NCBI RefSeq assembly: GCF_014117265.1
Contig: NZ_CP059833.1
Coordinates: 1,333,069-1,397,068 of the forward strand
From: Corynebacterium hindlerae
GTDB taxonomy: Bacteria; Actinomycetota; Actinomycetes; Mycobacteriales; Mycobacteriaceae
Direction: 5' to 3'
DNA length: 64,000 nucleotides
Part shown: positions 1 to 64,000 of the stretch, piece after piece
How the letters are laid out: each line of letters starts with the position of its first letter
Numbering within the stretch: the stretch's first letter is position 1
The notes under the pieces: generated by a model
The model's database searches: none
What the model saw: only the letters and a program-made list of their open reading frames with translations
What the model was told of the DNA's origin: nothing
Made by a program: the position numbers and the translations under genes

Positions 1-2
1 TG

Positions 3-140
3 CCCATTAATGATGCGATTGCCGCGTTCATGCTCACCAAGAATTTGATTAAGCCCGGCCAATCCGGTGGTTGGGCGCTCACAAAGTTCGGGCAAAACGT
101 CCGAAAGAACCAGTTGAACCAGTTGAAAGGAATGGACTAA
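3..140 (+). CDS. C-terminal end of a phage protein of unknown function (partial)
   Basis: The frame is open from the left edge of the window, so the start is missing; 45 residues and the stop are visible. The tail is rich in Lys, Asn and Gln and ends LNQLKGMD. I recognise no family. Its TAA shares one base with the ATG of the next gene, the first of a long run of start/stop overlaps that make the first 9.7 kb look like one rightward phage transcript. Confidence 0.6.
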   Translation, partial: PINDAIAAFMLTKNLIKPGQSGGWALTKFGQNVRKNQLNQLKGMD

Positions 141-268
141 TGGCCTGGGAAGAACCAGAAGAGATGGACAGGAATTTTTACCGCGACTTTGGGAAGAAGA
201 AGACGCGGACACGGATTCAGACCTCGCCTATGAGCTTAGGAAGGACGAACGATGAGCAAGCATTTTGA
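140..268 (+). CDS. Small acidic/basic phage protein, unknown function
   Basis: A 42-residue frame starting MAWEEPEEMDRNFY at the ATG that overlaps the previous stop (TAATG). An acidic first third is followed by a Lys/Arg-rich middle (GKKKTRTR). Its last 17 bases overlap the start of the repeat protein, so it is probably translationally coupled on both sides. No family is recognised. Confidence 0.5.
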   Translation: MAWEEPEEMDRNFYRDFGKKKTRTRIQTSPMSLGRTNDEQAF

Positions 269-911
269 ACTGACAGATGAGACGATCACGACGCATGGAA
301 GGATGTTGCGTCGGATTAGGGCTACACGCGACCTCTCTCAGCATTGTGTGAAGGCCGGTGATTTAGGGGGGTTTGTGGAGTCGGAGGATAATCTCGCCGG
401 TGACGCGTGGGTGTCCGGTGACGCGTGGGTGTCCGGTGACGCGTGGGTGTCCGGCAACGCGCGGGTGACCGGTGACGCGCAGGTGTCCGGCAACGCGCGG
501 GTGACCGGCAACGCGCGGGTGACCGGTGACGCGCAGGTGTCCGGCAACGCGCGGGTGACCGGCAACGCGCGGGTGACCGGCAACGCGCGGGTGACCGGTG
601 ACGCGCAGGTGACCGGCAACGCGCGGGTGACCGGTGACGCGCAGGTGACCAGCAGTAGGCACGTCCTGACTCTCTCCCCAATCGGGGCAGAAAACCAAAC
701 CGTCACGCTCTGCAAAACCACCACAGGGCACACCCTAAAAGTCGGATGCTGGACAGGCACAGCCGACACCCTCATGGAAGAAGTCGCCCGCAGACGCGAA
801 AAATACTGGGGCGACAACGAAACCCGAAACCAGCTCCTCACCAGCGAATACGAGTCAGTTCTTGTCCTGGTACAGAACCGGATCAAAGAATGGGAGATTG
901 AGAGTGTCTAA
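252..911 (+). CDS. Phage hexapeptide-repeat (beta-solenoid-like) protein
   Basis: This 219-residue protein has three parts. Residues 1-49 form an N-terminal domain. Residues 50-133 are 14 perfect six-residue units of the form G-(D/N)-A-(W/R/Q)-V-(S/T). Residues 134-219 are a C-terminal domain with VTLCKTTTGHTLKVGCWTGT. Alternating small and hydrophobic residues at a period of six suggest a left-handed beta-helix; comparable G(N/D)AxV arrays occur in other phage proteins of unknown role. The start at 252 lies inside the previous gene. The large frames on the opposite strand here only mirror the repeat. Function is unknown; a scaffold or binding surface is an inference from the fold. Confidence 0.75.
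   Translation: MSKHFELTDETITTHGRMLRRIRATRDLSQHCVKAGDLGGFVESEDNLAGDAWVSGDAWVSGDAWVSGNARVTGDAQVSGNARVTGNARVTGDAQVSGNARVTGNARVTGNARVTGDAQVTGNARVTGDAQVTSSRHVLTLSPIGAENQTVTLCKTTTGHTLKVGCWTGTADTLMEEVARRREKYWGDNETRNQLLTSEYESVLVLVQNRIKEWEIESV
399..650 (+). repeat. 14 tandem copies of an 18-bp coding repeat
   Basis: Fourteen head-to-tail 18-bp units (first unit GGTGACGCGTGGGTGTCC) fill this stretch exactly and encode the hexapeptides of the surrounding gene. Three unit types alternate: GDAWVS, GNARVT and GDAQV(S/T). The units are nearly identical at DNA level, including third bases, so copies have been gained or lost recently by slippage or recombination. Any number of units keeps the frame. Confidence 0.95.
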
Positions 912-1359
912 GCAAATCCTGATCGACGAAGAAATCCTGCGGGAATTGTTGTGGGAGAAACCCAGCGAATGGGCGAAGAAGGAGGCCCGTAAAGCACTCA
1001 CCCCACCACCCGCCGTCGGCACCAAATGCACCCACGAAAAATGGGGCAACGTGATCGTGCTTGATGTGCTGGATAACAGCATTGTCACCGTGTTTGCGAA
1101 AGACCGTAACCCGGAACTAATCACCCTGGACGTGTCCGAACTCAAGTTCCACCCCACCACGCTTTTCACCGTGTCCGAGTTTGAGGCCGCCCCTGAGGGC
1201 ACGATCGTGGACAATGCCAGCGCCATGATGCACCTACGAATGAAAGACTCAGGTTATTGGCTTTGTGACGACGAAGGGAACCTAAACACCAGCACAGAAA
1301 TGCCGAAATACGGCCCGTGGTACGTCATCCGATGGGGGCAAGGCAATGGCGTGGCGTAA
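904..1359 (+). CDS. Phage protein of unknown function
   Basis: A 151-residue protein beginning VSKQILIDEEILREL. I chose the GTG at 904 because GGGAG lies seven bases upstream and it gives the short overlap typical of this operon; the upstream ATG at 862 lies deep inside the previous gene. The centre (GTKCTHEKWGNVIVLDVLDNSIVTVFAKD) reads like a small beta-barrel. No family is recognised. It overlaps the next gene by 14 bases. Confidence 0.65.
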   Translation: MSKQILIDEEILRELLWEKPSEWAKKEARKALTPPPAVGTKCTHEKWGNVIVLDVLDNSIVTVFAKDRNPELITLDVSELKFHPTTLFTVSEFEAAPEGTIVDNASAMMHLRMKDSGYWLCDDEGNLNTSTEMPKYGPWYVIRWGQGNGVA

Positions 1360-1873
1360 AAGCAAAGCTATCCGTAAAGCGTGGATTAAAGACGGGCGCC
1401 CGTTTTACATCGGCTGGGGGGTGGTGGCCCGCCGTGGCCCGGTGTGGACACTGGAAGGTAAAGAACACATCGAAATCAATAAAATTTTTACCGAATTGGA
1501 AGGCAAACAGATGACACTCCCACCGCTGGAAGAGTTGAAGCAGCTGCAACAGCAGGCCACACCAGGGCCGTGGAGGTGCGACGGCGCGGGGTTCATCACC
1601 GCGTGCGACCATGAGGATGATGACCTCGCCACCCGCGTGATCGACATCAACCGCTACTGGGAAAACCAAGACTGTAACCGGCCCGTTGATTTTCAGCTCG
1701 CAGCCCTCGCCCCCGCCTTGTTGGCTGAGGTGATCCGCATGCGTGAGCGGGTAGCCGATGCGCGGGATATGGCCCGGCAACTGTCCGAAAACCCCACCAT
1801 CATGACCACCGAACAACACCTGTTCGCCGACATCGCCGACGAACTCGACGAAACCTTAGGAGAACACCAATGA
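1346..1873 (+). CDS. Phage protein with an ATPGPW (Ea22-like) motif
   Basis: A 175-residue protein. The first 55 residues are basic and aromatic (MAWRKSKAIRKAW). The rest starts with ELKQLQQQATPGPWRCDG and continues to FQLAALAPALLAEVIRMRERVADA. The ATPGPW signature followed by a helical tail listing residues in time-and-place style (LAALAPALLAEV) is common in phage Ead/Ea22-type early proteins of unknown function. The N-terminal part could be a separate domain. It overlaps the next gene as ATGA. Confidence 0.65.
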   Translation: MAWRKSKAIRKAWIKDGRPFYIGWGVVARRGPVWTLEGKEHIEINKIFTELEGKQMTLPPLEELKQLQQQATPGPWRCDGAGFITACDHEDDDLATRVIDINRYWENQDCNRPVDFQLAALAPALLAEVIRMRERVADARDMARQLSENPTIMTTEQHLFADIADELDETLGEHQ

Positions 1874-2454
1874 CCAACTTCATCACTGAACTGAAAAAAA
1901 TCAGCCCAGCCGTCCAAGCACTCTACAATGCAGCAGATTCGATGGACAATCTCGCCACACTCGACACCTGGCGTGGGAACTCACATGAAGAAATCCGCGG
2001 CTTGCTCACAGCACTAGCAGACGCAGCAAGCATCACCGCCGAAGCCCTCACCGGCGACCTAAGGGACTCATCACACATCAGCACCAACACATACCTGCCA
2101 GTGCTCGCGGGATCAACGGCAGCGCTCGCCCGGTTCTACACGGCAGCGGTGCGGGACGCTGCGGAAGCCACAAACCCCAAAATGCTCAAAGAACGGTTCG
2201 GGGAATCAAGCGACCTCAACGACTCGTGGCATTACTACGCTCACGTGGCGGCGTGCGCAGCGGTAGGCGTGTACCCCGATCTGTCCAACAAATTACGGAA
2301 CGCGGAGTTTCGGGCAAGGCGCAAGTACCGGGCCAAGGAGAATTACCGCGAATCCGCGCTGAAAGCAGAAAAGCAGGTCGAAGACCTCACGAAGGAAAAC
2401 CGCATGCTACGGGCGCTCATCGCCGGGCACGGCAAGAAGGAGAACCCCCAATGA
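1870..2454 (+). CDS. Helical phage protein of unknown function
   Basis: A 194-residue protein starting MTNFITELKKISPAVQAL. It is mostly Ala-rich helix and ends in a charged coiled-coil-like segment (residues about 155-185, including EKQVEDLTKENRMLRALI). No catalytic motif is visible. ATGA overlaps join it to both neighbours. Confidence 0.65.
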   Translation: MTNFITELKKISPAVQALYNAADSMDNLATLDTWRGNSHEEIRGLLTALADAASITAEALTGDLRDSSHISTNTYLPVLAGSTAALARFYTAAVRDAAEATNPKMLKERFGESSDLNDSWHYYAHVAACAAVGVYPDLSNKLRNAEFRARRKYRAKENYRESALKAEKQVEDLTKENRMLRALIAGHGKKENPQ

Positions 2455-2759
2455 CACCAGAACAAGCAGCCGACCTGCTGGAACGCCTGAAGCAGGCCAC
2501 CGCCATCAACGACCAGGTATACGCCGAAACGTACAACGCAATAATCCCCATGCTAGAAACCATCGCGGGCCTGGAATGGGAATACAGCTCCCAGAGGCTG
2601 GATATTTCCGGCGGGTGGGTGCAATTCACCCAATGGCACAAAAACCTCGCAGTAGTGGAACACGCGGCAAACCTGAAAGCACAAAACACCACAAAAGGTA
2701 AAACCCGGATCGTCCGCCGACTGGTCAGCAAACCACAGCCGATAGGAGACAACCAATGA
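2451..2759 (+). CDS. Small phage protein, unknown function
   Basis: A 102-residue protein starting MTPEQAADLLERLKQ at an ATG that overlaps the previous stop; GAAGGAGAA lies just upstream. The N-terminal half is helical, the centre is Trp-rich (GLEWEYSSQRLDISGGWVQFTQW) and the tail is basic. No family is recognised. Confidence 0.6.
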   Translation: MTPEQAADLLERLKQATAINDQVYAETYNAIIPMLETIAGLEWEYSSQRLDISGGWVQFTQWHKNLAVVEHAANLKAQNTTKGKTRIVRRLVSKPQPIGDNQ

Positions 2760-3127
2760 CCACTCATACCGAAGCGGTACTAGATTTTATCCCCGATATG
2801 GCGCAGGAACTACCCAGCCTCGTTTCAGGGGAGCCGACCACTGTAGACCGTCTCATGCTCGCAGCGTCGGTGTGCGGGTGGATTACCGACCTGCCAATGG
2901 ACGACGACCGCGAAGGCTGGCCGGTCAACACCAGCAGCGCCAGTGAAACGTCCATGATCTCGGCACTAACCACAGGCGATATTTTCATCTACAAGCACAA
3001 CCCAGACAGCGACACCGACCATTTCGCTATCGGGTTAGCTGATCTGCCAGCGGAAACATTGGCCGACCTCGGACGCGCCTTTATCAACGCAGCCATCGCC
3101 AAACACGAACAGGAGCGCACAGAATGA
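2756..3127 (+). CDS. Small acidic phage protein, unknown function
   Basis: A 123-residue acidic protein (MTTHTEAVLDFIPDMAQEL) linked by ATGA overlaps to both neighbours. It contains a stretch reading ISALTTGDIFIYKHNPDSDTD and ends in a charged helix. No domain is recognised. Confidence 0.6.
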   Translation: MTTHTEAVLDFIPDMAQELPSLVSGEPTTVDRLMLAASVCGWITDLPMDDDREGWPVNTSSASETSMISALTTGDIFIYKHNPDSDTDHFAIGLADLPAETLADLGRAFINAAIAKHEQERTE

Positions 3128-3495
3128 CTTACGCATGGAGAGTTGAGCGTGACCGCAACGCATACAGCGGCGAGCTGATGCCCGGGTGGGTAGTCAAGAG
3201 CCTGGAAGATGGGGCGCTCCCCTCATACAAAGTCTGGTGGACGCACGGGCACTTCGACACCTGGCAGCAAGCCATGGCAAAAGCTGATAAGGAGTCCCGC
3301 ACCAGAACCGTCACACTCCCAGCTGACCCACGCCACGCGGGCCGGTTCAGCCTCCGGGTCAAGCACCACGCATACGGCACCGTGATCAAAATCCAAAGCC
3401 TAAAAAGCACCCAAAACCTCGTAGTGATAAAGGAAGAAGCCGAAGCCCTCGCCCTCGCCCTACTCACACACGCAAAGGACAGTGGCAACAAATGA
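3124..3495 (+). CDS. Small phage protein, unknown function
   Basis: A 123-residue protein. Its N-terminal half is Trp-rich (MTYAWRVERDR, YKVWWTHGHFDTW) and ends in TWQQAMAKADKE, a layout often seen in short phage accessory proteins. Predicted strands are followed by a helical tail. It overlaps its neighbours as ATGA. Confidence 0.6.
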   Translation: MTYAWRVERDRNAYSGELMPGWVVKSLEDGALPSYKVWWTHGHFDTWQQAMAKADKESRTRTVTLPADPRHAGRFSLRVKHHAYGTVIKIQSLKSTQNLVVIKEEAEALALALLTHAKDSGNK

Positions 3496-3677
3496 CAAAC
3501 AACATCGGCACCATAAGACCTAAAGGCTGGGCGGGGGACGCGTGGGTAGTTGAACAATACAGCCAGGTTTTCGACATGTTCGTGCCGGTAGACGTGCTTT
3601 TCTTCAACCCAACCGCCGACTACCGCGACATGGACGGCTACCGCGTACGCCGGGCCACCGTCACAATGGAGGAATAA
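3492..3677 (+). CDS. Small phage protein, unknown function
   Basis: A 61-residue frame (MTNNIGTIRPKGWAGDAWVV). It overlaps the previous stop by four bases and ends TAATG with the next start, so it fits the operon pattern. No family is recognised. Confidence 0.5.
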   Translation: MTNNIGTIRPKGWAGDAWVVEQYSQVFDMFVPVDVLFFNPTADYRDMDGYRVRRATVTMEE

Positions 3678-3895
3678 TGAACAACTTAGAAAAAGCCGCC
3701 GAAAAATCCGCAACGCAATCCACAACCCAGGCCCACACCCCGATCATCTTCACCGACCAACACGGACGCGAACGATACGGGGCCGCCATGATCCGTGAAA
3801 ACAAAATGACCATCCGGCTCGCCGACTCACCCAGTGAAGCCGTTGAACTCGCGGAAATCATCAACCGGCAGACGCAATATGGCAGCCCAAAATAA
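3677..3895 (+). CDS. Small phage protein, unknown function
   Basis: A 72-residue frame (MNNLEKAAEKSATQSTTQ). AATGGAGGAAT supplies a strong ribosome binding site inside the end of the previous gene. A polar N-terminal third is followed by a compact strand/helix segment (TIRLADSPSEAVELAEII). No family is recognised. Confidence 0.55.
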   Translation: MNNLEKAAEKSATQSTTQAHTPIIFTDQHGRERYGAAMIRENKMTIRLADSPSEAVELAEIINRQTQYGSPK

Positions 3896-4085
3896 CCCCC
3901 TGAGCAGGCATAAACCACGGTTGTGCCCGCACCCGGAGAAACGGAAATTTTTAACCGCCCGGCAAGCAAAGAACTGTGCCCGCCGGGTCGCTAAATTAAA
4001 ACTCACCTTCGAACACCAAGTTGTTAAACAGCACCCATACCACTGCCAGTGTGGCATGTGGCACCTGGCGACGGTAAAGCATTAA
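3879..4085 (+). CDS. Small Cys/His-rich phage protein
   Basis: A 68-residue basic protein. The ATG at 3879 overlaps the previous gene by 17 bases. Cysteines and histidines near the start (CPHPEKRK), in the middle (KNCARR) and at the end (HPYHCQCGMWH) could bind one metal ion. The CxC/H pattern resembles short phage zinc-binding proteins, but no family can be named. Confidence 0.55.
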   Translation: MAAQNNPLSRHKPRLCPHPEKRKFLTARQAKNCARRVAKLKLTFEHQVVKQHPYHCQCGMWHLATVKH

Positions 4086-4129
4086 AACATTGCGCGCTGC
4101 GTCATATGAAGCATGGTATGCTGCATGAT

Positions 4130-4630
4130 ATGGCAAAACCCCAGCGTGCGCCATGCGAAAAAGTGTCATGGCATGTTGATCCCAGCCCCGAAACTATCGA
4201 TGACGCGATTGAGATGTGTCGGGGCTGCTTCATGCTGCGAGAGTGTGCCCGGCGCGCCCTGGTTGCCGGGTCGTCGCTGGATGGGTCGTGGATCCACCCG
4301 GCGAACGGGGTCGTGCAGGCCGGTGTGCTGTGCACGGATGACATGCAAACAGCTGAGGCGTTGGCTGAGATTGCGGGGATGGAAGTGCCAGCCTACCGGG
4401 ACAAACGCCCACGGTTCGCCCCACCCAGTGAGTGCGTCACCTGCAAGAAACCCATGGTCGTACGCCCACGTGACGGCACCGACACGCCACCTGGGTATGT
4501 GAATCACATGGCGCACGGTCAGTGTCAGGCGTGCTACGCGCGGAGGAAGCGCTTCCAACGCAGCCAGGAACGGCTACGGAAGCGGCGCGAAGAAGCCCGC
4601 AAGCGTGGTTGGGATAGGAGAACGAAGTGA
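4130..4630 (+). CDS. WhiB-like iron-sulfur regulator fused to a zinc-ribbon tail
   Basis: WhiB-family proteins are actinobacterial iron-sulfur transcription regulators and are often carried by their phages. From the ATG at 4130, Cys9, Cys30, Cys33 and Cys39 give the C-Xn-CX2CX5C cluster ligands (MCRGCFMLREC). The usual G(I/V)WGG turn is degenerate (ANGVVQAGV). A second part (residues about 100-165) has two CxxC pairs (SECVTCKK, GQCQACYARRKR) followed by a very basic Arg/Lys helix, so a zinc ribbon with a DNA-binding tail is likely. In-frame ATGs at 4106 and 4118 are alternatives; no clear binding site settles the start. Confidence 0.75.
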   Translation: MAKPQRAPCEKVSWHVDPSPETIDDAIEMCRGCFMLRECARRALVAGSSLDGSWIHPANGVVQAGVLCTDDMQTAEALAEIAGMEVPAYRDKRPRFAPPSECVTCKKPMVVRPRDGTDTPPGYVNHMAHGQCQACYARRKRFQRSQERLRKRREEARKRGWDRRTK

Positions 4631-5037
4631 GATACGTGCTCGAACTCCCATTCACGGCGCCACCACTATCTATGAATGATCGTGGCGCGTCGAAGGGTGC
4701 GGTGTTCGCTAAGGCAGCGAAGAACAGGGACATTTTCAACACTGTTTTGTTGCTGGCTAAGGCAGCGCGGTTGCCGAAGAACCTTGAAAAGGTTGCGGTG
4801 CAGCTCCACTACCTCCCGAAGGACAACAGGCGTCGTGACACCGACAACCTCACAGCGTCAGCGAAACCCATGTACGACGCTTTGAGCGCCGCTGGTACTG
4901 GCAAGCAAGCAGGCTACGGGTTGGTTCCCGACGACGACCACCTGCACATGGCGAAACCAGAACCAGTCATCCACCACCACCATAAAGGCCAACAACCACG
5001 AATGTGGCTCGAAATAACCACGGAGACACCACAATGA
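4627..5037 (+). CDS. RusA-type Holliday junction resolvase
   Basis: A 136-residue protein of normal RusA length. RusA dimers cut four-way DNA junctions in phage recombination and before packaging. The N terminus (LELPFTAPPLSMNDRG) matches the usual opening. The acidic active-site segment RRDTDNLTASAKPMYDAL is followed by the second acidic cluster VPDDDHLHMAK. The GTG at 4627 follows GGAGAACGAA and overlaps the WhiB gene by four bases. The end overlaps the next ATG. Confidence 0.85.
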   Translation: MRYVLELPFTAPPLSMNDRGASKGAVFAKAAKNRDIFNTVLLLAKAARLPKNLEKVAVQLHYLPKDNRRRDTDNLTASAKPMYDALSAAGTGKQAGYGLVPDDDHLHMAKPEPVIHHHHKGQQPRMWLEITTETPQ

Positions 5038-5348
5038 ACAACTACCCACTCCCCGACACAGTGCGCGCATTGTGCTCAAAGCACGGAATCACCGGCCCAG
5101 ATGCGACCACCATGCACCGATCATTCGTGAACGCGATCCTCACAGCGCCTGCCGATGACATCAACGCCCTCGGTTTCCGCTATCTAACGCCAGGTGGGAA
5201 CTACCTCGGCACTGTTGCCGTCATGCAGCAGATCAAGGGTGCCGCAGAAAAGATCGGGCGCGACGCGTACCTGGAAAAGGCAGCACCCGTGTTCGGCAGT
5301 GATGCAATCCGCCTTGTTGTTATCGCATTGGAGGAACCATGCGCATAA
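5034..5348 (+). CDS. Small phage protein, unknown function
   Basis: A 104-residue protein (MNNYPLPDTVRALCSKHG). The start at 5034 overlaps the resolvase stop. It looks helical and compact, with a Gly-rich turn in the centre (RYLTPGGNYLGTVAV). No family is recognised. Confidence 0.6.
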   Translation: MNNYPLPDTVRALCSKHGITGPDATTMHRSFVNAILTAPADDINALGFRYLTPGGNYLGTVAVMQQIKGAAEKIGRDAYLEKAAPVFGSDAIRLVVIALEEPCA

Positions 5349-5563
5349 CAGCGAAGCCCGTAGACGGCACCATCCACCTCACAATAGGCGGCAACACTTA
5401 CCGGCTCAGCAACGAGCACGCCATGAAACTTGCCGAACAACTCAGCACCGCCGTCACCAAAAACAGTGAGCCGGTCGAACGGTCGAAGTCGTGGCAGGAA
5501 TACCACGACGAACTACACGACCTAATGGACAGCATCTTTAAGAAACCAGGAGCACACCAATGA
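5339..5563 (+). CDS. Small phage protein, unknown function
   Basis: A 74-residue protein (MRITAKPVDGTIHLTIGG) preceded by GGAGGAACC. A short beta-rich start is followed by an amphipathic helix (SNEHAMKLAEQLSTAV), and the tail is charged. It overlaps both neighbours. No family is recognised. Confidence 0.55.
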   Translation: MRITAKPVDGTIHLTIGGNTYRLSNEHAMKLAEQLSTAVTKNSEPVERSKSWQEYHDELHDLMDSIFKKPGAHQ

Positions 5564-5745
5564 AACGCATTCTTGTAATTACAGCACTGGCATTCGCCGG
5601 GGCAACACTCACCGCATGCGGGGCACTCAACCCAACCGAAGGCCTCACCTCGGGAACCGTCCAGCTTCAAGACGGGCGACACGTCGAATGCGTCATCGTG
5701 CGAGCAGACGGTGGCCTGTCCTGCGATTGGGGGAACGCAAAGTGA
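5560..5745 (+). CDS. Small prophage lipoprotein
   Basis: A 61-residue protein with a lipoprotein signal: basic start (MKRIL), hydrophobic core and lipobox LTAC with Cys20. The mature part is about 40 residues and has two further cysteines (HVECVIV, LSCDWG) that could form a disulfide outside the membrane. The start overlaps the previous gene as ATGA and is preceded by AGGAG. Surface lipoproteins in prophages sometimes block superinfection; here that is an inference. Confidence 0.65.
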   Translation: MKRILVITALAFAGATLTACGALNPTEGLTSGTVQLQDGRHVECVIVRADGGLSCDWGNAK

Positions 5746-5828
5746 CCACCGCACCGAACTTCGATGACGAACCACAGCTCAGGTTGTGGATTGAGTGGGT
5801 CAAGGCGACTACACCGAACTGTCCGTGA
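5742..5828 (+). CDS. Very small phage frame (28 residues)
   Basis: A GTG-initiated frame, VTTAPNFDDEPQLRLWIEWV and eight more residues. It overlaps the lipoprotein stop by four bases and ends in GTGA with the next frame. Its position in the coupled series is the main support; it may serve to hand ribosomes on. Confidence 0.35.
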   Translation: MTTAPNFDDEPQLRLWIEWVKATTPNCP

Positions 5829-5986
5829 GCCGGGACGAATACTACGACCTCATGGAAGCCAGTGTGCGTGGCGCCTGGGTAGAACTCACCGTTGACACCA
5901 TCCTCGACGGCACCCTCACTTCCACCGCCTGCCACATCAACACACGCCTGATCCGCCAATTTCATGTGGAGGAACCAAATGTTTAA
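5825..5986 (+). CDS. Small phage protein, unknown function
   Basis: A 53-residue protein (VSRDEYYDLMEASVRGAWVE) with the GTG overlapping the previous stop. An upstream GTG at 5795 would add ten residues. The YYDLMEAS..AWVELTVD pattern looks like a small mixed fold. No family is recognised. Confidence 0.5.
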   Translation: MSRDEYYDLMEASVRGAWVELTVDTILDGTLTSTACHINTRLIRQFHVEEPNV

Positions 5987-6203
5987 ACGCAACCACCCAG
6001 CAGGCCGTGACCTTGTGAAGATCGAACGCCGCTTGCCGGGCCGCAAGTGGATGCGCGTGTTCTGGAACATCACCAACCCAGTAGAAGCGGAACGCAAACT
6101 CGCCGAAATCGACCAGATGCGCACCGCCGAACTGAAACAAGACCGCTTGAAAGAACCCTGGGAATTCCGCGTCACACCACTCAAGGAGACACAACCATGC
6201 TGA
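5979..6203 (+). CDS. Small basic phage protein, unknown function
   Basis: A 74-residue basic protein (MFKRNHPAGRDLVKIERRLP) preceded by GGAGGAACC. It contains a helical segment ITNPVEAERKLAEIDQMR. It overlaps both neighbours. No family is recognised. Confidence 0.55.
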   Translation: MFKRNHPAGRDLVKIERRLPGRKWMRVFWNITNPVEAERKLAEIDQMRTAELKQDRLKEPWEFRVTPLKETQPC

Positions 6204-6406
6204 AACGCCTCATCCTCAAATGGCTCGCCCCAGAAATCGCCAAAGCAACCCAAACCAACATGCGGGCACTCGCAGCGGTCACAGCAGCGCAAGTAAACAT
6301 CGAATACGCCCAAGCACGCCTTAATGAGGCCATGCGCAAAGCCAAGCAGTCCCAAATCTTCTCTGAAGAAGCACAAAGGCTCATGAACGAAGGGGAAAGC
6401 AAGTGA
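6197..6406 (+). CDS. Small helical phage protein
   Basis: A 69-residue, almost entirely helical protein (MLKRLILKWLAPEIAKATQT) with an amphipathic N terminus and an Ala/Gln-rich coiled-coil-like body. AAGGAGAC precedes the ATG at 6197. Membrane association through the N-terminal helix is possible. Confidence 0.55.
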   Translation: MLKRLILKWLAPEIAKATQTNMRALAAVTAAQVNIEYAQARLNEAMRKAKQSQIFSEEAQRLMNEGESK

Positions 6407-6672
6407 AGATCCTCGTTTGGTCGAAAACTGATATTGAGTGCCAGCAGTGCCGGATCACGAAGCACCAACTAAAAAAGCAACGCATCCCACATGAGGTGTT
6501 GATGCTCGCAGACCACCCGGACAAGGTGTCCGAGTTCAAGGATCGTCAACTGTTCGCAGCCCCGGTTGTGCAAGTGTTGGCCGATGGCGGTGCCGAACTG
6601 GACATTTGGTGCGGGCTGAGGCTGGAAAAGCTCGACAAGCTCGCCAGGGACTACCACGGGGCCGCCGTATGA
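6403..6672 (+). CDS. NrdH/glutaredoxin-like redox protein
   Basis: An 89-residue thioredoxin-fold protein with a CxxC site at residues 13-16 (ECQQCRITKHQL), the cis-Pro region (AAPVVQVL) and a C-terminal WCGLRLEKL in the place where NrdH has WSGFRP. NrdH proteins supply electrons to class Ib ribonucleotide reductase, so this gene would support dNTP supply during phage replication. No reductase gene is visible here; it could act with the host enzyme. The GTG start follows AAGGGGAAAG and overlaps the previous gene. Confidence 0.8.
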   Translation: MKILVWSKTDIECQQCRITKHQLKKQRIPHEVLMLADHPDKVSEFKDRQLFAAPVVQVLADGGAELDIWCGLRLEKLDKLARDYHGAAV

Positions 6673-6740
6673 TCGCCTTTGCCTTGTTTTCTACCGCTGC
6701 GTTAGTTGCTGGTGCTGTGCTCGCCTGGCAACTGGACTAA
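6669..6740 (+). CDS. 23-residue single-helix membrane peptide
   Basis: The frame MIAFALFSTAALVAGAVLAW plus QLD is one hydrophobic helix with no charged residue until the last position. ATG overlaps the NrdH stop as ATGA and the frame ends just before GGAGG of the next gene. A second 23-residue membrane peptide lies at 8341. Confidence 0.5.
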   Translation: MIAFALFSTAALVAGAVLAWQLD

Positions 6741-6751
6741 GGAGGCTGAAC

Positions 6752-6988
6752 TTGTCGCTTGCTGACGCGTTCACAAAGAGTGTTGAACCGCCAAAGCCCA
6801 GAGGTGGTGTGGTGGTGGCGTGGCTCGACTCACTGAACGATGAGGAATTCCGGGAGACGCTGCATAGGTATGCGTGTTCCGGTGGGGTGAAGCGTGACGC
6901 TTTCCGGTTCGCTGTCCAGCATGGGTATGAGGGGTCTGAGGCACAGTTTTGTAAGTATCTGTTGGAGGTTGAGAGGGGTGAGCGGTAG
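6752..6988 (+). CDS. Small phage protein beside a phosphoesterase
   Basis: A 78-residue helical protein starting at TTG 6752 behind GGAGGCTGAAC. It reads LADAFTKSVEPPKPRGG then WLDSLNDEEFRETLHRYA. The layout suggests a small adaptor or HTH-like protein; no family can be named. It overlaps the phosphoesterase start by one base (TAGTG). Confidence 0.6.
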   Translation: MSLADAFTKSVEPPKPRGGVVVAWLDSLNDEEFRETLHRYACSGGVKRDAFRFAVQHGYEGSEAQFCKYLLEVERGER

Positions 6989-8127
6989 TGGGGTTGACTG
7001 AGGAATTCCTGTCTCAGCCTGTGGGTGTGGAGCCTGAATACACGCCTAAGACTGAGTTCGACGGTGTTAGCGGGTTTATTCAGACCGGGCCACGTGGTGA
7101 GGTCACGGACGCGGATCACGCCGACATTCTGCGTGAGTGTGGATATGACCCGTCGAAGGTGCGGATCGTGGGGAACCCGCGTATCAGCCGTTGGCAGCGG
7201 TTCGATGGGGAATGGCTGTCTGCTTACCGCTTCCACATTGAAAGCACCGAGAGCATCCCGGCGTGGAACCTGGACGAACTCATTGAGGTTGCCAAAGCAG
7301 CTAGTTTCAAACAATGTTTGAAAGAACCAGGTGACGGCACCATCCGCGTCCTACAAGTCGGAGACCTGCAGCTAGGCAAACGGGAGAACGGCCCCGATGG
7401 TATCGGTGACCTACTCAAGCGGTACATGCGCACCCTAGACGCGTTTGTGGAAACCATCCAGCCAGGACAGCCCGTGCTTGTCGCGCATGTCGGTGACTGC
7501 ATCGAAGGCATCGTGTCCCAGGGTGGCAAGAACCAGGGCTACCAGACACCGTTGACTGGGACGGAGATGGTGCGTGTCTACCGACGCCTTCTTATGGAGA
7601 CGGTCACGACGATTGCCCCACACACCAATGAGCTAGTCGTGGCCGTGGTCAATGGGAATCACGATGAAGCCCAACGCCAGCTCAACACGAAACCCGGTGA
7701 TGGGTGGGCAACCGAATCAGCAATCGCAGTCAAAGACGCTTTGGAGCTTGCCGGTGGATACGAGCACGTCCGTGTTGTGGTGCCACCTGAGCGTCAAGGC
7801 CACCTCACCACCAAAGTCGGTAACACGATCTTCACCATCATGCATGGCCACCAACTCCCCCGCCCCGGTGGATGTGCGGGCGCGGAAAAATGGCTCAAGG
7901 ATGCCGCGTTCTACCAGCAACCCGCAGCCGGTGCCCATTTTGTGTTGTTCGGACACTTCCACCAATTCCAAGCACTCACCTCAGGGCCTCGCACGTTCCT
8001 GTGCTCCAACACCTACGACGGCGGCTCTGACTGGTTTGCTGAGCACAACGGCGGTGCATGGCAACAACCATTCGCCACCGCATTCACCACCCACGGTGGC
8101 CAACTACTCGATTTGCAGCCGATCTAG
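6988..8127 (+). CDS. Calcineurin-like metallophosphoesterase (phage nuclease-like)
   Basis: A 379-residue protein. Residues about 115-379 carry the two-metal phosphoesterase blocks in order: GDLQLG, HVGDCIEG, NGNHDE, HGH and GHFHQF. An N-terminal part of about 110 residues precedes them and contains a short wHTH-like stretch (ADILRECGYDPSKVRI). Relatives with this order include SbcD/Mre11-type nucleases and phage phosphoesterases; DNA processing is the likeliest role, but no partner ATPase (SbcC) is present. Start GTG 6988 overlaps the previous stop. Confidence 0.8.
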   Translation: MGLTEEFLSQPVGVEPEYTPKTEFDGVSGFIQTGPRGEVTDADHADILRECGYDPSKVRIVGNPRISRWQRFDGEWLSAYRFHIESTESIPAWNLDELIEVAKAASFKQCLKEPGDGTIRVLQVGDLQLGKRENGPDGIGDLLKRYMRTLDAFVETIQPGQPVLVAHVGDCIEGIVSQGGKNQGYQTPLTGTEMVRVYRRLLMETVTTIAPHTNELVVAVVNGNHDEAQRQLNTKPGDGWATESAIAVKDALELAGGYEHVRVVVPPERQGHLTTKVGNTIFTIMHGHQLPRPGGCAGAEKWLKDAAFYQQPAAGAHFVLFGHFHQFQALTSGPRTFLCSNTYDGGSDWFAEHNGGAWQQPFATAFTTHGGQLLDLQPI

Positions 8128-8158
8128 TCCACCATTTGAGCAACACAAAGGACACCAC

Positions 8159-8344
8159 ATGAGCCGAATGCTAGGAAACATGCCGTCGCGGGCGTTTTGC
8201 CATTGTTGCAACGAACCGTTCAAAACGAAGAAGGCCGCTCGAAAGATCGAGGAACGGCAATGGCGCAAAGACATGTGGTGCGAAACCGACAGCGAACAGC
8301 CAATGACCCCATACCACCATTTCAACACAGAAGAATCCGCATGA
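8159..8344 (+). CDS. Small Cys-containing phage protein
   Basis: A 61-residue protein (MSRMLGNMPSRAFCHCCNEP) with a CxCC cluster and a later Cys (DMWCETDS), compatible with one metal site. AAAGGACACCAC precedes the ATG at 8159. The intervening 31 bases after the phosphoesterase are the only real gap in this stretch of the operon. Confidence 0.55.
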   Translation: MSRMLGNMPSRAFCHCCNEPFKTKKAARKIEERQWRKDMWCETDSEQPMTPYHHFNTEESA

Positions 8345-8412
8345 TCCCGCTTATCCTCGCTTCCGCCCTCATTGCGTGGGCATACGTACACGAATTGGAG
8401 AACCGACCATGA
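8341..8412 (+). CDS. Second 23-residue single-helix membrane peptide
   Basis: The frame MIPLILASALIAWAYVHELE plus NRP begins at an ATGA overlap and ends in an ATGA overlap. A 15-residue hydrophobic helix is followed by a short charged tail. It has the same length as the peptide at 6669. Confidence 0.5.
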   Translation: MIPLILASALIAWAYVHELENRP

Positions 8413-8912
8413 ACGACAACGAACGCCTAGATCTGTTCCGAGGCAGTGCTGAGGAAGAAGCAGCCCACCGACGCGAAGTAGACACCCAGTGGTGTGACCA
8501 GGGCGACCCAGACGAACTAGCAGCCGAATGGGGCGAAACCTTTACGACACCAAATGCGGAAAAGTGGCTGCGTAAACACGGCTTCAAACCAGGAACACCA
8601 GTGACAGCACCGAACCCGCAGCCACTACCTGACGGCACCACAAGCACATGCAATGAGTTCGCTGGCAAGCCATACATCACGCTACGAGCCACATGGCCCC
8701 CGCAATCTTGCCCCGCCTACTACCAGTTCCCGAACGGTGTACAAGTCGCGGACATCTCAGAGCACCTCACCAGCAACGGCGGGCAAGTTGTCCAATACGT
8801 CGCCAGATCAACCCGTCTCGACGGACTAAATAAAGGCGAAGTGCTGAAAGACCTCATGAAAGCCCGCGACCTGCTCAACCGCGAGATCCGACGCATACAG
8901 GATGCGCAATGA
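8409..8912 (+). CDS. DUF3310-containing phage protein
   Basis: A 167-residue protein. The C-terminal half matches the DUF3310 layout: YYQFPNGVQVADISEHL, then GQVVQYVARSTR, then KGEVLKDLMKARDLL. T7 gp1.7, a nucleotide kinase-like protein, belongs to this family, so a role in nucleotide metabolism is possible but unproven. The first 95 residues are polar and Pro-rich and probably act as a linker or tail. ATG 8409 follows GGAGAACCGACC. Confidence 0.75.
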   Translation: MNDNERLDLFRGSAEEEAAHRREVDTQWCDQGDPDELAAEWGETFTTPNAEKWLRKHGFKPGTPVTAPNPQPLPDGTTSTCNEFAGKPYITLRATWPPQSCPAYYQFPNGVQVADISEHLTSNGGQVVQYVARSTRLDGLNKGEVLKDLMKARDLLNREIRRIQDAQ

Positions 8913-9133
8913 CCGACAATACGACCCGGCGCGCGATGCGCCTGCAGGCCGAATACGAGCGACGCCAAGCATCGCGGTTCATGGCGCACACACCCAGGCC
9001 ATGGGGACGCATCAGCCAGCCAGAACGCGACGAACACATCGGCATCACACGCGCCGTTTTGAACGGTGAAACCAAGTACAACGGCACGAAAATCCCCGCA
9101 TGGGCACGAATGATCATCGAGGAACCACTATAA
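8909..9133 (+). CDS. Small basic phage protein, unknown function
   Basis: A 74-residue basic protein (MTDNTTRRAMRLQAEYERRQ) with an Arg-rich helical first half. It overlaps the DUF3310 gene by four bases. No family is recognised. Confidence 0.55.
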   Translation: MTDNTTRRAMRLQAEYERRQASRFMAHTPRPWGRISQPERDEHIGITRAVLNGETKYNGTKIPAWARMIIEEPL

Positions 9134-9489
9134 AACACTACAAGCACTGGGATTGTGTCATCATCCCCACAGGTGACGGGAAATGCTTCCTCATCCACCT
9201 ACCCACATGGACAAAACTGTACCGGGATCGCATAGAATACCGCGACCTTTACCGGGGTATGAGTCGGCCCCGCGTCCCATCAGACAAAAACAAGACCTTC
9301 ACCCCACGCAAAGGCCATGGTTGGAATGATGTGCACTACCAGCTGTTCACGGTGGAACAGGCCGAAAGAGTTGCTGAGGATATTGCGTGTGGTGACCCGC
9401 TGCCAGCGGTAACACTCCCCTTGTCGCACCATGATCTTACGCAGGTGTGGCCGTTCTTGAGTGATCTTTTAGGAGATTTGATTATATGA
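9100..9489 (+). CDS. Phage protein of unknown function, start uncertain
   Basis: A frame of up to 129 residues containing HYKHWDCVIIPTGDGKCFLI and a helical tail (LTQVWPFLSDLLGDLII). The ATG at 9100 lies inside the previous gene without a binding site. By contrast, GAGGAACC sits correctly in front of an in-frame ATA at 9130 that would give the 4-base overlap used throughout this operon, so initiation at a rare AUA codon is possible. Confidence 0.55.
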   Translation: MGTNDHRGTTIKHYKHWDCVIIPTGDGKCFLIHLPTWTKLYRDRIEYRDLYRGMSRPRVPSDKNKTFTPRKGHGWNDVHYQLFTVEQAERVAEDIACGDPLPAVTLPLSHHDLTQVWPFLSDLLGDLII

Positions 9490-9734
9490 GCTGCGAATAC
9501 GAGTTTTTCAACAACGAACCACCAAACAGTCTCGCAAGTATCGCCGAAAACTATTGCTCCGGCCAGCTAGACGAAGGCGACATCATCACCGACGCAATCA
9601 TCATCGGCTACGCCACCAACCCTAACCACCCCGACGAACACGCCATCGTGGTTAATTCAGGTGAATGCAAGGACAGGGGGTGCATGGTGTACATGCTGGA
9701 AGATGCGCAACACTCCATCCTCAACACCAGGTAA
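9486..9734 (+). CDS. Small acidic phage protein, last gene of the early operon
   Basis: An 82-residue acidic protein (MSCEYEFFNNEPPNSLASIA) preceded by AGGAG and overlapping the previous stop by four bases. Several Cys residues occur (YCSG, GECKDRGCMV). It is the last rightward gene before a leftward one. No family is recognised. Confidence 0.55.
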   Translation: MSCEYEFFNNEPPNSLASIAENYCSGQLDEGDIITDAIIIGYATNPNHPDEHAIVVNSGECKDRGCMVYMLEDAQHSILNTR

Positions 9735-9742
9735 AACCACTA

Positions 9743-10099
9743 CTAGCGGGATTTGAACGACCCTAGCGTCGGGTCATCCCACGCACCGTTAACCAAATCA
9801 TCGTGTCTATCGTGACACACGAACGTGTTAGAAGCGCGAATATATCGGCGCACAATCCCTGGATACATGGGGCTAGTTTCCGTGATGATAGCATCTTCAT
9901 TTTTGCCGTCACGTAACGCCTGACAGTATTCTTCCGCGTCCTTTAATCGATAATCGGCACCGTATTTATCGGCCATCTCCATCCTCACATAGGCCACCTG
10001 AATATCTGAGTTCTCGCGCAGGAGCGGGGCCGGCTCAGGCTTGGAGCACCCGGTGAGTGCGAGGGCTGCGACTAGGGTGGTAATGATGATTCGTTTCAT
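9743..10099 (-). CDS. Prophage lipoprotein on the opposite strand
   Basis: A 118-residue protein with an export signal (MKRIIITTLVAALALTGC) and lipobox LTGC, Cys18. The mature part has two more Cys, one in EYCQAL and one in NTFVCH, and reads like the small DUF732-type actinobacterial secreted proteins, though the match is weak. It stands alone and divergent from the flanking genes, the usual place for a lysogeny-expressed gene. A role in superinfection exclusion or surface change is an inference. Confidence 0.7.
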   Translation of the reverse strand: MKRIIITTLVAALALTGCSKPEPAPLLRENSDIQVAYVRMEMADKYGADYRLKDAEEYCQALRDGKNEDAIITETSPMYPGIVRRYIRASNTFVCHDRHDDLVNGAWDDPTLGSFKSR

Positions 10100-10149
10100 G
10101 CCCTCAGTCTATCCCCTAGCCAACCCCTGTGGGCTGTAATGGTGCGGGC

Positions 10150-10689
10150 ATGACACTTACACCTGTTGCAAGTTTGAAGTTTTTCCCGGGTAATGCGCGC
10201 CGGGGTGATATCGACACGATTTGCGAATCCTTGGAACAATTCGGCCAGTACAAACCAATCGTGGTCAACAAAGGTACGAAAGCCACGGAATACGCGGACA
10301 CGATCCTCGCAGGCAACCACACCTGCATGGCTGCACAGCGCCTGGGGTGGGATGACATTGATGTCCATTGGGTGGATTTGGATGCTGCGACGTGTCGCAA
10401 AGTTGTGCTAGTCGATAACAAGGCTAACGACAATTCCAGCTACGACGTGGAAGCATTGACCGAATTACTCAAGTCTGTGGATGACCTCGACGGCACCGGC
10501 TTCACAGACGAAGAATACAACGCCATCCTCGAAGCCCTCGACGGCGACAACGACGAAGAAGAAGAGCCAGAGCGCAACCCACAAACCGTGGAAGGCATCG
10601 GATTGTTGGTGAACTGCTCGGACATCGCCGAACGTGAAGCGCTGAGGGCTGAACTGTTGTCGCGTGGCTTCGAAGTCGGCGACGCCTAA
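10150..10689 (+). CDS. ParB/sulfiredoxin-domain phage protein
   Basis: A 179-residue protein. Residues about 3-90 are a ParB-like N-terminal domain: LTPVASLKFFPGNARRGD, then ICESLEQFGQYKPIVVN, then ILAGNHTCMAAQRLGW, the last being the GNHR-like box. An acidic tail follows (GDNDEEEEPE) and then a compact end (LLVNCSDIAEREALRAEL). Proteins of this type in phages lie near terminase or methyltransferase genes; no HTH of true ParB is visible. Start ATG 10150 is chosen because the domain begins there. Confidence 0.75.
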   Translation: MTLTPVASLKFFPGNARRGDIDTICESLEQFGQYKPIVVNKGTKATEYADTILAGNHTCMAAQRLGWDDIDVHWVDLDAATCRKVVLVDNKANDNSSYDVEALTELLKSVDDLDGTGFTDEEYNAILEALDGDNDEEEEPERNPQTVEGIGLLVNCSDIAEREALRAELLSRGFEVGDA

Positions 10690-10736
10690 AACATAAAAAC
10701 CACGCATTTTTATAAATAAGCACCACACTCTAATCC

Positions 10737-10789
10737 GGCAAGATATTGCCTATTCCACCAATCCTTGTCAGATTAGGGGGTGCCTAATC
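10737..10789. repeat. Two short inverted repeats between convergent genes
   Basis: GGCAA-gata-TTGCC (10737-10750) and GATTAG-N7-CTAATC (10771-10789) lie in the gap between the convergent ParB-like and nucleosidase genes. CCACCAATC also occurs twice (from about 10755 and 10790). No U-run follows, so they are not clear terminators. Their neighbourhood to the recombinase operon leaves a recombination or binding site possible. Confidence 0.4.
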
Positions 10790-10806
10790 CACCAATCGGC
10801 AAGAAA

Positions 10807-11457
10807 TTACCGGTTCTTGAGGAACTCGTTCACCGCATCGAAGCTGCGCCGTGCTGCAAGTTCGCCGTCGATGTGGAAGTCCTGACCGGCGGCAGGCCCA
10901 CACAAATCGGACACGGCCCGCAAAGACACCCAAGGAACACCAGCAGCGAAGCAGGTTTGTGCCATGGCAGCGGTCTCCATGTCGGTGGCGATCGCATCCG
11001 GGAATTGCTCGCGTGCTTCGTCCACGTTTGCTGCGGTGATGAAGGCGTCGGCGGAGATCACGCGGCCTGTCTTGTGCTCCATTGGAAGCTCAGGAACTGG
11101 TTCAGATTCATAGGATTCCGGCATGCCTGGCACCTGCCCGGGTGCGTAGCCGAAAGCGGTGGCATCGGCACGCGAGTAAATCGCATTCGTCGCCACAGCA
11201 ATGTCGCCGACCTCAATGTCCTTGTGTAAACCACCGCACGTGCCCGCAGCGATCACCAGCTTCGCCTCCGGGGCCAGCATCAAAGCACGGGCCGTACCCG
11301 CAGCCGCATTCGCGAGACCGATGCCGGTGACACTCACGAGATAGTCCGGGCCGAAGTGAAACTGCTGGTTGCCGATTCTTTCAGCGCGGTGTTCAACGGG
11401 AAGCTCGCTCAGGAAAGGTTTGGCCTCCATCTCCATGGCGCACTGGATGATGATCAT
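10807..11457 (-). CDS. mtnN: 5'-methylthioadenosine/S-adenosylhomocysteine nucleosidase
   Basis: A 216-residue protein of normal length for MTA/SAH nucleosidase, which removes adenine from methylthioadenosine and S-adenosylhomocysteine. Family residues are present: CAMEMEAKPF near the N terminus (catalytic Glu), AGTCGGLHKDIEVGDI, ADATAFGYAPGQ, VISADAFI, the ribose-binding DMETAAMA and catalytic Asp in RAVSDL. Its ATG overlaps the recombinase stop by four bases, so the two are co-translated. A phage copy is unusual; it could spare SAM-dependent methylation from product inhibition or change adenine-derived signals. Those roles are inferred. Confidence 0.9.
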   Translation of the reverse strand: MIIIQCAMEMEAKPFLSELPVEHRAERIGNQQFHFGPDYLVSVTGIGLANAAAGTARALMLAPEAKLVIAAGTCGGLHKDIEVGDIAVATNAIYSRADATAFGYAPGQVPGMPESYESEPVPELPMEHKTGRVISADAFITAANVDEAREQFPDAIATDMETAAMAQTCFAAGVPWVSLRAVSDLCGPAAGQDFHIDGELAARRSFDAVNEFLKNR

Positions 11458-12341
11458 AGTTGTTTCCTCAATTCCTGTTCAATCTGATTGCCTGCGTCGC
11501 CACGTGCTTCGCGGAAACGCCGATCATAATAATCGATCATTTCACGATCCTTGTGCCCGGTCATGGCGATAATATCCGCGTCTGCGATTTCGAGTTGTCT
11601 AGCAAATGTCACGAACGATCTGCGAAGAGAATGCGGGGTGATTCGCTGTTCACACCCACATTGTTCGGCAAGGCGTGTGACAATTCGGCGGGCAAGCTCT
11701 GGGCGCATGCGTTTACCGTTGCTGCGAATCAACGCGCCCGTTGACCGCTTGACAAGCAACTCAAGCACTGCGTCTCCTGCAGCCTGTGGGAGGGCAACAA
11801 CATCGGTGTGCCCGCCTTTGCGGTGCAGCCTGCACAACACACGATCACCACGACGCTCAACATCTGCGACGTCAATGTCCAACACCTCCCTCAACCTTGA
11901 GCCGGTCAGCAGCAACAAGAGCACCAGGCACTTGTGATCCGGTGGCAGATCAATCGCAGCTTGATAGAGTCGGCGCATTTCGTCAGGGGTGGCGAACGTC
12001 CCAGGCTCTGGCCTACCAACCCTCACATTTCTCAGGTCGGCAGCGTGGTTCGATTCGGTGAAACCGTGGGCGAAGCACCACAAGTGAAACGACCGCAAAG
12101 CCTGCGCATAACTGCGCGCTGACTTTGGAGGCATGGTTCGCAGCCAGCTTTCCATGTGCACCGTGGTCGCCTCCCACGGGTCAAGACCTGTGGTGTCACA
12201 CATGTGGAACCACCGTTTCAAACAGTTCAGATAGTTTTGCCCGGTGCTGCGTGGATAAGTTTGCGCGAACAGGGCTGCTGCTTGTTCTGGTGCCATCACC
12301 CAATGGCCACGCCCCCACGGGATCGGGTCTAACGACGCCAC
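11454..12341 (-). CDS. Tyrosine recombinase (Xer/integrase family)
   Basis: A 295-residue recombinase with an N-terminal SAM-like core-binding part (AALFAQTYPRSTGQNYLNCL) and a C-terminal catalytic domain. The full active-site set is visible: Arg in SRLREVLDI, Lys in HRKGGHTDV, HSLRR, the His of TGHKD and Tyr in MIDYYDR. It is shorter than phage integrases with arm-binding domains and lies 28 kb from the tRNA-Arg attachment site, so it may not be the integrase that made this lysogen; genome-dimer resolution or cassette shuffling are alternatives. GTG start, 13-base overlap with the upstream gene. Confidence 0.88.
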   Translation of the reverse strand: MASLDPIPWGRGHWVMAPEQAAALFAQTYPRSTGQNYLNCLKRWFHMCDTTGLDPWEATTVHMESWLRTMPPKSARSYAQALRSFHLWCFAHGFTESNHAADLRNVRVGRPEPGTFATPDEMRRLYQAAIDLPPDHKCLVLLLLLTGSRLREVLDIDVADVERRGDRVLCRLHRKGGHTDVVALPQAAGDAVLELLVKRSTGALIRSNGKRMRPELARRIVTRLAEQCGCEQRITPHSLRRSFVTFARQLEIADADIIAMTGHKDREMIDYYDRRFREARGDAGNQIEQELRKQL

Positions 12342-13144
12342 GCCTGCACCCGCTCAGTTTTCAACGGCAAACCTTCCGGCCCGCGCACATGCGGGGTGAC
12401 GAACACTGGTTTCACGAACTGCCTGCCTGGCCCCACTCGTTGTTGGCGCCAGTGCCCGCGAACCATCCACCTGTGCGTGTGCTCCACCTGGCGTGGCTCC
12501 TTCGTGTGATCTGCTCGCGGTGGGGTTGCCAGGCGTCGCAGCTCGATCACCTGCACCGACTCAGCAGACTTCTTTGCTCGCTTCGCGCTGGTTCCCCCTG
12601 TGGCTTTCGCTCGCCTCGTTGTTGCCACAGTTGGCTGCTGTATGAGCAGCCACGAGCACCCCAACACGTGGATGATGTGTGCAGCGTGCCGGTCAACGAG
12701 CTGCACGCTTGCTGGGTCGAATGCGGCCCATGCGTCGGTGGTGAACACACCAATCTCCCGCATGCCACGCCACACGCCACCATCCTTAGACTGCCCGAAC
12801 ATGGTCAGGTTTAAATGTCCCTGGTGATTAATCGACCAGTGCACAGCCTGCACTGGCAACAACTCTTCCAACCCAGCCATGCCGACCGGCTCCGACCACA
12901 CCATGAACCCAGTCTTAGCGGGCCGAACAACCCCAGGAGTCCACGGAGGCAACGAATCAGCAGTGTGAACAGCAAGCGCCGTCATGTCAGCCGACGCCCA
13001 CCACAACCCAGCTTTCCGCAAAGTTGCCACATGCTGCTGAGTCTCCACAGAACCACGCTGCAACAAGGGAATGCGCCGGTTCGCCTCCACCGCAGCAGCC
13101 CTGAACTCCGGCAGCTTGAAAACGGGAATCAAGGCTCCACCCAT
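12329..13144 (-). CDS. Actinobacterial mobile-element protein of unknown function
   Basis: A 271-residue protein. The first 160 residues contain several Trp and Gly segments (AVHWSINHQGHLNLTMFG); the end has THRWMVRGHWRQQRVGPGR and KPVFVTPHVRGPEGLPL. This HRW.VRGHWR...GP..PL ending recurs in uncharacterised proteins of actinobacterial phages and plasmids, as far as I recall, but I know no function. A basic linker (RRAKATGGTSAKRAKKS) separates the halves. It overlaps both neighbours in the leftward operon. Confidence 0.65.
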   Translation of the reverse strand: MGGALIPVFKLPEFRAAAVEANRRIPLLQRGSVETQQHVATLRKAGLWWASADMTALAVHTADSLPPWTPGVVRPAKTGFMVWSEPVGMAGLEELLPVQAVHWSINHQGHLNLTMFGQSKDGGVWRGMREIGVFTTDAWAAFDPASVQLVDRHAAHIIHVLGCSWLLIQQPTVATTRRAKATGGTSAKRAKKSAESVQVIELRRLATPPRADHTKEPRQVEHTHRWMVRGHWRQQRVGPGRQFVKPVFVTPHVRGPEGLPLKTERVQAWRR

Positions 13145-13542
13145 TCAGGAACAAGCTCAGGATTAGTCAGCATCGCATGCCCAACAAGCATGCGCCACCA
13201 TGATGCCGGAAGCTGACGCCCATCCTGCGAGATGTGGAACCCATCCCTCCACATCGGGACTGTCCCGGAATGCTGGTCGAGTTTCTCAAGCCACGCGAGC
13301 GAGTCATTGGTGAGAGTATCGAGTTCAACAACAGCCCATGCCGGTGCCGTGGTTGCCTCCCAGCGCTGCACGACTCGAAGGCTGCAGGCGAGGAAGTCGG
13401 CGAGGTCTTTGGCGGACATGCCGAAGGCTTCGCGAAGTGCGCGCAAGTGCGCCCCTGTGATGCTGTCAGCGTCGGTGGGGTCTGTCATTGCGCGGGTGGT
13501 GTCGAGGCGCTGCATGGTGTGGGGTGGTGGTGTGAATGTCAT
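13129..13542 (-). CDS. HTH (XRE-like) DNA-binding protein
   Basis: A 137-residue protein beginning MTFTPPPHTMQRLDTTRAMT. The helix-turn-helix runs ALREAFGMSAKDLADFLACS then LRVVQRWEATTAPAW, the typical XRE order where recognition is followed by a W-E pair. A C-terminal part (GTVPMWRDGFHISQDGRQLP) resembles proteins in which such an HTH is joined to a small ligand-like domain. AGGAG precedes the ATG at 13542; upstream frame extension to 13704 has no binding site. It may be the regulator of this leftward operon. Confidence 0.75.
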   Translation of the reverse strand: MTFTPPPHTMQRLDTTRAMTDPTDADSITGAHLRALREAFGMSAKDLADFLACSLRVVQRWEATTAPAWAVVELDTLTNDSLAWLEKLDQHSGTVPMWRDGFHISQDGRQLPASWWRMLVGHAMLTNPELVPEWVEP

Positions 13543-13601
13543 TGCGTGCTCCTGGAAAATGAGTGTGCCCCGCACTATGGCGGGGCTGATAAACACTTTT
13601 C

Positions 13602-13913
13602 TTAATCCTCGGTCTCTGCAAGCTCGGCTTCGGCTTCCTCCGTGAGGTCTGCAAGGAATTCCTGCCACTGTGCCCGCCCAAAAGCAGCGTCCAGGGCAGG
13701 CCAATCCTTGGTGGTGATGGAATCAGCCCAAGGGCCGGTTGAGGTGTCACCCAAGGCGATGGAGGCCTTCCCGGAGTTGATGTCGTAGCCTGCGATGATC
13801 TGGCGGCCGTCCTCAAGGTCAGCGACGATGAGGCCCATCATGCTGCCGGACTGGTCGAAACCGTGCGGGGCTGGGGTGAAGGTGATGGTGTTGAGGTCAA
13901 TCTTGGTGGACAT
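13602..13913 (-). CDS. Small acidic phage protein, unknown function
   Basis: A 103-residue acidic protein (MSTKIDLNTITFTPAPHGFD). Beta-rich first two thirds (IVADLEDGRQIIAGYDI) end in an acidic helix (LTEEAEAELAETED). GGGAAACCC precedes the start. It lies between two genes of the leftward operon. No family is recognised. Confidence 0.6.
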   Translation of the reverse strand: MSTKIDLNTITFTPAPHGFDQSGSMMGLIVADLEDGRQIIAGYDINSGKASIALGDTSTGPWADSITTKDWPALDAAFGRAQWQEFLADLTEEAEAELAETED

Positions 13914-13940
13914 TGTGGGTTTCCCTTTTTCTGGTGGTTG

Positions 13941-14162
13941 TTAGAAGTTGCTTGGCAGCCAGGTGAACTCTGCGCCGTCGATAGCTTCGGACACTGCAGC
14001 GTCGTATGGGGCGTTGTCTTCGCTGGATTCGATCAGGATGGTGTCGAATTCTTCACCGTTGCGGTAGATGGTGATTTCGTCGTGTGTGGTTGGTTCGGTG
14101 GCGTTTGGTGCCATGAGGTTGATGTCGGTGGAGGTGATCTCTGCGGTGAAGTTGGTGGTCAT
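13941..14162 (-). CDS. Small acidic phage protein, first gene of leftward operon
   Basis: A 73-residue acidic protein (MTTNFTAEITSTDINLMAPN). I place the start at 14162 because AAAGGAG lies six bases upstream; the longer frame to 14366 would cross the promoter. Composition resembles the neighbouring 103-residue protein. No family is recognised. Confidence 0.6.
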   Translation of the reverse strand: MTTNFTAEITSTDINLMAPNATEPTTHDEITIYRNGEEFDTILIESSEDNAPYDAAVSEAIDGAEFTWLPSNF

Positions 14163-14230
14163 TTTCGGCTCCTTTGCCGGTCGTAGATCGAATTTGTTCC
14201 GATCCGGTTGCTGTCTTTCTGACACTTTTA

Positions 14231-14259
14231 AATTTACATGGATGCGCACACTTACGCAA
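14231..14259 (-). promoter_or_regulatory. Promoter of the leftward operon
   Basis: Read on the minus strand: TTGCGT, 17 bases, TAAATT, followed about 70 bases later by the first start codon (14162). Good spacing and a sensible position support it. It would drive six genes from the acidic proteins to the nucleosidase. Confidence 0.55.
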
Positions 14260-14262
14260 TCC

Positions 14263-14356
14263 GGGGGTGACACATGGGGGTGCAAATAGGGCGAGCGCCT
14301 GACCCTGGGGGAGGGATAATCAGGCGCTCTAACCACCGGGGCGCAACAGGGGGTGA
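14263..14356. other. Candidate cos/packaging-initiation region
   Basis: The 283-bp gap before terminase contains the G-tract motif GGGGGTG three times (14263, 14276, 14349). It also has a perfect 10-bp inverted repeat (GAGCGCCTGA at 14293-14302 with its complement at 14320-14329, 17-bp loop). Actinophage cos sites are usually G-rich and lie just upstream of the small terminase, so this is the best candidate in the window. Whether the phage uses cos or headful packaging cannot be read from sequence alone. Confidence 0.4.
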
Positions 14357-14445
14357 GCGCCAGCACGAGTGGCTACCAGCACCATAACCCCCACCAACCC
14401 CGCACGCCCGCTAACCTCCCACAATCACACCCAGGAGGTCAAAAA

Positions 14446-14886
14446 ATGGTCTGGAACCACGGCAACACACCACGCGAAAAACTCGAAGAAAAAGCGGAGC
14501 GCAACAAAAAAATCCTCAAATGCCGCAGACTCGGGATGAGCAACCAGGAAATCGGGGACAAATTCAACCTCGACCAATCCACCGTCTTCCGCATCGTCCA
14601 AAAGCACCTCCGCGACATCCCCAAAGAGGAGGCCGACGAACTACGGCAGCTGGAGCTGGAACGCCTCGACATCGCAACCCGTGGCATCATGCCCAAAGTC
14701 CTCAAAGGCGACGCACAAGCCGTCAACGCACTGGTGAAGGTGGCAGACCACCGCGCAAAGCTCGTTGGCCTCTACCAACTTGACGCCACAGATGACGGCT
14801 CCGAAGTCGGCAAAGCCTTCGTCGAACTGCTTGACAGCGTCAAAAACGCGGTAAGCGGTGCCGATGACAGCAACATTCAGCAGTAA
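14446..14886 (+). CDS. Terminase small subunit
   Basis: A 146-residue protein with an HTH in the first half (CRRLGMSNQEIGDKFNLDQS then TVFRIVQKHL) and a helical end rich in Ala. Small terminase subunits bind the packaging site and hand DNA to the large subunit, which follows directly. CAGGAGGT lies seven bases before the ATG at 14446; the longer frame from 14353 crosses the G-rich region and lacks a site. Overlaps the large subunit. Confidence 0.82.
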   Translation: MVWNHGNTPREKLEEKAERNKKILKCRRLGMSNQEIGDKFNLDQSTVFRIVQKHLRDIPKEEADELRQLELERLDIATRGIMPKVLKGDAQAVNALVKVADHRAKLVGLYQLDATDDGSEVGKAFVELLDSVKNAVSGADDSNIQQ

Positions 14887-16138
14887 ACAGATGCGGGCGC
14901 TCGCAGACAGCGGGCACCGCGTCAACATCTGGGACGGGGCCGTACGCTCCGGCAAAACCTTCGCATGGATCTTCCTTATCCTCGCGATGATCCAACTAGC
15001 GTCGGGTGTGGGTGGCATTGTGATCGTTGGCAAAAACCGCGACAGCGTGTACCGCAACGTGTTCGAGCCGATCGAACAAAACGACGTATTCGCACTGGTT
15101 AGACCGTTCGTCCAGTACCGGCAGGGTGCCGCGTTCGCCACGATCTTCGGGAAAAAGGTGCACGTCATCGGCGCGAACGATGCTGGTGCCGAGTCCCGTA
15201 TCCGTGGTATGACGTTGCAGCTCGCGTTTTGCGATGAGTTGACGGTGCTGCACGTCCAGTTCTTCAAACAGCTCTTGGCGCGCCTGTCTGTCAAGGGAGC
15301 GAAGCTGTTTGCCACCACCAACCCTGACACGCCCGGGCATTGGTTGATGACTGATTACCTGGCGAAGATTCCCGGCTGCCGTCACTTTTCGGCATCCACA
15401 CCGCAGGATGACCGGCTCGCGGACTGGTCGTATTGGCATTTCACGATGGAAGATAACCCATCGTTGGATGAAGCCTACAAAGCGTCACTGCGCAGGGAAT
15501 ACACTGGCGTGTGGTACAAGCGCTTCATCCTTGGCCAGTGGGTGGCAGCGGACGGGGCTGTTTATGACTTCTTCGACCCAGATGCTCACACCATCTCCCC
15601 TGACGATATCCCACCAATTGAGCGGTATTTGGCAATGGGCATTGACTACGGCACCACCCACCCCACCGCTGGATACCTACTGGGGTTAGGCAAGGACGGC
15701 AAGTTGTACATCACGGATGAGTGGGCACCCAACCGCCAATCAGACGGAAAGCTCAAGAAACTCACCGATAAGCAGCTCTCCGACGACCTCAAACAGTGGC
15801 TTGAGGAACGCACATACCCTGAGTGGATCTACGTCGACCCAGCAGCAGGCAGCTTCAAGCAACAGCTCTATGTCGACGGGTTCCACCACACCGCCAACGC
15901 CAAAAACGATGTGCTCGACGGCATCCGAACCACCGCTTCCATCCTCGCCAACGGCGACCTACTCATATCAAGAGACTGCAAGTACTTGATCCAACAAATT
16001 CCGGGCTACCGCTGGGATGACAAAGCTACAGAGCGTGGCGAAGAAAAGCCCATCAAAACCGAGGACGATGAGGCAGACGCGATGCGCTATGTGTGCTACT
16101 CGTCGCGCCATTTGTGGCAGCACCGCCTAAAGGGGTAA
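14864..16138 (+). CDS. Terminase large subunit
   Basis: A packaging motor of about 425 residues. The ATPase part has Walker A (GAVRSGKTFAWIF), a Walker B-like LQLAFCDEL and the coupling motif SAR LFATTNPDT. The nuclease part shows MGIDYGTTHPTAGYL, YVDPAAGSFKQQL and the final acidic cluster EDDEADAMRY. Layout matches PBSX-type terminases. GTG at 14858 and ATG at 14864 are both possible; I favour ATG. Its stop is followed by the portal GTG after two bases. Confidence 0.92.
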   Translation: MTATFSSKQMRALADSGHRVNIWDGAVRSGKTFAWIFLILAMIQLASGVGGIVIVGKNRDSVYRNVFEPIEQNDVFALVRPFVQYRQGAAFATIFGKKVHVIGANDAGAESRIRGMTLQLAFCDELTVLHVQFFKQLLARLSVKGAKLFATTNPDTPGHWLMTDYLAKIPGCRHFSASTPQDDRLADWSYWHFTMEDNPSLDEAYKASLRREYTGVWYKRFILGQWVAADGAVYDFFDPDAHTISPDDIPPIERYLAMGIDYGTTHPTAGYLLGLGKDGKLYITDEWAPNRQSDGKLKKLTDKQLSDDLKQWLEERTYPEWIYVDPAAGSFKQQLYVDGFHHTANAKNDVLDGIRTTASILANGDLLISRDCKYLIQQIPGYRWDDKATERGEEKPIKTEDDEADAMRYVCYSSRHLWQHRLKG

Positions 16139-16140
16139 AT

Positions 16141-17706
16141 GTGAGCATGCCGAATGGTGGCGAATGGCCACCCAAGCCATACGACCAGGCTTTCGCAACA
16201 ATTGGTGAAGCTCACGACTGGTGGGAAGGCGACCCCAAGCGCCTATCCGGGCGCTACGGCTACAACCCGCCGAAGAATCACCCGAACCAGTTCCGGGGCG
16301 GCATTGTAGGGGCTGCGACCCGCATGTGGATGGGCAAACCGGTAGGTGTGGGTGAATCAGCCGACAAAATCCATGTTCCCCTCCCGGCGGATATTTGCCA
16401 CCTGTCGGCCACCACATTGTTTAACGAACCCCCAACGGTGGCGCTGTCGTCGGATGAGGGTGAAGATGAGCGGGGCAAGACCCTCCAAGCACGCATTGAT
16501 AAATTGATAAACACTCAGGAGTTCGCCTCCAACATCCTCGTGGCAGGAGAAATGTGCGCAGCCCACGGCGGGGTCTACGGGCGTATCGTATGGAACACCA
16601 CCCTCCAACCGGAACCCTGGATCGAATGGGTACAAGCCAACCAAGCCATCCCAGAATGGCGGTACGGCAAACTACAGGCCGTCACATTCTGGCAGGCGTT
16701 ACCAACCGATGACGGAAAGAAAATTTACCGCCACCTCGAACGCTACATCCCAGGCGGTGTTGAACACACCCTCTTCGAAGGCAAAGACAATGAGCTAGGC
16801 CGCCCCGTCCCACTCACCGACCACCCCCTGACCGCACCGCTTGCACAACTAGTCAACGAAGACAGTGTGATCACCCACGGCGCCGACCATCTCGCAGCCG
16901 TGTATGTGCCGAACGCTAAACCAAACGTGGCGTGGATGAACAGTGGTGAACTCAAACACCTCGGTCGTCCCGACCTGTCCCCCGACCTGTTCCCACTGTT
17001 CGACAAACTCAACATGGTGTATTCCTCACTCATGCGGGATATCCGCCTAGGCAGGGCACGCATCACCATCAACGCACAATTGCTCGAATCACGTGGCCCC
17101 GGCGGAGGTCTCGGGTTTGACGTTGACCGCGAAATCTACACGGCGGTGAATGACGGCCCCGACGGTGAGCCCATGATGCAGGCAAGCCAGTTCGCGATCC
17201 GCGTCGATGAACACCTCGCAGTGATGGACGATCTCACGAAGCGTATCCTGAGGCGCGCCGGGTACTCCCCACTATCGATGGGGATGGATGATGTGGGGGT
17301 GACTGAAACCGCGACGGAGATCAGGGCAAAATCACGCGCGACAATGAACACTCAAAAGGCGAAGGGCCGGTATTTCTCGACCGCTATCGCATATCTGACG
17401 AAGTGCTTGGTTGAGATCGATGCCGTGTTGAATAACACAGGCCTGTGGATGAAACATATGCCATCGGTCACCATCCACCCGGTCGTTGATGAAACCGCCC
17501 TGGATATTGCTAAGACAATTCAAGCATTAGACGCGGCCCGCGCGGTGTCGACCCAAACGAAGGTGCAAATGCTGCATGCTGATTGGGAGAAGTCTTTGCA
17601 GGACGCTGAGATTGACCGCATCTTGAAGGAGCAGGGCGTGGGCGTTGATCCGTTGACTGCTGCGACCATGCTTGGACTCGACGGAGAGCAACCACCTATC
17701 GATTAG
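16141..17706 (+). CDS. Portal protein
   Basis: A 521-residue protein of normal size for SPP1 gp6-type portals, the dodecamer through which DNA enters and leaves the head. Its place between terminase and minor capsid gene supports this. Readable landmarks are RYGYNPPKNHPNQFRGGIVG near the start, IEWVQANQAIPEWR, and the late AGYSPLSMGMDDVGVTETAT followed by the helical RAKSRATMNTQKAKGRYF. Start GTG 16141 follows AAAGGGG; ATG 16147 is an alternative. Confidence 0.88.
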   Translation: MSMPNGGEWPPKPYDQAFATIGEAHDWWEGDPKRLSGRYGYNPPKNHPNQFRGGIVGAATRMWMGKPVGVGESADKIHVPLPADICHLSATTLFNEPPTVALSSDEGEDERGKTLQARIDKLINTQEFASNILVAGEMCAAHGGVYGRIVWNTTLQPEPWIEWVQANQAIPEWRYGKLQAVTFWQALPTDDGKKIYRHLERYIPGGVEHTLFEGKDNELGRPVPLTDHPLTAPLAQLVNEDSVITHGADHLAAVYVPNAKPNVAWMNSGELKHLGRPDLSPDLFPLFDKLNMVYSSLMRDIRLGRARITINAQLLESRGPGGGLGFDVDREIYTAVNDGPDGEPMMQASQFAIRVDEHLAVMDDLTKRILRRAGYSPLSMGMDDVGVTETATEIRAKSRATMNTQKAKGRYFSTAIAYLTKCLVEIDAVLNNTGLWMKHMPSVTIHPVVDETALDIAKTIQALDAARAVSTQTKVQMLHADWEKSLQDAEIDRILKEQGVGVDPLTAATMLGLDGEQPPID

Positions 17707-17720
17707 AGGGGGCTGGCTAG

Positions 17721-18830
17721 GTGCCACTGAACCTGGAACGTAACGATTCCACCCACCGTGCTGTGGTGCAGCTCTACCAGCTGGTGGAGGACTCCCTTTT
17801 GCGCCGCATGGGCGAGTCGGTGGAGCGTCTGATTGAAGCTCCCGATTGGGAGCGCATGGTGACGTTGGAGATTATGCGTCTGCGTCGTGAAGCGATGAAA
17901 GCGGCGGGGATGATTGATAGTGTCCTGCCTAGGCTCACGGAGAAAGCGTTGGAAGAGGCGTTGATGATCGGCGCGACCGACGCTTACGCCGACATTAAGG
18001 CCGTGTTGGGTGAGGAAGCCGCCGCAACAGCGTCGCTTAGCAGCGCGGTGAATCATGCGGGCATGTACGCGCTCGCTGGGGAGATGCAGGGCGATCTGGC
18101 GAAACTCAGGCATTCGGTGCTGAGGGCTGCTGATGATATGTACAGGCGGACTGTGCAGGTGGCAGCTGCTAAAACAGTGACGGGCGCTCAGGCTATTGGC
18201 GGTGCGTGGCGTGATGCTGCTAGGCAGATGGCGCGCGAAGGCCTCACGGGGTTTGTGGATGATAAGGGCCGTAAGTGGAAGCTGGACACGTACGCGGAAA
18301 TGGCGACCAGGACGGCGACGAACCGGGCGCACATGTTGGGGCATTCGCAGGCAATGATCGACCACGGCCTTGATCTCATTGTCGTGTCCAGCCACAGTAA
18401 CCCTGCGCCTCAGTGTGCCCCGTTTGAGGGCAAGGTGTTGTCCCTGACAGGCAAGCATTCGGGCAGGTCGAAGATGGATAACCTTGTGGATGGTACGACG
18501 GCGATTGTTGATGTGAAGTGTTCGCTAGATGAAGCTATTGTTAAAGGTTTTCGTCACGTGAATTGTAAGCACACGTGGTCTGCCTACGTCCCCGGCACGC
18601 GTCTCCCCCAGCCTGAGCCTGACCCCGATCATGAGGGCTACAAGGCCACACAGAAGCAGCGCTACTATGAGCGGAAAATTCGTGAGTGGCGTCGGGCTGA
18701 GGCGGTCGCTGTGGATAAACAATACAAGGACGAAGCACGCGCGAAAATACGGCACTACCGGCAGCTAGCGCAACAAAACGCGGACGATAACGGCCTGCGA
18801 CGCAAGAAAGAACGAGAAACCTTGCGCTAA
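17721..18830 (+). CDS. Minor head protein (phage minor capsid protein 2 type)
   Basis: A 369-residue protein. The C-terminal half has the minor capsid 2 layout: DTYAEMATRTATNRAHMLGH, then LIVVSSHSNPAPQCAPFEGK, then GFRHVNCKHTWSAYVPGT. The last 80 residues are a highly charged helix. Such proteins bind the portal inside the procapsid and are homologous to the SPP1 gp7/Mu F group. GTG 17721 follows AGAGGGGGC. It is the last head gene before the 2.5-kb RNA and control region. Confidence 0.85.
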   Translation: MPLNLERNDSTHRAVVQLYQLVEDSLLRRMGESVERLIEAPDWERMVTLEIMRLRREAMKAAGMIDSVLPRLTEKALEEALMIGATDAYADIKAVLGEEAAATASLSSAVNHAGMYALAGEMQGDLAKLRHSVLRAADDMYRRTVQVAAAKTVTGAQAIGGAWRDAARQMAREGLTGFVDDKGRKWKLDTYAEMATRTATNRAHMLGHSQAMIDHGLDLIVVSSHSNPAPQCAPFEGKVLSLTGKHSGRSKMDNLVDGTTAIVDVKCSLDEAIVKGFRHVNCKHTWSAYVPGTRLPQPEPDPDHEGYKATQKQRYYERKIREWRRAEAVAVDKQYKDEARAKIRHYRQLAQQNADDNGLRRKKERETLR

Positions 18831-18858
18831 AAATTGTCTCATATGCCACATTCCATGC

Positions 18859-18864
18859 TACACT
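18859..18864 (+). promoter_or_regulatory. Possible promoter of the tRNA cluster
   Basis: TGCTACACT at 18856-18864 reads as an extended -10 element; TTGTCT at about 18834 is a weak -35 with a 19-base spacer. It lies just before the first hairpin and tRNA-like gene. A moderate match only. Confidence 0.3.
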
Positions 18865-18874
18865 TTACTGGTCA

Positions 18875-18911
18875 GGGTGTTTGCGGATCACCTTCCCCAA
18901 AGCAAACACCC
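18875..18911 (+). other. Strong hairpin at the start of the tRNA cluster
   Basis: A perfect 10-bp stem (GGGTGTTTGC with GCAAACACCC) closes a 17-base loop. No U-run follows, so it is not a normal terminator. It lies six bases before the first tRNA-like gene and could be a processing or stability element. Confidence 0.5.
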
Positions 18912-18916
18912 AACTA

Positions 18917-19006
18917 TCCCTTGTGACTGAGTAAGGCTTAAGGTTGCGGGCGAAGCTGGCTCGTAGATCCGTTGAGATCACGCAGGTTCAAATCCTGCCG
19001 AGGGAA
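18917..19006 (+). tRNA. tRNA-like gene with long variable arm, identity unclear
   Basis: A 90-base element with a complete acceptor pair (TCCCTTG/CGAGGGA), a canonical T arm (GCAGG-TTCAAAT-CCTGC), a variable arm closed by GATC/GATC, and a stem CGGGC/GCTCG in the anticodon position. Size and variable arm fit a Ser/Leu-type tRNA. The loop GAAGCTG lacks U33, so the anticodon cannot be assigned with confidence (AGC by position, GCT by shift). It may be degenerate or may decode in an unusual way. Confidence 0.5.
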
Positions 19007-19196
19007 CAGGCCACCGGCGACGGCGGGTGGCTGGGAGTGACAGAACAAAAGGCCGTGTTCGCGGGGCCGAAGATTGTGCAGACTGCCCTTAGCGGGGAAC
19101 GAGGCTTAGCCGCCTGATAGGTCTGGCCGGGTGCGGTACTCATAGATGACCGTGGACAAGCCCGTGGCGGTAAAAAGCAATCCGCCCTCCCACCTT

Positions 19197-19270
19197 GTGC
19201 CCTTAGCTCAATTTGGTAGAGCGCTGGTCTCCAAAACCAGTGGTTGCAGGTTCAAGTCCTGCAGGGTGTG
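19197..19270 (+). tRNA. tRNA-Trp(CCA), phage encoded
   Basis: A 74-base cloverleaf: D arm GCTC/GAGC, anticodon arm CTGGT-CTCCAAA-ACCAG, T arm GCAGG-TTCAAGT-CCTGC, acceptor GTGCCCT/AGGGTGT with three G-U pairs. Anticodon CCA reads UGG. Phage tail and lysis genes here are Trp-rich. Confidence 0.9.
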
Positions 19271-19271
19271 C

Positions 19272-19342
19272 TGTCTTGGCCTGTGGTCAGGCGCGTGTGG
19301 GTGACCCCCACATGTTTCCGGTTCGATTCCGAAGCAAGGCAA
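19272..19342 (+). tRNA. tRNA-like gene, possible Val(GAC)
   Basis: Acceptor TGTCTTG/CAAGGCA pairs fully. The anticodon arm TGTGG-GTGACCC-CCACA would show GAC (Val). The D arm is very short (CCT/AGG) and the T stem (TCCGG/CCGAA) has a C-A mismatch plus one extra base before the acceptor. It begins two bases after tRNA-Trp. Possibly decaying or structurally atypical. Confidence 0.45.
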
Positions 19343-19439
19343 AACCAGGCAGTCCAGCCAGACTGTCGAACCATGCAAGCCCGGACAGCATGTAAAAGGC
19401 GAAGAGCCGGGCCGTACTAACAGGACGCTATCTGTGGTC

Positions 19440-19482
19440 GCGTGAGTGGTATCCCACCCGGGTTCAAGGCCCGGGCACGCAC
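19440..19482 (+). other. T-arm plus acceptor-like element without the rest of a tRNA
   Basis: A canonical T arm (CCGGG-TTCAAGG-CCCGG, 19458-19474) is preceded by a variable-arm-like hairpin (GTGG/CCAC) and enclosed by GCGTG (19440-19444) and CACGC. No upstream sequence pairs with the 3' acceptor strand in the normal place, so D and anticodon arms cannot be drawn with confidence. Confidence 0.4.
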
Positions 19483-19572
19483 GAGGCTAAAGGTAAGACG
19501 CGCAAGCCCCCTTTAGCTCTATCGAGGAACGTCAGCGCCAGCATCGCAAAAGACTGGCAGCCCGGCAGGACA

Positions 19573-19612
19573 GCGCTACCGGCAGACACCTTGGCTCGAG
19601 TCCAAGGAGCGC
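19573..19612 (+). other. Second isolated T-arm/acceptor-like element
   Basis: T arm CTTGG-CTCGAGT-CCAAG enclosed by GCGCT (19573-19577) and AGCGC (19608-19612). Upstream, GCCAG/CTGGC with a 12-base loop stands where an anticodon arm would be, but the loop is too large and no 7-bp acceptor partner is found. Confidence 0.35.
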
Positions 19613-19783
19613 ACAGCACGAAACCGTTACTAGTGCGGTGGTTGTGCGAGCTGGTCTATGCGTCCCGTTAGTAGTCCACCTGAGTGTGGAACACGCTAAC
19701 CGCCTCTAGCCAGCGACCGGCACTGTTGATGCACTGCATCCCAAGCGGGTGTAGATAGCCTCTCAACACTGCCACCAAAGATT

Positions 19784-19825
19784 CCACCCCGCCAATAACT
19801 AGCCCCCCGGGCTTAGGCGGGGTGG
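19784..19825 (+). other. Strong nested hairpin before tRNA-Gln
   Basis: Perfect 10-bp arms CCACCCCGCC and GGCGGGGTGG enclose a second stem AGCCC/GGGCT. There is no U-run. It ends five bases before tRNA-Gln and could separate or process the transcript. Confidence 0.5.
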
Positions 19826-19830
19826 TCACA

Positions 19831-19902
19831 TTTCCCGTGGTGTAACAGGCAGCACCTGAGAGTTTGGTTCTCAGAGACTTGGTTCAAATCCAGGCGGGAA
19901 AG
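19831..19902 (+). tRNA. tRNA-Gln(TTG), phage encoded
   Basis: A 72-base tRNA: acceptor TTTCCCG/CGGGAAA pairs fully, anticodon arm TGAGA-GTTTGGT-TCTCA gives TTG, T arm CTTGG-TTCAAAT-CCAGG. Position 32 is G rather than a pyrimidine, otherwise the form is standard. TTG decodes CAA, a codon used often by the early phage genes. Confidence 0.85.
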
Positions 19903-20097
19903 CATGAGTCGCGATCACAGAGACCAGCGGGGCGGGCATGCAAGCCCCTATTGGGTGAGCGCTGATGGACACGCCGACCACACGCGCAAGTGCAGGCGCT
20001 TATGCCGACGTCGCGCTAAGGAAGCGTTGCGACGTGGTGAAGAACCTGAGCCGAAGTACCTGAGCCGAAGTACCCGGTAGAGACTGAATGGTTTGAC

Positions 20098-20113
20098 TAG
20101 AACAAGTGTTCTA
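20098..20113. promoter_or_regulatory. LexA (SOS box)-type operator
   Basis: TAGAACAAGTGTTCTA is a perfect 16-bp palindrome with the GAACA-N2-TGTTC core of actinobacterial LexA sites. It overlaps the end of TTGACT (20093-20098), a good -35 hexamer, and lies 11 bases before the first possible start of the next small gene, so DNA damage would be expected to derepress transcription here. Confidence 0.65.
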
Positions 20114-20123
20114 AGTTGCGGTA

Positions 20124-20336
20124 GTGTTGTCCACCATGGAACCTAGACTCACCGGCATGAACACCAACACATACCAATTCCCCAAGCCGCTCGAAGTAGT
20201 GGACTTCGAAGAACTCATTAAGGACGAAAACGGCGAACCAATCCCCTACATCGCCTGCAGCATCCCAGACGACCCAAGCGACCACTACGACGCCGACGGC
20301 AACCCACTACCAGACGATGACATCAACCTGCCATAG
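20124..20336 (+). CDS. Small acidic protein downstream of a LexA-type site
   Basis: A frame of up to 70 residues, acidic in its C-terminal half (EELIKDENGEPIPYIACSIP, then DDPSDHYDADGNP). Starts at GTG 20124, ATG 20136 and ATG 20157 are possible; none has a good binding site, so a leaderless or very short-leader transcript is conceivable. The operator just upstream suggests DNA-damage control. No family is recognised. Confidence 0.5.
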   Translation: MLSTMEPRLTGMNTNTYQFPKPLEVVDFEELIKDENGEPIPYIACSIPDDPSDHYDADGNPLPDDDINLP

Positions 20337-20343
20337 TCCAATC

Positions 20344-20393
20344 AGCCACTTACAGCCACTTACATCCACTTACGGTCACATGCGGTCACATAT
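20344..20393. repeat. Five 10-bp direct repeats (iteron-like)
   Basis: Units AGCCACTTAC (twice), ATCCACTTAC, GGTCACATGC and GGTCACATAT follow without gaps, all with the core (G/T)CCAC or GTCAC. A 10-bp period puts every unit on the same DNA face, as in binding arrays of initiators or repressors. Confidence 0.65.
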
Positions 20394-20423
20394 GCACCTG
20401 CACACCCCCACAAGTGGGTAAAA

Positions 20424-20444
20424 ATATCCACACGATTATCCACA
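20424..20444. promoter_or_regulatory. Two DnaA-box matches in A+T-rich DNA
   Basis: TTATCCACA (20436-20444) is an exact DnaA-box consensus; ATATCCACA (20424-20432) differs at one base and lies 12 bases upstream in the same direction. A+T-rich DNA follows (20441-20480). Together with the iterons just upstream this resembles a small replication origin. Confidence 0.5.
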
Positions 20445-20484
20445 AAAATATACGTCCGAATAATCGCCTTGATTATTGTTGCAA

Positions 20485-20635
20485 GTTGCAGATATGCAAC
20501 ATGAGCAGTATCAACAGTTGCGGATAGCTTTGCAGCGTATGTGCATTATGTCAGTTATGGCGGTTATGGAGTGTCAAACCGCTAAATACAGCTCATAACC
20601 GAAACGTTAATTACTAACGTAACTCGCGTTATACT
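20485..20635. promoter_or_regulatory. Palindromes and possible promoter in the control region
   Basis: GTTGCA-gata-TGCAAC (20485-20500), a doubled GTTATGG (20550-20570 region) and ACGTTA-attac-TAACGT (20604-20620) lead to TATACT at 20630-20635, a good rightward -10 element without a clear -35. A 29-codon ATG frame starts at 20640 but has no binding site. The layout suits repressor operators over a promoter firing against the leftward gene downstream. Confidence 0.4.
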
Positions 20636-20641
20636 CAAGAT

Positions 20642-20696
20642 GAAACAAAAAGAAAGCAGCACCCTACCCCATGCTTGCAGGCGCGAGGTAGAGTGC
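20642..20696 (-). terminator. Terminator of the leftward 49-codon gene
   Basis: On the minus strand a 10-bp stem (arms at 20687-20696 and 20659-20668, one G-U pair, 18-base loop) is followed by a U-rich run. It lies just after the stop of the gene at 20704. Confidence 0.7.
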
Positions 20697-20703
20697 CACG
20701 AAA

Positions 20704-20853
20704 TTACATTTGGTGAACCCAGTCTATGAAAGTTGCCGCTTTCTCAGACAGTCCATCGAAGGCTAGTTTCCCAACTAGCATGTCGATCGCCCGTTGCCAG
20801 GACATTTGCCCTTGGCGATGGGCTTTTGACGTCTTTAGACGATGCTTTCCCAT
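20704..20853 (-). CDS. 49-residue basic protein, opposite strand in the head module
   Basis: A basic N terminus (MGKHRLKTSKAHRQGQMSWQ) is followed by a helical half (RAIDMLVGKLAFDGLSEKAA). GGGAGGTGAA lies seven bases before the ATG at 20853, the best binding site of this 2.5-kb stretch. A structured leader precedes it and a terminator follows, so it is an independent leftward unit. No family is recognised; small nucleic-acid-binding protein is an inference from composition. Confidence 0.6.
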   Translation of the reverse strand: MGKHRLKTSKAHRQGQMSWQRAIDMLVGKLAFDGLSEKAATFIDWVHQM

Positions 20854-20990
20854 ATTCAGTTTCACCTCCCTTCCCAGGTCGGTGAGCTTGACCCCTGAGC
20901 GATGACTCAGGAACCTCACCGCAAGCGGTGGGCCATGAGGTCACCGCTCCCAAGAGGGCCGTGGATTCTCCGAAGAACCTCCACTAGCGT
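20854..20990 (-). ncRNA. Structured leader of the 49-codon gene
   Basis: Three successive hairpins can be drawn on the minus strand: CCTGAG/CTCAGG (20894-20911), ACCTCA/TGAGGT (20913-20941, with inner ACCGC/GCGGT) and GTGG/CCAC with an inner six-pair stem (20961-20984). They fill most of the region between a possible promoter (around 21020-21050) and the start codon. A regulatory leader or attenuator is plausible; no known riboswitch class is recognised. Confidence 0.4.
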
Positions 20991-21303
20991 CGAGTTACAA
21001 CGTTGTTGTTCACTTTTCGCTAAATGTAACTTTAGCAGTTGAAAAACAAACGTGCGAAAAGTATTTCTTACCAAATCCACACAGGCAAAGATCATCAAGA
21101 TCACAAGAGACTCAAAATTGCGGCCCGTAGCGGCCCATAGCGACACTTGGTGACAAAATAGCTGGACGAATGAACAATTGTCCAAGAAAATCGCCAATCT
21201 TGAGCACTTTCGTCACTCCCCTATTCTGGGGCTAGTTCTCGCCAACGCCCACAAACTGCAATTCTCCATTCGCCCAACAAAGATGGCGAAACTAGGAGAA
21301 AAA

Positions 21304-22014
21304 GTGGAGAACACCACCCAGCCTGAGACTCAGGAAGCCCAGGCACCCGTAGACGCAGCCCCGGCGGACGCGCCTACCCCAAACGATCTTGCAGCGAAGG
21401 CCACCCCGGAACCGGCACCAGCTGATCCTGCACCAGCTCACAATGAGCAGCCTGAAACTTTCGACCGCGCCTATGTCGAAAAGCTCCGCAAAGAAGCCGC
21501 CGAATACCGCACCAAAGCAAAAGCTGAGGCGGAAAAGGTGGAAGCGGAAAAGCAAGACCTGATCCAACAGCTCGGCAAAGCACTCGGATTCGTCAAGGAC
21601 GAAGAACCCGTAGACCAAGCCGCATTGATTGAACAGGCTAAGGCTGAAAGTGACCGTTACCGCAACGAGCTAACCCAGCTCCGAACCGAAAACGCGATCA
21701 CCAAGGCGGCGACCAGCGCTGGTGCTGACACTGACATTCTCATCCCATTCCTTAAGGGCAAGGGGCTGCTGGACAGCCTCGATACTACCGCCGATGACTA
21801 CGCCTCCCAGGTGGAGAAGCTTGTGGCGGACACCGTCAACGCTAACCCAAAGTTCCGGCTGTCTGCACAGCCCACGGCTTCTGGGGTTGACACTACCGGC
21901 GCACCAAGCGCCGACAAGCACATCACCCGCGATGACCTCGCACAGCTCGCAGCAAACGGCCAATGGGCGCGAATCAACGAGCTGGCAGCGGCGGGGAAAC
22001 TCAACCACCTATAA
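21304..22014 (+). CDS. Capsid scaffolding protein
   Basis: A 236-residue acidic, Ala/Pro/Glu-rich protein directly before the capsid gene. An unordered start (Pro/Ala repeats) is followed by a long coiled coil (residues about 55-130, including KLRKEAAEYRTKAKAEAEKV) and a helical end (HITRDDLAQLAANGQWARIN), the usual scaffold layout. I chose GTG 21304 because AGGAG sits five bases upstream; the frame to 21178 has no site. Confidence 0.78.
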   Translation: MENTTQPETQEAQAPVDAAPADAPTPNDLAAKATPEPAPADPAPAHNEQPETFDRAYVEKLRKEAAEYRTKAKAEAEKVEAEKQDLIQQLGKALGFVKDEEPVDQAALIEQAKAESDRYRNELTQLRTENAITKAATSAGADTDILIPFLKGKGLLDSLDTTADDYASQVEKLVADTVNANPKFRLSAQPTASGVDTTGAPSADKHITRDDLAQLAANGQWARINELAAAGKLNHL

Positions 22015-22026
22015 AGGAGCATGGTC

Positions 22027-22914
22027 ATGGCATCTACTGGACTTGATGCATTCGTCCCTGAACTGTGGTCTGCCGCTATCGCGGCACCATTTGAAAAGAG
22101 CCTGGTATTCGGCCAGGCAGCCATTGTGAACGGTGAGTACACCGGCGAAATCTCCCGCAAGGGCGATACCGTTCACCTGTCGTCCCTGTCCGCCCCGACG
22201 GTCAACGACTATGACATTGAGCGTGACCTTGAGATTGAAGATCTCACGGTGAAGGATAACGCCATGAAGATTGACCAGGGCGCGTATTTCGCGTTCCGTG
22301 TGAATGATCTTGACGTGGTGCAGGCTGCTGGGCCGTTTAAGGATCCTGCGACTAAGGCAGCTGCTGTTGCTTTGCGCGACAAGGTTGATAAGTATATCGC
22401 GAAGCAGATTGAGACTGACGCTAAAGCGAAGGTCAAGGCGGATATTGATAAGTCCGGTACTGATAATTCTGCTTTTGCTGCTCTGGTCGCTTTGTCTGAG
22501 AAGCTGAATCTTGAGTCTGTTCCGACTACCGGTCGTTATGTGATTGTGGGGCCGTCCCTGTATTCGGCGCTGCTTATGGATAAGCGTTTCACCCGTGTGG
22601 ACGCTTCCGGCACCACTGATGGCTTGCGTAATGGCATTGTTGGCCGTGTGCTCGGTATGGATGTTCTGTTGTCCAACAATGTGACTGGTGCTGGTACTAA
22701 GACTGAGAAGGCTTACGCTGGCACCCCCATGGCGACCGCGTTCGTGTCCCAGCTGAACAAGATTGAAACCGACCGTGAAGAGAAGCGTTTCTCTGACATC
22801 GTGAAGGGCCTGATGATTTATGGGGCGAAGGCTTACCGCCCTGAGGGTCTGGCGGTGTTGACGGCGACGTTGTCGGATAAGCCTGCTGGTGTTGTGCCTG
22901 GTATTGGCGGCTAG
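22027..22914 (+). CDS. Major capsid protein
   Basis: A 295-residue protein (MASTGLDAFVPELWSAAIAA). This opening and the length match capsid proteins of P22-like/HK97-fold type in actinophages. Other landmarks: SRKGDTVHLSSLSAPTVNDY, YFAFRVNDLDVVQAAGPF and GRYVIVGPSLYSALLMDKRF. Start at the second ATG (22027) gives seven bases to AAGGAG; the first ATG (22021) lies too close. Codons are strongly biased, as expected for the most abundant virion protein. A terminator follows. Confidence 0.9.
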   Translation: MASTGLDAFVPELWSAAIAAPFEKSLVFGQAAIVNGEYTGEISRKGDTVHLSSLSAPTVNDYDIERDLEIEDLTVKDNAMKIDQGAYFAFRVNDLDVVQAAGPFKDPATKAAAVALRDKVDKYIAKQIETDAKAKVKADIDKSGTDNSAFAALVALSEKLNLESVPTTGRYVIVGPSLYSALLMDKRFTRVDASGTTDGLRNGIVGRVLGMDVLLSNNVTGAGTKTEKAYAGTPMATAFVSQLNKIETDREEKRFSDIVKGLMIYGAKAYRPEGLAVLTATLSDKPAGVVPGIGG

Positions 22915-22933
22915 TCGGCAGTTGTTGGTTTTG

Positions 22934-22974
22934 TGGGGTGCTCGCTTTGTGGTGGGTGCCCCATCATTCTTTTT
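22934..22974 (+). terminator. Terminator or attenuator after the capsid gene
   Basis: An 8-bp stem (TGGGGTGC with GTGCCCCA) and 14-base loop are followed by TCATTCTTTTT. The weak form would let some transcription pass into the tail genes. Confidence 0.6.
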
Positions 22975-22986
22975 AAGGAAACTTGA

Positions 22987-23394
22987 ATGAGGATTTTTTG
23001 CACGCGGGAAAAGCTTGCTGAGTTTGTTTCTGAGATCCCGGATGATGCGGACGTGTTGTTGCAGTTAGCGTCGTTGTTGGCTGCTCGGGAGACGAGGGCT
23101 GCTTTGTATGATACGGATCCGGCTGGGATGCCGACGGATCCTGATGTGATTGATGCGATGGCTGAGGCTGTGGCTGTGCAGGTGCGTGAGTGGGTGCAGT
23201 CGGGGGTTGATCCTGTGGCTGGGTATTTGGGCACCAAGGGTGAGGTTGCTTCGTCGTCGATTGATGGGGCTTCGGTGTCGTTCGCGACGAAGGACAGTGA
23301 GTCTGTGAGGTTGGCGTTGTCGTCGTTGTGCCCGATGGCTGTTGCCGTGCTCGCGGATGCTGGTTTGGTGGGTGGTTTGCCGTGGGCATACTAG
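22987..23394 (+). CDS. Head-tail adaptor protein
   Basis: A 135-residue, mostly helical protein directly after the capsid gene, where the adaptor that joins the portal is usually found. DPAGMPTDPDVIDAMAEAVA and VREWVQSGVDPVAGYLG read like gp15/gp6-type adaptors. AAGGAA precedes ATG 22987. Confidence 0.65.
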   Translation: MRIFCTREKLAEFVSEIPDDADVLLQLASLLAARETRAALYDTDPAGMPTDPDVIDAMAEAVAVQVREWVQSGVDPVAGYLGTKGEVASSSIDGASVSFATKDSESVRLALSSLCPMAVAVLADAGLVGGLPWAY

Positions 23395-23783
23395 AAAGCC
23401 GTCACAGTGACGTTATTGGGGTGTGGTTTAGTGTCCCCGTGAAAGTGGTGAGGAAGGTTGGTGACGCCGCTTTTGGGGACTCTGATCTCGAATACGGGGC
23501 CATCATTGACGAGACCGCACCAGATGGTGTCAACGCGCCCACTGAGGAAACGATCATGTGTCGGGTCGTGGATAAACAACAGGTAATCAAGGGGACAACG
23601 GGGCTTGAGATCACATCCACTGCCCGCCTGCACTGCCACATCAACACAGCCCCGGTTCCCGTTGGTTCTAGGGTCACTCTCCCACCCGCCTACGGCAACC
23701 GCGAACTTACCGTTGTCGCCACTTCACGCGCCGACGGTGGCGGTATGCCAACACCAGACCACTGCACCCTATTCCTGGAGTGA
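23382..23783 (+). CDS. Head closure protein (probable)
   Basis: A 133-residue beta-rich protein (VGILESRHSDVIGVWFSVPV). Its place second after the capsid gene and the run of strands (GLEITSTARLHCHINTAPVP) fit head-closure or stopper proteins. The GTG at 23382 overlaps the adaptor stop by 13 bases; the longer frame from 23328 lies inside the adaptor gene. Confidence 0.55.
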   Translation: MGILESRHSDVIGVWFSVPVKVVRKVGDAAFGDSDLEYGAIIDETAPDGVNAPTEETIMCRVVDKQQVIKGTTGLEITSTARLHCHINTAPVPVGSRVTLPPAYGNRELTVVATSRADGGGMPTPDHCTLFLE

Positions 23784-23789
23784 TAACCA

Positions 23790-24128
23790 ATGCCGTTCAC
23801 TAACAGCTTCGACGCACGCAAGATCACCGGCGCGATCAAGAAGAACGCAGAAAAGGCAGCATTCATGGGGGCGCAACATTTGCGCAAGGAAGCTGTGGAA
23901 CTCACACCCGTGGACACCGGCACCCTGCGCAACAGTGCAAAGGTCACCGCCGACGGAAACCAAGCAGCCGTATCCTACAGCACCCCCTACGCGGCACGCC
24001 AACATGAAGAAGTCGGCTGGAACCACCCCGAAGGTGGGCAAGCGAAGTTCTTAGAAACCGCGATGATCAACGAAGCGCCAACCATCGCCCGGATCATCGC
24101 CAACACCATAACAAAGGGATTGAAGTGA
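23790..24128 (+). CDS. HK97 gp10-like head-tail connector
   Basis: A 112-residue protein with the gp10-type signature LTPVDTGTLRNSAKV followed by AVSYSTPYAARQHEEVGWNH and a final helix. Such proteins join head and tail. It overlaps the next gene by four bases. Confidence 0.8.
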   Translation: MPFTNSFDARKITGAIKKNAEKAAFMGAQHLRKEAVELTPVDTGTLRNSAKVTADGNQAAVSYSTPYAARQHEEVGWNHPEGGQAKFLETAMINEAPTIARIIANTITKGLK

Positions 24129-24565
24129 CCACCACAGGAAACATCGAAAAAGCGTTAGGGGCGTGGCTGGCAGAACACGGCCTTGGCACCTGGTCACCTA
24201 ACGCAAACTATCGGGCATCTGACCCGTGGCCTATCTTCATCGGAGTATTTCCTACATCCCAGGCGATCACACACTGCATTCTGGTGAACAAGTATGCAGA
24301 CAGTCGAGACGATGACACCATGCACGACGATGAATCACCACACGTCTACCTGCAGTTCCGGATCCGGGGTGACCGTAATCCCTTCACCTCGGAAGAAAAA
24401 GCAGACGAGCTGTTCCAGCTCTTGCACAACAACACTGGTATAGCACTCGCCAACGCCCCACGGATTTTACTCTCGCGCCGTGTGGTCACCTCCCCACGCG
24501 AAACAGACGCTAACGGCAGGTTCCACAACATCGATAGCTATCGATTCACACTCAACCCTAATTAG
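24125..24565 (+). CDS. Tail terminator protein (probable)
   Basis: A 146-residue protein between the gp10-like connector and the tail tube gene. It begins with a helix (IEKALGAWLAEHGLGTW), then alternating strands (HVYLQFRIRGDRNPF) and a helix (EEKADELFQLLHN), the usual terminator fold. GTG start overlaps the previous gene. Confidence 0.65.
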   Translation: MTTTGNIEKALGAWLAEHGLGTWSPNANYRASDPWPIFIGVFPTSQAITHCILVNKYADSRDDDTMHDDESPHVYLQFRIRGDRNPFTSEEKADELFQLLHNNTGIALANAPRILLSRRVVTSPRETDANGRFHNIDSYRFTLNPN

Positions 24566-24573
24566 GAGACGCC

Positions 24574-25149
24574 ATGGCAGACACTAAGCCAGCACGCCCA
24601 GGATATTCCGGTGACCTGAACTCCACTCTCGCACGCGAGAACGCCCTCCAGGTCAAGAACAAGAAGGGCACGTGGGTGTTCGTTAGGGGCCTGTCGAAGA
24701 TCGCCCCTAAGTTCGAAGGCTCCATGCAGGACGACACAGACATTGATGGTGAGGGCTACGGCTCCCAGATTTCCACCGGCCTGAAGTACACCATCGCAGT
24801 TGAAGGCAAGCGCAAGGGCAAGACCGCTAAGGGCAAGTTCACCCAGGATGAGGGCCAGCTGATTTTGCGTGACGCTGGTCGCGGCATGGGGTTCGATAAC
24901 GTCATTGAGGCCCGCACGTGGCGCACCGACGGTGTGGATGAGGCCTTTGAGGCCGCGTTCACTGTCGAGTACGCGGACGGCGAGGGCGGTATCGAGGATC
25001 TGGACACCTTCACCGCGACGTTGATGTCCCGCGGTAAGCCGAAGCGTATTCAGGTTCCTACTGAGGCTGAGAGCGAATCCAAGCCGTGGGAAGAGTCTAA
25101 GGAAGAGGACTCCGAAGACGAAGACGGTCTCCCCGGTATTGGTGGCTAA
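24574..25149 (+). CDS. Major tail (tube) protein
   Basis: A 191-residue beta-rich protein before the frameshifted chaperones. It contains LKYTIAVEGKRKGKTAKGKF, GFDNVIEARTWRTDGVDEAF and a polar, acidic end (EESKEEDSEDEDGLPGIGG). Like the capsid gene it uses a restricted codon set and ends in PGIGG, so both virion proteins share a similar C-terminal motif (capsid: VPGIGG). A terminator follows. Confidence 0.82.
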   Translation: MADTKPARPGYSGDLNSTLARENALQVKNKKGTWVFVRGLSKIAPKFEGSMQDDTDIDGEGYGSQISTGLKYTIAVEGKRKGKTAKGKFTQDEGQLILRDAGRGMGFDNVIEARTWRTDGVDEAFEAAFTVEYADGEGGIEDLDTFTATLMSRGKPKRIQVPTEAESESKPWEESKEEDSEDEDGLPGIGG

Positions 25150-25171
25150 CCCCCTTTCTGCGGTAGCGCCC

Positions 25172-25206
25172 TGGGGGAGCGCCCAATCCCCCACCACAAT
25201 TTTTTA
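25172..25206 (+). terminator. Terminator after the tail tube gene
   Basis: TGGGGGA and TCCCCCA form a 7-bp stem with an 8-base loop; CCACAATTTTTT follows. It likely reduces, rather than blocks, transcription of the chaperones. Confidence 0.5.
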
Positions 25207-25235
25207 AAAAAACGAGACTTTGAAGGATAGAAGCT

Positions 25236-25583
25236 GTGCTCACCGACCTGCACGACTTTTTCACCCCACACCTCACCGCCCCCATTGGTGGACACACCTA
25301 CACCGTTGAATCCCCCGACGCGGAAACCGGCCTTTATATCAAAAAGGTCATGAACGACGAAGAACTCCTAAAAACCGTTGATGATGTCGAAATCATCAAC
25401 CGGCTATTTAAGGGGAAGATCAACAAAGATGGTGTCCCGAAAGGTGGACTGTGGGCAGAGCTGGAGGAAAACAACGTCCCATTCGTTGAACAAATTCACC
25501 TGGGTATTACCGCCGTTTATTTCTTCGCCTACGGCCCCGAAGCCGCTAAAACCCACTGGGAAAGCCTGGGAAAAAACAACTAG
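25236..25583 (+). CDS. Tail assembly chaperone, short form
   Basis: A 115-residue protein (VLTDLHDFFTPHLTAPIGGH) between tail tube and tape measure, where siphophages keep the chaperone pair that holds the tape measure during tail assembly. GTG start follows AAGGATAG. Its last codons carry a slippery heptamer, so a part of the ribosomes makes the longer fusion. Confidence 0.8.
   Translation: MLTDLHDFFTPHLTAPIGGHTYTVESPDAETGLYIKKVMNDEELLKTVDDVEIINRLFKGKINKDGVPKGGLWAELEENNVPFVEQIHLGITAVYFFAYGPEAAKTHWESLGKNN
25568..25574 (+). promoter_or_regulatory. -1 programmed frameshift site
   Basis: G GGA AAA in the zero frame (25568-25574, heptamer GGGAAAA) fits the X-XXY-YYZ rule. A slip by one base back continues at 25574 in the frame that is open to 25945; without slipping, translation stops at 25583. 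Confidence 0.85.
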
Positions 25584-25945
25584 AGGACACGCAACCACAG
25601 CTCATTGATGGCCCATACGGCCCGTATGACCCCCGCCCTAAAGCCTACGGCCCGGACGACCCAGGCGGTGGCCCATACGACCCGGAAACCGGGCTGCGTG
25701 ACTGGTACAACGAAGAACAACCCAGTTCGGAATCGTTGACGTGGGCGCAAATCCTCGAACATCTCCCGCAAATAAGTCTTGATCTGCACGAAAAATTCGG
25801 GGTGGACATTGAATCAGGAATCCTTAAACACCGCTCATGGGGGTGGCTTGAAGCACGGATCCTTGACCTCATTGGGCACCCCACCCGACTAAGGGACAGC
25901 CTCGGATTACCCGCCTTGTCTACAGGGGGCTTCCCCACTTTTTAG
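25574..25945 (+). CDS. Frameshift extension of the tail assembly chaperone
   Basis: Joined to residues 1-113 of the short form by the -1 slip, this segment adds 123 residues to give about 236. It starts with a Pro/Gly/Tyr/Asp-rich linker (GPYGPYDPRPKAYGPDDPGG) and continues with a helical domain (LTWAQILEHLPQISLDLHEK, then GWLEARILDLIGHP). The frame has no start with a good binding site of its own at its beginning; the internal ATG 25736 would give only the helical end. Confidence 0.82.
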   Translation, partial: KQLEDTQPQLIDGPYGPYDPRPKAYGPDDPGGGPYDPETGLRDWYNEEQPSSESLTWAQILEHLPQISLDLHEKFGVDIESGILKHRSWGWLEARILDLIGHPTRLRDSLGLPALSTGGFPTF

Positions 25946-25954
25946 GAGCCTGCT

Positions 25955-28900
25955 ATGGGTCTTGATCTTGGTAAACTCTCCGCTACCGTTGAAGTCCGCG
26001 CCGATGGGGTCGAAAACACCCTCAGCAAGGTTGAGCAGGGGCTTGATAAGATCGGCCGGAAAGTCGATGATGTCTCCAAGAAACAGATCAAACCCAAGGC
26101 GGACAGCAGCGGGGTTGAAAAGCTAAGTTCCGCCAGCAACAAGACAAAAACCGCGCTGGATGAAGTCGGTAAGAAAAACATCAAACCCCGTGTTGACACT
26201 GGGGATATCGATAAGGCGGAACGTAGCGCCGGGAACCTGAAAAACACCCTCGGTTCCATTAAGGGCGTGGCTGGTGTAGCTCTCGGCGTGGCCGGTATCG
26301 CCGGTGTCAGTGACGCACTCGGTGCAGTCGTAACGGCCGGTAACGACTACACCAACCAAATGAACATCATGAAAGCCGTGTCGGGGGCCACGGAGCAGCA
26401 ACTGAAATCAGTCGGTAAAGTCGCCCGCGAACTAGGCAACGATGTTGACCTCCCAGCAACATCCGCTGGCGACGCAGCAGCAGCAATGTCTGAACTCGCC
26501 AAAGGCGGATTCACGGTCGAACAATCCATGCAGGCCGCGAAAGGCACACTACAGCTCGCAGCAGCATCCGGTATCGAAGCAGCCCAAGCAGCAACAATCC
26601 AATCCCAAGCACTCCAAGCCTTCGGCCTTGACGCTTCCTACGCTGCGAAAACAGCTGACGTTCTCGCAAACTCAGCAAACGCATCATCCGCCGAAATCAC
26701 CGGCATCGCACAAGGCCTGCAACAATCCGGCGCGGTCGCCAACCAATTCGGCCTGAGCCTCGAAGACACAGCAGCATCGTTGGGCATGCTCGCAAACGCC
26801 GGTATCCAAGGCAGCGACGCAGGCACCCTGCTGAAAACCACTCTCCTTGCCCTCACCGACCAAGGCAAACCAGCACAACAGGCCATGCAAGAGCTTGGCC
26901 TGACCGTGTACGACACGAACGGCAAGTTCGTCGGCATGTCCTCCCTCATGGGACAGCTGGAAAAAGCCTCCAAATCCATGTCTGAGGAACAATACCAGGC
27001 AGCCACCGCCACCCTATTCGGCTCCGACGCTATGCGCCTAGCTGGTGTTGCTGCACAGCAAGGCCAAGCCGGGTTCGACAAAATGCGTGAGGCCGTCGAA
27101 AAAGAAGGCGCAGCAGCTGAGGTAGCAGCAGCAAAAACAGAAGGACTACCGGGCGCTATCTCCCAGGTCTCCAACGCTGCGGAAGAACTAGGCCTGAAAC
27201 TCTACGACCTTGGCAAAGGCCCAGCTGAGGCCGGGCTAAAACAGCTAGCCTCCGGCATCACCGCTATCTCGGACAACATGGATCGTGTCCCCTTCCCCGC
27301 ATACGCCGCCGGGGTCGCAGCACTCGTGACCCGTTTCACCGGGCTTAACACCGCGCTGAACACCGGCACCGGGAACCTGGCTAAGTTCGCGGCCGAAACC
27401 CGTGCTGTGAAAGCAGCTGCCGACGCACAAGGCAAAAGCATTGGAAGTGTCAACGCTTCACTGCAGGTGCTTGGGCAGCATTCCCCAACGATTGAGCGGA
27501 TGCACACCGCCTACCAGAAAGGCGCGCCGGGCCTGCAATTAGTGGCCCAGAAGCACAAGGCACTTGCTGCTGCTGCGAAACTGTCTGGTTCTGCATCGAA
27601 GGACTCGTTTACGGTTATTGATCGGATGGGGGCGCAGGCAGCGCACTCGTTCGTCGCATCCACCGCGAAGATGGGTAACGCTGCGACTGGGTTCGCCCGT
27701 GGCGGATTATCACTCATGAAATCCGGCATGGGTAGCCTCATGGGGGCTTTAGGTGGCCCGTGGGGGTTGGCGATCATGGGTGCGTCGTTTGCTTTAGGCA
27801 AACTTGCCGAAGAGCATATGAAAGCTAAGCAGGCTGAGGAAGACCACAAAGCTGCTGTTGACCAGTTGACTGAGTCGCTGAACGCGCAGTCTGGTGCGAC
27901 GACGCAGGCGACCCGGGACTCTATGCTGAACCGTGCTGAAAAAGAAGGCGCACTGGTTGACGCATCCAAGGCCGGGTTTGAAGGCAGCACCGTTGTTGAC
28001 GCGATGATGGGGCAAAAAGGTGCCCTCGCTGAGATTAAAGCGCAAGCCGACGGGGTGACAGCATCCTTTAATGAGGTGTCTAAAGCCACTAGGATTTCCC
28101 AAAAAGATTTTGAAGCATTCGGGGTCACTAACAATGACCTCGCCCGCGCTCTTGGTGGCAACGAAGAGGCCATGAACAAGGTGAAGGGTGCCGGGGTTTC
28201 TGGTGTCGCAGCGTTTGAGGATTTGAAATCGAAGCTGTCAGAATCTGAGCTTGCGTCTTTGCGTCTTGCTGAGGCTACGAGGGCTGCGTCTGGTGATCTG
28301 GATGAGGCTACTCAGGCTGCGAAAAGGAAAGCTGCTGCTGATAACAATTTGGTGAAAGCGGCTAAAGACACGTCGAAGGCGATGGGTTTGCTGAGGGATA
28401 GTGTTCTTGCTGTCCCTGATAGTAAAACTCTTGTCGTTAAGGCGGGGCCTGAGGTTGAGGATGCTAGGCAGAAGCTTGAGGAACTTGGGGCGAAGGTCTC
28501 TCAGCCGTTTAATGGTGAGGTTCGGATTGAGTTCCCTAACGGCATTGACATTAACACCATGTTGGATGAGCTTGGGGTTAAGGTCTCGACGTTGCCTGAG
28601 GGGCGGATCAAGATTGATAATCCTGATGCGCCGGAGGTGTTGAAGTCTCTTGAGCTGTTGGGGCTTAAGACAACGACTTTGCCGACTGGTGAGATCGTTA
28701 TTGATTCTAATGATCCTGAGGTTACTCAGCGGATGGTTGAGCTTGGGATCCTGGTCAAGAATGGTGCTAATGGCACGGTGACGATTTCGGATAACTTTGA
28801 TCCGACTTTAGCGAAAATCCGTGAAGTTAACGAAAACGATGGTAAGAAAACCTCCCAGGAACACACGATCGTTAACCGTATCCAGGAGTGGCGCGAATAC

Positions 28901-31822
28901 TATGGCAGTGGCCGTACCGCGTCAACGTCTGGGACGTCTGTGGGTCAGCATTACAGTGTTGGTGGGCGTTTGCCCCGTAATGCGTCTGGTGATCGGACTC
29001 ACGGTGGTTACCGTCTGCCACTGGCCGGCCCTGGCACTGACCGGACGGACGGTATCCTTGGGGTTGATGCTCAGGGTATTCCGGTGTCGTGGGTTGACCG
29101 GGGTGAGTGGATCACCAACCGGAAACGCAGCAGCATGTACAACCGCACATTGGCTGCGATTAACCGGGGCACCCCTAATCAGATCCTTGCGGCTCTTGCG
29201 AATGATCTTCCCCGTCATGCCGATGGTGGTGTGTCCGATAAGGTAAAGCAGGCCCTGGCTGGGATGAATGGCACCCCGTATGTTTTTGGTGGGTGGTCTA
29301 CTGCCGGTACGGACTGTTCCGGTGCTGTGTCGATGGCGGTCAATGCTGCTGAGGGGCTGGACCCGTTCGATTCCCGTACTACGACGATGGGTGAGGCTGC
29401 TTGGCTTGAGGCTAAGGGCTACCAGCGTGGTAAGGGTGGGCCTGGTGATATGCGGGTCGCGTTCCTGAATGGTGGGCCGGGTGGTGGGCATACTGCTATC
29501 CAGTTGCCGGATGGCACCTATATTGAGTCCGGTGGGAATACTGGTGGTGGTTTGACGATTGGTGGTGCTGCTGGCCCGTTGGAGGGCCGGGGTTTCACTG
29601 ATTGGTATTTCAAGCCGATGGGCACCGGTGATGGTGGTGTGTCTGTTGGGGGGAATGGTTCGCAGCTTGCGGGCACCTCCACATCCGCATCCGGTTCTGG
29701 TGGTTCTGTTGGTGGCAGTGTGTCTCGCCCGCAGGTCAGTATCAGCGACGGGTCTATGAGCGTGTTCCAGGCCGGGCAGCGCATGGGCATCGGTGGTGGC
29801 CTCGGTGCGTTAGCGCTGGTTAATGAAAACACTGTTGCAGCGTTCAATGATCTTGAAAAGGCCCGTGAGGATGAAATAAGCAGTGTTGAGGCGATTGCTG
29901 AGGCGGAAGAAAAGCTGGCTGAGGCGCGTGAAAACGCTGCTAAAGCTGGGGATGCCACGGCGGAAAAGGTCGCGGAAAAGGAACGTGCCCTGGCTAAGGC
30001 ACGTGAAAAAGCGGCGGATGTTGACCAAAAGTCTGTCGACGAGATAGCGAAGAAGGAAGAGTCTCTAGCTAAAGCGCGGGAGAAGGGCGACCCGGACAAG
30101 ATCGCTAAGGCTGAGGAGGATCTAGCTAAGGCTAGGGATGCTGCGCCGAAGAAAGCGCGGGATGCTGCGGACAAGATCGCTAAGGCTGAGCGCGAGTTGA
30201 AGAAAGCACGTGAGGCCGGGCCGGAGAAGGCGAAGAAGGCCGCTCGTGATGTTGAGCAGGCGGAAGAGAATCTTCGGAATGCTCGTGAGCAGTCGGTGGT
30301 GAATGCGAATCGGACGGCTGCTGCTGAGCGCCAGTATCGGTTGAAGCTTGCTCAGGCTCCGTTTGAGCAGGCTGCGTCGTTGGCTAATGCTTTTGGTGGC
30401 ATTTTTAGTGCTGTTGGTGGAATGTATCAGGCGATGGCGGATGCGGAGCGGAGGAAACTCGACCAGGCTAAAGAAGCGCTGGGTATTTGGCAGCGTCAGA
30501 TTGACGCGCAGAAAGCGGTGCAGGACGCGACCGAGGCCTCGACTGAGGCGATGCGGGAGCAGGTGAAGGCCCGCTGGCAGTCTGATCTTGCGGTGTCTGA
30601 TGCCGAGTGGGAGCTGACGATGCACCGGAAGCGGTCTCAGAAGGAACTTTCTGAGGCTGTGCTGTTCGGGATCAATGTCACGGAGATGAAGGCCAAGACG
30701 GAGCGTCGTACGGCGGTGTTGGAGGCCCAGATCGCGTTCGAGAAGGCACAGCGTGATTTGACGGCGTTCTTGCGGGATAAGCAGCTGGCTGATAGTGCTT
30801 TTGAGATGGAGCGCTCCCACAAGCTGGCTGCGATTCAAACCTCTAGGTTGGCGTTGGTTGCTGGTGCTTTGGCGAGGATTCAGGGCGCCCTGAACATTGA
30901 GGAAATGAAGGCGCTGGAGATCAAAGCGATCAAGGCGCAGGGCATGGCCACGTCGGCTAATGGCCTGGGTGGGATCGTCGGTGGTATCGGCGGACTCATC
31001 GGCGCTTTGGGTATGGCGGCGGTGAACCCGCTTGGGGCGTTGGCTGCTGGCGCGGCTGCTATCGGTGGGATCATTAGTGGTGCCGGTCAGATGAGGGCCG
31101 GGCGGGCGCAGGTGAAGGCCGCTGAGGAACAACAGCGGGCGTTGCAGAATGTGGGGAAGGGTGACCCGAAGCTTATTCCGGGCCTGGACGGTAAGTCTCT
31201 TGAGGCGTTGGATTTGCAGGAGCAGCAGCTTGAGATTCAGATGTCGCAGGACAGGTTGCAGCGTCAGAAGGACGCGGCGAAGCAGCATGATTTGTTGCAG
31301 CAGCTGGTTGATAATGCGGAGAAGAACCTGGAGTATGCGAAGCGCGATGAGCGTCGGGCGGATGATTTAGCGTCCCTGTGGGATGACGGTAATTCGTTGA
31401 ACGCGACGGCGTTTTTCCAGTTCGGTGGTTCTGGTTGGGCTGGTGGCGCGAAGCAGTTTACGGGGGCCACGGGTGGCGGGTTTGGGGGGCTGCGCGAGGC
31501 CCGGTTGTCGCCGGAGTCGTCGATGGTGGTTGAGAACGGGGCACAGAAGGCAGCGCGTCTTGGGTTGCCTTCGGCACCGGTCACGTCACCGGAGAATGTG
31601 ACCGCTTCCACGTCGCTGCTGAATTTGCGGGAGACGAAGGCGATGCGGGTGACGATGGATGATCTGCTGGGTTTGGTGGAGCGGATTGAGGCTGTTGTCG
31701 CCAATGGTGGGGTTCAGGACAATGTTGGGGCTGTGTTCAACGGGGATGTGACGTTGGTGAACCATGACGCGGGGAATGCGGATAATCGGGCGTTGGCTGC
31801 GGCGCTTGCGAGGAAAGGATAA
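25955..31822 (+). CDS. Tape measure protein with internal NlpC/P60 peptidase
   Basis: At 1955 residues it is the longest gene here and sets tail length. N-terminal coiled coil and TMP core (residues about 100-470, including NDVDLPATSAGDAAAAMSEL), a hydrophobic segment (about 590-615), short repeated linker motifs around 830-950 (LGVKVSTLPEGRIKI, LGLKTTTLPTGEIVI), then an NlpC/P60 domain at about 1095-1215 with Cys1121 (GTDCSGA) and His1179 (GGGHTAI). A long Lys/Glu/Ala coiled coil (1290-1460) and a Gly/Ala hydrophobic stretch (about 1670-1715) follow. The peptidase would open the cell wall during DNA entry. Confidence 0.93.
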   Translation: MGLDLGKLSATVEVRADGVENTLSKVEQGLDKIGRKVDDVSKKQIKPKADSSGVEKLSSASNKTKTALDEVGKKNIKPRVDTGDIDKAERSAGNLKNTLGSIKGVAGVALGVAGIAGVSDALGAVVTAGNDYTNQMNIMKAVSGATEQQLKSVGKVARELGNDVDLPATSAGDAAAAMSELAKGGFTVEQSMQAAKGTLQLAAASGIEAAQAATIQSQALQAFGLDASYAAKTADVLANSANASSAEITGIAQGLQQSGAVANQFGLSLEDTAASLGMLANAGIQGSDAGTLLKTTLLALTDQGKPAQQAMQELGLTVYDTNGKFVGMSSLMGQLEKASKSMSEEQYQAATATLFGSDAMRLAGVAAQQGQAGFDKMREAVEKEGAAAEVAAAKTEGLPGAISQVSNAAEELGLKLYDLGKGPAEAGLKQLASGITAISDNMDRVPFPAYAAGVAALVTRFTGLNTALNTGTGNLAKFAAETRAVKAAADAQGKSIGSVNASLQVLGQHSPTIERMHTAYQKGAPGLQLVAQKHKALAAAAKLSGSASKDSFTVIDRMGAQAAHSFVASTAKMGNAATGFARGGLSLMKSGMGSLMGALGGPWGLAIMGASFALGKLAEEHMKAKQAEEDHKAAVDQLTESLNAQSGATTQATRDSMLNRAEKEGALVDASKAGFEGSTVVDAMMGQKGALAEIKAQADGVTASFNEVSKATRISQKDFEAFGVTNNDLARALGGNEEAMNKVKGAGVSGVAAFEDLKSKLSESELASLRLAEATRAASGDLDEATQAAKRKAAADNNLVKAAKDTSKAMGLLRDSVLAVPDSKTLVVKAGPEVEDARQKLEELGAKVSQPFNGEVRIEFPNGIDINTMLDELGVKVSTLPEGRIKIDNPDAPEVLKSLELLGLKTTTLPTGEIVIDSNDPEVTQRMVELGILVKNGANGTVTISDNFDPTLAKIREVNENDGKKTSQEHTIVNRIQEWREYYGSGRTASTSGTSVGQHYSVGGRLPRNASGDRTHGGYRLPLAGPGTDRTDGILGVDAQGIPVSWVDRGEWITNRKRSSMYNRTLAAINRGTPNQILAALANDLPRHADGGVSDKVKQALAGMNGTPYVFGGWSTAGTDCSGAVSMAVNAAEGLDPFDSRTTTMGEAAWLEAKGYQRGKGGPGDMRVAFLNGGPGGGHTAIQLPDGTYIESGGNTGGGLTIGGAAGPLEGRGFTDWYFKPMGTGDGGVSVGGNGSQLAGTSTSASGSGGSVGGSVSRPQVSISDGSMSVFQAGQRMGIGGGLGALALVNENTVAAFNDLEKAREDEISSVEAIAEAEEKLAEARENAAKAGDATAEKVAEKERALAKAREKAADVDQKSVDEIAKKEESLAKAREKGDPDKIAKAEEDLAKARDAAPKKARDAADKIAKAERELKKAREAGPEKAKKAARDVEQAEENLRNAREQSVVNANRTAAAERQYRLKLAQAPFEQAASLANAFGGIFSAVGGMYQAMADAERRKLDQAKEALGIWQRQIDAQKAVQDATEASTEAMREQVKARWQSDLAVSDAEWELTMHRKRSQKELSEAVLFGINVTEMKAKTERRTAVLEAQIAFEKAQRDLTAFLRDKQLADSAFEMERSHKLAAIQTSRLALVAGALARIQGALNIEEMKALEIKAIKAQGMATSANGLGGIVGGIGGLIGALGMAAVNPLGALAAGAAAIGGIISGAGQMRAGRAQVKAAEEQQRALQNVGKGDPKLIPGLDGKSLEALDLQEQQLEIQMSQDRLQRQKDAAKQHDLLQQLVDNAEKNLEYAKRDERRADDLASLWDDGNSLNATAFFQFGGSGWAGGAKQFTGATGGGFGGLREARLSPESSMVVENGAQKAARLGLPSAPVTSPENVTASTSLLNLRETKAMRVTMDDLLGLVERIEAVVANGGVQDNVGAVFNGDVTLVNHDAGNADNRALAAALARKG

Positions 31823-31825
31823 ACA

Positions 31826-32680
31826 ATGGAGATGGGTTTACGGCCACCGATGCGGCTGGTGCTGATGTCGAAGGACGGGTTCAGGATCCCGCTGAGTGAT
31901 CCTGACCGCCCGTGTGATGACGGGGTGTTTTTGGGTGGTGTGCCTGACGCTATGTGGATGGCCGACCGTCAGCACTCCTACTCGCAGGGCGCGGGGCAAG
32001 TAGGGGCCACATGGCAGGGCCAGGTGCGCCGGGAAAAACAGTTCGAGCTGGACATTATTATCCGGGGTGCTCGGACACCGTATTGGGTGGATGCGGTGGA
32101 AACCATGTGCGCCGATGGTGAGCAGCAGTTCACACTGGTGTCCCTGCACCCCACTATCGGGTGGCGGTGGCTACCTTTGCGCCTGGTGGGGGTGTCGGAG
32201 CCAATGTTTGTGGGCGGGCACCCTGGCCTGGGGCTGGGGGCTAGGCTGCGGCTGATTGTGTCGGCGGACGCCCCGGTGTGGCGCAGGTTCCGCAACGAGT
32301 TCACCTATAGTGCGGGCGATGTGGCTGGTGGGGTGATCCGATTCCCGATTGATGGGACTGAGATGGTGTGGCCCGAGTTTGAGATCACCGGAGGGTTCAA
32401 GTCGGTGAAACTCCGGCTGGATGAGGCCTCACTGTGGCAGGAACTCCCGGCCGATAAACAAGGCTGGCGGGTGAATACTGACCCAAGGAACCGGCTGGTG
32501 CAAACCCTGGGAGGTAAGACTGATTTTGTGGGGTTTGTTCCCCACTGGCCTAACCCCGTGAAAGGTGAGTCTGTGGGGCCGACTGTCCGCGAGGGGAAAG
32601 TGTTCGTCGAGGCCGTCGGAGCTTCCGAGGACTTCACCCTTAAACTTCGTTTCACCCCCGAGAGGAGCCGGGCATGGTAG
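31826..32680 (+). CDS. Distal tail protein (Dit-like)
   Basis: A 284-residue protein immediately after the tape measure. The N-terminal part (LVLMSKDGFRIPLSDPDRP) and the galectin-like C-terminal part (VIRFPIDGTEMVWPEFEITG) fit Dit proteins, which form the hub joining tail tube and fibre. ATG 31832 is an alternative start. It overlaps the next gene by seven bases. Confidence 0.75.
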   Translation: MEMGLRPPMRLVLMSKDGFRIPLSDPDRPCDDGVFLGGVPDAMWMADRQHSYSQGAGQVGATWQGQVRREKQFELDIIIRGARTPYWVDAVETMCADGEQQFTLVSLHPTIGWRWLPLRLVGVSEPMFVGGHPGLGLGARLRLIVSADAPVWRRFRNEFTYSAGDVAGGVIRFPIDGTEMVWPEFEITGGFKSVKLRLDEASLWQELPADKQGWRVNTDPRNRLVQTLGGKTDFVGFVPHWPNPVKGESVGPTVREGKVFVEAVGASEDFTLKLRFTPERSRAW

Positions 32681-35448
32681 CCCAATTCTTGACCCCTGAC
32701 CTGCGCATTTGGGATCCGTTTTACGCGTCGTGGAAGCCGATTAGTGGGGCTGAGTCTGTGGAGGTTGAGGCCACCACGGATATGGATGTGGACACGATGA
32801 CGATTGTGCTTCCGGCCCCGCACCCACTGGATAAGCTGCTGTACGGTGCGCGTGTGGTTGGGTTGCCGGTCACCCTGGTTTTGAATGGTGTGGAGTGGAC
32901 AGGCCGGGTGAATACGGCGAAAATGTCCCGCACCAACTCAGGGGCACAGCAGTGGACTATCACGGTGTTGTCGGATCATAAGCATTTCCACCGGCTGGTG
33001 TCGAAGTCCCCGGAAACCGCTGTTGATGGTGGTGCGGCCACATTCAAGGGCACACTGTCTGAGTCGGCGGATTGGCTTATTCAGCACGCTGTGGCGCGTA
33101 CTGGTCTCCCCACCTATTTTCTGCCGGATGTGTCGGGGCCGAGTGTGGAGGTTGTGGCCCGCACGGAGGATACTGTGGCGGATGTTTTGGGTAAGGCCGG
33201 GGCGCGGGCTGGGGTGTTTTTTGGGGTGCAGGCGATCACCCCGGACACGGTAGCCCGCGGCCTACCTGGTCGTGAGGTGATCCGGCAGTACATGGGGGCG
33301 GTGGAACGCGCCTGGTATCAGGAGTTTCGGGGGTCCGGGAAACTGGCGTACTTGGCCCCTCATGATCGGGTGGAGGCGTCGCCGATGCTGGCGGGTGAGA
33401 CAGCCCAACCCCCCACAAGGTTTTACGGCACCGCGGCCCTTGACCCTGCTGGTAAGAAGATTGAGCCTACGGCTGGGGTGTGCTGGAATGTGTTCGAGGT
33501 CGCCCCGGATGTGGGGGCGGGTGATGTGTTTTACCGGGACGGGTCGGAGCGTGTCCTGGAGGGGGTGACGCGTGTCGGCACGGTGGAAGAGCTAAAGCGG
33601 GCCGGTGAGGCTAACCCGTGGTTTGGTGCGCATGTGACGCACTGGCCTGAGGGCGCGTGGAAGACAGCGACGGATACTGTCTTGGCGGTGAAGGCTGCTG
33701 AGACCGGGTTGCTGGTGCGTGGTGACGGGGAGCAGGTGAAGACCAAGGCGGACGTTGAGGCGCTCGCAGACTACATGGGTGCTGGTGGCGCCCACGCGTG
33801 GCTCCAGGCCGGACAATGGGTCATTGCCAACGACCGTGATTTTCGGGCCGAGTCTGAGGCGAGGAACGTCCCCAAAGCTCAACCGGTGTGGCCGGGTGTC
33901 ATGCTGCGTATCCATGGTGAGCGTGACCGAAGGCAGATCGTGTTCTCCACCGCCCCCGGTGGCGGTTTGGAGTCGTGGGAGGCTGAGATCACCGCCCCGG
34001 ATGGTGCTGCGATCATTGCTGGGACGCAGTTTGATGCGTGGATGACGGGGTTCATGAACCGTGATGGGGTGCAGGCCGGTGCGTCGGCTGGGGAGATCAC
34101 CGCCGGTGGGTCACCCCTGTCACGGGTGGCGAAAACCGCCGTGGAAAAATCCGGTGGGGCGATCAAGGGCGTGAACGCGAACATTAGCCCGTCCTCAACC
34201 GTGGACGGCACGGAGGTGTCGTTCGACTCACTGTCCGCGGTGGTGGACATGTCAGTCACGGGGCCTGTGTTCTACCGTGAGCGGTTCCACTCCATGGGTG
34301 GTGAGGTCACGGCCGACACCACGGCAGCGTTTGAGGAGCAGTTCGCGCAGATGCAGGGGTCCACCGCGATGACCGCGAAACTGGGGCTGAACAACTCCAC
34401 TATTTTCGGTGACGATCAGACTCGCCCGGATGGGAGCGTGTTGCCGGGGTGGAAACCCGGCGATAGGGTCACTTTGTGGGATGGGGATACGCAGGTGTCG
34501 GAGGTGATCAGTGGTTGGCGTGCGTCGTGGTCGAAGGATAAGCCGACGCCTGAGGTGATGCCGCTTCTGGGGCAGAAGGTTGACCGACAAACACCGGTGG
34601 ATTCTTTGATGGACACGATACGCCGGATTGAGAAACTCACGGAGCGCACTAATCTCGCGCCCCCTCGTTTGCCGAAGCGGTCGGATGTGGCGACGGTGGT
34701 GGCGGAGGAAGTGGAGGCCCCGATTAGTCGGGCTGTGGTGTCTGAGGCTGAGGCGCGTCGCCGTGAGATCATGCAGTCGCAGCGGGAGGTGTCGGCGCAG
34801 TTGGAGGCGGCCCGGCGGGATTTGGATGCGTCGGGGCGTGAGATGTCCCAGGCGGTGGATCGTGTGCGTGAAACAGCTGAGGCTGCGAAACAGTGGACGG
34901 TTGATAACCAACAGAGCTTTAACCTTGCTACGTCTCTGGCGTTCGCTGCACAACAGCAAACAAACGATTTTAATGCGATCCAGTGGGTGAGGCAGGCGGA
35001 GTGGAATAAGACCCAGGAGGAGATCAACCGGGCGCAGGCTGAGATCAACGCGGCCCAGGAGCAGGTGAACCGCCAGCAGTCCACTATTAATGATCAGAAC
35101 CGACGTATTACGTCGGTGCAGTCGGAGGCCCTGTCTCAGATACAGGCGCAGCAGCGGACACTGACCGGGGCGACGGAAACGCTGCAACGCCGAGTCCCGG
35201 CGGTACTGGCCGTGAATGGCGACTACGGCAGTAACGAATATCTGTCGTATTCGAAGTCGGGTAATGATTTGATGGTCACGGCTAAGCCTGGCTGGTCGGG
35301 TGTGTTTGTGGCGTCGATCCGGGTGTCGGCGTTGTCGTCGTTTTCGGTGCATTTGTCTGGTCAGGTCGGGCCGTCGCGTAGTTTTTCGTACGGTGTGGGT
35401 GCGTTTGAGAAGTTTTCGTCGGGGTTCATTTTGATCCTGCCTTCCTAG
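32674..35448 (+). CDS. Tail protein, Gp37-like, with coiled-coil end
   Basis: A 924-residue protein. Residues 1-150 resemble the first part of actinophage tail-hub proteins (ADTDMDVDTMTIVLPAPHP-like beta domain), the centre is beta-rich, and residues about 680-850 are a long coiled coil (EEINRAQAEINAAQEQVNRQ, repeated). The end reads as a small beta domain (VFVASIRVSALSSFSVHLSG). It probably forms the hub/baseplate with the Dit protein. Confidence 0.72.
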   Translation: MVAQFLTPDLRIWDPFYASWKPISGAESVEVEATTDMDVDTMTIVLPAPHPLDKLLYGARVVGLPVTLVLNGVEWTGRVNTAKMSRTNSGAQQWTITVLSDHKHFHRLVSKSPETAVDGGAATFKGTLSESADWLIQHAVARTGLPTYFLPDVSGPSVEVVARTEDTVADVLGKAGARAGVFFGVQAITPDTVARGLPGREVIRQYMGAVERAWYQEFRGSGKLAYLAPHDRVEASPMLAGETAQPPTRFYGTAALDPAGKKIEPTAGVCWNVFEVAPDVGAGDVFYRDGSERVLEGVTRVGTVEELKRAGEANPWFGAHVTHWPEGAWKTATDTVLAVKAAETGLLVRGDGEQVKTKADVEALADYMGAGGAHAWLQAGQWVIANDRDFRAESEARNVPKAQPVWPGVMLRIHGERDRRQIVFSTAPGGGLESWEAEITAPDGAAIIAGTQFDAWMTGFMNRDGVQAGASAGEITAGGSPLSRVAKTAVEKSGGAIKGVNANISPSSTVDGTEVSFDSLSAVVDMSVTGPVFYRERFHSMGGEVTADTTAAFEEQFAQMQGSTAMTAKLGLNNSTIFGDDQTRPDGSVLPGWKPGDRVTLWDGDTQVSEVISGWRASWSKDKPTPEVMPLLGQKVDRQTPVDSLMDTIRRIEKLTERTNLAPPRLPKRSDVATVVAEEVEAPISRAVVSEAEARRREIMQSQREVSAQLEAARRDLDASGREMSQAVDRVRETAEAAKQWTVDNQQSFNLATSLAFAAQQQTNDFNAIQWVRQAEWNKTQEEINRAQAEINAAQEQVNRQQSTINDQNRRITSVQSEALSQIQAQQRTLTGATETLQRRVPAVLAVNGDYGSNEYLSYSKSGNDLMVTAKPGWSGVFVASIRVSALSSFSVHLSGQVGPSRSFSYGVGAFEKFSSGFILILPS

Positions 35449-35477
35449 ACAGTGCTGACCGCGCCAACTCCCGTGAT

Positions 35478-35523
35478 GTGATCCCCTAAAGCCCACAAAA
35501 ACTTTAGCTATCGAGGGGGTCAC
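35478..35523 (+). promoter_or_regulatory. Hairpin that covers the tail-fibre ribosome binding site
   Basis: GTGATCCCCT (35478-35487) pairs with AGGGGGTCAC (35514-35523); four more pairs (AAAG/CTTT) extend the stem inward. The 3' arm contains the GAGGGGG binding site and ends at the base before the ATG at 35524. In the folded state the site would be hidden, so fibre synthesis could be limited or coupled to a signal. Confidence 0.55.
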
Positions 35524-36855
35524 ATGACGGAAGAACCTCAATTCTCCGGCACATTCCACGGCGTGTTCGTCGATGATGATGACCTAGTCCGCACCGGCAG
35601 GGCGTGGATGGAGGTCACATCAGGTAATGGTGTTGTGGCGGTGCCGTTGTCGGCGGAGCATAAGCGCTTGGAGCGTGATGTGAAGCGGCTTCATGGTGAG
35701 GTGCAGGGGTCGGCGTCGCAGGTGTCGCGTGATGCGTCTTCGGCGACGCAGGCGCAGCGTGGGGCTGAGGCTGCTTCTGAGGCTGCGTCCAAGGCGCAGA
35801 AGGAGGCTGAAAGCGCGCGGGACGGGGCGGTCGAGGCTCAGGAGGCAGCTACTGAGTCGCAGCGGGTAGCGTCACAGGCTGAGTCCGCTTCGGGCGAGGC
35901 GCGGGACGCTGCTGTGGGCGCCCAGGAGGCTGCTGAGTCGGCGCGGGATGAGGCTAGTAAGCATGCTGATTCTGCGCGGGAGGCGCAGTCTGCTGCTGAA
36001 AGTGCGCGCGATACAGCGAGTGAGTCTGCCGATGCCGCGTCTCGGGCGCAGTTGGCTGCCGAGCAGGCGCGGGATGAAGCTGGCAGGCATTCCAGTACGG
36101 CTGGTGAGGCCCGGCGTGGTGCCGAAAGTGCGCGTGATGAAGCTTCCGGTCACGCTTCTACTGCGTCTAAAGCTGTTCAGGAGTTTAAGGCCTTGCCTGA
36201 GTCTGTCCGGTGGGATGGTGACCGGCTCACGGTTGGGGGCAAAACGTCTGAGTCGCTTCGTGGCCCTAAGGGTGAGCCTGGTGCCCCTGGCAAGGACGGC
36301 CAGGTCACGTTTGAGGCGTTGTCACCTGAGCAGAAAGCGCAGCTGAAGGGTGATAAGGGGGACCCTGGTGAGCCGGGACGGCCGGGTGAGCCGGGTAAGG
36401 ATGGTGAGCCGGGTAAAGACGGGCAACCAGGTAAGGAAGGAGCGCCTGGAAAGGATGGGCGCACCCCTGTGGTGTCTTTGCAGGGTGACCGGTTGACTGT
36501 GGATGGCCGGCCGGTGGGTGAGTCTTTGCGAGGGCCTCAGGGTGAGCCGGGTCGGGACGGTGCCCGTGGCCCTGCTGGCCCCCCGGGGCCTGCGGGTAAG
36601 GATGGGTCACTTGCTGAGATCAAGGGCATTTCGGATGTGCCGGGGCTTGAGACGGCGCTGGGTGAGAAGGCTGATAAGTCCCATTCGCATGAGCTGCGTG
36701 ATTTTGTGGGTTTAGTGGAGGCTCTGATGGATAAGGCACCGAAGTCGGAGCTGCGGGAGTTGCAGTCGCAGGTGAATTCGGCCCCGAAGATTCAGGTGGT
36801 GTCGTCCCTGCCGTATTCCCCTGATCGGTCAACGATTTATGTGGTGACCGGCTGA
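35524..36855 (+). CDS. Tail fibre with coiled coil and collagen-like repeats
   Basis: A 443-residue protein. Residues 1-55 form a beta-rich attachment domain, 55-215 an Ala/Ser/Glu-rich helical repeat (SARDEASKHADSAREAQSAA). Residues 245-360 are Gly-X-Y repeats in two blocks (GEPGRPGEPGKDGEPGKDG, then GPAGPPGPAGKDG) around a short interruption (TPVVSLQGDRLTVDGRPVGE). The interruption resembles an earlier stretch (VRWDGDRLTVGGKTSESLRG), i.e. a duplicated module. The end is helical. Collagen-like trimers are common phage fibre shafts. Confidence 0.85.
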   Translation: MTEEPQFSGTFHGVFVDDDDLVRTGRAWMEVTSGNGVVAVPLSAEHKRLERDVKRLHGEVQGSASQVSRDASSATQAQRGAEAASEAASKAQKEAESARDGAVEAQEAATESQRVASQAESASGEARDAAVGAQEAAESARDEASKHADSAREAQSAAESARDTASESADAASRAQLAAEQARDEAGRHSSTAGEARRGAESARDEASGHASTASKAVQEFKALPESVRWDGDRLTVGGKTSESLRGPKGEPGAPGKDGQVTFEALSPEQKAQLKGDKGDPGEPGRPGEPGKDGEPGKDGQPGKEGAPGKDGRTPVVSLQGDRLTVDGRPVGESLRGPQGEPGRDGARGPAGPPGPAGKDGSLAEIKGISDVPGLETALGEKADKSHSHELRDFVGLVEALMDKAPKSELRELQSQVNSAPKIQVVSSLPYSPDRSTIYVVTG

Positions 36856-37154
36856 TGGCGGAGCTGAAGGTTGGGGGAGTCACCCCGAGCAAGATTTTCT
36901 ACGGTAGCACCCCTGTGACAGCGGTGTACTACGGGACGCGAAAGATTTGGCCTCCGGCTCCGAAGTATCCTGAGTGGTCGGAGGGTGGCGACTACGCTGT
37001 AGGCGACATCGTCACCTACAACGGGCGTTACTACCAGCTTATAACAAGACTTAGCTCGTGGAGGAGAGGCATACCCCCTGACAGTTCTTTCAATTGGCAG
37101 GAGGTCCCCCCCGGTAGTACCAGCACCAGCCCCGGAGACAGGTGGGCGTGGTGA
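36855..37154 (+). CDS. Small virion-associated protein with carbohydrate-binding-like motif
   Basis: A 99-residue protein (MAELKVGGVTPSKIFYGSTP). GGDYAVGDIVTYNGRYYQLI followed by a Trp-rich end (FNWQEVPPGSTSTSP) matches the CBM5/12-type fold in which Trp and Tyr hold sugars. It starts on the last base of the fibre stop (TGATG), so it is likely part of the fibre tip or a receptor-binding accessory. Confidence 0.65.
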   Translation: MAELKVGGVTPSKIFYGSTPVTAVYYGTRKIWPPAPKYPEWSEGGDYAVGDIVTYNGRYYQLITRLSSWRRGIPPDSSFNWQEVPPGSTSTSPGDRWAW

Positions 37155-37199
37155 GCCGTGGCGGAGCAGGTATAAACACATCAAAATAGGAGTATTTTT

Positions 37200-37787
37200 A
37201 TGAGTATTGACACACTAAAACAGCAAGTCCAAACCCTCACCCCAGGTGAGTGGTCGGAGTTTTTCGGCTGGTGTGGAACCACCGAGCACGCCCGCAGGCA
37301 AGCTCAACCCCTCGTCGATCAAGCACAAGCGCAGGTGGTGGCAGAGCTCCAGGACGCGGGTAAGCTCCCCAAGCCGGACGCTTTGACTGACCCCGAAAAG
37401 CTCCCGGAGGACACCTCGGACATCCCGGCGTGGGCCAACCCCCACACTGACCACAGTGCCATGTACCGGCAGGGTGATATTGTCGCCCACAAGCAGCGCG
37501 TGTGGGTGTCGAATCACCCCGGCCTGAACCACTGGGAGCCAGGGGCTATGGGTGTGGACTCCCGTATCTGGGAGGACATCACCCCCAAGCCAGAACCGGA
37601 GCCGGACGACCTGGGGGAGGATGAGCCATTCGAGGGGCCAGTCACCACACACTGGCAGGCAGGCCTAGAACTCAAGAAAGGCGACACCGTGTCCTTCGAG
37701 GGCGCCACCTACGAGGTGTTGCAGGATCACACGTCAGCGGGGCATTGGCCACCAGACCAAGCCCACAGCCTCTACAAGGCCGAGTAA
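37200..37787 (+). CDS. Protein with two carbohydrate-binding-like motifs
   Basis: A 195-residue protein. A helical N terminus is followed by two CBM5/12-like units: AMYRQGDIVAHKQRVWVSNH with PGLNHWEPG, and LELKKGDTVSFEGATYEVLQ with AGHWPPD. The double unit suggests multivalent binding to cell-wall glycans; it may be a receptor-binding protein. AGGAG precedes the ATG. Confidence 0.7.
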   Translation: MSIDTLKQQVQTLTPGEWSEFFGWCGTTEHARRQAQPLVDQAQAQVVAELQDAGKLPKPDALTDPEKLPEDTSDIPAWANPHTDHSAMYRQGDIVAHKQRVWVSNHPGLNHWEPGAMGVDSRIWEDITPKPEPEPDDLGEDEPFEGPVTTHWQAGLELKKGDTVSFEGATYEVLQDHTSAGHWPPDQAHSLYKAE

Positions 37788-37803
37788 ACCCTCACCAACT
37801 ATG

Positions 37804-37833
37804 CCCTCACCGCACCATGGTGGGGGTATTTTT
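37804..37833 (+). terminator. Terminator before the lysis genes
   Basis: CCCTCACC pairs with GGTGGGGG over a 7-base loop; TATTTTT follows. It separates the tail from the lysis block. Confidence 0.65.
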
Positions 37834-37856
37834 CATGCCCAAAGGAGGGCAACGAT

Positions 37857-39323
37857 TTGACTATTTTCGGTATTGACGTGTCCAGCTGGCAAGGCGACCT
37901 CGACGCAGGCCGCCTCGCCGGCGAGGGCATCAGTTTCGGGGTGGTGAAAGCTACCCAGGGCACCGGCTATGTGAACCCGCACATGGCGCAGCAAACACGC
38001 GCCCTGCGTGACGCTGGGTGCGTGGTGGCACAGTATCATTTCCTGGAGCTTGGTGACCCCGTAGCCCAAGCAGAGCACTACCTGCGCACCGCTGACCTGA
38101 CCGTCCCGTGCGCGGTGGATGTGGAGGAAGACCCAGAGACGGGCACTATGCCCACCTGGGATGAAGTGGTGGCGTTCCGTGACCACGTCGCCGGGCGTGT
38201 CCCGTCGGTGGGCTTGTACGTCAACCCCAGCGATTACCGGGCGTTCGGTGCCCCTGACCTCGCAGGGTGGGGGTGGGTGTGGGTCGCGAACTACCCCTAC
38301 GCCCGCACCAACACCCCCAAGGCCCTGTATGACCTGGCACCGGAGTGGGGATGGAAACCCCTCGGCGGACGCACCCCTGACCTGTGGCAGTTCACCGACC
38401 GTGCGAGCGTGGCCGGCCAGAACATGGACGCAAACGCGTTTAGGGGTACGCGCGATCAGCTCGCCGCACTGTGGGGCACAAAACAGACCAGAAAGGAGAC
38501 AACGCCCGTGACAGAAAAAGTCCTTGACTACAGTCGGCAGTACGTGGCGCAGGACACCGACTATTTTTGTGGGCCTGCGTCCTGCCAGACCATCATCGGT
38601 GAGGAAACCGGCCACTACCCGCCGGAGCGCGACCTCGCCCGCGAATTGGGCACACACAAGGGTGGCACGGACTGGATTGGGCAATTCCCAGCCGTCCTCA
38701 ACAAACACATCCCAGGGGCCGGGTATGTGAGCGTGGGGATGCCCAGCGATCCACCAACGCGCGAGCAGAAAGAACGCCTCTGGCGGGACGTGACCAGCTC
38801 GATTGATGCGGGGCTTGGTGTGGTCGCGAACATCGTCGCACCACCATCGAACTACCCGAAAGCGGTGGCACCGAGCACGCAGTCCCCCGCCTACGCGGGT
38901 GGCACCGTCTACCACTACATCGTCATCGCAGGCTACGCCGAAGACCACGCGGGCCGCCGGTTCTGGGTCGCAGACAGCGGGTTCCGCCCCTACGGCTACT
39001 GGTGCTCTTTTGAGCAAATGGCCACCCTCATCCCACCCAAAGGCTACTGCTACGCCACCAGGCAAAATGAAGGAGACAATGACATGACCCCAGAACAAGG
39101 TGCTGCCCTCCATGACGCGAAAATCGCAGCACAAACCGCACACGACCGCCTCGACACCCTCGAGCGCAAAATTGATCTAATCCTGGATCAATTGGTCGGC
39201 CCAGAACGCAAAGCGGACGGCATGCCCGCGTTCACCGGCTGGAAACCAAACGGCGCGTTCCCCGGCACCCGAGGCCTACCCCTCGTTGACTATTTGACCC
39301 GAACCCTGGAAGGACGCAAGTAA
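37857..39323 (+). CDS. Endolysin: GH25 muramidase plus C39-like peptidase
   Basis: A 488-residue lysin. Residues 1-205 are a GH25 lysozyme-like domain (FGIDVSSWQG, KATQGTGYVN, YHFLELGD, catalytic pair near Asp88/Glu90 in VDVEED, LWQFTD). Residues about 220-400 are a C39-type peptidase: Cys238 in YFCGPASCQ, His353 in YHYIVIAGY and Asp373 in VADSGF. A final helical part (KIAAQTAHDRLDTLERKIDL) probably binds the wall or makes oligomers. Two cuts (sugar and peptide) in one enzyme are common in actinophage lysin A. Start TTG 37857 behind AAAGGAGGG. Confidence 0.9.
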   Translation: MTIFGIDVSSWQGDLDAGRLAGEGISFGVVKATQGTGYVNPHMAQQTRALRDAGCVVAQYHFLELGDPVAQAEHYLRTADLTVPCAVDVEEDPETGTMPTWDEVVAFRDHVAGRVPSVGLYVNPSDYRAFGAPDLAGWGWVWVANYPYARTNTPKALYDLAPEWGWKPLGGRTPDLWQFTDRASVAGQNMDANAFRGTRDQLAALWGTKQTRKETTPVTEKVLDYSRQYVAQDTDYFCGPASCQTIIGEETGHYPPERDLARELGTHKGGTDWIGQFPAVLNKHIPGAGYVSVGMPSDPPTREQKERLWRDVTSSIDAGLGVVANIVAPPSNYPKAVAPSTQSPAYAGGTVYHYIVIAGYAEDHAGRRFWVADSGFRPYGYWCSFEQMATLIPPKGYCYATRQNEGDNDMTPEQGAALHDAKIAAQTAHDRLDTLERKIDLILDQLVGPERKADGMPAFTGWKPNGAFPGTRGLPLVDYLTRTLEGRK

Positions 39324-39324
39324 A

Positions 39325-39582
39325 ATGCTAGAGAATTTGAAGCAGCCCTGGATCATTAGGCGCGCCATCTACGGCCTCGTCTCATTCATCCTCGCAGTCC
39401 TAGCCGTCGCCGGAATCATGGACGAAACCACCATCAACAGCGTCACCCAGCAGGCCGATAAGATCATCCCCGCCATTGTGATGCTGCTGGCATACACCAA
39501 AACCACCCCGGCAGCAGACAAGCCAGCCCCCGTATCTGAGGCACCGACGGGGGGCCTCGCAGACCACTACCGCGCCCCATGA
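39325..39582 (+). CDS. Small membrane protein, holin candidate
   Basis: An 85-residue protein with two hydrophobic segments (IYGLVSFILAVLAVAGI and IIPAIVMLLAYTK) and a Pro/Ala polar end. GGAAGGA precedes the ATG. Its place directly after the endolysin supports holin function. Confidence 0.72.
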   Translation: MLENLKQPWIIRRAIYGLVSFILAVLAVAGIMDETTINSVTQQADKIIPAIVMLLAYTKTTPAADKPAPVSEAPTGGLADHYRAP

Positions 39583-39989
39583 GCCGGGCCGCACTCACCC
39601 ACCTCCACAGGTGGGTGCCTAGGATCACCGCCCTGGTGTGGGCGGGGTTCACCACCAGCACCGCATGGGCCTACCACGGCAAGATTCCAGCACAGCTGCA
39701 CGACATCGAAGCCCTCACCCCCATACCCCTATGGGGGCTTTGGGCCACCGCCAGTGTGCTACTCATCCTCGGCGGGATAGCCCCCACCCGCCCGCACACC
39801 CGCCAGCACGACATCGCCCGCTACATGCGCAGCGCCGGAATCGCCCTCGCAGCAGGCCTCCTCATGCTCTGGTCGCTCACATATTTCGACGGGGACGGGC
39901 GGTACTGGGTATCAGGCAAAAACTACCTGATGCTCTCAATCCTAGGCCTACTGAACGCCTGGACAATCGGAAAAGACGAGGTGAGCTGA
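39579..39989 (+). CDS. Membrane protein with about four helices, second lysis protein
   Basis: A 136-residue protein with four hydrophobic stretches (LVWAGFTTSTAWAYHG, LWGLWATASVLLILGGIA, GIALAAGLLMLWSLTYF, NYLMLSILGLLNAWTI). It overlaps the first holin candidate as ATGA and is followed one base later by the next gene. It could be a holin partner, anti-holin or phage-specific membrane protein. Confidence 0.65.
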   Translation: MSRAALTHLHRWVPRITALVWAGFTTSTAWAYHGKIPAQLHDIEALTPIPLWGLWATASVLLILGGIAPTRPHTRQHDIARYMRSAGIALAAGLLMLWSLTYFDGDGRYWVSGKNYLMLSILGLLNAWTIGKDEVS

Positions 39990-39990
39990 C

Positions 39991-40368
39991 ATGGACTCGG
40001 CGATCATCGCAGCAATCATCGCCGGAGCCGTCACCCTCGCCGGAGGAATCCTCACCCGACTCGGCAAAAAAGACGAAGTCGCAGCCACCCGCACATCCTC
40101 GCTGGTCGCATCCATGGAAGCCCGCCTACAAGGCTACGAAAAAAGGTTGGACCACGCGGAGCAGCGCATCGACTCACTCAAGGCAGAGCTGTGGCGGTTC
40201 CAAACCCACACCAACGCACTCCGCCACGCGTTGTCCAGCGCCCTCGTCTGGATCGCCGACGCCGTCGAATGGATCAACTCCGACCACACAACCACACCCC
40301 CAGCCCCGCCGGACTCCGCCGCATGGACAGCCCTCGTGAAAGGCGCCTCAACCGATCTGGACAACTAA
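39991..40368 (+). CDS. Membrane-anchored coiled-coil protein of the lysis block
   Basis: A 125-residue protein: one N-terminal membrane helix (MDSAIIAAIIAGAVTLAGGI), a long charged coiled coil (EARLQGYEKRLDHAEQRIDS) and a Pro-rich end. GAGGTGAG precedes the ATG. Similar proteins lie in actinophage lysis blocks; a spanin-like or holin-regulating role is possible. It is the last gene of the phage. Confidence 0.65.
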   Translation: MDSAIIAAIIAGAVTLAGGILTRLGKKDEVAATRTSSLVASMEARLQGYEKRLDHAEQRIDSLKAELWRFQTHTNALRHALSSALVWIADAVEWINSDHTTTPPAPPDSAAWTALVKGASTDLDN

Positions 40369-40370
40369 CA

Positions 40371-40405
40371 CCCCCTAGCCATGACAGGCTAGGGGGCCAT
40401 TTTTT
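40371..40405 (+). terminator. Strong terminator at the right end of the phage
   Basis: CCCCCTAGCC pairs perfectly with GGCTAGGGGG over a 6-base loop and is followed by CCATTTTTT. It insulates the host tRNA genes from phage late transcription. Confidence 0.92.
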
Positions 40406-40547
40406 GTGCCCCACCAGTGCGACACCAAACCGCACCACCACTAAAACCACTGTGCTGCACTTTGTGCCCCACCAACACAAAAACCACCCCACGCCGGCCA
40501 GCTGATAAAATCAGCTAAGCACGAGGTGAAGCGGTATTTTCACTTGG
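40406..40547. other. Right attachment-site flank, first copy
   Basis: Contains GTGCCCCACCA twice (40406, 40464) and AGCTGA-TTTTA-TCAGCT on the minus strand (around 40501-40517) just beyond the tRNA 3' end. The same elements recur next to the second tRNA-Arg copy. They could be arm-type integrase sites and a small tRNA terminator. Confidence 0.5.
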
Positions 40548-40620
40548 TGCGCCCGGAGGGATTCGAACCCCCAACCTTCTGATCCGTAGTCAGATGCTCT
40601 ATCCGTTGAGCTACGGGCGC
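40548..40620 (-). tRNA. tRNA-Arg(ACG), copy 1
   Basis: A 73-base tRNA (acceptor GCGCCCG/CGGGCGC, anticodon loop CTACGGA in CTGA-loop-TCAG, T arm GGGGG-TTCGAAT-CCCTC-type) with encoded CCA (40545-40547). Identical to the copy at 41806. The prophage lies on its 3' side, the usual orientation for integration into a tRNA gene. A promoter-like TTGTTA-N18-TAGAGT is found 33-62 bases upstream (minus strand, 40653-40682). Confidence 0.95.
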
Positions 40621-40652
40621 AGCTTTACGTTGCTCGCTAGCAACGAATGATT

Positions 40653-40682
40653 ACTCTACACACTACGGTTAACTTTTAACAA
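40653..40682 (-). promoter_or_regulatory. Promoter of tRNA-Arg copy 1
   Basis: On the minus strand TTGTTA (40677-40682), 18 bases, TAGAGT (40653-40658). A perfect hairpin CGTTGCT-CGCT-AGCAACG (40628-40645) lies between it and the tRNA. It suggests that copy 1 can be expressed by itself. Confidence 0.4.
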
Positions 40683-41438
40683 ACTGACTGCTCAGACTCC
40701 TTTTTTCGGCGCCGTCCCGGCCAGAACAGTAGCAATACCACCCTCACCTTCATTGGCCCCCCGGGGTTACCCCAAGAAAACATCTCCGCCCCACCAGAAT
40801 CGACAGCATGGACAATACGGGTTAAGTAGCAGAAAGTGTGTCTGTTGTCCGCGATAGGTCCTGGTCAAGGTATGCAAATGCATGTGTTATATAGCTTGAG
40901 GTCTTATAAACGCACAATCCTTGTTCAATACCGCGAGTGATACCGCACCTGCACTAACAGGTGCGGTCACCTAACTCCGGTGACCAAAAACCGACCCCGA
41001 TGCCCCGTCTGCCTGGGACAAAAGCAAAAACAACGGCACCACCAACACCAAAGCTGATCACACACACGCGGCAAACTTTTCGAGCCTTCCATGCTTATGC
41101 TGTCGGCTCAACCGCAAAAGCCGATACTGCAGGCTCGTGAGGCATCTCCCGAAGAAGTCTGGACCGCGGGTTCGCACCCCTTGTGACTTATTGATGCCCT
41201 CTGCACCGCCGACCCCTACCGCGTATACGATCAGGTCTTTATCGAAGGCGACCTACACTGCAGCAGGCTGCCTACTCATCACACCCATCCTCGACCACGT
41301 AGTGTGCTCACACTGGGACAAAAGGGAATAAAACAAGCTGGGAAACAGGTCGACCAGCCCTGTTGCGACAACGCTATCCCAGCCGAGCACTAACACAACA
41401 GTGCCTGGCCGGACATATATTTTGCTGCTTAACTCCAC

Positions 41439-41540
41439 AAAACCCGGGAAGCGTTCCCCGGGTCTCGGTGATCTTTTAGGCTTCACACCTGCTATTTCAC
41501 TGATTTCGGCCCGAGATCCGGGGAATGCTTCCCGGGTTTT
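41439..41540. repeat. Long imperfect inverted repeat
   Basis: The 30-base arms 41439-41468 and 41511-41540 match at 28 positions (arm start AAAACCCGGGAAGCGTTCCC) and flank 42 bases. No U-run is needed to see that the RNA would fold very stably. Could be an old terminator, a mobile-element end pair or a remnant of a repeat family. Confidence 0.7.
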
Positions 41541-41724
41541 AGTAAGAAACTTCAGGGGCCGTGATCAAAGGCCCCAGAAGTGAAGTAACAACCGACAACA
41601 CGCCGACCGGACACACATTTTGCTATTTAACCCGACAATACCCACAGAAGGCTCTTCCTCAAGCCGCGACAATTAACACCCCTACCCCATGCGGTTCGGG
41701 GAGTACCCCACTATGCGACACTTT

Positions 41725-41805
41725 GTGCCCCACCAACAAAAACCGCCCCACATCAACCAGTTGATAAAATCAACTAAGCACGAGGTGGGACGGCATTTCA
41801 CTTGG
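41725..41805. other. Attachment-site flank, second copy
   Basis: GTGCCCCACCA (41725) and AGTTGA-TTTTAT-CAACT (minus strand) stand in the same order and spacing to tRNA-Arg copy 2 as in the first copy. The two flanks are about 80% alike and their hairpins differ by paired changes (C/G to T/A), so the hairpin is conserved. Confidence 0.5.
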
Positions 41806-41878
41806 TGCGCCCGGAGGGATTCGAACCCCCAACCTTCTGATCCGTAGTCAGATGCTCTATCCGTTGAGCTACGGGCGC
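41806..41878 (-). tRNA. tRNA-Arg(ACG), copy 2
   Basis: Identical in all 73 bases to copy 1 and also followed by encoded CCA (41803-41805). The 5' flanks of the two copies differ from the first base outside the tRNA. It lies 45 bases from tRNA-Ser in the same direction and is probably the chromosomal original. Confidence 0.95.
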
Positions 41879-41880
41879 TA

Positions 41881-41905
41881 ATTTCACCAGGCCCGGTGAA
41901 ATCCC
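41881..41905 (-). other. Hairpin between tRNA-Ser and tRNA-Arg
   Basis: TTTCACC and GGTGAAA pair perfectly over a 6-base loop. Without a U-run beyond ATTT it may be a weak terminator or a processing element in a Ser-Arg transcript. Confidence 0.4.
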
Positions 41906-41923
41906 TGGCCTAAACCAGGTTTG

Positions 41924-42009
41924 CGGAGATGACAGGATTTGAACCTGCGGTCCCCAGAAGGGACAACTCCTTAGCAGGGAGCCCCATTCGGCCACTCTGG
42001 CACATCTCC
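41924..42009 (-). tRNA. tRNA-Ser(GCT)
   Basis: An 86-base class II tRNA: acceptor GGAGATG/CATCTCC, anticodon loop CTGCTAA, long variable arm (GTCCCTTCTGGGGAC), T arm GCAGG-TTCAAAT-CCTGT. CCA is not encoded. It belongs to the host chromosome next to the attachment site. Confidence 0.95.
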
Positions 42010-42100
42010 AGCCAGTTATCGCTTGTGTACGAAAACCTTAGGCAATCTTACAGGGCCGGAGTGGGAATTGCCAAAACGGCCCTGAAGTGCTTCCGAAGTG

Positions 42101-43006
42101 CTAACGAATTGTCACCTGGCGGGACTTGATGTTCTCCAGGGCGCGGCGCGCTTCTGGGGAGAGGTCTTCGTCGGCTTCGATGGAAGCGGCGATCTTCTTG
42201 TCCAGTTTTTCCAGGAGCGGGCCGTAGGTTTCGTATGCGACGTCTACTGGCAGGTCCCAGACGGGGACGGCGATGCCGTGGGTGCGGAAGACTCCGGCGA
42301 ACTTGGTGTCTTCGCCAAGATCAAGTGCGCCGGCTGCGGAGATGCGGGCGAGGGCGCGCATGAGTTTGTCTTCGTCGTCGCGACGAACCCAGCGGATGTG
42401 GGCTTTTTCGCCTGGGTCGATCCACCATGCAACACCGTCAAAAAAACCAGTGACCTGGTAGGACGGCATGATGGTGTCGTTGGCTGCCTGCAGGGACTGG
42501 GCGGTGGCGGCGTCGAGCTGGGCATCGGATGGGAGCCACCAGTTGAAGTCTTCGCGGGCTTGGACGTCGAGGGTGCCGGAGGCGTCGAGAAGTTCGGTGA
42601 GTGGGGGCTGGGAGCCGTCGTTGGCGGTGGAGGCCAGGGTGGCGCCCGGCTTGGCGTCGCGGGCCCATGCGAGGGCGTAGGCGAGGTCACGGCCCGGGTT
42701 GTGGGTGTGCGACTGGGTTTGCAGGGCGACATAGGCGGTGCCGTCTTCTTGCACCATGCCACCAGCGGCGCCTGGGAGGACGGTGGCGACGTAGACGTCC
42801 CGGTCGAATCCCTTGACTGGGAGCTTCGCGAATGCGGAAGGCACGAATTCCTGGAGCGCCACGAGGTCGGCTTCCATCGCCAGTTCGCCGTATGGGCGTG
42901 GGTCGCGTTCCAGTGCGGCGCGCTCAGCGGCGCGGGCAGCAAGCTTTGCTTGACGACGGCTCATGCCCTCCGGCAGTTGCTCGTCCTTCTTTTTCTTTTT
43001 AGCCAT
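42101..43006 (-). CDS. DUF5926 family protein
   Basis: A 301-residue protein (MAKKKKKDEQLPEGMSRRQA). The basic start, KLAARAAERAALERDPRPYG and LVALQEFVPSAFAKLPV are hallmarks of this actinobacterial family of unknown function, which I know as a conserved neighbour of tRNA genes in corynebacteria. AAAGGAC precedes ATG 43006. It reads toward the tRNA genes. Confidence 0.85.
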   Translation of the reverse strand: MAKKKKKDEQLPEGMSRRQAKLAARAAERAALERDPRPYGELAMEADLVALQEFVPSAFAKLPVKGFDRDVYVATVLPGAAGGMVQEDGTAYVALQTQSHTHNPGRDLAYALAWARDAKPGATLASTANDGSQPPLTELLDASGTLDVQAREDFNWWLPSDAQLDAATAQSLQAANDTIMPSYQVTGFFDGVAWWIDPGEKAHIRWVRRDDEDKLMRALARISAAGALDLGEDTKFAGVFRTHGIAVPVWDLPVDVAYETYGPLLEKLDKKIAASIEADEDLSPEARRALENIKSRQVTIR

Positions 43007-43011
43007 GTCCT

Positions 43012-43722
43012 TTAAGATACCGTGTCCAGCGCTAACGCTGGGTAATTGGTGGCCATCATGTCCACGCCGTGGTCGCGTGCCCAGCGCATGTCTTCGGGAT
43101 CGTCCACGGTCCACAGGTAGGTGCGTTCGTATTCATCGAGGGCTCTCGGGTTGGCACGGGCAGCTTCGATGGACATTCCGAGCGCATGCGGCTCACAGTG
43201 GGGTGCGAGGATCCGCCAACCGATCGGGGGGATGTCTTCACGCAGTAGGATTCGGTCCATGTCTGGGACCAGGCGTGCGATGGCGCGGATCGCTAGGGGG
43301 CTAAAAGAAATGAGGTGGAAACGCGGATCCCCGAGGAGATGCGCGTAGCGCAGCCGCATGACCACTTGTTCTTCAATCATTTTCCCGTAGCGAGTGGGGT
43401 GTTTGGTTTCGATGTACAGGTGCCGGTCGGGATATTGCTTCATCAACTCCAGCAGCTCATCGAGCAATAGTGGTCGCTGGGGCTCGTCCGGGGTTCCGAA
43501 GTTGAAGGCAGCCAGCTCTTCGTACGTCATTTTTTCGACGATGCCATGGCCATCGGAAACCCGGATGATGCTGGCGTCGTGAAGGCAGACGACTTTCCCG
43601 TCGCGGGTGAGCCGAACGTCGCATTCAACGGCCGGGGAGCCAAGCTCGAGGGCGGAGGCAAATGCGATATGGGTAAGTTCCGGATGGGCGGCAGAGTCGC
43701 CACGGTGCGCGATGATCTGCAT
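43012..43722 (-). CDS. Glycerophosphodiester phosphodiesterase
   Basis: A 236-residue GDPD (MQIIAHRGDSAAHPELTHIA). HRGD, ECDVRLTRDGKVVCLHD and LYIETKHPTRYG supply the metal and substrate residues of the family; it releases glycerol-3-phosphate from phosphodiesters of lipid head groups or teichoic-type polymers. No signal peptide is seen, so it is cytosolic. TAATG links it to the upstream pyruvate kinase gene, so the two are cotranscribed. Confidence 0.9.
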   Translation of the reverse strand: MQIIAHRGDSAAHPELTHIAFASALELGSPAVECDVRLTRDGKVVCLHDASIIRVSDGHGIVEKMTYEELAAFNFGTPDEPQRPLLLDELLELMKQYPDRHLYIETKHPTRYGKMIEEQVVMRLRYAHLLGDPRFHLISFSPLAIRAIARLVPDMDRILLREDIPPIGWRILAPHCEPHALGMSIEAARANPRALDEYERTYLWTVDDPEDMRWARDHGVDMMATNYPALALDTVS

Positions 43723-45584
43723 TAGCTGTCCCAAGAGTGGATGTGGCGCAACAACATGCGGTTCTTGCGCTGAGAACGGCCAAGCCGACGGGACAGCATG
43801 TTGAGGATCTCGATGGCGTCGGTAATGTGCGGCCCCTTATTGAGCATCACCGCCTCGGCGCGGAGCGCAAAGGCAGCATCCGTCATTTCTGCGCGCGACG
43901 GCAACCCATTTTTCGCCATGTTCTCCAAGATCTGGGTACCAACGATCACGGGGATGTGTGCGGATTCTGCGACCACCATGATCTGTCCAGGGACCTCAGT
44001 CATACGGTCAAAGCCGAGTTCGACGGCCAGGTCACCGCGGGCGATCATGAGTCCCAGGTTCGGGTGACGCATGCCTTCCAGCAGGATTTCGCTAATGTTT
44101 TCAAAGGTCGGCACCGTCTCAATTTTCAAGACCAGCCCAAGCTCTCGGACTCGCTGGCCAAGCGCTGGGGATTCCGCAGAGAACTTAGCAGCAATTCGGT
44201 CCAGCACCGTGAGCACATGCGTGACGTCCGCGACAGTCCGAATGAAGGAAATCGCAGCGATGTCCGCGTGGCGGGCGACAAACTCTAGGTGCTCCTCGTC
44301 CTCCGGGGTCAAACTATCGAGTGGGAGGAAAGTATCCGGCAGGTTGATGCCCTTGTGGGCAGCGAGCTTCACGCCGTTTTCCTTCGCCCGCGTCACCTCC
44401 AACACCGCTTCCGAGGCACCATTGGGAGCGGTTCGCTTTTCGCGGACCACGGCTGCGATGGACCCGTCGTCGAAAAGCACGTTATGCCCCACCTCGAGAG
44501 CGGTCACCGCCTCTGGCAGCGAACACGCAATGGTGGGGATGAGCCCCTGCTCGACGTGGCACACGACGTCCGTGTCAGAGGTCAGCACAAGGGTATCGCC
44601 GACGTAGAGGCGCAACGCCTGCACGACATGAGGGATGCCGTGGGCGCGGGCACGCTCATAATCGCACTCCAGGAGGGTGCCTTCCGCGATGTAGGCGTTG
44701 CGGTCGCCCTCGGCCAGGACTGCGTCACCATGCTTCTCGACGACAACAAACTCACGCTTAGAACCACGCGTATCGTGCAGCGAAATAATGCCACCGATAT
44801 CCAGATCAGTCAGCCACTGCTTATTCACCTGAATCGGCAGCGCTGGGCGCCCCTCAAACTCCGGCATAGGCACAGCGGCTTCCCCTACCGCGGTGATCCA
44901 CAGCTTCGATTTAGTCATCACCTTACCGGCATCATCGCGGGTGACGCGGGCCCGCCCCACCGCCGGACCTAAAGCGATCTCACCAGCGCGGATCTTCGGC
45001 CCAGCCAAATCCATGTTGACCAGCACCTCCCGGCCAGCCTCTGCAGCGGCGCGGTGCACATTATCAATCATCCGCTGCCACGCAGCGGGGCCGTCATGCG
45101 CACAATTGATGCGGGCTACGTCCATGCCAGCCGCAACGAAGGATCGCACCAGATCAATATTGTCGGCCGCTTCCGAAGGCAGCGTCACCATGATCCGAGA
45201 GGGCGTATTCTCATCAGTCGCACCCAACAGGCGGAACGTGTGTTCTTCAAGGATCTCGTCCGCATTGGCGAAGTGAGAGGCAATGTCCGCGAAGTCATAG
45301 GGCGCCCCGTAGCCCTCCAGCATGCCCACCACGTTTCGGGCTGCCTCCAGCTTGGACTTCACGCCAGTCTCGATAGTCGACATGCGCGTGACGCCAAGGT
45401 CAGAAAGGCGGGACTGCAGGCGACGCAGATCCTGGGAACGAAGATACTTGTAGTGCACCAGGTTGAGAGCGCCCGCAAAATGCGTAGGAGCCACCCGGTC
45501 GATGTCCCCTCGCCGCTCATCGGCATAATCCGCGATGCCTTTCAGCAGCGCATCGATTTCTGGCACGAGCTGGTTCTGGCCCAT
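43722..45584 (-). CDS. pyk2: Pyruvate kinase 2-like protein
   Basis: A 620-residue protein matching in size and style the second pyruvate kinase (Pyk2) of corynebacteria. A helical N-terminal extension of about 125 residues precedes the barrel (SRIMVTLPSEAADNIDLVRS). Key segments are altered: RINCAHD for the usual RLNFSHG, MDLAGPKIRAG, ARGDLAVELGF, VGTQILENM and MLNKGP where MLSGETA is usual. The allosteric C-terminal domain is missing. Catalysis may therefore be weak or different; comparable proteins in the genus were described as of unclear activity. Confidence 0.82.
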   Translation of the reverse strand: MGQNQLVPEIDALLKGIADYADERRGDIDRVAPTHFAGALNLVHYKYLRSQDLRRLQSRLSDLGVTRMSTIETGVKSKLEAARNVVGMLEGYGAPYDFADIASHFANADEILEEHTFRLLGATDENTPSRIMVTLPSEAADNIDLVRSFVAAGMDVARINCAHDGPAAWQRMIDNVHRAAAEAGREVLVNMDLAGPKIRAGEIALGPAVGRARVTRDDAGKVMTKSKLWITAVGEAAVPMPEFEGRPALPIQVNKQWLTDLDIGGIISLHDTRGSKREFVVVEKHGDAVLAEGDRNAYIAEGTLLECDYERARAHGIPHVVQALRLYVGDTLVLTSDTDVVCHVEQGLIPTIACSLPEAVTALEVGHNVLFDDGSIAAVVREKRTAPNGASEAVLEVTRAKENGVKLAAHKGINLPDTFLPLDSLTPEDEEHLEFVARHADIAAISFIRTVADVTHVLTVLDRIAAKFSAESPALGQRVRELGLVLKIETVPTFENISEILLEGMRHPNLGLMIARGDLAVELGFDRMTEVPGQIMVVAESAHIPVIVGTQILENMAKNGLPSRAEMTDAAFALRAEAVMLNKGPHITDAIEILNMLSRRLGRSQRKNRMLLRHIHSWDS

Positions 45585-45677
45585 TGGTACTCTCCAACTA
45601 AAAGTTTCAGTTTTTAGCTAACAACTTCGTATTGTGCCCCGTTTTAGCAAAATTGGCAGCACATCGACATTTCCTGG

Positions 45678-47387
45678 CTATGCGATTGTGACAGCATAGC
45701 CGTCGTAACGCGCAGTGCTTGCGGGCGCTATCGGCGAGCCAGCTTCGGTCACCTCGGCCACCCGATGGTACGTCATACTCACCCCCGCCGAGGTCACAGT
45801 CACCACGCTGTAACCGTGCGCATCCATATCAACGTGCTGCACGTGCGGGTTGCTGCGCAGGATATGCCGTTCCGTCTCTACACTCGGCGGCGAATCCACC
45901 GGCAGCCCCAACGCGTCATCAATGTTCGCCGCAGACACCGAGGTACACACCAGCTCTGCCGCCACCACATCTCCTTCGTGGTACAGGTCAGCGGCCCACT
46001 CGGAATGAATATCTCCGGCTAGGAACACCGTCCCCACGTCCGGGTGTTGCTGCTTACGGGCAGCCAGGTGCCGCATGAGCCGGGCGCGATCCGCCACGTA
46101 GCCATCCCACTGATCCAGGTTGTAGGGCAGCCCCTCGCAGCCGTCGCCAATTAGCCGCTGCACTGCCTTCCCCATCCGGGAATCAACATTCACCAAGCTC
46201 ACCGGGGTGAGCATCACGGACGTCCCCACGATGTTCCACCGCGCCTGTGGCTGTTCCAGCGTGCGCTGCAACCAATCGGACTGTTCCGCGCCCATGATCG
46301 TGCGCTGCTCCGAAAGCGCCCGCTTCACATTGAGGCGTTCCGGCTGGTCACGGTAGCTGCGCAGGTCAAGCATCGTCAGTTCCGCCAGCGTTCCGAACTG
46401 CAAGCGCCGGTAGATATGCCCGCCTTGCGACGGCGCCTGCCCGCGCACCGGAAGCCACTCCAGATACGCCTGCATTGCCGACGCCCGCCGCTGCTCCCAA
46501 TCCCCGTGCCAGCCGGTATGCCCCGGCGCGCCATTTTCCCCCGTGTTGTTAGCAATCTCATGATCGTCCCACATCACCACCCAGGGCACCGCCGCGTGGG
46601 CTGCTTGAAGCTCGAAGTCCCGCCGATACCGACCGTACCTCGTGCGATAATCCGCCAGCGTCACGATCTCCCACGTGGGCTCGTGGCTGCGCACCACCCC
46701 GTGCTTGCCGGCGTGCGAGCCGGAGGCATACTCGTAAATGTAATCGCCGAGGTGAATCACCATATCCAGCTCATTATTCGCCGCTTTTCGGGCGATATCC
46801 GAATAGGCCGAAAAATAGCCACTTTCAAAATTGGCACAGGAGCACACTGCCCAGTTGAGTTGCCCAGGTGTTTCGGCCGGGGCCGGGGCCGTTTTCGTCC
46901 GCCCGATGGCGGACATCGCGCCGGAATGTTCCCCGTCGGCGATCATGAACCGGTAGAAGTACTCGGTGTATGGTTCCAAGCCCCACGGCTCCACGTGCAC
47001 CGTGTGGTCGTGTTCTGCTGTGGCGGTGACCAGTCCGTCGACGACGATGTTTTCAAAATCCACGTCCTTAGCTACTTCCCAGCGCAGGCGCACCGCCGGC
47101 CCCTTGTCTGAACCAGGCACAGCCTCTGGGCTGGGAGTAACCCGAGTCCAAAGCACCACCGAGTGGGACAGCGGATCCCCGGAAGCCACGCCGTGCATAA
47201 AGGGACGAAATTCTGCTGGATTCAGCGGGTTTGGCTCGTGACGCTCGTACAATTCCTGATTAATGAGTTCGGAGAAATTGCCCGCGTTTGCCTGATTAAG
47301 AGAACCGGGGAGCATCGCTAATGCGCCGATGCCCAGTGAACCGCGGAGGAAAGTCCGTCGCGTCGACTGAGTAAATAGTGGCCCCAT
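45678..47387 (-). CDS. phoD: Alkaline phosphatase D (PhoD-like), Tat-exported
   Basis: A 569-residue secreted phosphatase/phosphodiesterase. The N terminus has a twin-Arg signal (STRRTFLRGSLGIGALAML). Motifs are VASGDPLSHSVVLWTRVTP, SCANFESGYFSAY, MVIHLGDYIYEY, MWDDHEIANN and the final LAGDIHSEW, which hold the metal centre of the PhoD family. It would release phosphate from extracellular esters; phosphate-starvation control is usual but no box is identified here. The 174-bp gap to lsr2 is the shared divergent regulatory region. Confidence 0.92.
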   Translation of the reverse strand: MGPLFTQSTRRTFLRGSLGIGALAMLPGSLNQANAGNFSELINQELYERHEPNPLNPAEFRPFMHGVASGDPLSHSVVLWTRVTPSPEAVPGSDKGPAVRLRWEVAKDVDFENIVVDGLVTATAEHDHTVHVEPWGLEPYTEYFYRFMIADGEHSGAMSAIGRTKTAPAPAETPGQLNWAVCSCANFESGYFSAYSDIARKAANNELDMVIHLGDYIYEYASGSHAGKHGVVRSHEPTWEIVTLADYRTRYGRYRRDFELQAAHAAVPWVVMWDDHEIANNTGENGAPGHTGWHGDWEQRRASAMQAYLEWLPVRGQAPSQGGHIYRRLQFGTLAELTMLDLRSYRDQPERLNVKRALSEQRTIMGAEQSDWLQRTLEQPQARWNIVGTSVMLTPVSLVNVDSRMGKAVQRLIGDGCEGLPYNLDQWDGYVADRARLMRHLAARKQQHPDVGTVFLAGDIHSEWAADLYHEGDVVAAELVCTSVSAANIDDALGLPVDSPPSVETERHILRSNPHVQHVDMDAHGYSVVTVTSAGVSMTYHRVAEVTEAGSPIAPASTARYDGYAVTIA

Positions 47388-47561
47388 ATCAACTGATCAT
47401 GGCCCCTGGCCGGATCAAACGCGACCGCTACAGCAAGATTTCATTGCTTGTTAACTCACCGTTACCGTGAGCGAAATTATTTTAAACAAGCAGTTGAATC
47501 TGCCAAATACAGCGTTTATTATCGGAAATAATTAACCACTCGTTTAACAAGGAGATTTTCT

Positions 47562-47882
47562 ATGGCACGTCGCGAAGTAATCCAATTCTTTGATGATCTA
47601 GACAACACGCCACTCACCCAGGAAGAAGTCACCATCATCAAATTTGCTGTCAATGGCACTAACTACATCATTGACCTTTCCGAAAAGAACGCAGATAAAT
47701 TCCACGAGACCCTCGCGCCTTTCATCAAGGCTGCTCGGAAAGACACCGCCACTTCCCGACGGTCCAACAATTCCCCTGATCCAAAACTGGTCCGCGAATG
47801 GGCTGCCACTCACGGAATTGCCGTGGCTGCCCGCGGCAAGATTTCACAGGAAATTATCCAGAAGTACCTGGATTCTCACTAG
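47562..47882 (+). CDS. lsr2: Lsr2-family nucleoid-associated silencer
   Basis: A 106-residue protein with the N-terminal dimer domain (REVIQFFDDLDNTPLTQEEV) and C-terminal DNA-binding part (LVREWAATHGIAVAARGKIS). The usual RGR minor-groove clamp is RGK here. Lsr2/CgpS proteins bind A+T-rich DNA and silence horizontally acquired genes and prophages in corynebacteria, so it may control the prophage in this window. CAAGGAGAT precedes the ATG. Its stop overlaps the stop of the convergent response regulator. Confidence 0.93.
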   Translation: MARREVIQFFDDLDNTPLTQEEVTIIKFAVNGTNYIIDLSEKNADKFHETLAPFIKAARKDTATSRRSNNSPDPKLVREWAATHGIAVAARGKISQEIIQKYLDSH

Positions 47883-48517
47883 AGATACCCAAGTTCCCTC
47901 GCCGACGCTACCGCCGACGTGCGGGAACGCACCCCGAGTTTGTCGTAGATGTGCACCAGGTGAGATTTCACCGTCGCCTCGGACAGCTCCAACGTAAATC
48001 CGATAACCCGGTTCGAGTTACCTTCCGCCACCAAGGTGAGCACCTGCAATTCACGTGGCGTGAGCGCAGCTTGAGGGGTTTCTTCTCTGGTCATTAGCCG
48101 GTCGGCAACCACTGGCGACATCGCAGTATCGCCACACGACGCAGAGCGCACCGCAGCAATCAGCTCTTTAGGTGGCGCATCCTTGAGCAAGTACCCCACC
48201 GCACCAGCTTCGATCGCACCGAGGATGTCAGCGTCCGTGTCGTAGTTCGTCACCATCAACACGTGCGGTGGGTTCACCACGGTCTTGCGGATCGCTGCTG
48301 TCGCATCAGCGCCAGTAGCCACCTTGCGGCCCGCTTCCCCAGCGCCGAACCGCAAATCCATGAGGATCAGATCCACCCCACCGGCCTGAGCAGCAGCAAT
48401 CGCTTCCTCCGCTGTCGAGGCTTCCCCAACGATGGTGATATCCGGCTCAGCTTCCAGGACTGCGCGGAGGCCCAAGCGGACGATCTCATGGTCGTCGGCA
48501 AGCACAATGCGGATCAT
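47879..48517 (-). CDS. hrrA: LuxR/NarL-family response regulator (HrrA-like)
   Basis: A 212-residue regulator. Receiver domain with acidic pocket DDHE, phospho-Asp in LILMDLRFG, T/S at VTNYD and Lys in LLKDAPP; LuxR-type HTH at the end (LTPRELQVLTLVAEGNSNRV, then SEATVKSHLVHIYDKLG). The sequence is very like HrrA, the haem-responsive regulator of corynebacteria; ChrA is a close paralogue, so the symbol is likely but not certain. It follows the kinase gene after 29 bases. Confidence 0.85.
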   Translation of the reverse strand: MIRIVLADDHEIVRLGLRAVLEAEPDITIVGEASTAEEAIAAAQAGGVDLILMDLRFGAGEAGRKVATGADATAAIRKTVVNPPHVLMVTNYDTDADILGAIEAGAVGYLLKDAPPKELIAAVRSASCGDTAMSPVVADRLMTREETPQAALTPRELQVLTLVAEGNSNRVIGFTLELSEATVKSHLVHIYDKLGVRSRTSAVASARELGYL

Positions 48518-48546
48518 TTTTCGCCTTCCTTCTGTTACAGCTCGAC

Positions 48547-49731
48547 TCATGAGTCTACCGAGCCGGTCGGGATCGCCACACTTACCGCCGTACCCAGCCC
48601 CGGCTCGGACTCCACGGACAGCTCGCCGCCCACCTCTGCCGCGCGCGACTGCATCGCAGCCAACCCAATGTGACCGAGGCCCGCCGGGCGTTCCCGCACC
48701 TCAGCCACGTTAAAACCTACGCCGTGGTCCACCACGTCCAGGCGCACCTCGTCCGGCTCAAAGGTGAGCGTCATCTTCGCACGCTGCGCCCCCGAGTGCT
48801 TCTCCACATTCCCCATCGCGCCTTGCGCAATACGCAGCAGCGTTGCTTCCACACGCATCGGCAGGGGGCGGGGCGTACCGTCCAGCGTGACTACCACTTC
48901 CGGTACCGCGCTGGACTCAGCCACCCGATGCAACGCGTTCTCCAGCGACGCTTGCTCCAACGCGGCAGGCTGCAAGGCGGCGATCATCGCTCGGGCCTCG
49001 CTCAGGTTCTCCGCCGCGGTCGACCGGGCCAGACCAATATGAGTGACGGCCTGCTCAGGGCGATCCCCCCGAACTTCCTGTTCAGCCACGTGTAGCAGCA
49101 TCTGAATGCTGGACAGGCCCTGGGCCAACGTGTCATGAATCTCGTGAGCGATGCGCTGGCGTTCCGCCACCATACCTGCTTCACGTTCCGTTGCCGCTAG
49201 CTGATGACGCGTATCAAGCAGCTCCCGCAGCAGCTCCTCACGCTCCAAATGCGCCAACCACAGTCGCTGGAACGCGAAGAAGATCGCCAGAATCACCAAC
49301 GCTGCCAGCACGGGCCCCACCACAGTCGCCGCCGACAACCGAGGATAGTTCGCAAAAATCGCCACCACAGTGGCACCAATAACGGCCGTAATCCCGCGAT
49401 AATCTGGAAACGCGTTCAAATACAAAAAGAACAGCGGGAAAACTAGGTAGACCGTCAAGGGCTGAATCGGTAGCAAAATTACCCAGAGCACAGTGAGGGC
49501 AAAAAGCCACCCGGCTGCTAGCCAGGATGCCGCGTTTTCCAAGAAGAAAGAACCCCAGTAATAAACCGAAGCAAAACCGAACAACAGTCCTAAAATGAGG
49601 AGCTTTTGGTCCGGGTCTGCGAGCGACGTTCCTCCCACGATTATGAGCAGCACCGCAAAGAGAATATCGACGCTTCGTCGCAACGTGTCAGCGCCCGGCA
49701 TGGCGCCCCGTGGGATTAATTCTGTGTCCAT
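48547..49731 (-). CDS. hrrS: Sensor histidine kinase (HrrS-like)
   Basis: A 394-residue kinase with five to six hydrophobic helices in the first 170 residues, no large outside domain, a HisKA_3 box (AERQRIAHEIHDTLAQGLSS) with the phospho-His, and an HATPase end (MGNVEKHSGAQ, VVDHGVGFN, GLGHIGLAAMQSRAAEVGG). It forms a two-component system with the next gene. The symbol follows from gene pairing and resemblance; the haem-sensing role is from knowledge of the family. GGGAGG lies directly before the start, and GTG 49734 is an alternative. Confidence 0.82.
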   Translation of the reverse strand: MDTELIPRGAMPGADTLRRSVDILFAVLLIIVGGTSLADPDQKLLILGLLFGFASVYYWGSFFLENAASWLAAGWLFALTVLWVILLPIQPLTVYLVFPLFFLYLNAFPDYRGITAVIGATVVAIFANYPRLSAATVVGPVLAALVILAIFFAFQRLWLAHLEREELLRELLDTRHQLAATEREAGMVAERQRIAHEIHDTLAQGLSSIQMLLHVAEQEVRGDRPEQAVTHIGLARSTAAENLSEARAMIAALQPAALEQASLENALHRVAESSAVPEVVVTLDGTPRPLPMRVEATLLRIAQGAMGNVEKHSGAQRAKMTLTFEPDEVRLDVVDHGVGFNVAEVRERPAGLGHIGLAAMQSRAAEVGGELSVESEPGLGTAVSVAIPTGSVDS

Positions 49732-49758
49732 CACCTCCCTACTTTAGGCTTAGAAGCT

Positions 49759-50316
49759 ATGAAGCGAATACTCACCAGTGCTGCCCTCCTGTGCGTCGCC
49801 GTCGCCCTGACAGCGTGTTCCGGCGAGAAACAACCCGCCGGACCAACGTCCGAGGCGGCCTCCCCACAGGCCGTGCACGATCAGGGGCTGCCGATCGATG
49901 CCCTTCCCGAACCACCTACCGGGCGTGATCAGCTGGTGGAGTGCCCTTACCTGGACACCCAGTGGGTGGCGGACACTAACGGACAGCGCGTCCTAGGTTC
50001 CGGCATTGACGAGCGCTTTGAAACACCGGCCTGCGTATTTTGGTCCTACCCAGAAGATCCGCAGCTCACCGTGATCGTGCGCACCACGAATAACGTGGCG
50101 GAATCAGATGCGGTTGTGAACTGGGCAGCACCCATCAATGACACCGAACCGGCTGATGATCCCGAAGGCTGGATGGGGGGACGCTCCGGCGCCCCAGGTC
50201 GGGCTGTCTACGCGGTAGCGAAAGACAACAAGGCGGTGGTGGTGTTCACGAACCAGGACCAGTCTTTTAAGGCGGAGATGGTGGCCAAAGAGGTGATCAA
50301 GAATCTAGGTCTTTAG
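49759..50316 (+). CDS. DUF2020 lipoprotein
   Basis: A 185-residue exported protein: signal MKRILTSAALLCVAVALTAC with lipobox LTAC, then LVECPYLDTQWVADTNGQ and ACVFWSYPEDPQLTVIVRT, which match DUF2020, a corynebacterial family of unknown function. Two Cys (about 55 and 85) could pair. It is divergent from the kinase gene, with only 27 bases between starts, so control regions are shared. Confidence 0.82.
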   Translation: MKRILTSAALLCVAVALTACSGEKQPAGPTSEAASPQAVHDQGLPIDALPEPPTGRDQLVECPYLDTQWVADTNGQRVLGSGIDERFETPACVFWSYPEDPQLTVIVRTTNNVAESDAVVNWAAPINDTEPADDPEGWMGGRSGAPGRAVYAVAKDNKAVVVFTNQDQSFKAEMVAKEVIKNLGL

Positions 50317-50465
50317 ACCGCCACTTCCTGGTAGGGCATGAGGGCGGAAATATAAGGGAACACTACCTCCATGAGCAGGAAGAACACCCCGATGAGTATC
50401 GCAAGAGTAATCAGTGCCTTCACCGGCCAGGGGCCGGGTAGAGCGCGCCACAACAGTCCATACAT
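50313..50465 (-). CDS. 50-residue membrane protein downstream of the sortase
   Basis: A short frame: MYGLLWRALPGPWPVKALIT, then a hydrophobic stretch LAILIGVFFLLMEVVFPYIS and ALMPYQEVAV. GAGGAAGG lies seven bases before the ATG inside the end of the sortase gene. A small partner of this kind is often found next to class E sortase genes in actinobacteria. Its stop overlaps the stop of the convergent DUF2020 gene. Confidence 0.72.
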   Translation of the reverse strand: MYGLLWRALPGPWPVKALITLAILIGVFFLLMEVVFPYISALMPYQEVAV

Positions 50466-50468
50466 TGG

Positions 50469-51290
50469 TTAGCCTTCCTCGAGTTCTACTGGTCGGTGGT
50501 CTGCGGTCTTGGGTTCCGAACGGATCTTCATGGCGTGAACGATCATGCGTTCCGCGTTGGAGAATTGCGGGTGGCAAGTGGTCATGGTCATCAGTCCTTC
50601 CATCTCCGGGGTTGGTTCGCTGACATCGAATCCCGGTAATGGGTGCACCACGCTGTAGTCACCCGGCAGGGTGATGTGGCGACCTTCCACTTCCGCGTAC
50701 TGCCCGTAAGCAATTTCCTCGACTTGCTCCGGGGTGAAACATCCGGCTGCTTCGGCTTCGCGCTGCGAGCCCTGGGCGTCGATAGGCAGCACCCGGTAGA
50801 TGTCCCACGCTGTGCGCGTCTCGACGACCACCGCGTCGCACACCCGCAGGTTACCTAAATCATTAAACGGCGCGCCCTTTCCGACGCGGTGTCCCGCGAC
50901 AGCGAAATTACCGGCTTCGCCGGGCAACTGGGAATCCACATAACGCCCAGGGCCTTTGAGTAGGTCCGCGTCAGAGGTGCCTTCCACGATGGCGAATTGG
51001 AAGTCAGAGCCGAAGGCGGGGATGTACATGCGAGCGAAGGCTTCGCCAAGCTCCGGGTAGATTTTCCTTCGGGGATTCACCCGCTCCTTGTTCCAGCTGT
51101 TCTCCATCGCCTCCGACACTTCGTGCTGTCGTTTGCCGGCTTCAACGTTGGTCCAATAGGCTTCGTAAAAGGCAAAGGCGAAGAGGAGCACGCTCACTGT
51201 GATGAGGAGTTCGCCGAGTACCTGGGTGAATGTCAGCTTGGGTTTGCCTGGAGAAGTACTCGATGTTGTCGAGTGCCGTGCTGTGCTCAT
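50469..51290 (-). CDS. Class E sortase
   Basis: A 273-residue membrane-anchored transpeptidase: N-terminal helix (LLITVSVLLFAFAFYEAYW), RMYIPAFGSDFQFAIVEG, the conserved His in NFAVAGHRVGKGAPF, active Cys in MTMTTCHPQFSNAERM and the final Arg of that motif. Sortase E joins proteins with LAxTG-like signals to the wall. It is the likely housekeeping sortase of the organism. The 50-residue gene follows immediately. Confidence 0.9.
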   Translation of the reverse strand: MSTARHSTTSSTSPGKPKLTFTQVLGELLITVSVLLFAFAFYEAYWTNVEAGKRQHEVSEAMENSWNKERVNPRRKIYPELGEAFARMYIPAFGSDFQFAIVEGTSDADLLKGPGRYVDSQLPGEAGNFAVAGHRVGKGAPFNDLGNLRVCDAVVVETRTAWDIYRVLPIDAQGSQREAEAAGCFTPEQVEEIAYGQYAEVEGRHITLPGDYSVVHPLPGFDVSEPTPEMEGLMTMTTCHPQFSNAERMIVHAMKIRSEPKTADHRPVELEEG

Positions 51291-51378
51291 AGCGGTAATA
51301 CTAACCTAGCACGCACGGTAGTCGACTACAGTTAGGCGAGTTAGGATCTGCACTACTGGTAGGGGATGACGCTCACGA

Positions 51379-52548
51379 ATGATTGAGTTCATGATTTATC
51401 CGGTTTCCGCCGTGATGAAGTTTTGGCACTGGCTATTGAGTTCCGTGTTTGGCGTTGCGCCGGACATGGCGTGGCTGCTGTCGATTTTCGGTCTGATCAT
51501 CACCGTGCGTTCCATCATCGCTCCAACATCATGGATGCAGATGAAGGCCGGCCGCGTCGGGGTGTTACTGAAGCCGAAGTTCACCGAGCTGAAGAAAGAA
51601 TTCGAGTCTCGTACCGATGCGGACGCCACCAAGTGGCATCTTGAAAAGCGCAAGGAGCTGCAAAAGGAGCATTCCTACAGCCCGTTAGCAGGCTGCTTAC
51701 CTGTGCTGATTCAAGTCCCGGTGTTCTTGGGTTTGTACCAGGTGTTGCTGCGGATGGCGCGTCCCGCGGAAGGGCTGGATTCCTCCCATCAGCCCATTGG
51801 TTTCCTGTCCCCCACCGACGTGGCGGAGTTTCTCCAAGTGCGGTTTATGGATGTGCCACTGCCGACGTATATTGCGATGTCCGATGAACGGCTCGCCATG
51901 CTAGGCACTGACAAGCAGTCGGCTATTGACGTCATCATGCCGTTGGTGTTCGCTGCCTGCTTGTTTACCTCAACCAACCTTGCGTTTTCTACCTGGCGGT
52001 CCTACCGCACTTTGGACTGGTCGGTGGGCTTTAGTGTGCACATGATCCGCATGCTGATCAGCATGGTTTTCCTCGTTCCGATCATGCTGCTGTTTTCCGC
52101 GATCACGGCGCCCCTGCCGCTCGCGGTGATGCTGTATTGGTTCGGTGGCAACCTGTGGACGATGGCGCAGTTCTTCTTCTTCACCTGGCTGCTGGAGAAA
52201 AAGTATCCGCTGTCGGAGGAGTACATCGAGTTCCGCGATACCGCCAAAGCTGCTTTCAAGGAGCGTCAGGCGGACTTGAAAAAGCACAAGCGGTTGGTGC
52301 GCAAGCACCGCCTGTTGATGCTGCTGCAGCCCCACAAGATGGGCACGCACCGCCGCACGATTAGCGAGGCCAAGGACGCAAAGCGCTCCGAGAAGGTGGA
52401 GGCCACGCGGGAGAAAAAGGAGCGGGCGAAGCAGCGCCGTGCAGCGGAGCGAGAGGCCCGGCAACAGCGCCTCAAGGAGAAGCAGGAGGCGCGTGCGGAG
52501 CGTCGCGCAGCTAAACGACGCCCCTCTTCAGAAGATCAAATGGAGTAG
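51379..52548 (+). CDS. YidC/Oxa1-type membrane insertase
   Basis: A 389-residue protein with the five-helix Oxa1 core: WHWLLSSVFGVAPDMAWLLS, IFGLIITVRSIIAPTSWMQM with the conserved groove Arg, a cytosolic hairpin, LAGCLPVLIQVPVFLGLYQV, LVFAACLFTSTNLAF and LPLAVMLYWFGGNLWTMAQ. The Lys/Arg-rich 110-residue tail probably meets the ribosome. Whether it is the sole YidC or a paralogue cannot be said from here. Its end overlaps the convergent TetR gene by 13 bases. Confidence 0.85.
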   Translation: MIEFMIYPVSAVMKFWHWLLSSVFGVAPDMAWLLSIFGLIITVRSIIAPTSWMQMKAGRVGVLLKPKFTELKKEFESRTDADATKWHLEKRKELQKEHSYSPLAGCLPVLIQVPVFLGLYQVLLRMARPAEGLDSSHQPIGFLSPTDVAEFLQVRFMDVPLPTYIAMSDERLAMLGTDKQSAIDVIMPLVFAACLFTSTNLAFSTWRSYRTLDWSVGFSVHMIRMLISMVFLVPIMLLFSAITAPLPLAVMLYWFGGNLWTMAQFFFFTWLLEKKYPLSEEYIEFRDTAKAAFKERQADLKKHKRLVRKHRLLMLLQPHKMGTHRRTISEAKDAKRSEKVEATREKKERAKQRRAAEREARQQRLKEKQEARAERRAAKRRPSSEDQME

Positions 52549-53162
52549 TCAGCCGGTGGAGCTGAGATCAGCTCATCGGCCAGGCTACGTGCGGTTTCGA
52601 GCGGAGCGAGTGACTTAGTGAGGGTGCTGCCCGCCAGCCCGCCCTCCAGGAATACGAGGATCTGGTCGGCGATCGAATCGCCGGGGAAGCCATTGAGCTC
52701 GGTGAGCAGTGAGGTCATCGTCGCGTGGCACCAGCGACGATGCTCCATCGCGGCCGCCACAATTTTCTTTTCTTGATCCGTCTGCGCACACGGGTATTCG
52801 GTGGCGGCATTCAGAAAGTGCGAGCCACGGAAATTCTTTGCAGGCTCTTCCTCGATGCACTGATCAAAGAAGGCCAAAATCTTGTCCTTCAGACTGCTTA
52901 GGCCCTTTGTTCGTTCTGCCCAGTCTGCTCGCCACTTCTCATCAGTCTGTTCAACATAGGCCACTACGAGCGCATCCTTTGAACCAAACAGTGAATACAG
53001 CGATGCTTTGGCCACGTCAGCCTCGCGCAGGATGCGGTCAATACCGATTACGCGAATGCCCTCGGTGGTGAAAAGGTTGGTGGCGCTGGCCAGCAACCGC
53101 TCGCGCGGACTTGGACGCCCCTTCCTGCGCCCAGCGCTTTTAGCCTTAGTCTCAGCCACCAA
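52536..53162 (-). CDS. TetR-family regulator
   Basis: A 208-residue repressor: basic start, HTH in ERLLASATNLFTTEGIRVIG and DRILREADVAKASLYSLFGS, then a helical ligand domain (FFDQCIEEEPAKNFRGSHFL). GTG 53162 follows AGAGGGG; TTG 53165 is an alternative. The upstream region GTATAC may be part of an operator. Ligand unknown. Confidence 0.85.
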   Translation of the reverse strand: MVAETKAKSAGRRKGRPSPRERLLASATNLFTTEGIRVIGIDRILREADVAKASLYSLFGSKDALVVAYVEQTDEKWRADWAERTKGLSSLKDKILAFFDQCIEEEPAKNFRGSHFLNAATEYPCAQTDQEKKIVAAAMEHRRWCHATMTSLLTELNGFPGDSIADQILVFLEGGLAGSTLTKSLAPLETARSLADELISAPPADYSI

Positions 53163-53210
53163 CAAACCCCTCTCAAAAACAGACTAGTTGGTATACATTT
53201 TAGCCAAAAA

Positions 53211-53250
53211 TGAAGGCCGGTTCACGCATTAGTCGCGGAACCGGCCTTCA
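53211..53250 (-). terminator. Terminator of the GlsB-like gene
   Basis: Perfect 13-bp arms (TGAAGGCCGGTTC and GAACCGGCCTTCA) with a 14-base loop; on the minus strand TTTTTGG follows. It stands between the stop of the GlsB-like gene and the TetR start. Confidence 0.88.
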
Positions 53251-53261
53251 CAAACGAATTG

Positions 53262-53519
53262 TTACCTCTTCTTGGTGACGAGGCCTACCAGGAAGAGCAG
53301 GATGACGGCGCCCAATAGCGCTGTCAGGAAGCTAGCGATATTGAAGCCGTCCGGGGTACCCACTCCGAACAGTCCCAGGACCCAACCGCCAATGAAGCTG
53401 CCGATAATACCGACGACGATGTTGAGGAACACGCCCATCTGGGCATCCCGGCCCATAATCTTGGATGCAATCCAGCCCGCGAGGCCACCAAGGATAATCC
53501 AGCCAATAAAGTTGATCAT
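53262..53519 (-). CDS. GlsB/YeaQ/YmgE family membrane protein
   Basis: An 85-residue protein with three hydrophobic helices and the family pattern IGWIILGGLAGWIASKIMG, MGVFLNIVVGIIGSFIGGWV. These small proteins are linked to general stress in many bacteria; biochemical role unknown. ATG follows AGGAGA. About 280 bp to the next gene contain no feature I can support. Confidence 0.88.
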   Translation of the reverse strand: MINFIGWIILGGLAGWIASKIMGRDAQMGVFLNIVVGIIGSFIGGWVLGLFGVGTPDGFNIASFLTALLGAVILLFLVGLVTKKR

Positions 53520-53799
53520 TTTCTCTCCTAAAATTGTTTATGTATCAATGTGCACGCTCCAGGTTAGACCCTTTGCTACAACATTGCGAGAGATAAGCAG
53601 GATTGCTACCCGGAATGTAGCTCACCCGTTACATTTCCGTGATCTTTTTTACGTGACGTGGGCTTACATCCCACAATTGCGAGACCTCGACTTCCCGGCA
53701 AAACCGGGTCCCCAGCACCAAAACCCAGCATTAAAATTCTGGCACAGCAAAACCGCCCAGCCGGGATCGTTCCCAGCCAGGCGACCTGAGGCAGTGAGT

Positions 53800-54705
53800 T
53801 TAGACGGAGTCGTCAGCGGTCGGACGCACCACCATCATCGGGCATGGCGCGGACTGCAGGAGCGCGCGGGAGGTGGAGCCCAAGAGCATGCCCTTGAAGC
53901 CACCGCGACCGTGGGAACCGACCACCAGGAGCTGTGCCCCTTCAGCGGCGTCGCAAAGGGCGCGGACTGGGCGGTCGCGGGTCACGATCTTCTTCACCAC
54001 GACATTTGGATACTCGGACTGGAAACCTGCGAGACGCTCGGAGAGCAGCGCGTGCTGTTCTTCTTCCACGACCTGCCACTGCTGCTGGGCGGCGGCAAGA
54101 CCTGCGAGCGAGGCCTGGACCTGCATATCCATCCAGGTGTGAACGGCGTGGAGTTCGGCGCCACGCGCGGCAGCTTCGGCGAAAGCGTACTCGGTAGCCT
54201 TCTCGGAGACTGCGGAGCCGTCGATGCCGACGACGATTGGCCCGTACTTGGTGGTGTCATCCACAGGGTTATCTTCACGAACAACCACCACTGGGCATTC
54301 GGCGTGGGAAACCACTGCTGCGGATACGGAGCCCATCACCATGCCGGATAGACCACCGAGGCCACGGGAGCCCATGACGATCATGGTGCAGTTCTTGGAC
54401 ATTTCCAGCAGCATGTCGATCGGGCTGCCTTCGGCGACGGTGTGGCCGATCTTGATGTCCGGCGCTACTTCCGAAGCGATGGCGCGGGCTTCGTCGATCT
54501 TGACCATGGTTTCTGCCTGCAGGTCATCGTAAATCTCCTGTGGCGGAACCATGCCTTCTGCGTAGAGGAATTGCGGCATTGCGTAGGAGGACGCAAGCTG
54601 CAGTGGAATATCCCGCTTCATGGCGGTGTTGGCTGCCCAGCGGACGGCTACCTTGGAAGCATCAGAGCCGTCGACAGCGACAACGACAATGTTTTCTCTC
54701 GACAT
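53800..54705 (-). CDS. Universal stress protein with two UspA domains
   Basis: A 301-residue tandem Usp. Domain 1 (residues 1-145: IVVVAVDGSDASKVAVRWAA, then MVIMGSRGLGGLSGMVMGSV with the ATP-binding G-x2-G-x9-G-S) and domain 2 (from 160: IVVGIDGSAVSEKATEYAFA, then LLVVGSHGRGGFKGMLLGST). Both keep the nucleotide loop, so ATP binding is expected. AAAGGAGAG precedes ATG 54705. Confidence 0.92.
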   Translation of the reverse strand: MSRENIVVVAVDGSDASKVAVRWAANTAMKRDIPLQLASSYAMPQFLYAEGMVPPQEIYDDLQAETMVKIDEARAIASEVAPDIKIGHTVAEGSPIDMLLEMSKNCTMIVMGSRGLGGLSGMVMGSVSAAVVSHAECPVVVVREDNPVDDTTKYGPIVVGIDGSAVSEKATEYAFAEAAARGAELHAVHTWMDMQVQASLAGLAAAQQQWQVVEEEQHALLSERLAGFQSEYPNVVVKKIVTRDRPVRALCDAAEGAQLLVVGSHGRGGFKGMLLGSTSRALLQSAPCPMMVVRPTADDSV

Positions 54706-54819
54706 GTGGCGTCTCTCCTTTGCACGCAATGAGCGCGCGGTCTGACAAATAATGAATCTACATTCATTCTACGCTGTCAGAACCGGTCTGGACAGTGGTA
54801 CTAACCACTTCCACTGTTT

Positions 54820-54966
54820 CTAAGCTGGCAGTTCGATGGGATGTGCAGCTTCTGCGTTCGAGGGGTAGAAAATGCTGTAAATGACGCGCATGACATTTGC
54901 GATGATTTGGCCAATACCGTGGGTGAAGAAATCCACGATCGGGCCCATGATTGAATTGATATCCAT
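54820..54966 (-). CDS. Possible 48-residue amphipathic membrane peptide
   Basis: The frame MDINSIMGPIVDFFTHGIGQ, then IIANVMRVIYSIFYPS and a polar end, forms one long amphipathic helix like the small outer-membrane porin peptides of corynebacteria, but no clear match can be named. There is no binding site; TACTAT lies 16 bases before the ATG, so a leaderless transcript is possible. Its start codon shares CCATGG with the start proposed for the divergent pseudouridine synthase. Confidence 0.4.
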   Translation of the reverse strand: MDINSIMGPIVDFFTHGIGQIIANVMRVIYSIFYPSNAEAAHPIELPA

Positions 54967-55957
54967 GGGGAAGAGAATAGTACAGCCACTGCCGGTGCGC
55001 GACGGGCTCAATCCGTCACGGGTCCGATTCCCCGATGACGCGCCCCCAATGACTGCATACGAGTTTGTCGAGCACCTCATTGCCACCCAGCGTTACGTCC
55101 ACCCCGATGATGACGCTGCCGCCCTGGACAAACGCTTCGCCGACCAGGAGGTTGTGGATCAGCGCGGGAACCCCTTCCAGCCATCCGACATGATGAAAGC
55201 GGGCATGGACATCTGGTTCTACCGTATCCCAGCGCCGGAAAAAGTGGTGCCGCACCAGATTGGGATTATCCATGAGGACGCCGAGCTACTGGTCGTCGAT
55301 AAGCCGGCGTTTTTGGCGACCTTCCCGCGTGGCAGCCACATCACCGAATCGGTGCTGGTGCGGATGCGACGGCAAACCGGTAATCAGGAGCTGTCGCCGG
55401 CGCACCGCCTGGACCGGCTCACTTCTGGGGTACTCGTCCTGACCAAGAAGCGCGAGATCAGGGGCGTGTACCAGGAGTTGTTCGCCCGGCGCGAGGTAGA
55501 CAAGGTCTACGAGGCGATCGCGGACGCCAACCCGCAGATCGCCACGGGCACCGTGTGGGAGCACCGCATGGAGAAGGAGCGCGGCGAGTTCAAAACGCGG
55601 CTTGTCGACGGCCCCATCAACGCACGCACTGAAGTAAATAAGGTCATCCCGGTGACTGACTCCGAACAGGCCCGCCTGGAGGAAATGCACGGACCGCTAC
55701 CGCCACAAGCCCGCTACGAGCTGCACCCTCTGACGGGGCGCACGCACCAGCTACGCTTGCATATGTTTACCGCTGGCTCCCCGATCCTCGGCGATCCGGT
55801 CTACCCCGACGTGCTGCCTGTGGACGCCGAAGACTTTGATATTCCCATGCACCTGCTGTCCCGCCGGCTGAGTTTTGTCGACCCGCTGACAGGAACCCCC
55901 AGGGAGTTCGTATCCCATTTGTCACCAATTTTGGGAACTCTGCTTAATCCGGTGTAG
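54965..55957 (+). CDS. RluA-family pseudouridine synthase
   Basis: A protein of about 330 residues. An S4-free N-terminal part (PLPVRDGLNPSRVRFPDDAP) leads to the catalytic motif HRLDRLTSGVLV, where Asp is the nucleophile, and to the closing HPLTGRTHQLRLHM. It would modify a uridine in rRNA or tRNA. The start is uncertain: ATG 54965 has no binding site, GTG 54998 is an alternative, and the long frame to 54881 is unlikely. Confidence 0.85.
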   Translation: MGKRIVQPLPVRDGLNPSRVRFPDDAPPMTAYEFVEHLIATQRYVHPDDDAAALDKRFADQEVVDQRGNPFQPSDMMKAGMDIWFYRIPAPEKVVPHQIGIIHEDAELLVVDKPAFLATFPRGSHITESVLVRMRRQTGNQELSPAHRLDRLTSGVLVLTKKREIRGVYQELFARREVDKVYEAIADANPQIATGTVWEHRMEKERGEFKTRLVDGPINARTEVNKVIPVTDSEQARLEEMHGPLPPQARYELHPLTGRTHQLRLHMFTAGSPILGDPVYPDVLPVDAEDFDIPMHLLSRRLSFVDPLTGTPREFVSHLSPILGTLLNPV

Positions 55958-56007
55958 TTAACTAAAGTAACAACTGCCTCAAAAATTCAGTAAGTTAGGA
56001 TCTTTCC

Positions 56008-56739
56008 ATGAATCAGATTGCCGCTTACGCGGAAGAACTTGTCAAACAATACGGCACGGGTGAAGCGGCCGTCCGCGCCCTCGATGGGGTGTCTATCCAG
56101 TTTGAGAAGGGCAAGTTCACGGCCATCATGGGCCCGTCCGGTTCTGGTAAATCCACGCTGATGCACTGCATGGCGGGCCTCGACGCCCCCAGCGTCGGCC
56201 GTACCTACATCGGCGATACGGAGCTGTCTCAGATGAAGGACAAAGAGCTGACCGCTTTGCGACGCGACCGGCTCGGGTTCGTGTTCCAGTCCTTCAACCT
56301 GGTTCCCACGCTCAACGCCCGCGAGAACATTACGCTGCCCGTCGACATCGCCGGCCGCAAAGTAGATGAAGCGTGGTTTAAGGAGGTGACCGAGCGTCTT
56401 GGCTTGGATCGCCGTTTGGATCACCGCCCTGCAGAGCTCTCTGGTGGTCAGCAGCAGCGCGTGGCTGTCGCGCGCGCCTTGATCTCCCGCCCAGAGATCA
56501 TTTTCGGTGATGAGCCGACCGGTAACTTGGACTCCAATTCCTCGGCCGAGGTGCTCAATATCCTGCGCACCTCCGTGGACGAGCTGGGGCAGACCGTGGT
56601 GATCGTCACCCACGACCCGAAGGCCGCCTCCTACGCGGATCGGGTGGTGTTCCTGGCGGACGGCAGGCTCGTGGATGAGCTACACGGGCCGACCACCGAG
56701 TCGATCCTGAACGTCATGGCTCGAATCGAGGACATCTAA
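56008..56739 (+). CDS. ABC transporter ATPase, MacB/LolD type (cassette 1)
   Basis: A 243-residue ATPase with Walker A GPSGSGKST, Q-loop FVFQSFNLVPTLNA, signature LSGGQQQRVAVARAL, Walker B IIFGDEPTGN and the switch His in VTHDPKAAS. The MacB/LolD/FtsE type works with FtsX-like permeases that move or pull on lipids, lipoproteins or peptides. The partner starts four bases after its stop. Confidence 0.92.
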   Translation: MNQIAAYAEELVKQYGTGEAAVRALDGVSIQFEKGKFTAIMGPSGSGKSTLMHCMAGLDAPSVGRTYIGDTELSQMKDKELTALRRDRLGFVFQSFNLVPTLNARENITLPVDIAGRKVDEAWFKEVTERLGLDRRLDHRPAELSGGQQQRVAVARALISRPEIIFGDEPTGNLDSNSSAEVLNILRTSVDELGQTVVIVTHDPKAASYADRVVFLADGRLVDELHGPTTESILNVMARIEDI

Positions 56740-56743
56740 GCGC

Positions 56744-59305
56744 ATGGCTAAAAACGCAATGCGCACCATTTCGCTGCGCAATATCGCAAGTCACAAGATA
56801 CGTCTGGCGCTCACGATCCTGTCCGTGGTGCTGGGTACCGCGTTCATTTCAGGCTCGTCCATCATGACGACGAGTCTGCAAAACAGTCTGGACGACCTCC
56901 TGAGCACCGCATTTGATGAGGTGGGCGTGGTAGTCATGCCGAGCGAGACCGTCCCGCTTGGCGTCTCGATCGATGATGTGGCGAAGTTCCGTGACCGCCC
57001 GGACACCACCACGGTCGATATTTCCGCCAAGAAATCCTCCGTGGTCATCACTGACAAAGACGGCAAGCCACTGCAGACCGGCGCGTCACCGGCCCAAGCA
57101 TTCGCGCTCGCCCCTGGCGACGGGTTCGCAACCAGCGCCGAGCTAGCCGAAGGCACCAAGCCAACCAAGCAGAATGAGATCGCCTTGAACGAAGGCGCAA
57201 TGAAACGCGCCGGACTGAACCCGGGAGATAAGACCACCGTGGTCACCCCGGTCGGCAAGAACGAAATGACCGTCACCGGCACGTTCACGTCCAAGAACAT
57301 CACGGACATGAGCGTCGGTGTCGCCTTCACCGAACCGGACTTCCTCACACACTTCACTGACGGCAAGCACGCCCAGGTAGTCACCATGGCAGTTGCCGAC
57401 GGCCAGAGCCCGGAATCCGTGAAAGAAAAGCTGGCGAAGGACTTCCCGAACTACAACTTCCAGACGGGCGACGCCCTAGCCAAGCAAACCACCGAGGCCA
57501 TCAAAACCGGTTTGTCTTTCCTCACCTACGTTTTGTGGGCGTTCGCCGGCATCGCCCTGCTGGTGGGCACCTTCATCATTTCAAATACGTTCGCCATGAT
57601 CGTGGCGCAGCGAAGCCGGGAACTTGCGCTGCTGCGTGCCGTCGGCGCGTCCCGCAAGCAGATCACTAACTCCGTTGTTTTTGAAGCCATCGTCGTGGGC
57701 CTGATTGGCTCCGTGCTGGGCATTTTCGCAGGCATGGGCCTCGTGAAGGTGCTCTTCGAGATCCTGAAGCTCACCGGCATGCCTCTGCCGAACACTTCGT
57801 TGAGCCTGGATGTGAAATCGATCGTCGTGCCGTTGGCCGTCGGCGTGATCATCACTGTGCTTTCCGCCTGGGCGCCAGCTCAGCGGGCCGGCGCTACGCA
57901 CCCTGTGCAAGCAATGCGTTCCGGTGATCAAAGCAGTTCCAACTCCCTCGTGGGTCGTTCCCTGGGTGGCTCCATCCTGATCGTGCTGGGTGTCATGACC
58001 ACCCTGCTGGGAACGCTCATCAACACAGTTGGTGGCCTGGGCTTCCGTTCTAGTGTCATCGGCACCGGCGCGGTCCTCATCATCGTTGGCCTGTGGCTAG
58101 CGGGGCCTTCGCTAGCGGGCCCACTCGTCGGCGGGCTGGGCCGAATCGCAGGCAAACCATTCGGCGCCATCGGCAATTTGGCTGCAACCAATTCGCGTCG
58201 TAACCCGCGCCGAACCGCCGCCACCGCATTCGCGCTCACCCTCGGCCTCATGATGGTCTCCTCCATCGGCATGCTCGGCACCACCATGCGCGAATCCATG
58301 TCTGACATGATCGACGACTCCATCAACGCTGACTTCGTCCTCTCCGGATCGGCCGGCTCCTCGCTCGGCGTTCCTAAAGAAGTTCCCGACGAGGTCTCGC
58401 GAGTCGACGGCGTCACCTCTGTTGCCACTACGCTCAAGGCGCCTATGTTGCTCAATGAAAAGGTCATGAGCGACTCCATGGGCCCACCAAGCATGACCGT
58501 GCTCCGCGGCGATATCTCGCAAGCCATCAAAATCACGACTGTTACCGGCGACCTCAACCTGCCCGAAGATGAGCCAGGAGTCCTGGTAGCCAAGTCCACC
58601 GCTGACTCCTTCAACCTCAAAGTCGGCGACGAGGTCATGCTGAAGTCGCTCGCCGGTGGCAGCGCCCCTGCCCCAGTGAAAGGAATCTACGAGCAAAACT
58701 CCACCGTCGGCCGGGCAATGGTCTCCTATGCCAGCGCCCTCGAGCTGAACGATCCGAACTCCATCCAGATCGACAGTATCTTCGTCAACACCGCCGACGG
58801 CCAAACGCAGGACATGCGCAAGAAACTCGAGGATGCCACCGCTTCCTACCTCGTGGTAGGTGTGAAGGACAAGAACGAATTCATCGGTGAGACAACCAAC
58901 GTCATCACCCAAATGATGTCCATCTTGTATGGCCTCCTGGCCCTCTCCGTGATCGTGGCCATCCTCGGCATTGTCAACACTCTCGCCCTCTCCGTCATCG
59001 AGCGACGCCAAGAGGTGGGTATGTTGCGCGCCGTGGGCACCCAACGCCATCAAATCCGTCGCATGATCTACATCGAATCCGCAGTCATCGCCTTCTACGG
59101 CGCGCTCATCGGCGCCGCCGTCGGCCTCGGCCTCGGCTGGGCCTTCATCCATGCCCTCATCGGCGAAGGCATCGACAAGATCCTCGTCCCGTGGGGCCAA
59201 GTCGGCATCATGCTCGCCGCCTCCATCCTGGTCGGTATCATCGCCGCAGTATGGCCTGGGCACCAAGCCGCACGGACCAAACCGCTCGAAGCAATCACCG
59301 ATTAG
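56744..59305 (+). CDS. FtsX/MacB-type permease (cassette 1)
   Basis: An 853-residue permease. One helix at the start (LALTILSVVLGTAFISGSSI), a large outside domain, three helices (about 260-380) with the FtsX domain landmark ARELALLRAVGASRKQI-like segment (SRELALLRAVGASRKQITNS), a further pair and helix, a second outside domain and a final FtsX domain (RRQEVGMLRAVGTQRHQIRR). Two FtsX domains in one chain suggest that a single chain acts with the ATPase dimer. Substrate unknown. A strong terminator follows. Confidence 0.9.
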   Translation: MAKNAMRTISLRNIASHKIRLALTILSVVLGTAFISGSSIMTTSLQNSLDDLLSTAFDEVGVVVMPSETVPLGVSIDDVAKFRDRPDTTTVDISAKKSSVVITDKDGKPLQTGASPAQAFALAPGDGFATSAELAEGTKPTKQNEIALNEGAMKRAGLNPGDKTTVVTPVGKNEMTVTGTFTSKNITDMSVGVAFTEPDFLTHFTDGKHAQVVTMAVADGQSPESVKEKLAKDFPNYNFQTGDALAKQTTEAIKTGLSFLTYVLWAFAGIALLVGTFIISNTFAMIVAQRSRELALLRAVGASRKQITNSVVFEAIVVGLIGSVLGIFAGMGLVKVLFEILKLTGMPLPNTSLSLDVKSIVVPLAVGVIITVLSAWAPAQRAGATHPVQAMRSGDQSSSNSLVGRSLGGSILIVLGVMTTLLGTLINTVGGLGFRSSVIGTGAVLIIVGLWLAGPSLAGPLVGGLGRIAGKPFGAIGNLAATNSRRNPRRTAATAFALTLGLMMVSSIGMLGTTMRESMSDMIDDSINADFVLSGSAGSSLGVPKEVPDEVSRVDGVTSVATTLKAPMLLNEKVMSDSMGPPSMTVLRGDISQAIKITTVTGDLNLPEDEPGVLVAKSTADSFNLKVGDEVMLKSLAGGSAPAPVKGIYEQNSTVGRAMVSYASALELNDPNSIQIDSIFVNTADGQTQDMRKKLEDATASYLVVGVKDKNEFIGETTNVITQMMSILYGLLALSVIVAILGIVNTLALSVIERRQEVGMLRAVGTQRHQIRRMIYIESAVIAFYGALIGAAVGLGLGWAFIHALIGEGIDKILVPWGQVGIMLAASILVGIIAAVWPGHQAARTKPLEAITD

Positions 59306-59319
59306 TGCGGTAGCAACAG

Positions 59320-59351
59320 GGCCTGTGGGATTCCCACAGGCCTTTTCTTTT
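59320..59351 (+). terminator. Terminator after permease 1
   Basis: GGCCTGTGGG and CCCACAGGCC form a perfect 10-bp stem with a 3-base loop, followed by TTTTCTTTT. It separates the two cassettes, so cassette 2 needs its own promoter in 59352-59542. Confidence 0.92.
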
Positions 59352-59542
59352 GTATCGGCCCGCTGCATCGACCCGCACCCCACAGGTTGAAAGCGTGCCA
59401 CGCTGGCTGGCATCGAAATAGCACACTCAGGGTTTACCCTGAAAAATCCCCTATTCCCTGCTGTTAGGATGGCAGGTTCCTGGAGGCCGACTGATACTGA
59501 AGGTGACCCCACCCACCTACCGCGCCCGGTAAGGAGCACATC

Positions 59543-60268
59543 ATGCAGGTCGCAGCACGAGCAGTCAATTTAGTGAAGGAATACGGCGCAGGCACGAACC
59601 TCGTGAAGGCGCTCGACGACGTCTCCGTCGAGTTTGGCCAAGGCCAGTTCACTGCCATCATGGGCCCTTCGGGCTCCGGAAAATCCACCCTTATGCACTG
59701 CATGGCAGGTCTTGATGCCATGACTAGTGGTGAGGCTCTCGTCGGAGAGACGAACCTTGCGCATTTGAAAGACAAGGAGCTGACCACGCTCAGGCGCGAT
59801 CGGCTCGGTTTTGTGTTTCAGTATTTCAATCTGGTGCCCACGTTGAATGCGGAAGAAAATGTAATTTTGCCGCTGAGTATCGCGGGGAAGGACGTCGATA
59901 AGGCGTGGTTTGATGAAGTCACGGAGCGCCTGGGGCTCACTCCCCGCCTGAGGCACCGCCCTGCCGAGCTTTCCGGCGGCCAACAGCAACGTGTCGCGAT
60001 TGCGCGTGCGCTGATCTCCCGCCCGGATCTCATCTTCGGTGATGAGCCGACGGGCAATCTCGATTCCAATGCGTCCAAGGAAGTGCTCGAAATCCTGCGC
60101 GCAGCTGTCGATGACATGGGGCAGACCGTGGTGATCGTGACTCATGATGCGAAGGCGGCCTCCTATGCGGACCGCGTAATCTTCCTTGCCGACGGCAAAC
60201 TGGTTCGCGAGCTTCACCAACCAACCACCGAAGACATTCTCCACGTCATGGGCGAAATGGAACGATGA
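59543..60268 (+). CDS. ABC transporter ATPase, MacB/LolD type (cassette 2)
   Basis: A 241-residue ATPase with GPSGSGKST, FVFQYFNLVPTLNAEENV, LSGGQQQRVAIARAL, LIFGDEPTGN and VTHDAKAAS. It is highly like the cassette 1 ATPase across its length, which points to tandem duplication. TAAGGAG precedes the ATG at the proper distance. The permease starts four bases after its stop. Confidence 0.92.
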   Translation: MQVAARAVNLVKEYGAGTNLVKALDDVSVEFGQGQFTAIMGPSGSGKSTLMHCMAGLDAMTSGEALVGETNLAHLKDKELTTLRRDRLGFVFQYFNLVPTLNAEENVILPLSIAGKDVDKAWFDEVTERLGLTPRLRHRPAELSGGQQQRVAIARALISRPDLIFGDEPTGNLDSNASKEVLEILRAAVDDMGQTVVIVTHDAKAASYADRVIFLADGKLVRELHQPTTEDILHVMGEMER

Positions 60269-60271
60269 GCC

Positions 60272-62824
60272 ATGAAGAATGCGATGAGAACGATATCGCT
60301 GCGCAACCTCGCAGCCCATAAACTCCGCCTGGGCCTAACCTTGTTAGCAGTCGTGCTGGGAACTGCTTTCATTGCGGGCTCGAATATGCTCTCGGCGAGT
60401 ATGTCCAATAGCTTCGAGGAGATCACGAAGTCCACTTACGGTTCGATCGATCTTCAGGCTTCCCCTAAGGATCCGGCCTCCGCGAGGATTCCGCTCACAG
60501 TGCTCGAGGATTTCCGCTCCAGCCCGCTGATCTCAGCTGCGGACGTCGAGGCTCAAAACCCCAACGTGGTGGTCGCTGGCCCCGATAAGAAAATGATCTC
60601 GAGCGGAGGGGCCCCTTCTATTGCCATGCCACAGGCTGCGGACGGCACATTCGTCGGCGATGTGGCCACGGTGAAGGAAGGTTCCCTCCCCACCGAACCA
60701 GGCCAAGCTGCCATCAACGCCACCGCTGCGGAGAAAGCGCAGATCACGATTGGCGATGAGGTCACCATGGTCTCCGCCACGCAACGCAATACTTATCGGA
60801 TCGTCGGGATTTACGACACCGACATGGCGGTCGGCGGCTTCGTCGGGCTGCTCATCCCAGAAGCCGACTACCTCGCGAACTTCACCGACGGCGAGCACGT
60901 ATCAGCCATCTCCCTCGCTGTTACGGGAGATGTCTCCGATAGCCGGTCCACACTGGAGTCCCAGTACCCAGAACTCATGTTCAAAACAGGGCAGCAGCTT
61001 GCCGACGACATGAACCGCGACATCAAGGACTCCCTCGCATTCATGAACTATTTCCTCTGGGCTTTCGCCGCCATCGCGTTGCTCGTAGGGTCCTTCATCA
61101 TCTCCAACACTTTCAGCATGATTATCAATCAGCGGCTTCGAGAGTTCGCGCTGCTACGAAGCCTCGGGGCCAGCCGAGGGCAGATCACCCGCACCGTGGT
61201 TTTCGAAGCAATCGTGGTCGGACTCATCGGCTCTGTGCTGGGAATTTTCGCCGGTGTAGGAATCACCAAAGCGATTTATGCTGTGATGGATTCGCAGGGA
61301 CTCGGTGTTCCCGACGCCGGTCTCACGATCGATGCCGCCTCGATCATTGCCCCACTAGCAGTCGGCATCGTGGTCACAGTGTTTGCTGCCTGGGCGCCTG
61401 CCCGACGTGCCGGCCAAGTACATCCAGTCCAAGCTATGCGCTCCGGCGACCAAACGTCGGCCGATTCCCTCAAGGCCCGTACCGTTGTTGGCGCTGTGTT
61501 TCTCCTGGCCGGTGCTTTGGCCGCGGCCATAGGCGCCGCATTCGAAAGCGTCGGAAGCACCCAGAGTCGTGCCATTATCGTTGGCATTGGCACATTCGCG
61601 CTGGTCCTTGGCCTGTGGCTTGCCGGTCCGGCCCTATCGATTCCCTTTGTCGGATCTATTGGGCGAATAGTCGGAGTGCCATTTGGGAACGTCGGCAAGC
61701 TTGCTGCTACCAATTCCCGGCGCAATCCGCGTCGCACCGCAGCCACCGCCTTTGCCCTGATGTTGGGCCTGATGCTGGTCTCCGCCATCGGCATGATGGG
61801 TTCGACGATGAAAAGTAACGTCAACGAACTAGTCGATAACAACTTCTCTGCTGACTTTGTGGTGAACAAGCCACAAGGACTACCCATTTCTTTACCCTTG
61901 GACATCGTTGATCGGGTGTCCCACGTCTCCGGCGTCGAACACGCCAAGCCTCTCTACTTGACCCCAATCTCGGTGGGTGCCCCGCCCGAGAACCCCATCA
62001 GAGTGGACTTTTTCGGTACCTTCGATGGCGAACTCACAGACTCCGTCAATGTCCAGATTCTGTCTGGCGACGCCAACCTAGCCAACCGCGACGGGATTTT
62101 GCTGGACGAAACCACCGCGAAGAAGCACCAGGTAGCCGTCGGAGATAGTATCACCGTCTTCTCCAATAACGGAGACTCCACAGACGTGCCAGTGACCGGA
62201 ATTTTTAAGCCCAACGTCGCAGTGGGCAACGGAGTAATCTCCACGCAGAGTGCGCTCACCCTTGTGCCTGAGCAACAGTTGCAGCTCATCAATGTCCTCA
62301 TCGATGCGAAGGCAGGCACAGACCTCGATCAGCTTCGCACAGATCTGGAAAATGCCACGGCTGATGACCTGGTCGCCGTAGTGCAGGACCATGAGGATCT
62401 CAAGGGCACAGTCGGCCAGCAAATCACGGTGATGCTCAACATCCTGTACGCGCTGCTCGCACTGTCCGTGATCATCGCGGTGCTGGGCATCATGAATACC
62501 CTTGCGCTGTCCGTCTCGGAGCGACGCCAGGAGATTGGCATGCTCCGCGCCGTAGGTATGCAGCGCCACCAGGTGTCTCGAATGATTCACCTCGAGGCGA
62601 TCGTCATTGCCCTTTATGGCGCGGTCATCGGTTCCCTTATCGGACTCGGTCTGGGCTGGGCATTCATTAAAACCCTCTCCGAACTGGGCCTCTCCACCAT
62701 TTCCGTGCCGTGGCTCCAAGTGGGCATCGTTGTTGTGGCGTCCGGCTTAGTCGGACTGGTTGCCGCCTTCCTGCCAGCGCATGGCGCTGCAAAAACTAAA
62801 CCGCTGGAGGCTATTGCGGAGTAG
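60272..62824 (+). CDS. FtsX/MacB-type permease (cassette 2)
   Basis: An 850-residue permease with the same order as permease 1: LGLTLLAVVLGTAFIAGSNM, LREFALLRSLGASRGQITRT, LAATNSRRNPRRTAATAFAL and ERRQEIGMLRAVGMQRHQVS. Membrane parts are close to permease 1; the outside domains (residues about 50-230 and 530-720) differ more, so the two cassettes probably act on different partners. Confidence 0.9.
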   Translation: MKNAMRTISLRNLAAHKLRLGLTLLAVVLGTAFIAGSNMLSASMSNSFEEITKSTYGSIDLQASPKDPASARIPLTVLEDFRSSPLISAADVEAQNPNVVVAGPDKKMISSGGAPSIAMPQAADGTFVGDVATVKEGSLPTEPGQAAINATAAEKAQITIGDEVTMVSATQRNTYRIVGIYDTDMAVGGFVGLLIPEADYLANFTDGEHVSAISLAVTGDVSDSRSTLESQYPELMFKTGQQLADDMNRDIKDSLAFMNYFLWAFAAIALLVGSFIISNTFSMIINQRLREFALLRSLGASRGQITRTVVFEAIVVGLIGSVLGIFAGVGITKAIYAVMDSQGLGVPDAGLTIDAASIIAPLAVGIVVTVFAAWAPARRAGQVHPVQAMRSGDQTSADSLKARTVVGAVFLLAGALAAAIGAAFESVGSTQSRAIIVGIGTFALVLGLWLAGPALSIPFVGSIGRIVGVPFGNVGKLAATNSRRNPRRTAATAFALMLGLMLVSAIGMMGSTMKSNVNELVDNNFSADFVVNKPQGLPISLPLDIVDRVSHVSGVEHAKPLYLTPISVGAPPENPIRVDFFGTFDGELTDSVNVQILSGDANLANRDGILLDETTAKKHQVAVGDSITVFSNNGDSTDVPVTGIFKPNVAVGNGVISTQSALTLVPEQQLQLINVLIDAKAGTDLDQLRTDLENATADDLVAVVQDHEDLKGTVGQQITVMLNILYALLALSVIIAVLGIMNTLALSVSERRQEIGMLRAVGMQRHQVSRMIHLEAIVIALYGAVIGSLIGLGLGWAFIKTLSELGLSTISVPWLQVGIVVVASGLVGLVAAFLPAHGAAKTKPLEAIAE

Positions 62825-62848
62825 CCACAACACGAAGGCGTCTGGCCG

Positions 62849-63535
62849 TTACACCGTTAGAAAAAGCAGACTAATCACAGTTGCTGTAGCGAGGGTGTTA
62901 TTCACGATGTGAGCGATCATCGACGCCCACAGGTTGCCGTGCCACAGGCGCAACAATCCCCACAACAGCCCGCAGGCTAGCAAGGCTGGGAACAGGGGGA
63001 AGGCTAGGTGAACCGCCATGAATATGGCAGCTGAGATACCCACAGTGAGCACCGGCCCGAACCGGGTGCCTAGCTGACGCATCAAAACGCCGCGGAACAC
63101 GATTTCTTCCAGGATCGGCGTCACGATGGTGTACGAGATGACAGCGAGGAACAACAATCCCAGTGGCACTTCGCCGGAGGTGGCAGCTTTATCTAACGAA
63201 GACTCCGGCGGGGAGGCATTGGGATCGAAGGCTTGCGTCACCAACATCTGCACAATCGGCGGGATAGCGATGACGATCGGCAACTGCCACAACAGATGCC
63301 AGAGACTTCGTTTACCCTTGCAGATTCCGATTTCCTGCCACGACACCTCACTTTTTCGGATGTGAGCGAGCACTGCCACGAGCGTAACTAACGGCGCGAT
63401 GAACAAAGTGAGGAAGAGGGCGGGAACCGCAGTGTCTGGGCTCGGATGGGCAAGTAGCACACACCCGAGTAGTAGCAGCGACGGCCCGAAGCACACCCCA
63501 ACGAGCAGTGCGAAAATCTGCAGGGTAAAGCGCAT
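62849..63535 (-). CDS. CPBP-family intramembrane metalloprotease
   Basis: A 228-residue membrane protein with about six helices. The CPBP (Abi) motifs are ILEEIVFRGVLMRQLG (EExxxR) and IFMAVHLAFPLFPALLACG with the second metal His, and LWASMIAHIVNNTLATATV with the third. Roles in the family include prenyl-protein processing and bacteriocin immunity; here function is unknown. Confidence 0.87.
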   Translation of the reverse strand: MRFTLQIFALLVGVCFGPSLLLLGCVLLAHPSPDTAVPALFLTLFIAPLVTLVAVLAHIRKSEVSWQEIGICKGKRSLWHLLWQLPIVIAIPPIVQMLVTQAFDPNASPPESSLDKAATSGEVPLGLLFLAVISYTIVTPILEEIVFRGVLMRQLGTRFGPVLTVGISAAIFMAVHLAFPLFPALLACGLLWGLLRLWHGNLWASMIAHIVNNTLATATVISLLFLTV

Positions 63536-63538
63536 GCC

Positions 63539-64000
63539 CTAACTATATGGGTTTTCAACACCGATGTATTGCAGGGAGGTGTACTCCTCGATGCCCTCAG
63601 CGGCACCTTCGCGCCCCATACCGGAGTGCTTCACACCACCGAACGGGGCGGCGGCGTTGGAGATGACGCCGGAGTTAAAGCCCATGAGCCCGAATTCGAG
63701 GCCATCGGACAGCCGGTACATTCGACTGGAGTCCTCAGTGAATACATAGGAAGCCAGCCCGTATTCGGTGTCGTTCGCTAGATCGATTGCTTCGTCTTCA
63801 GTGCTGAAGGTAATGATCGGGGCGACAGGTCCAAAGATTTCTTCGCGGATCACGCGTGCATCCTTCGGGACGTCGACAAGCACGGTCGGCTGGTAGAAGT
63901 AGCCCTCGCCCTCAACCCGCTCGCCACCGACCAGGACGCGGGCGCCGCGCTGCACCGCGTCGTCCACCAACTCCGCCACGTTATCGACGGCTGCCTGCTC
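63539..64000 (-). CDS. gabD: Succinate-semialdehyde dehydrogenase-like aldehyde dehydrogenase (C-terminal part)
   Basis: The frame runs to the right edge, so only about 153 C-terminal residues are seen. VREEIFGP-type segment (VIREEIFGPVAPIITF), EYGLASYVFTEDSSRMYRLS, GLMGFNSGVISNAAAPFGGV and KHSGMGREGAAEGIEEYTSL are typical of NADP-linked succinate-semialdehyde dehydrogenases (GabD group). The catalytic Cys and Glu lie outside the window. Three bases separate it from the CPBP gene. Confidence 0.8.
   Translation of the reverse strand, partial: EQAAVDNVAELVDDAVQRGARVLVGGERVEGEGYFYQPTVLVDVPKDARVIREEIFGPVAPIITFSTEDEAIDLANDTEYGLASYVFTEDSSRMYRLSDGLEFGLMGFNSGVISNAAAPFGGVKHSGMGREGAAEGIEEYTSLQYIGVENPYS

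Follow-up and report, generated by a model that had tools for sequence, protein, structure and literature searches.

RNase P measures the acceptor/T-arm stack of its substrates from the elbow of the tRNA, and RNase Z clamps this elbow and is repelled by CCA (PMC4919913). The synthetic RNase P minihelix substrates of the AT1 type (PMC11143913) comprise the same tRNA domain and have no D or anticodon arm, as do the phage elements which are reported here as mini-tRNAs. The AT1-type minihelices are synthetic, whereas the phage elements are natural, multi-copy, intergenic and mostly of 11 bp, and contain a linker, mostly of 11 nt, which keeps a D-loop-like GG. One element of the phage Oaker, a 7+5 = 12 bp hairpin with a T loop and no linker, is a natural version of the AT1-type minihelix. 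tRNA-shaped signals between genes are likewise found in mitochondrial tRNA punctuation and tRNA-like processing (PMC9181182); the phage signals, which would free coding and non-coding RNAs in the same way, differ from those described there in being anticodon-less minihelices that are putatively cut. A small tRNA-like module for RNA maturation is also present in the mascRNA and menRNA of MALAT1 and NEAT1 (RF01684), although these belong to eukaryotic lncRNAs (PMC12941219), and the Rfam model RF01684 matched the tRNA-Gln of our locus weakly and neither of its two mini-tRNAs (A and B). Finally, the start-associated and extended start-associated sequences (SAS) of Cluster K mycobacteriophages and the intergenic repeats of Microbacterium phages are repeated in one orientation within gaps, shortly before starts, as mini-tRNAs are (PMC3203893, PMC7302621). 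They are described as letter-conserved short motifs or inverted repeats, whereas in mini-tRNAs it is the shape that is conserved, the stems being free to change and a T loop being present. Since the punctuation principle is known from mitochondria, a natural phage minihelix looks like a new variant of it. A further parallel is provided by the stable RNAs C and D of the T4 tRNA cluster. No description of mini-tRNAs was found in the open-access library that was searched, and the family is apparently undescribed.

The RNA array studied here occupies positions 18831-20123 of the window, by which we mean the whole 64-kb stretch of DNA analysed, taken from a genome of 2.68 Mb. It sits in a Corynebacterium prophage whose flanking genes encode portal, minor head, a weakly matched scaffold and major head proteins, and it lies between the minor head and scaffold genes, as an initial annotation made from the letters alone had placed it, with the proviso that the scaffold match is weak. 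The features of the array are as follows.

18870-18912, + strand: strong hairpin with which the array opens (-19.4 kcal/mol, z -4.05; equalled by 0 of 200 shuffles)
18917-19007, + strand: odd full-length tRNA-like gene with a long variable arm (ARAGORN tRNA-Ala(agc); Rfam tRNA 31.2 bits)
19010-19196, + strand: divergent full-length manA RNA, immediately adjoining the tRNA behind it (RF01745, 52 bits)
19197-19271, + strand: tRNA-Trp (cca) (ARAGORN; Rfam 63.7 bits)
19274-19341, + strand: tRNA-like element with four stems (fold -27.3 kcal/mol, z -1.72)
19440-19480, + strand: mini-tRNA A (model R1, 24.9 bits, E 3.7e-4)
19481-19518, + strand: hairpin right behind element A (folding, about -13 kcal/mol)
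19573-19612, + strand: mini-tRNA B (model R1, 53 bits, E 8.4e-12)
19778-19827, + strand: very stable hairpin ahead of tRNA-Gln (-28.5 kcal/mol, z -4.35)
19831-19903, + strand: tRNA-Gln (ttg) (ARAGORN; Rfam 44.1 bits)
19904-20080, + strand: possible 58-codon gene with its ATG right after tRNA-Gln (translation)

Six T arms had been read in this interval and all six were recovered on the + strand, with loops beginning at 18987, 19251, 19322, 19463, 19595 and 19883; the - strand carries one weak T-arm motif. The remainder of the window holds 22 such motifs per 62,707 bp over both strands, which corresponds to about 0.45 expected in the array. The ARAGORN and permissive Rfam checks which the initial annotation had recommended confirmed its two proper tRNAs (Trp, Gln), added the manA RNA and left A and B unmatched; the tRNA-Gln at 19831-19903 was scored with lax Rfam filters and was not listed under Rfam's fast filters. 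The two full-length odd tRNA-like genes were also upheld. The one at 18917-19007 gave a weak score as a canonical tRNA (RF00005, 31.2 bits, cut-off 29; fold z -1.81) and does lack U33, the loop at ARAGORN's anticodon position being GAAGCUG and the same loop appearing in the fold. The other, at 19274-19341, was recognized by folding and was reported neither by ARAGORN nor by Rfam at E<=5. Apart from T-arm matches to tRNAs no relatives of either were found, and these two genes may be products of decay. The very stable hairpins described earlier are present at 18870-18912 (z -4.05) and 19778-19827 (z -4.35) as well as right after A. The manA RNA at 19010-19196, which accounts for much of the sequence left without explanation in that annotation, and a possible 58-codon frame beginning at 19904 had been missed; in the related genome G093 a frame likewise starts directly behind tRNA-Gln. 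Two stretches of the array are unassigned, one between the tRNA-like element at 19274-19341 and A and the other between the hairpin behind A and B. No sigma-70-type promoter for the array was found in 18600-20700. A similar minor head gene is present in 13 of 242 genomes of the genus (own included), and the proposal that the same RNA insertion accompanies such genes was rejected, since no tRNA was found within about 1.5 kb of the gene in the 13 fetched loci (L127-L139). The array of G093 lies about 4 kb from the minor head gene of that genome, outside the flank examined for tRNAs. No homologue of the minor head gene was found in viral contigs.

Elements A and B have a T arm and an acceptor-like stem but no anticodon arm, as had been claimed for the two T-arm elements of the array. 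Element A is composed of a 5-bp acceptor, a 12-nt linker, a 6-bp T stem, a T loop and an unpaired tail AC, and element B of a 5-bp acceptor, the linker ACCGGCAGACA, a 6-bp T stem, the T loop CTCGAGT and an unpaired tail AC. As canonical tRNAs (RF00005) they were reported neither by ARAGORN nor by Rfam at E<=5, and when folded alone they are not exceptional (A, z -2.04; B, z -1.26). Each of the two is followed by a hairpin. When the interval 19345-19830 was used as a query it matched 105 phage records, among them 83 Streptomyces phages and 19 Mycobacterium phages. The best 25 of the 105 were all Streptomyces phages, in which B was covered at 83-88% identity with no annotated feature beneath, and in the phage examples that were fetched the elements lie in gaps between small genes.

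Further members were collected by two pattern scans of 80 of at least 120 viral-contig stretches and of 36 bacterial-contig stretches (judged by their titles, 11 from Actinobacteria, 22 from Bacteroidota and 3 from other groups), which yielded at least 169 instances, 137 of them unique. Five acceptor pairs, a linker with a D-loop-like GGCA, six T-stem pairs and a T loop make up the architecture of the family. Because GGCANACA and the T loop were constrained by the pattern used for collection, their invariance is uninformative; the tails and the variable pairs were left free. Each of the nine variable pairs (five acceptor, four T-stem) forms in 127-135 of the 137 rows, a count that includes all unique instances, compared with 55-101 after shuffling, and several paired positions use all four Watson-Crick pair types. 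For alignment A1, 30 divergent rows were retained at <80% identity with at least 9 of 11 pairs required; 97.9% of its cells pair versus 58.9% when shuffled, and the covariation score is 0.948 against 0.181 for shuffled rows and at most 0.199 with slid partners. The family is real and conserved, and the lack of covariation among relatives which the initial annotation had named as grounds for regarding the elements as simple remains did not occur. The acceptor opens with G in 136 of 169 instances, and directly behind the acceptor stands an unpaired purine (158/169) followed by C (152/169), like R73-C74 of tRNA; the next base is mostly U or G, and a full RCC is therefore absent. The acceptor/T-arm stack is 11 bp in the 45-column family and 12 bp in some Rope and Oaker elements, and while linkers vary, the acceptor and T arm persist. 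Rfam 15 recognized none of the 15 mini-tRNAs tested and nothing on A or B at E<=5. Over six loci with 15 listed elements it gave three matches at E<=1, of which one, to tmRNA, overlaps an element; at 13.2 bits (cut-off 47) and over a single T arm, this identity was rejected.

A covariance model, R1, was built from the 30 divergent rows and contains no sequence from the window. When the 64-kb window was scanned with R1, the next best match after B and A was the T arm of tRNA-Trp (E 0.37). A stricter descriptor detected A and not B, whose loop is CTCGAGT, and the linker of A is one base longer than that of the R1 family. Chance origin was rejected on the E value of B in 64 kb (8.4e-12) and on the 0.0 matches given by the descriptor in Markov copies. 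Within the genus, 19 of 242 genomes have an R1 match at E<=1e-4 under stricter filters, some of them on plasmids; in the phylum R1 found only the genome of the window among 296, a weak negative as 21 candidates were scored per genome. A relative of A was found over 61 nt in genome G072 and another over 46 nt in G093, at 84-87% identity, with 11 of 11 pairs kept in each and with a hairpin 3' of A which differs in sequence between the window, G072 and G093. With R1 these relatives score 23.4 bits (G072) and just 14.1 bits (G093, E 0.36), and G072 also carries a B of 51.4 bits. The reading of the elements as remains of decaying phage tRNA genes draws on the two full-length odd tRNA-like genes, whose tRNA scores are weak or lacking and for which the search gave no relatives. 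A and B, however, match a covarying family present in many phages, B strongly and A weakly, and the relatives of A keep all 11 pairs. Decay as proposed for the T-arm-only elements was overturned on these grounds, and as an account of the elements generally we regard it as extremely improbable.

The placement of the family was examined in annotated stretches of the phages Rope, Yosif, Triste and Oaker, where 29 of 30 R1 matches are intergenic, intergenic sequence making up 15-18% of the total, and the coding strand carries all 30; this count omits the phage LittleE and two Rope matches, one at 60915, beyond the stretch that was fetched, and a partial one at 42492. The median distance to the next start is 45 nt, with 25 of 30 at 36-53 nt. 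An R1 element is present in 29 of the 40 gaps of at least 40 nt. Among the 11 leftover gaps seven show the same acceptor/T-arm fold built with different linkers, the linker-less hairpin of Oaker being one of them, and four are without. A descriptor with free stems and linker, the one which detected A and not B, found 13, 9, 6 and 9 elements in Rope, Yosif, Triste and Oaker respectively, which by coordinates cover 36 of the 40 gaps. It gave none on the opposite strand, and its expectation was 0.0 from 10 Markov copies of each sequence and strand; as it demands TTCRANN for the loop and R-C for the tail, its matches are no test of either. The larger collection gave 121 unique instances with room for analysis, from viral and bacterial contigs, and a start with a Shine-Dalgarno-like motif lies 30-60 nt downstream in 60 of these, compared with 40 of 605 random controls and 3 of 121 on the opposite strand. 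The 40 nt downstream of elements fold on average at -10.2 kcal/mol, versus -7.3 for mononucleotide-shuffled sequence (n=136). Elements lie inside an open frame in 85/121 cases (random 540/605, opposite strand 105/121), which carries little information in high-GC DNA. Eighteen instances from loci of <45% GC are without this context, a stop being found within 20 nt in 4/18 and a start in 1/18.

Such regular spacing ahead of starts, both in the four phages and in the larger set, is what would be expected if mini-tRNAs were uncut 5'-leader elbow folds which shield the mRNA or help translation to start, and an uncut element acting in translation or stability would likewise agree with the steady start-codon distance. 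That reading leaves unexplained the conserved unpaired R-C and G at +1, the retention of the same tRNA acceptor/T-arm domain with many linkers, and the occurrence of elements inside the seemingly untranslated RNA array of the window, and we consider it unlikely while taking it seriously. On the other side of the elements, a frame of at least 40 codons ends within 20 nt upstream in 88 of 121 instances (random 79/605, opposite strand 28/121), and in 55 of 121 the acceptor starts 5-9 nt after the stop codon. This position behind stops would agree with 3'-end elements giving the upstream mRNA a tRNA-like end by RNase Z cutting, CCA addition and an exonuclease block, as would the elbow clamp and CCA repulsion of RNase Z (PMC4919913) together with tails which have no CCA. 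In long gaps, however, the element stays by the downstream start and not by the upstream stop, at 42, 42, 47 and 113 nt after the stop in Yosif and 134 nt in Rope, and we regard a 3'-end function as distinctly improbable.

Between 6 and 13 copies are carried per phage stretch in Rope, Yosif, Triste and Oaker, and LittleE has three matches, one of them partial. Several copies per phage, with the T loop and elbow-like features retained, could speak for decoys or sponges of tRNA-targeting defences or tRNA-handling proteins, which was one form of the initial suggestion that these RNAs imitate part of a tRNA. A decoy has no need of a fixed position between stop and start, and with the anticodon arm absent anticodon nucleases would have no target, which makes this form very improbable. 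The other form of that suggestion, a substrate for tRNA-handling enzymes, fits best, with cleavage as the predicted outcome.

We infer that the elements are cutting marks from their acceptor/T-arm half, the G at +1, the unpaired R-C and the use which the enzymes make of the elbow. A G at +1 favours RNase P. Among the RNase P substrate traits the family shows G+1, R73 and C74 and departs from the 12-bp stack, its own being mostly 11 bp. We judge the chances to be evenly balanced that the region is a tRNA-punctuated RNA operon in which the mini-tRNAs are cutting signals for RNase P, perhaps also for RNase Z. A single transcript would contain manA, two tRNAs, two tRNA-like genes and the minihelices A and B, each with its hairpin behind it. 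RNase P on the 5' side, and possibly RNase Z on the 3' side, would cut at the tRNAs and at the mini-tRNAs, and the D-loop-like GG of the linker could dock on the T loop. In the window such cuts would release manA and the other pieces of the RNA operon. In the polycistronic mRNA of actinophages they would produce units whose 5' end is a protective hairpin, some 45 nt ahead of the start codon, and the upstream message would end a few nt past its stop codon. The stack of mostly 11 bp, a position 75 which is not C, and the fact that A and B do not precede genes in the window count against this reading. So do the unexceptional folds of A and B taken alone, the low R1 score of the G093 relative, the low-GC instances, and the results given below for manA, namely scores under the cut-off, copies elsewhere that have no tRNA nearby and manA-bearing phages with at most partial T-arm matches; the failure to find a sigma-70-type promoter points the same way. 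None of the listed frames begins near A or B, there is no start codon about 45 nt downstream of them, and the context of the family, a stop upstream and a start 30-60 nt downstream, is absent at both; the mRNA context of the other phages is therefore not applicable in the window.

The RNA that such cutting would free in the array, manA, was described as a riboswitch candidate in potential 5' UTRs, from marine sequences, cyanophages and gamma-proteobacteria (PMC2864571). Our match to RF01745 at 19010-19196 was obtained in Rfam with lax filters (52 bits, E 6.7e-12, model positions 1-192 of 192) and falls below the gathering cut-off of 55.2. The window copy resembles that family in being full length and in retaining the GGGAGUGAC core letters and the last hairpin, as seen in an alignment with two viral-contig copies. 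It differs from the 5' UTR setting described there in that it is boxed by tRNAs, scores below the cut-off and occurs in Corynebacterium phages. In the window manA is flanked by a tRNA-like gene on the 5' side and by tRNA-Trp on the 3' side. In phage P1201 it lies between tRNA-Arg and a + strand tRNA-Gly (40.9 bits), and in five Ceetrepovirus records (Zion, Darwin, Kimchi1738, C3PO and Stickynote) between tRNA-Trp and tRNA-Ser (37.1-47.2 bits). All seven records match model positions 1-192, with E values from 6.7e-12 to 3.6e-6, and score under the Rfam cut-off of 55.2, the six phage records at 37.1-47.2 bits. In all seven the match runs up to the tRNA that follows, its last position being the first base of that tRNA or the base preceding it, and manA is thus not in the 5' UTR of a protein gene, a tRNA being directly 3' in 7/7.

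Among viral contigs there are at least 120 loci with the exact manA signature, of which 80 were used, 60 of them with more than 300 nt on both sides. Among the matches listed, none of these 80 had an ARAGORN tRNA within -700 to +900 nt of the signature, and the proposal that manA usually adjoins tRNAs was rejected on this count. With a stricter-filter search manA was found in 1 of 242 genomes of the genus, that of the window, and in 2 of 396 genomes of the phylum sample, the second being G495 (35.7 bits), in whose fetched locus there were no tRNAs. Since manA occurs without tRNAs in the viral contigs and in G495, the tRNA-boxed form looks like an arrangement of Corynebacterium phages. The other manA-bearing phages P1201, Zion, Darwin, Kimchi1738 and C3PO gave at most partial T-arm matches in the search for mini-tRNAs, and manA and the mini-tRNAs are therefore not co-travelling. 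An unassigned stretch of 270 nt in P1201 matched itself (two records) and gave 28-nt matches in three Rhizobium phage records. In at least one group of phages, the placement of manA speaks against a role in cis regulation alone.

Taken from sequence, our broader proposal is a tentative one, which we rate somewhat short of an even chance. In actinophages, host RNase P would split long transcripts at almost every gap by means of mini-tRNAs, of which each genome would have many, and the resulting units would carry a hairpin at their 5' end; Corynebacterium prophages would reuse these marks, together with tRNAs, to free manA. The R1 covariance model can annotate many actinophage gene gaps which have no annotation at present. 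If the proposal is true, natural minihelix substrates would be available for studying the ruler by which RNase P measures from elbow to cut, manA in these phages would be a free-standing RNA and not a riboswitch, and a large phage group would share a structure-coded way of having its messages cut by a host ribozyme.

The mini-tRNA, an anticodon-less element of acceptor and T arm, was also found together with a hairpin on plasmids in 17 records, 14 of which were from Corynebacterium, two from Rothia and one from Winkia. Among the matches listed, 13 of 15 plasmid mini-tRNA regions were 76–86% alike across 103–110 nt, and the two best plasmid matches were located at repA. By eye, a terminator-like hairpin with a T run was seen directly 3' of a mini-tRNA of Corynebacterium sp. 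MSK041 (L335/L312). Other copies were from low-GC or Bacteroidota sequences, and the group below 45% GC was without the stop/start context (stop codon within 20 nt upstream, start codon 30–60 nt downstream); this group may serve a different purpose.

Loci with mini-tRNA copies
L344, L345, L346: plasmids
L188, L201, L215, L231, L233, L249: low-GC or Bacteroidota, by eye
L295, L300, L308, L313, L314: low-GC or Bacteroidota, by title

Inspection by eye of manA RNAs at 12 viral-contig loci (L005–L016) revealed a −35/−10-like pair directly 5' of several and a second hairpin, GACCTAAGATGCAA...GGGCAGATGGTC, 3' of some. In phage P1201, tRNA-Tyr and tRNA-Arg are separated by 270 nt in which no gene is annotated (L004:4207-4476). 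This stretch may be another structured RNA; relatives were sought among phage records and none was found. For some or all tRNAs of P1201 and of the Ceetrepovirus phages Zion, Darwin and C3PO, the annotated strand was opposite to that chosen by Rfam/ARAGORN (L004:4735-4809 in P1201, L162, L163, L165).

Where the phage genes end, the window contains two tRNA genes with identical scores, possibly an attachment-site duplication.

40545-40620, − strand, tRNA-Arg(acg) gene
41803-41878, − strand, tRNA-Arg(acg) gene

A reading frame (19904-20080) lies 3' of the tRNA-Gln in the window. Here and in the prophage of a second genome of the genus (G093, locus L160) a frame starts at the first base past tRNA-Gln as bounded by ARAGORN, so an almost leaderless mRNA would result if this tRNA were trimmed at its 3' end.
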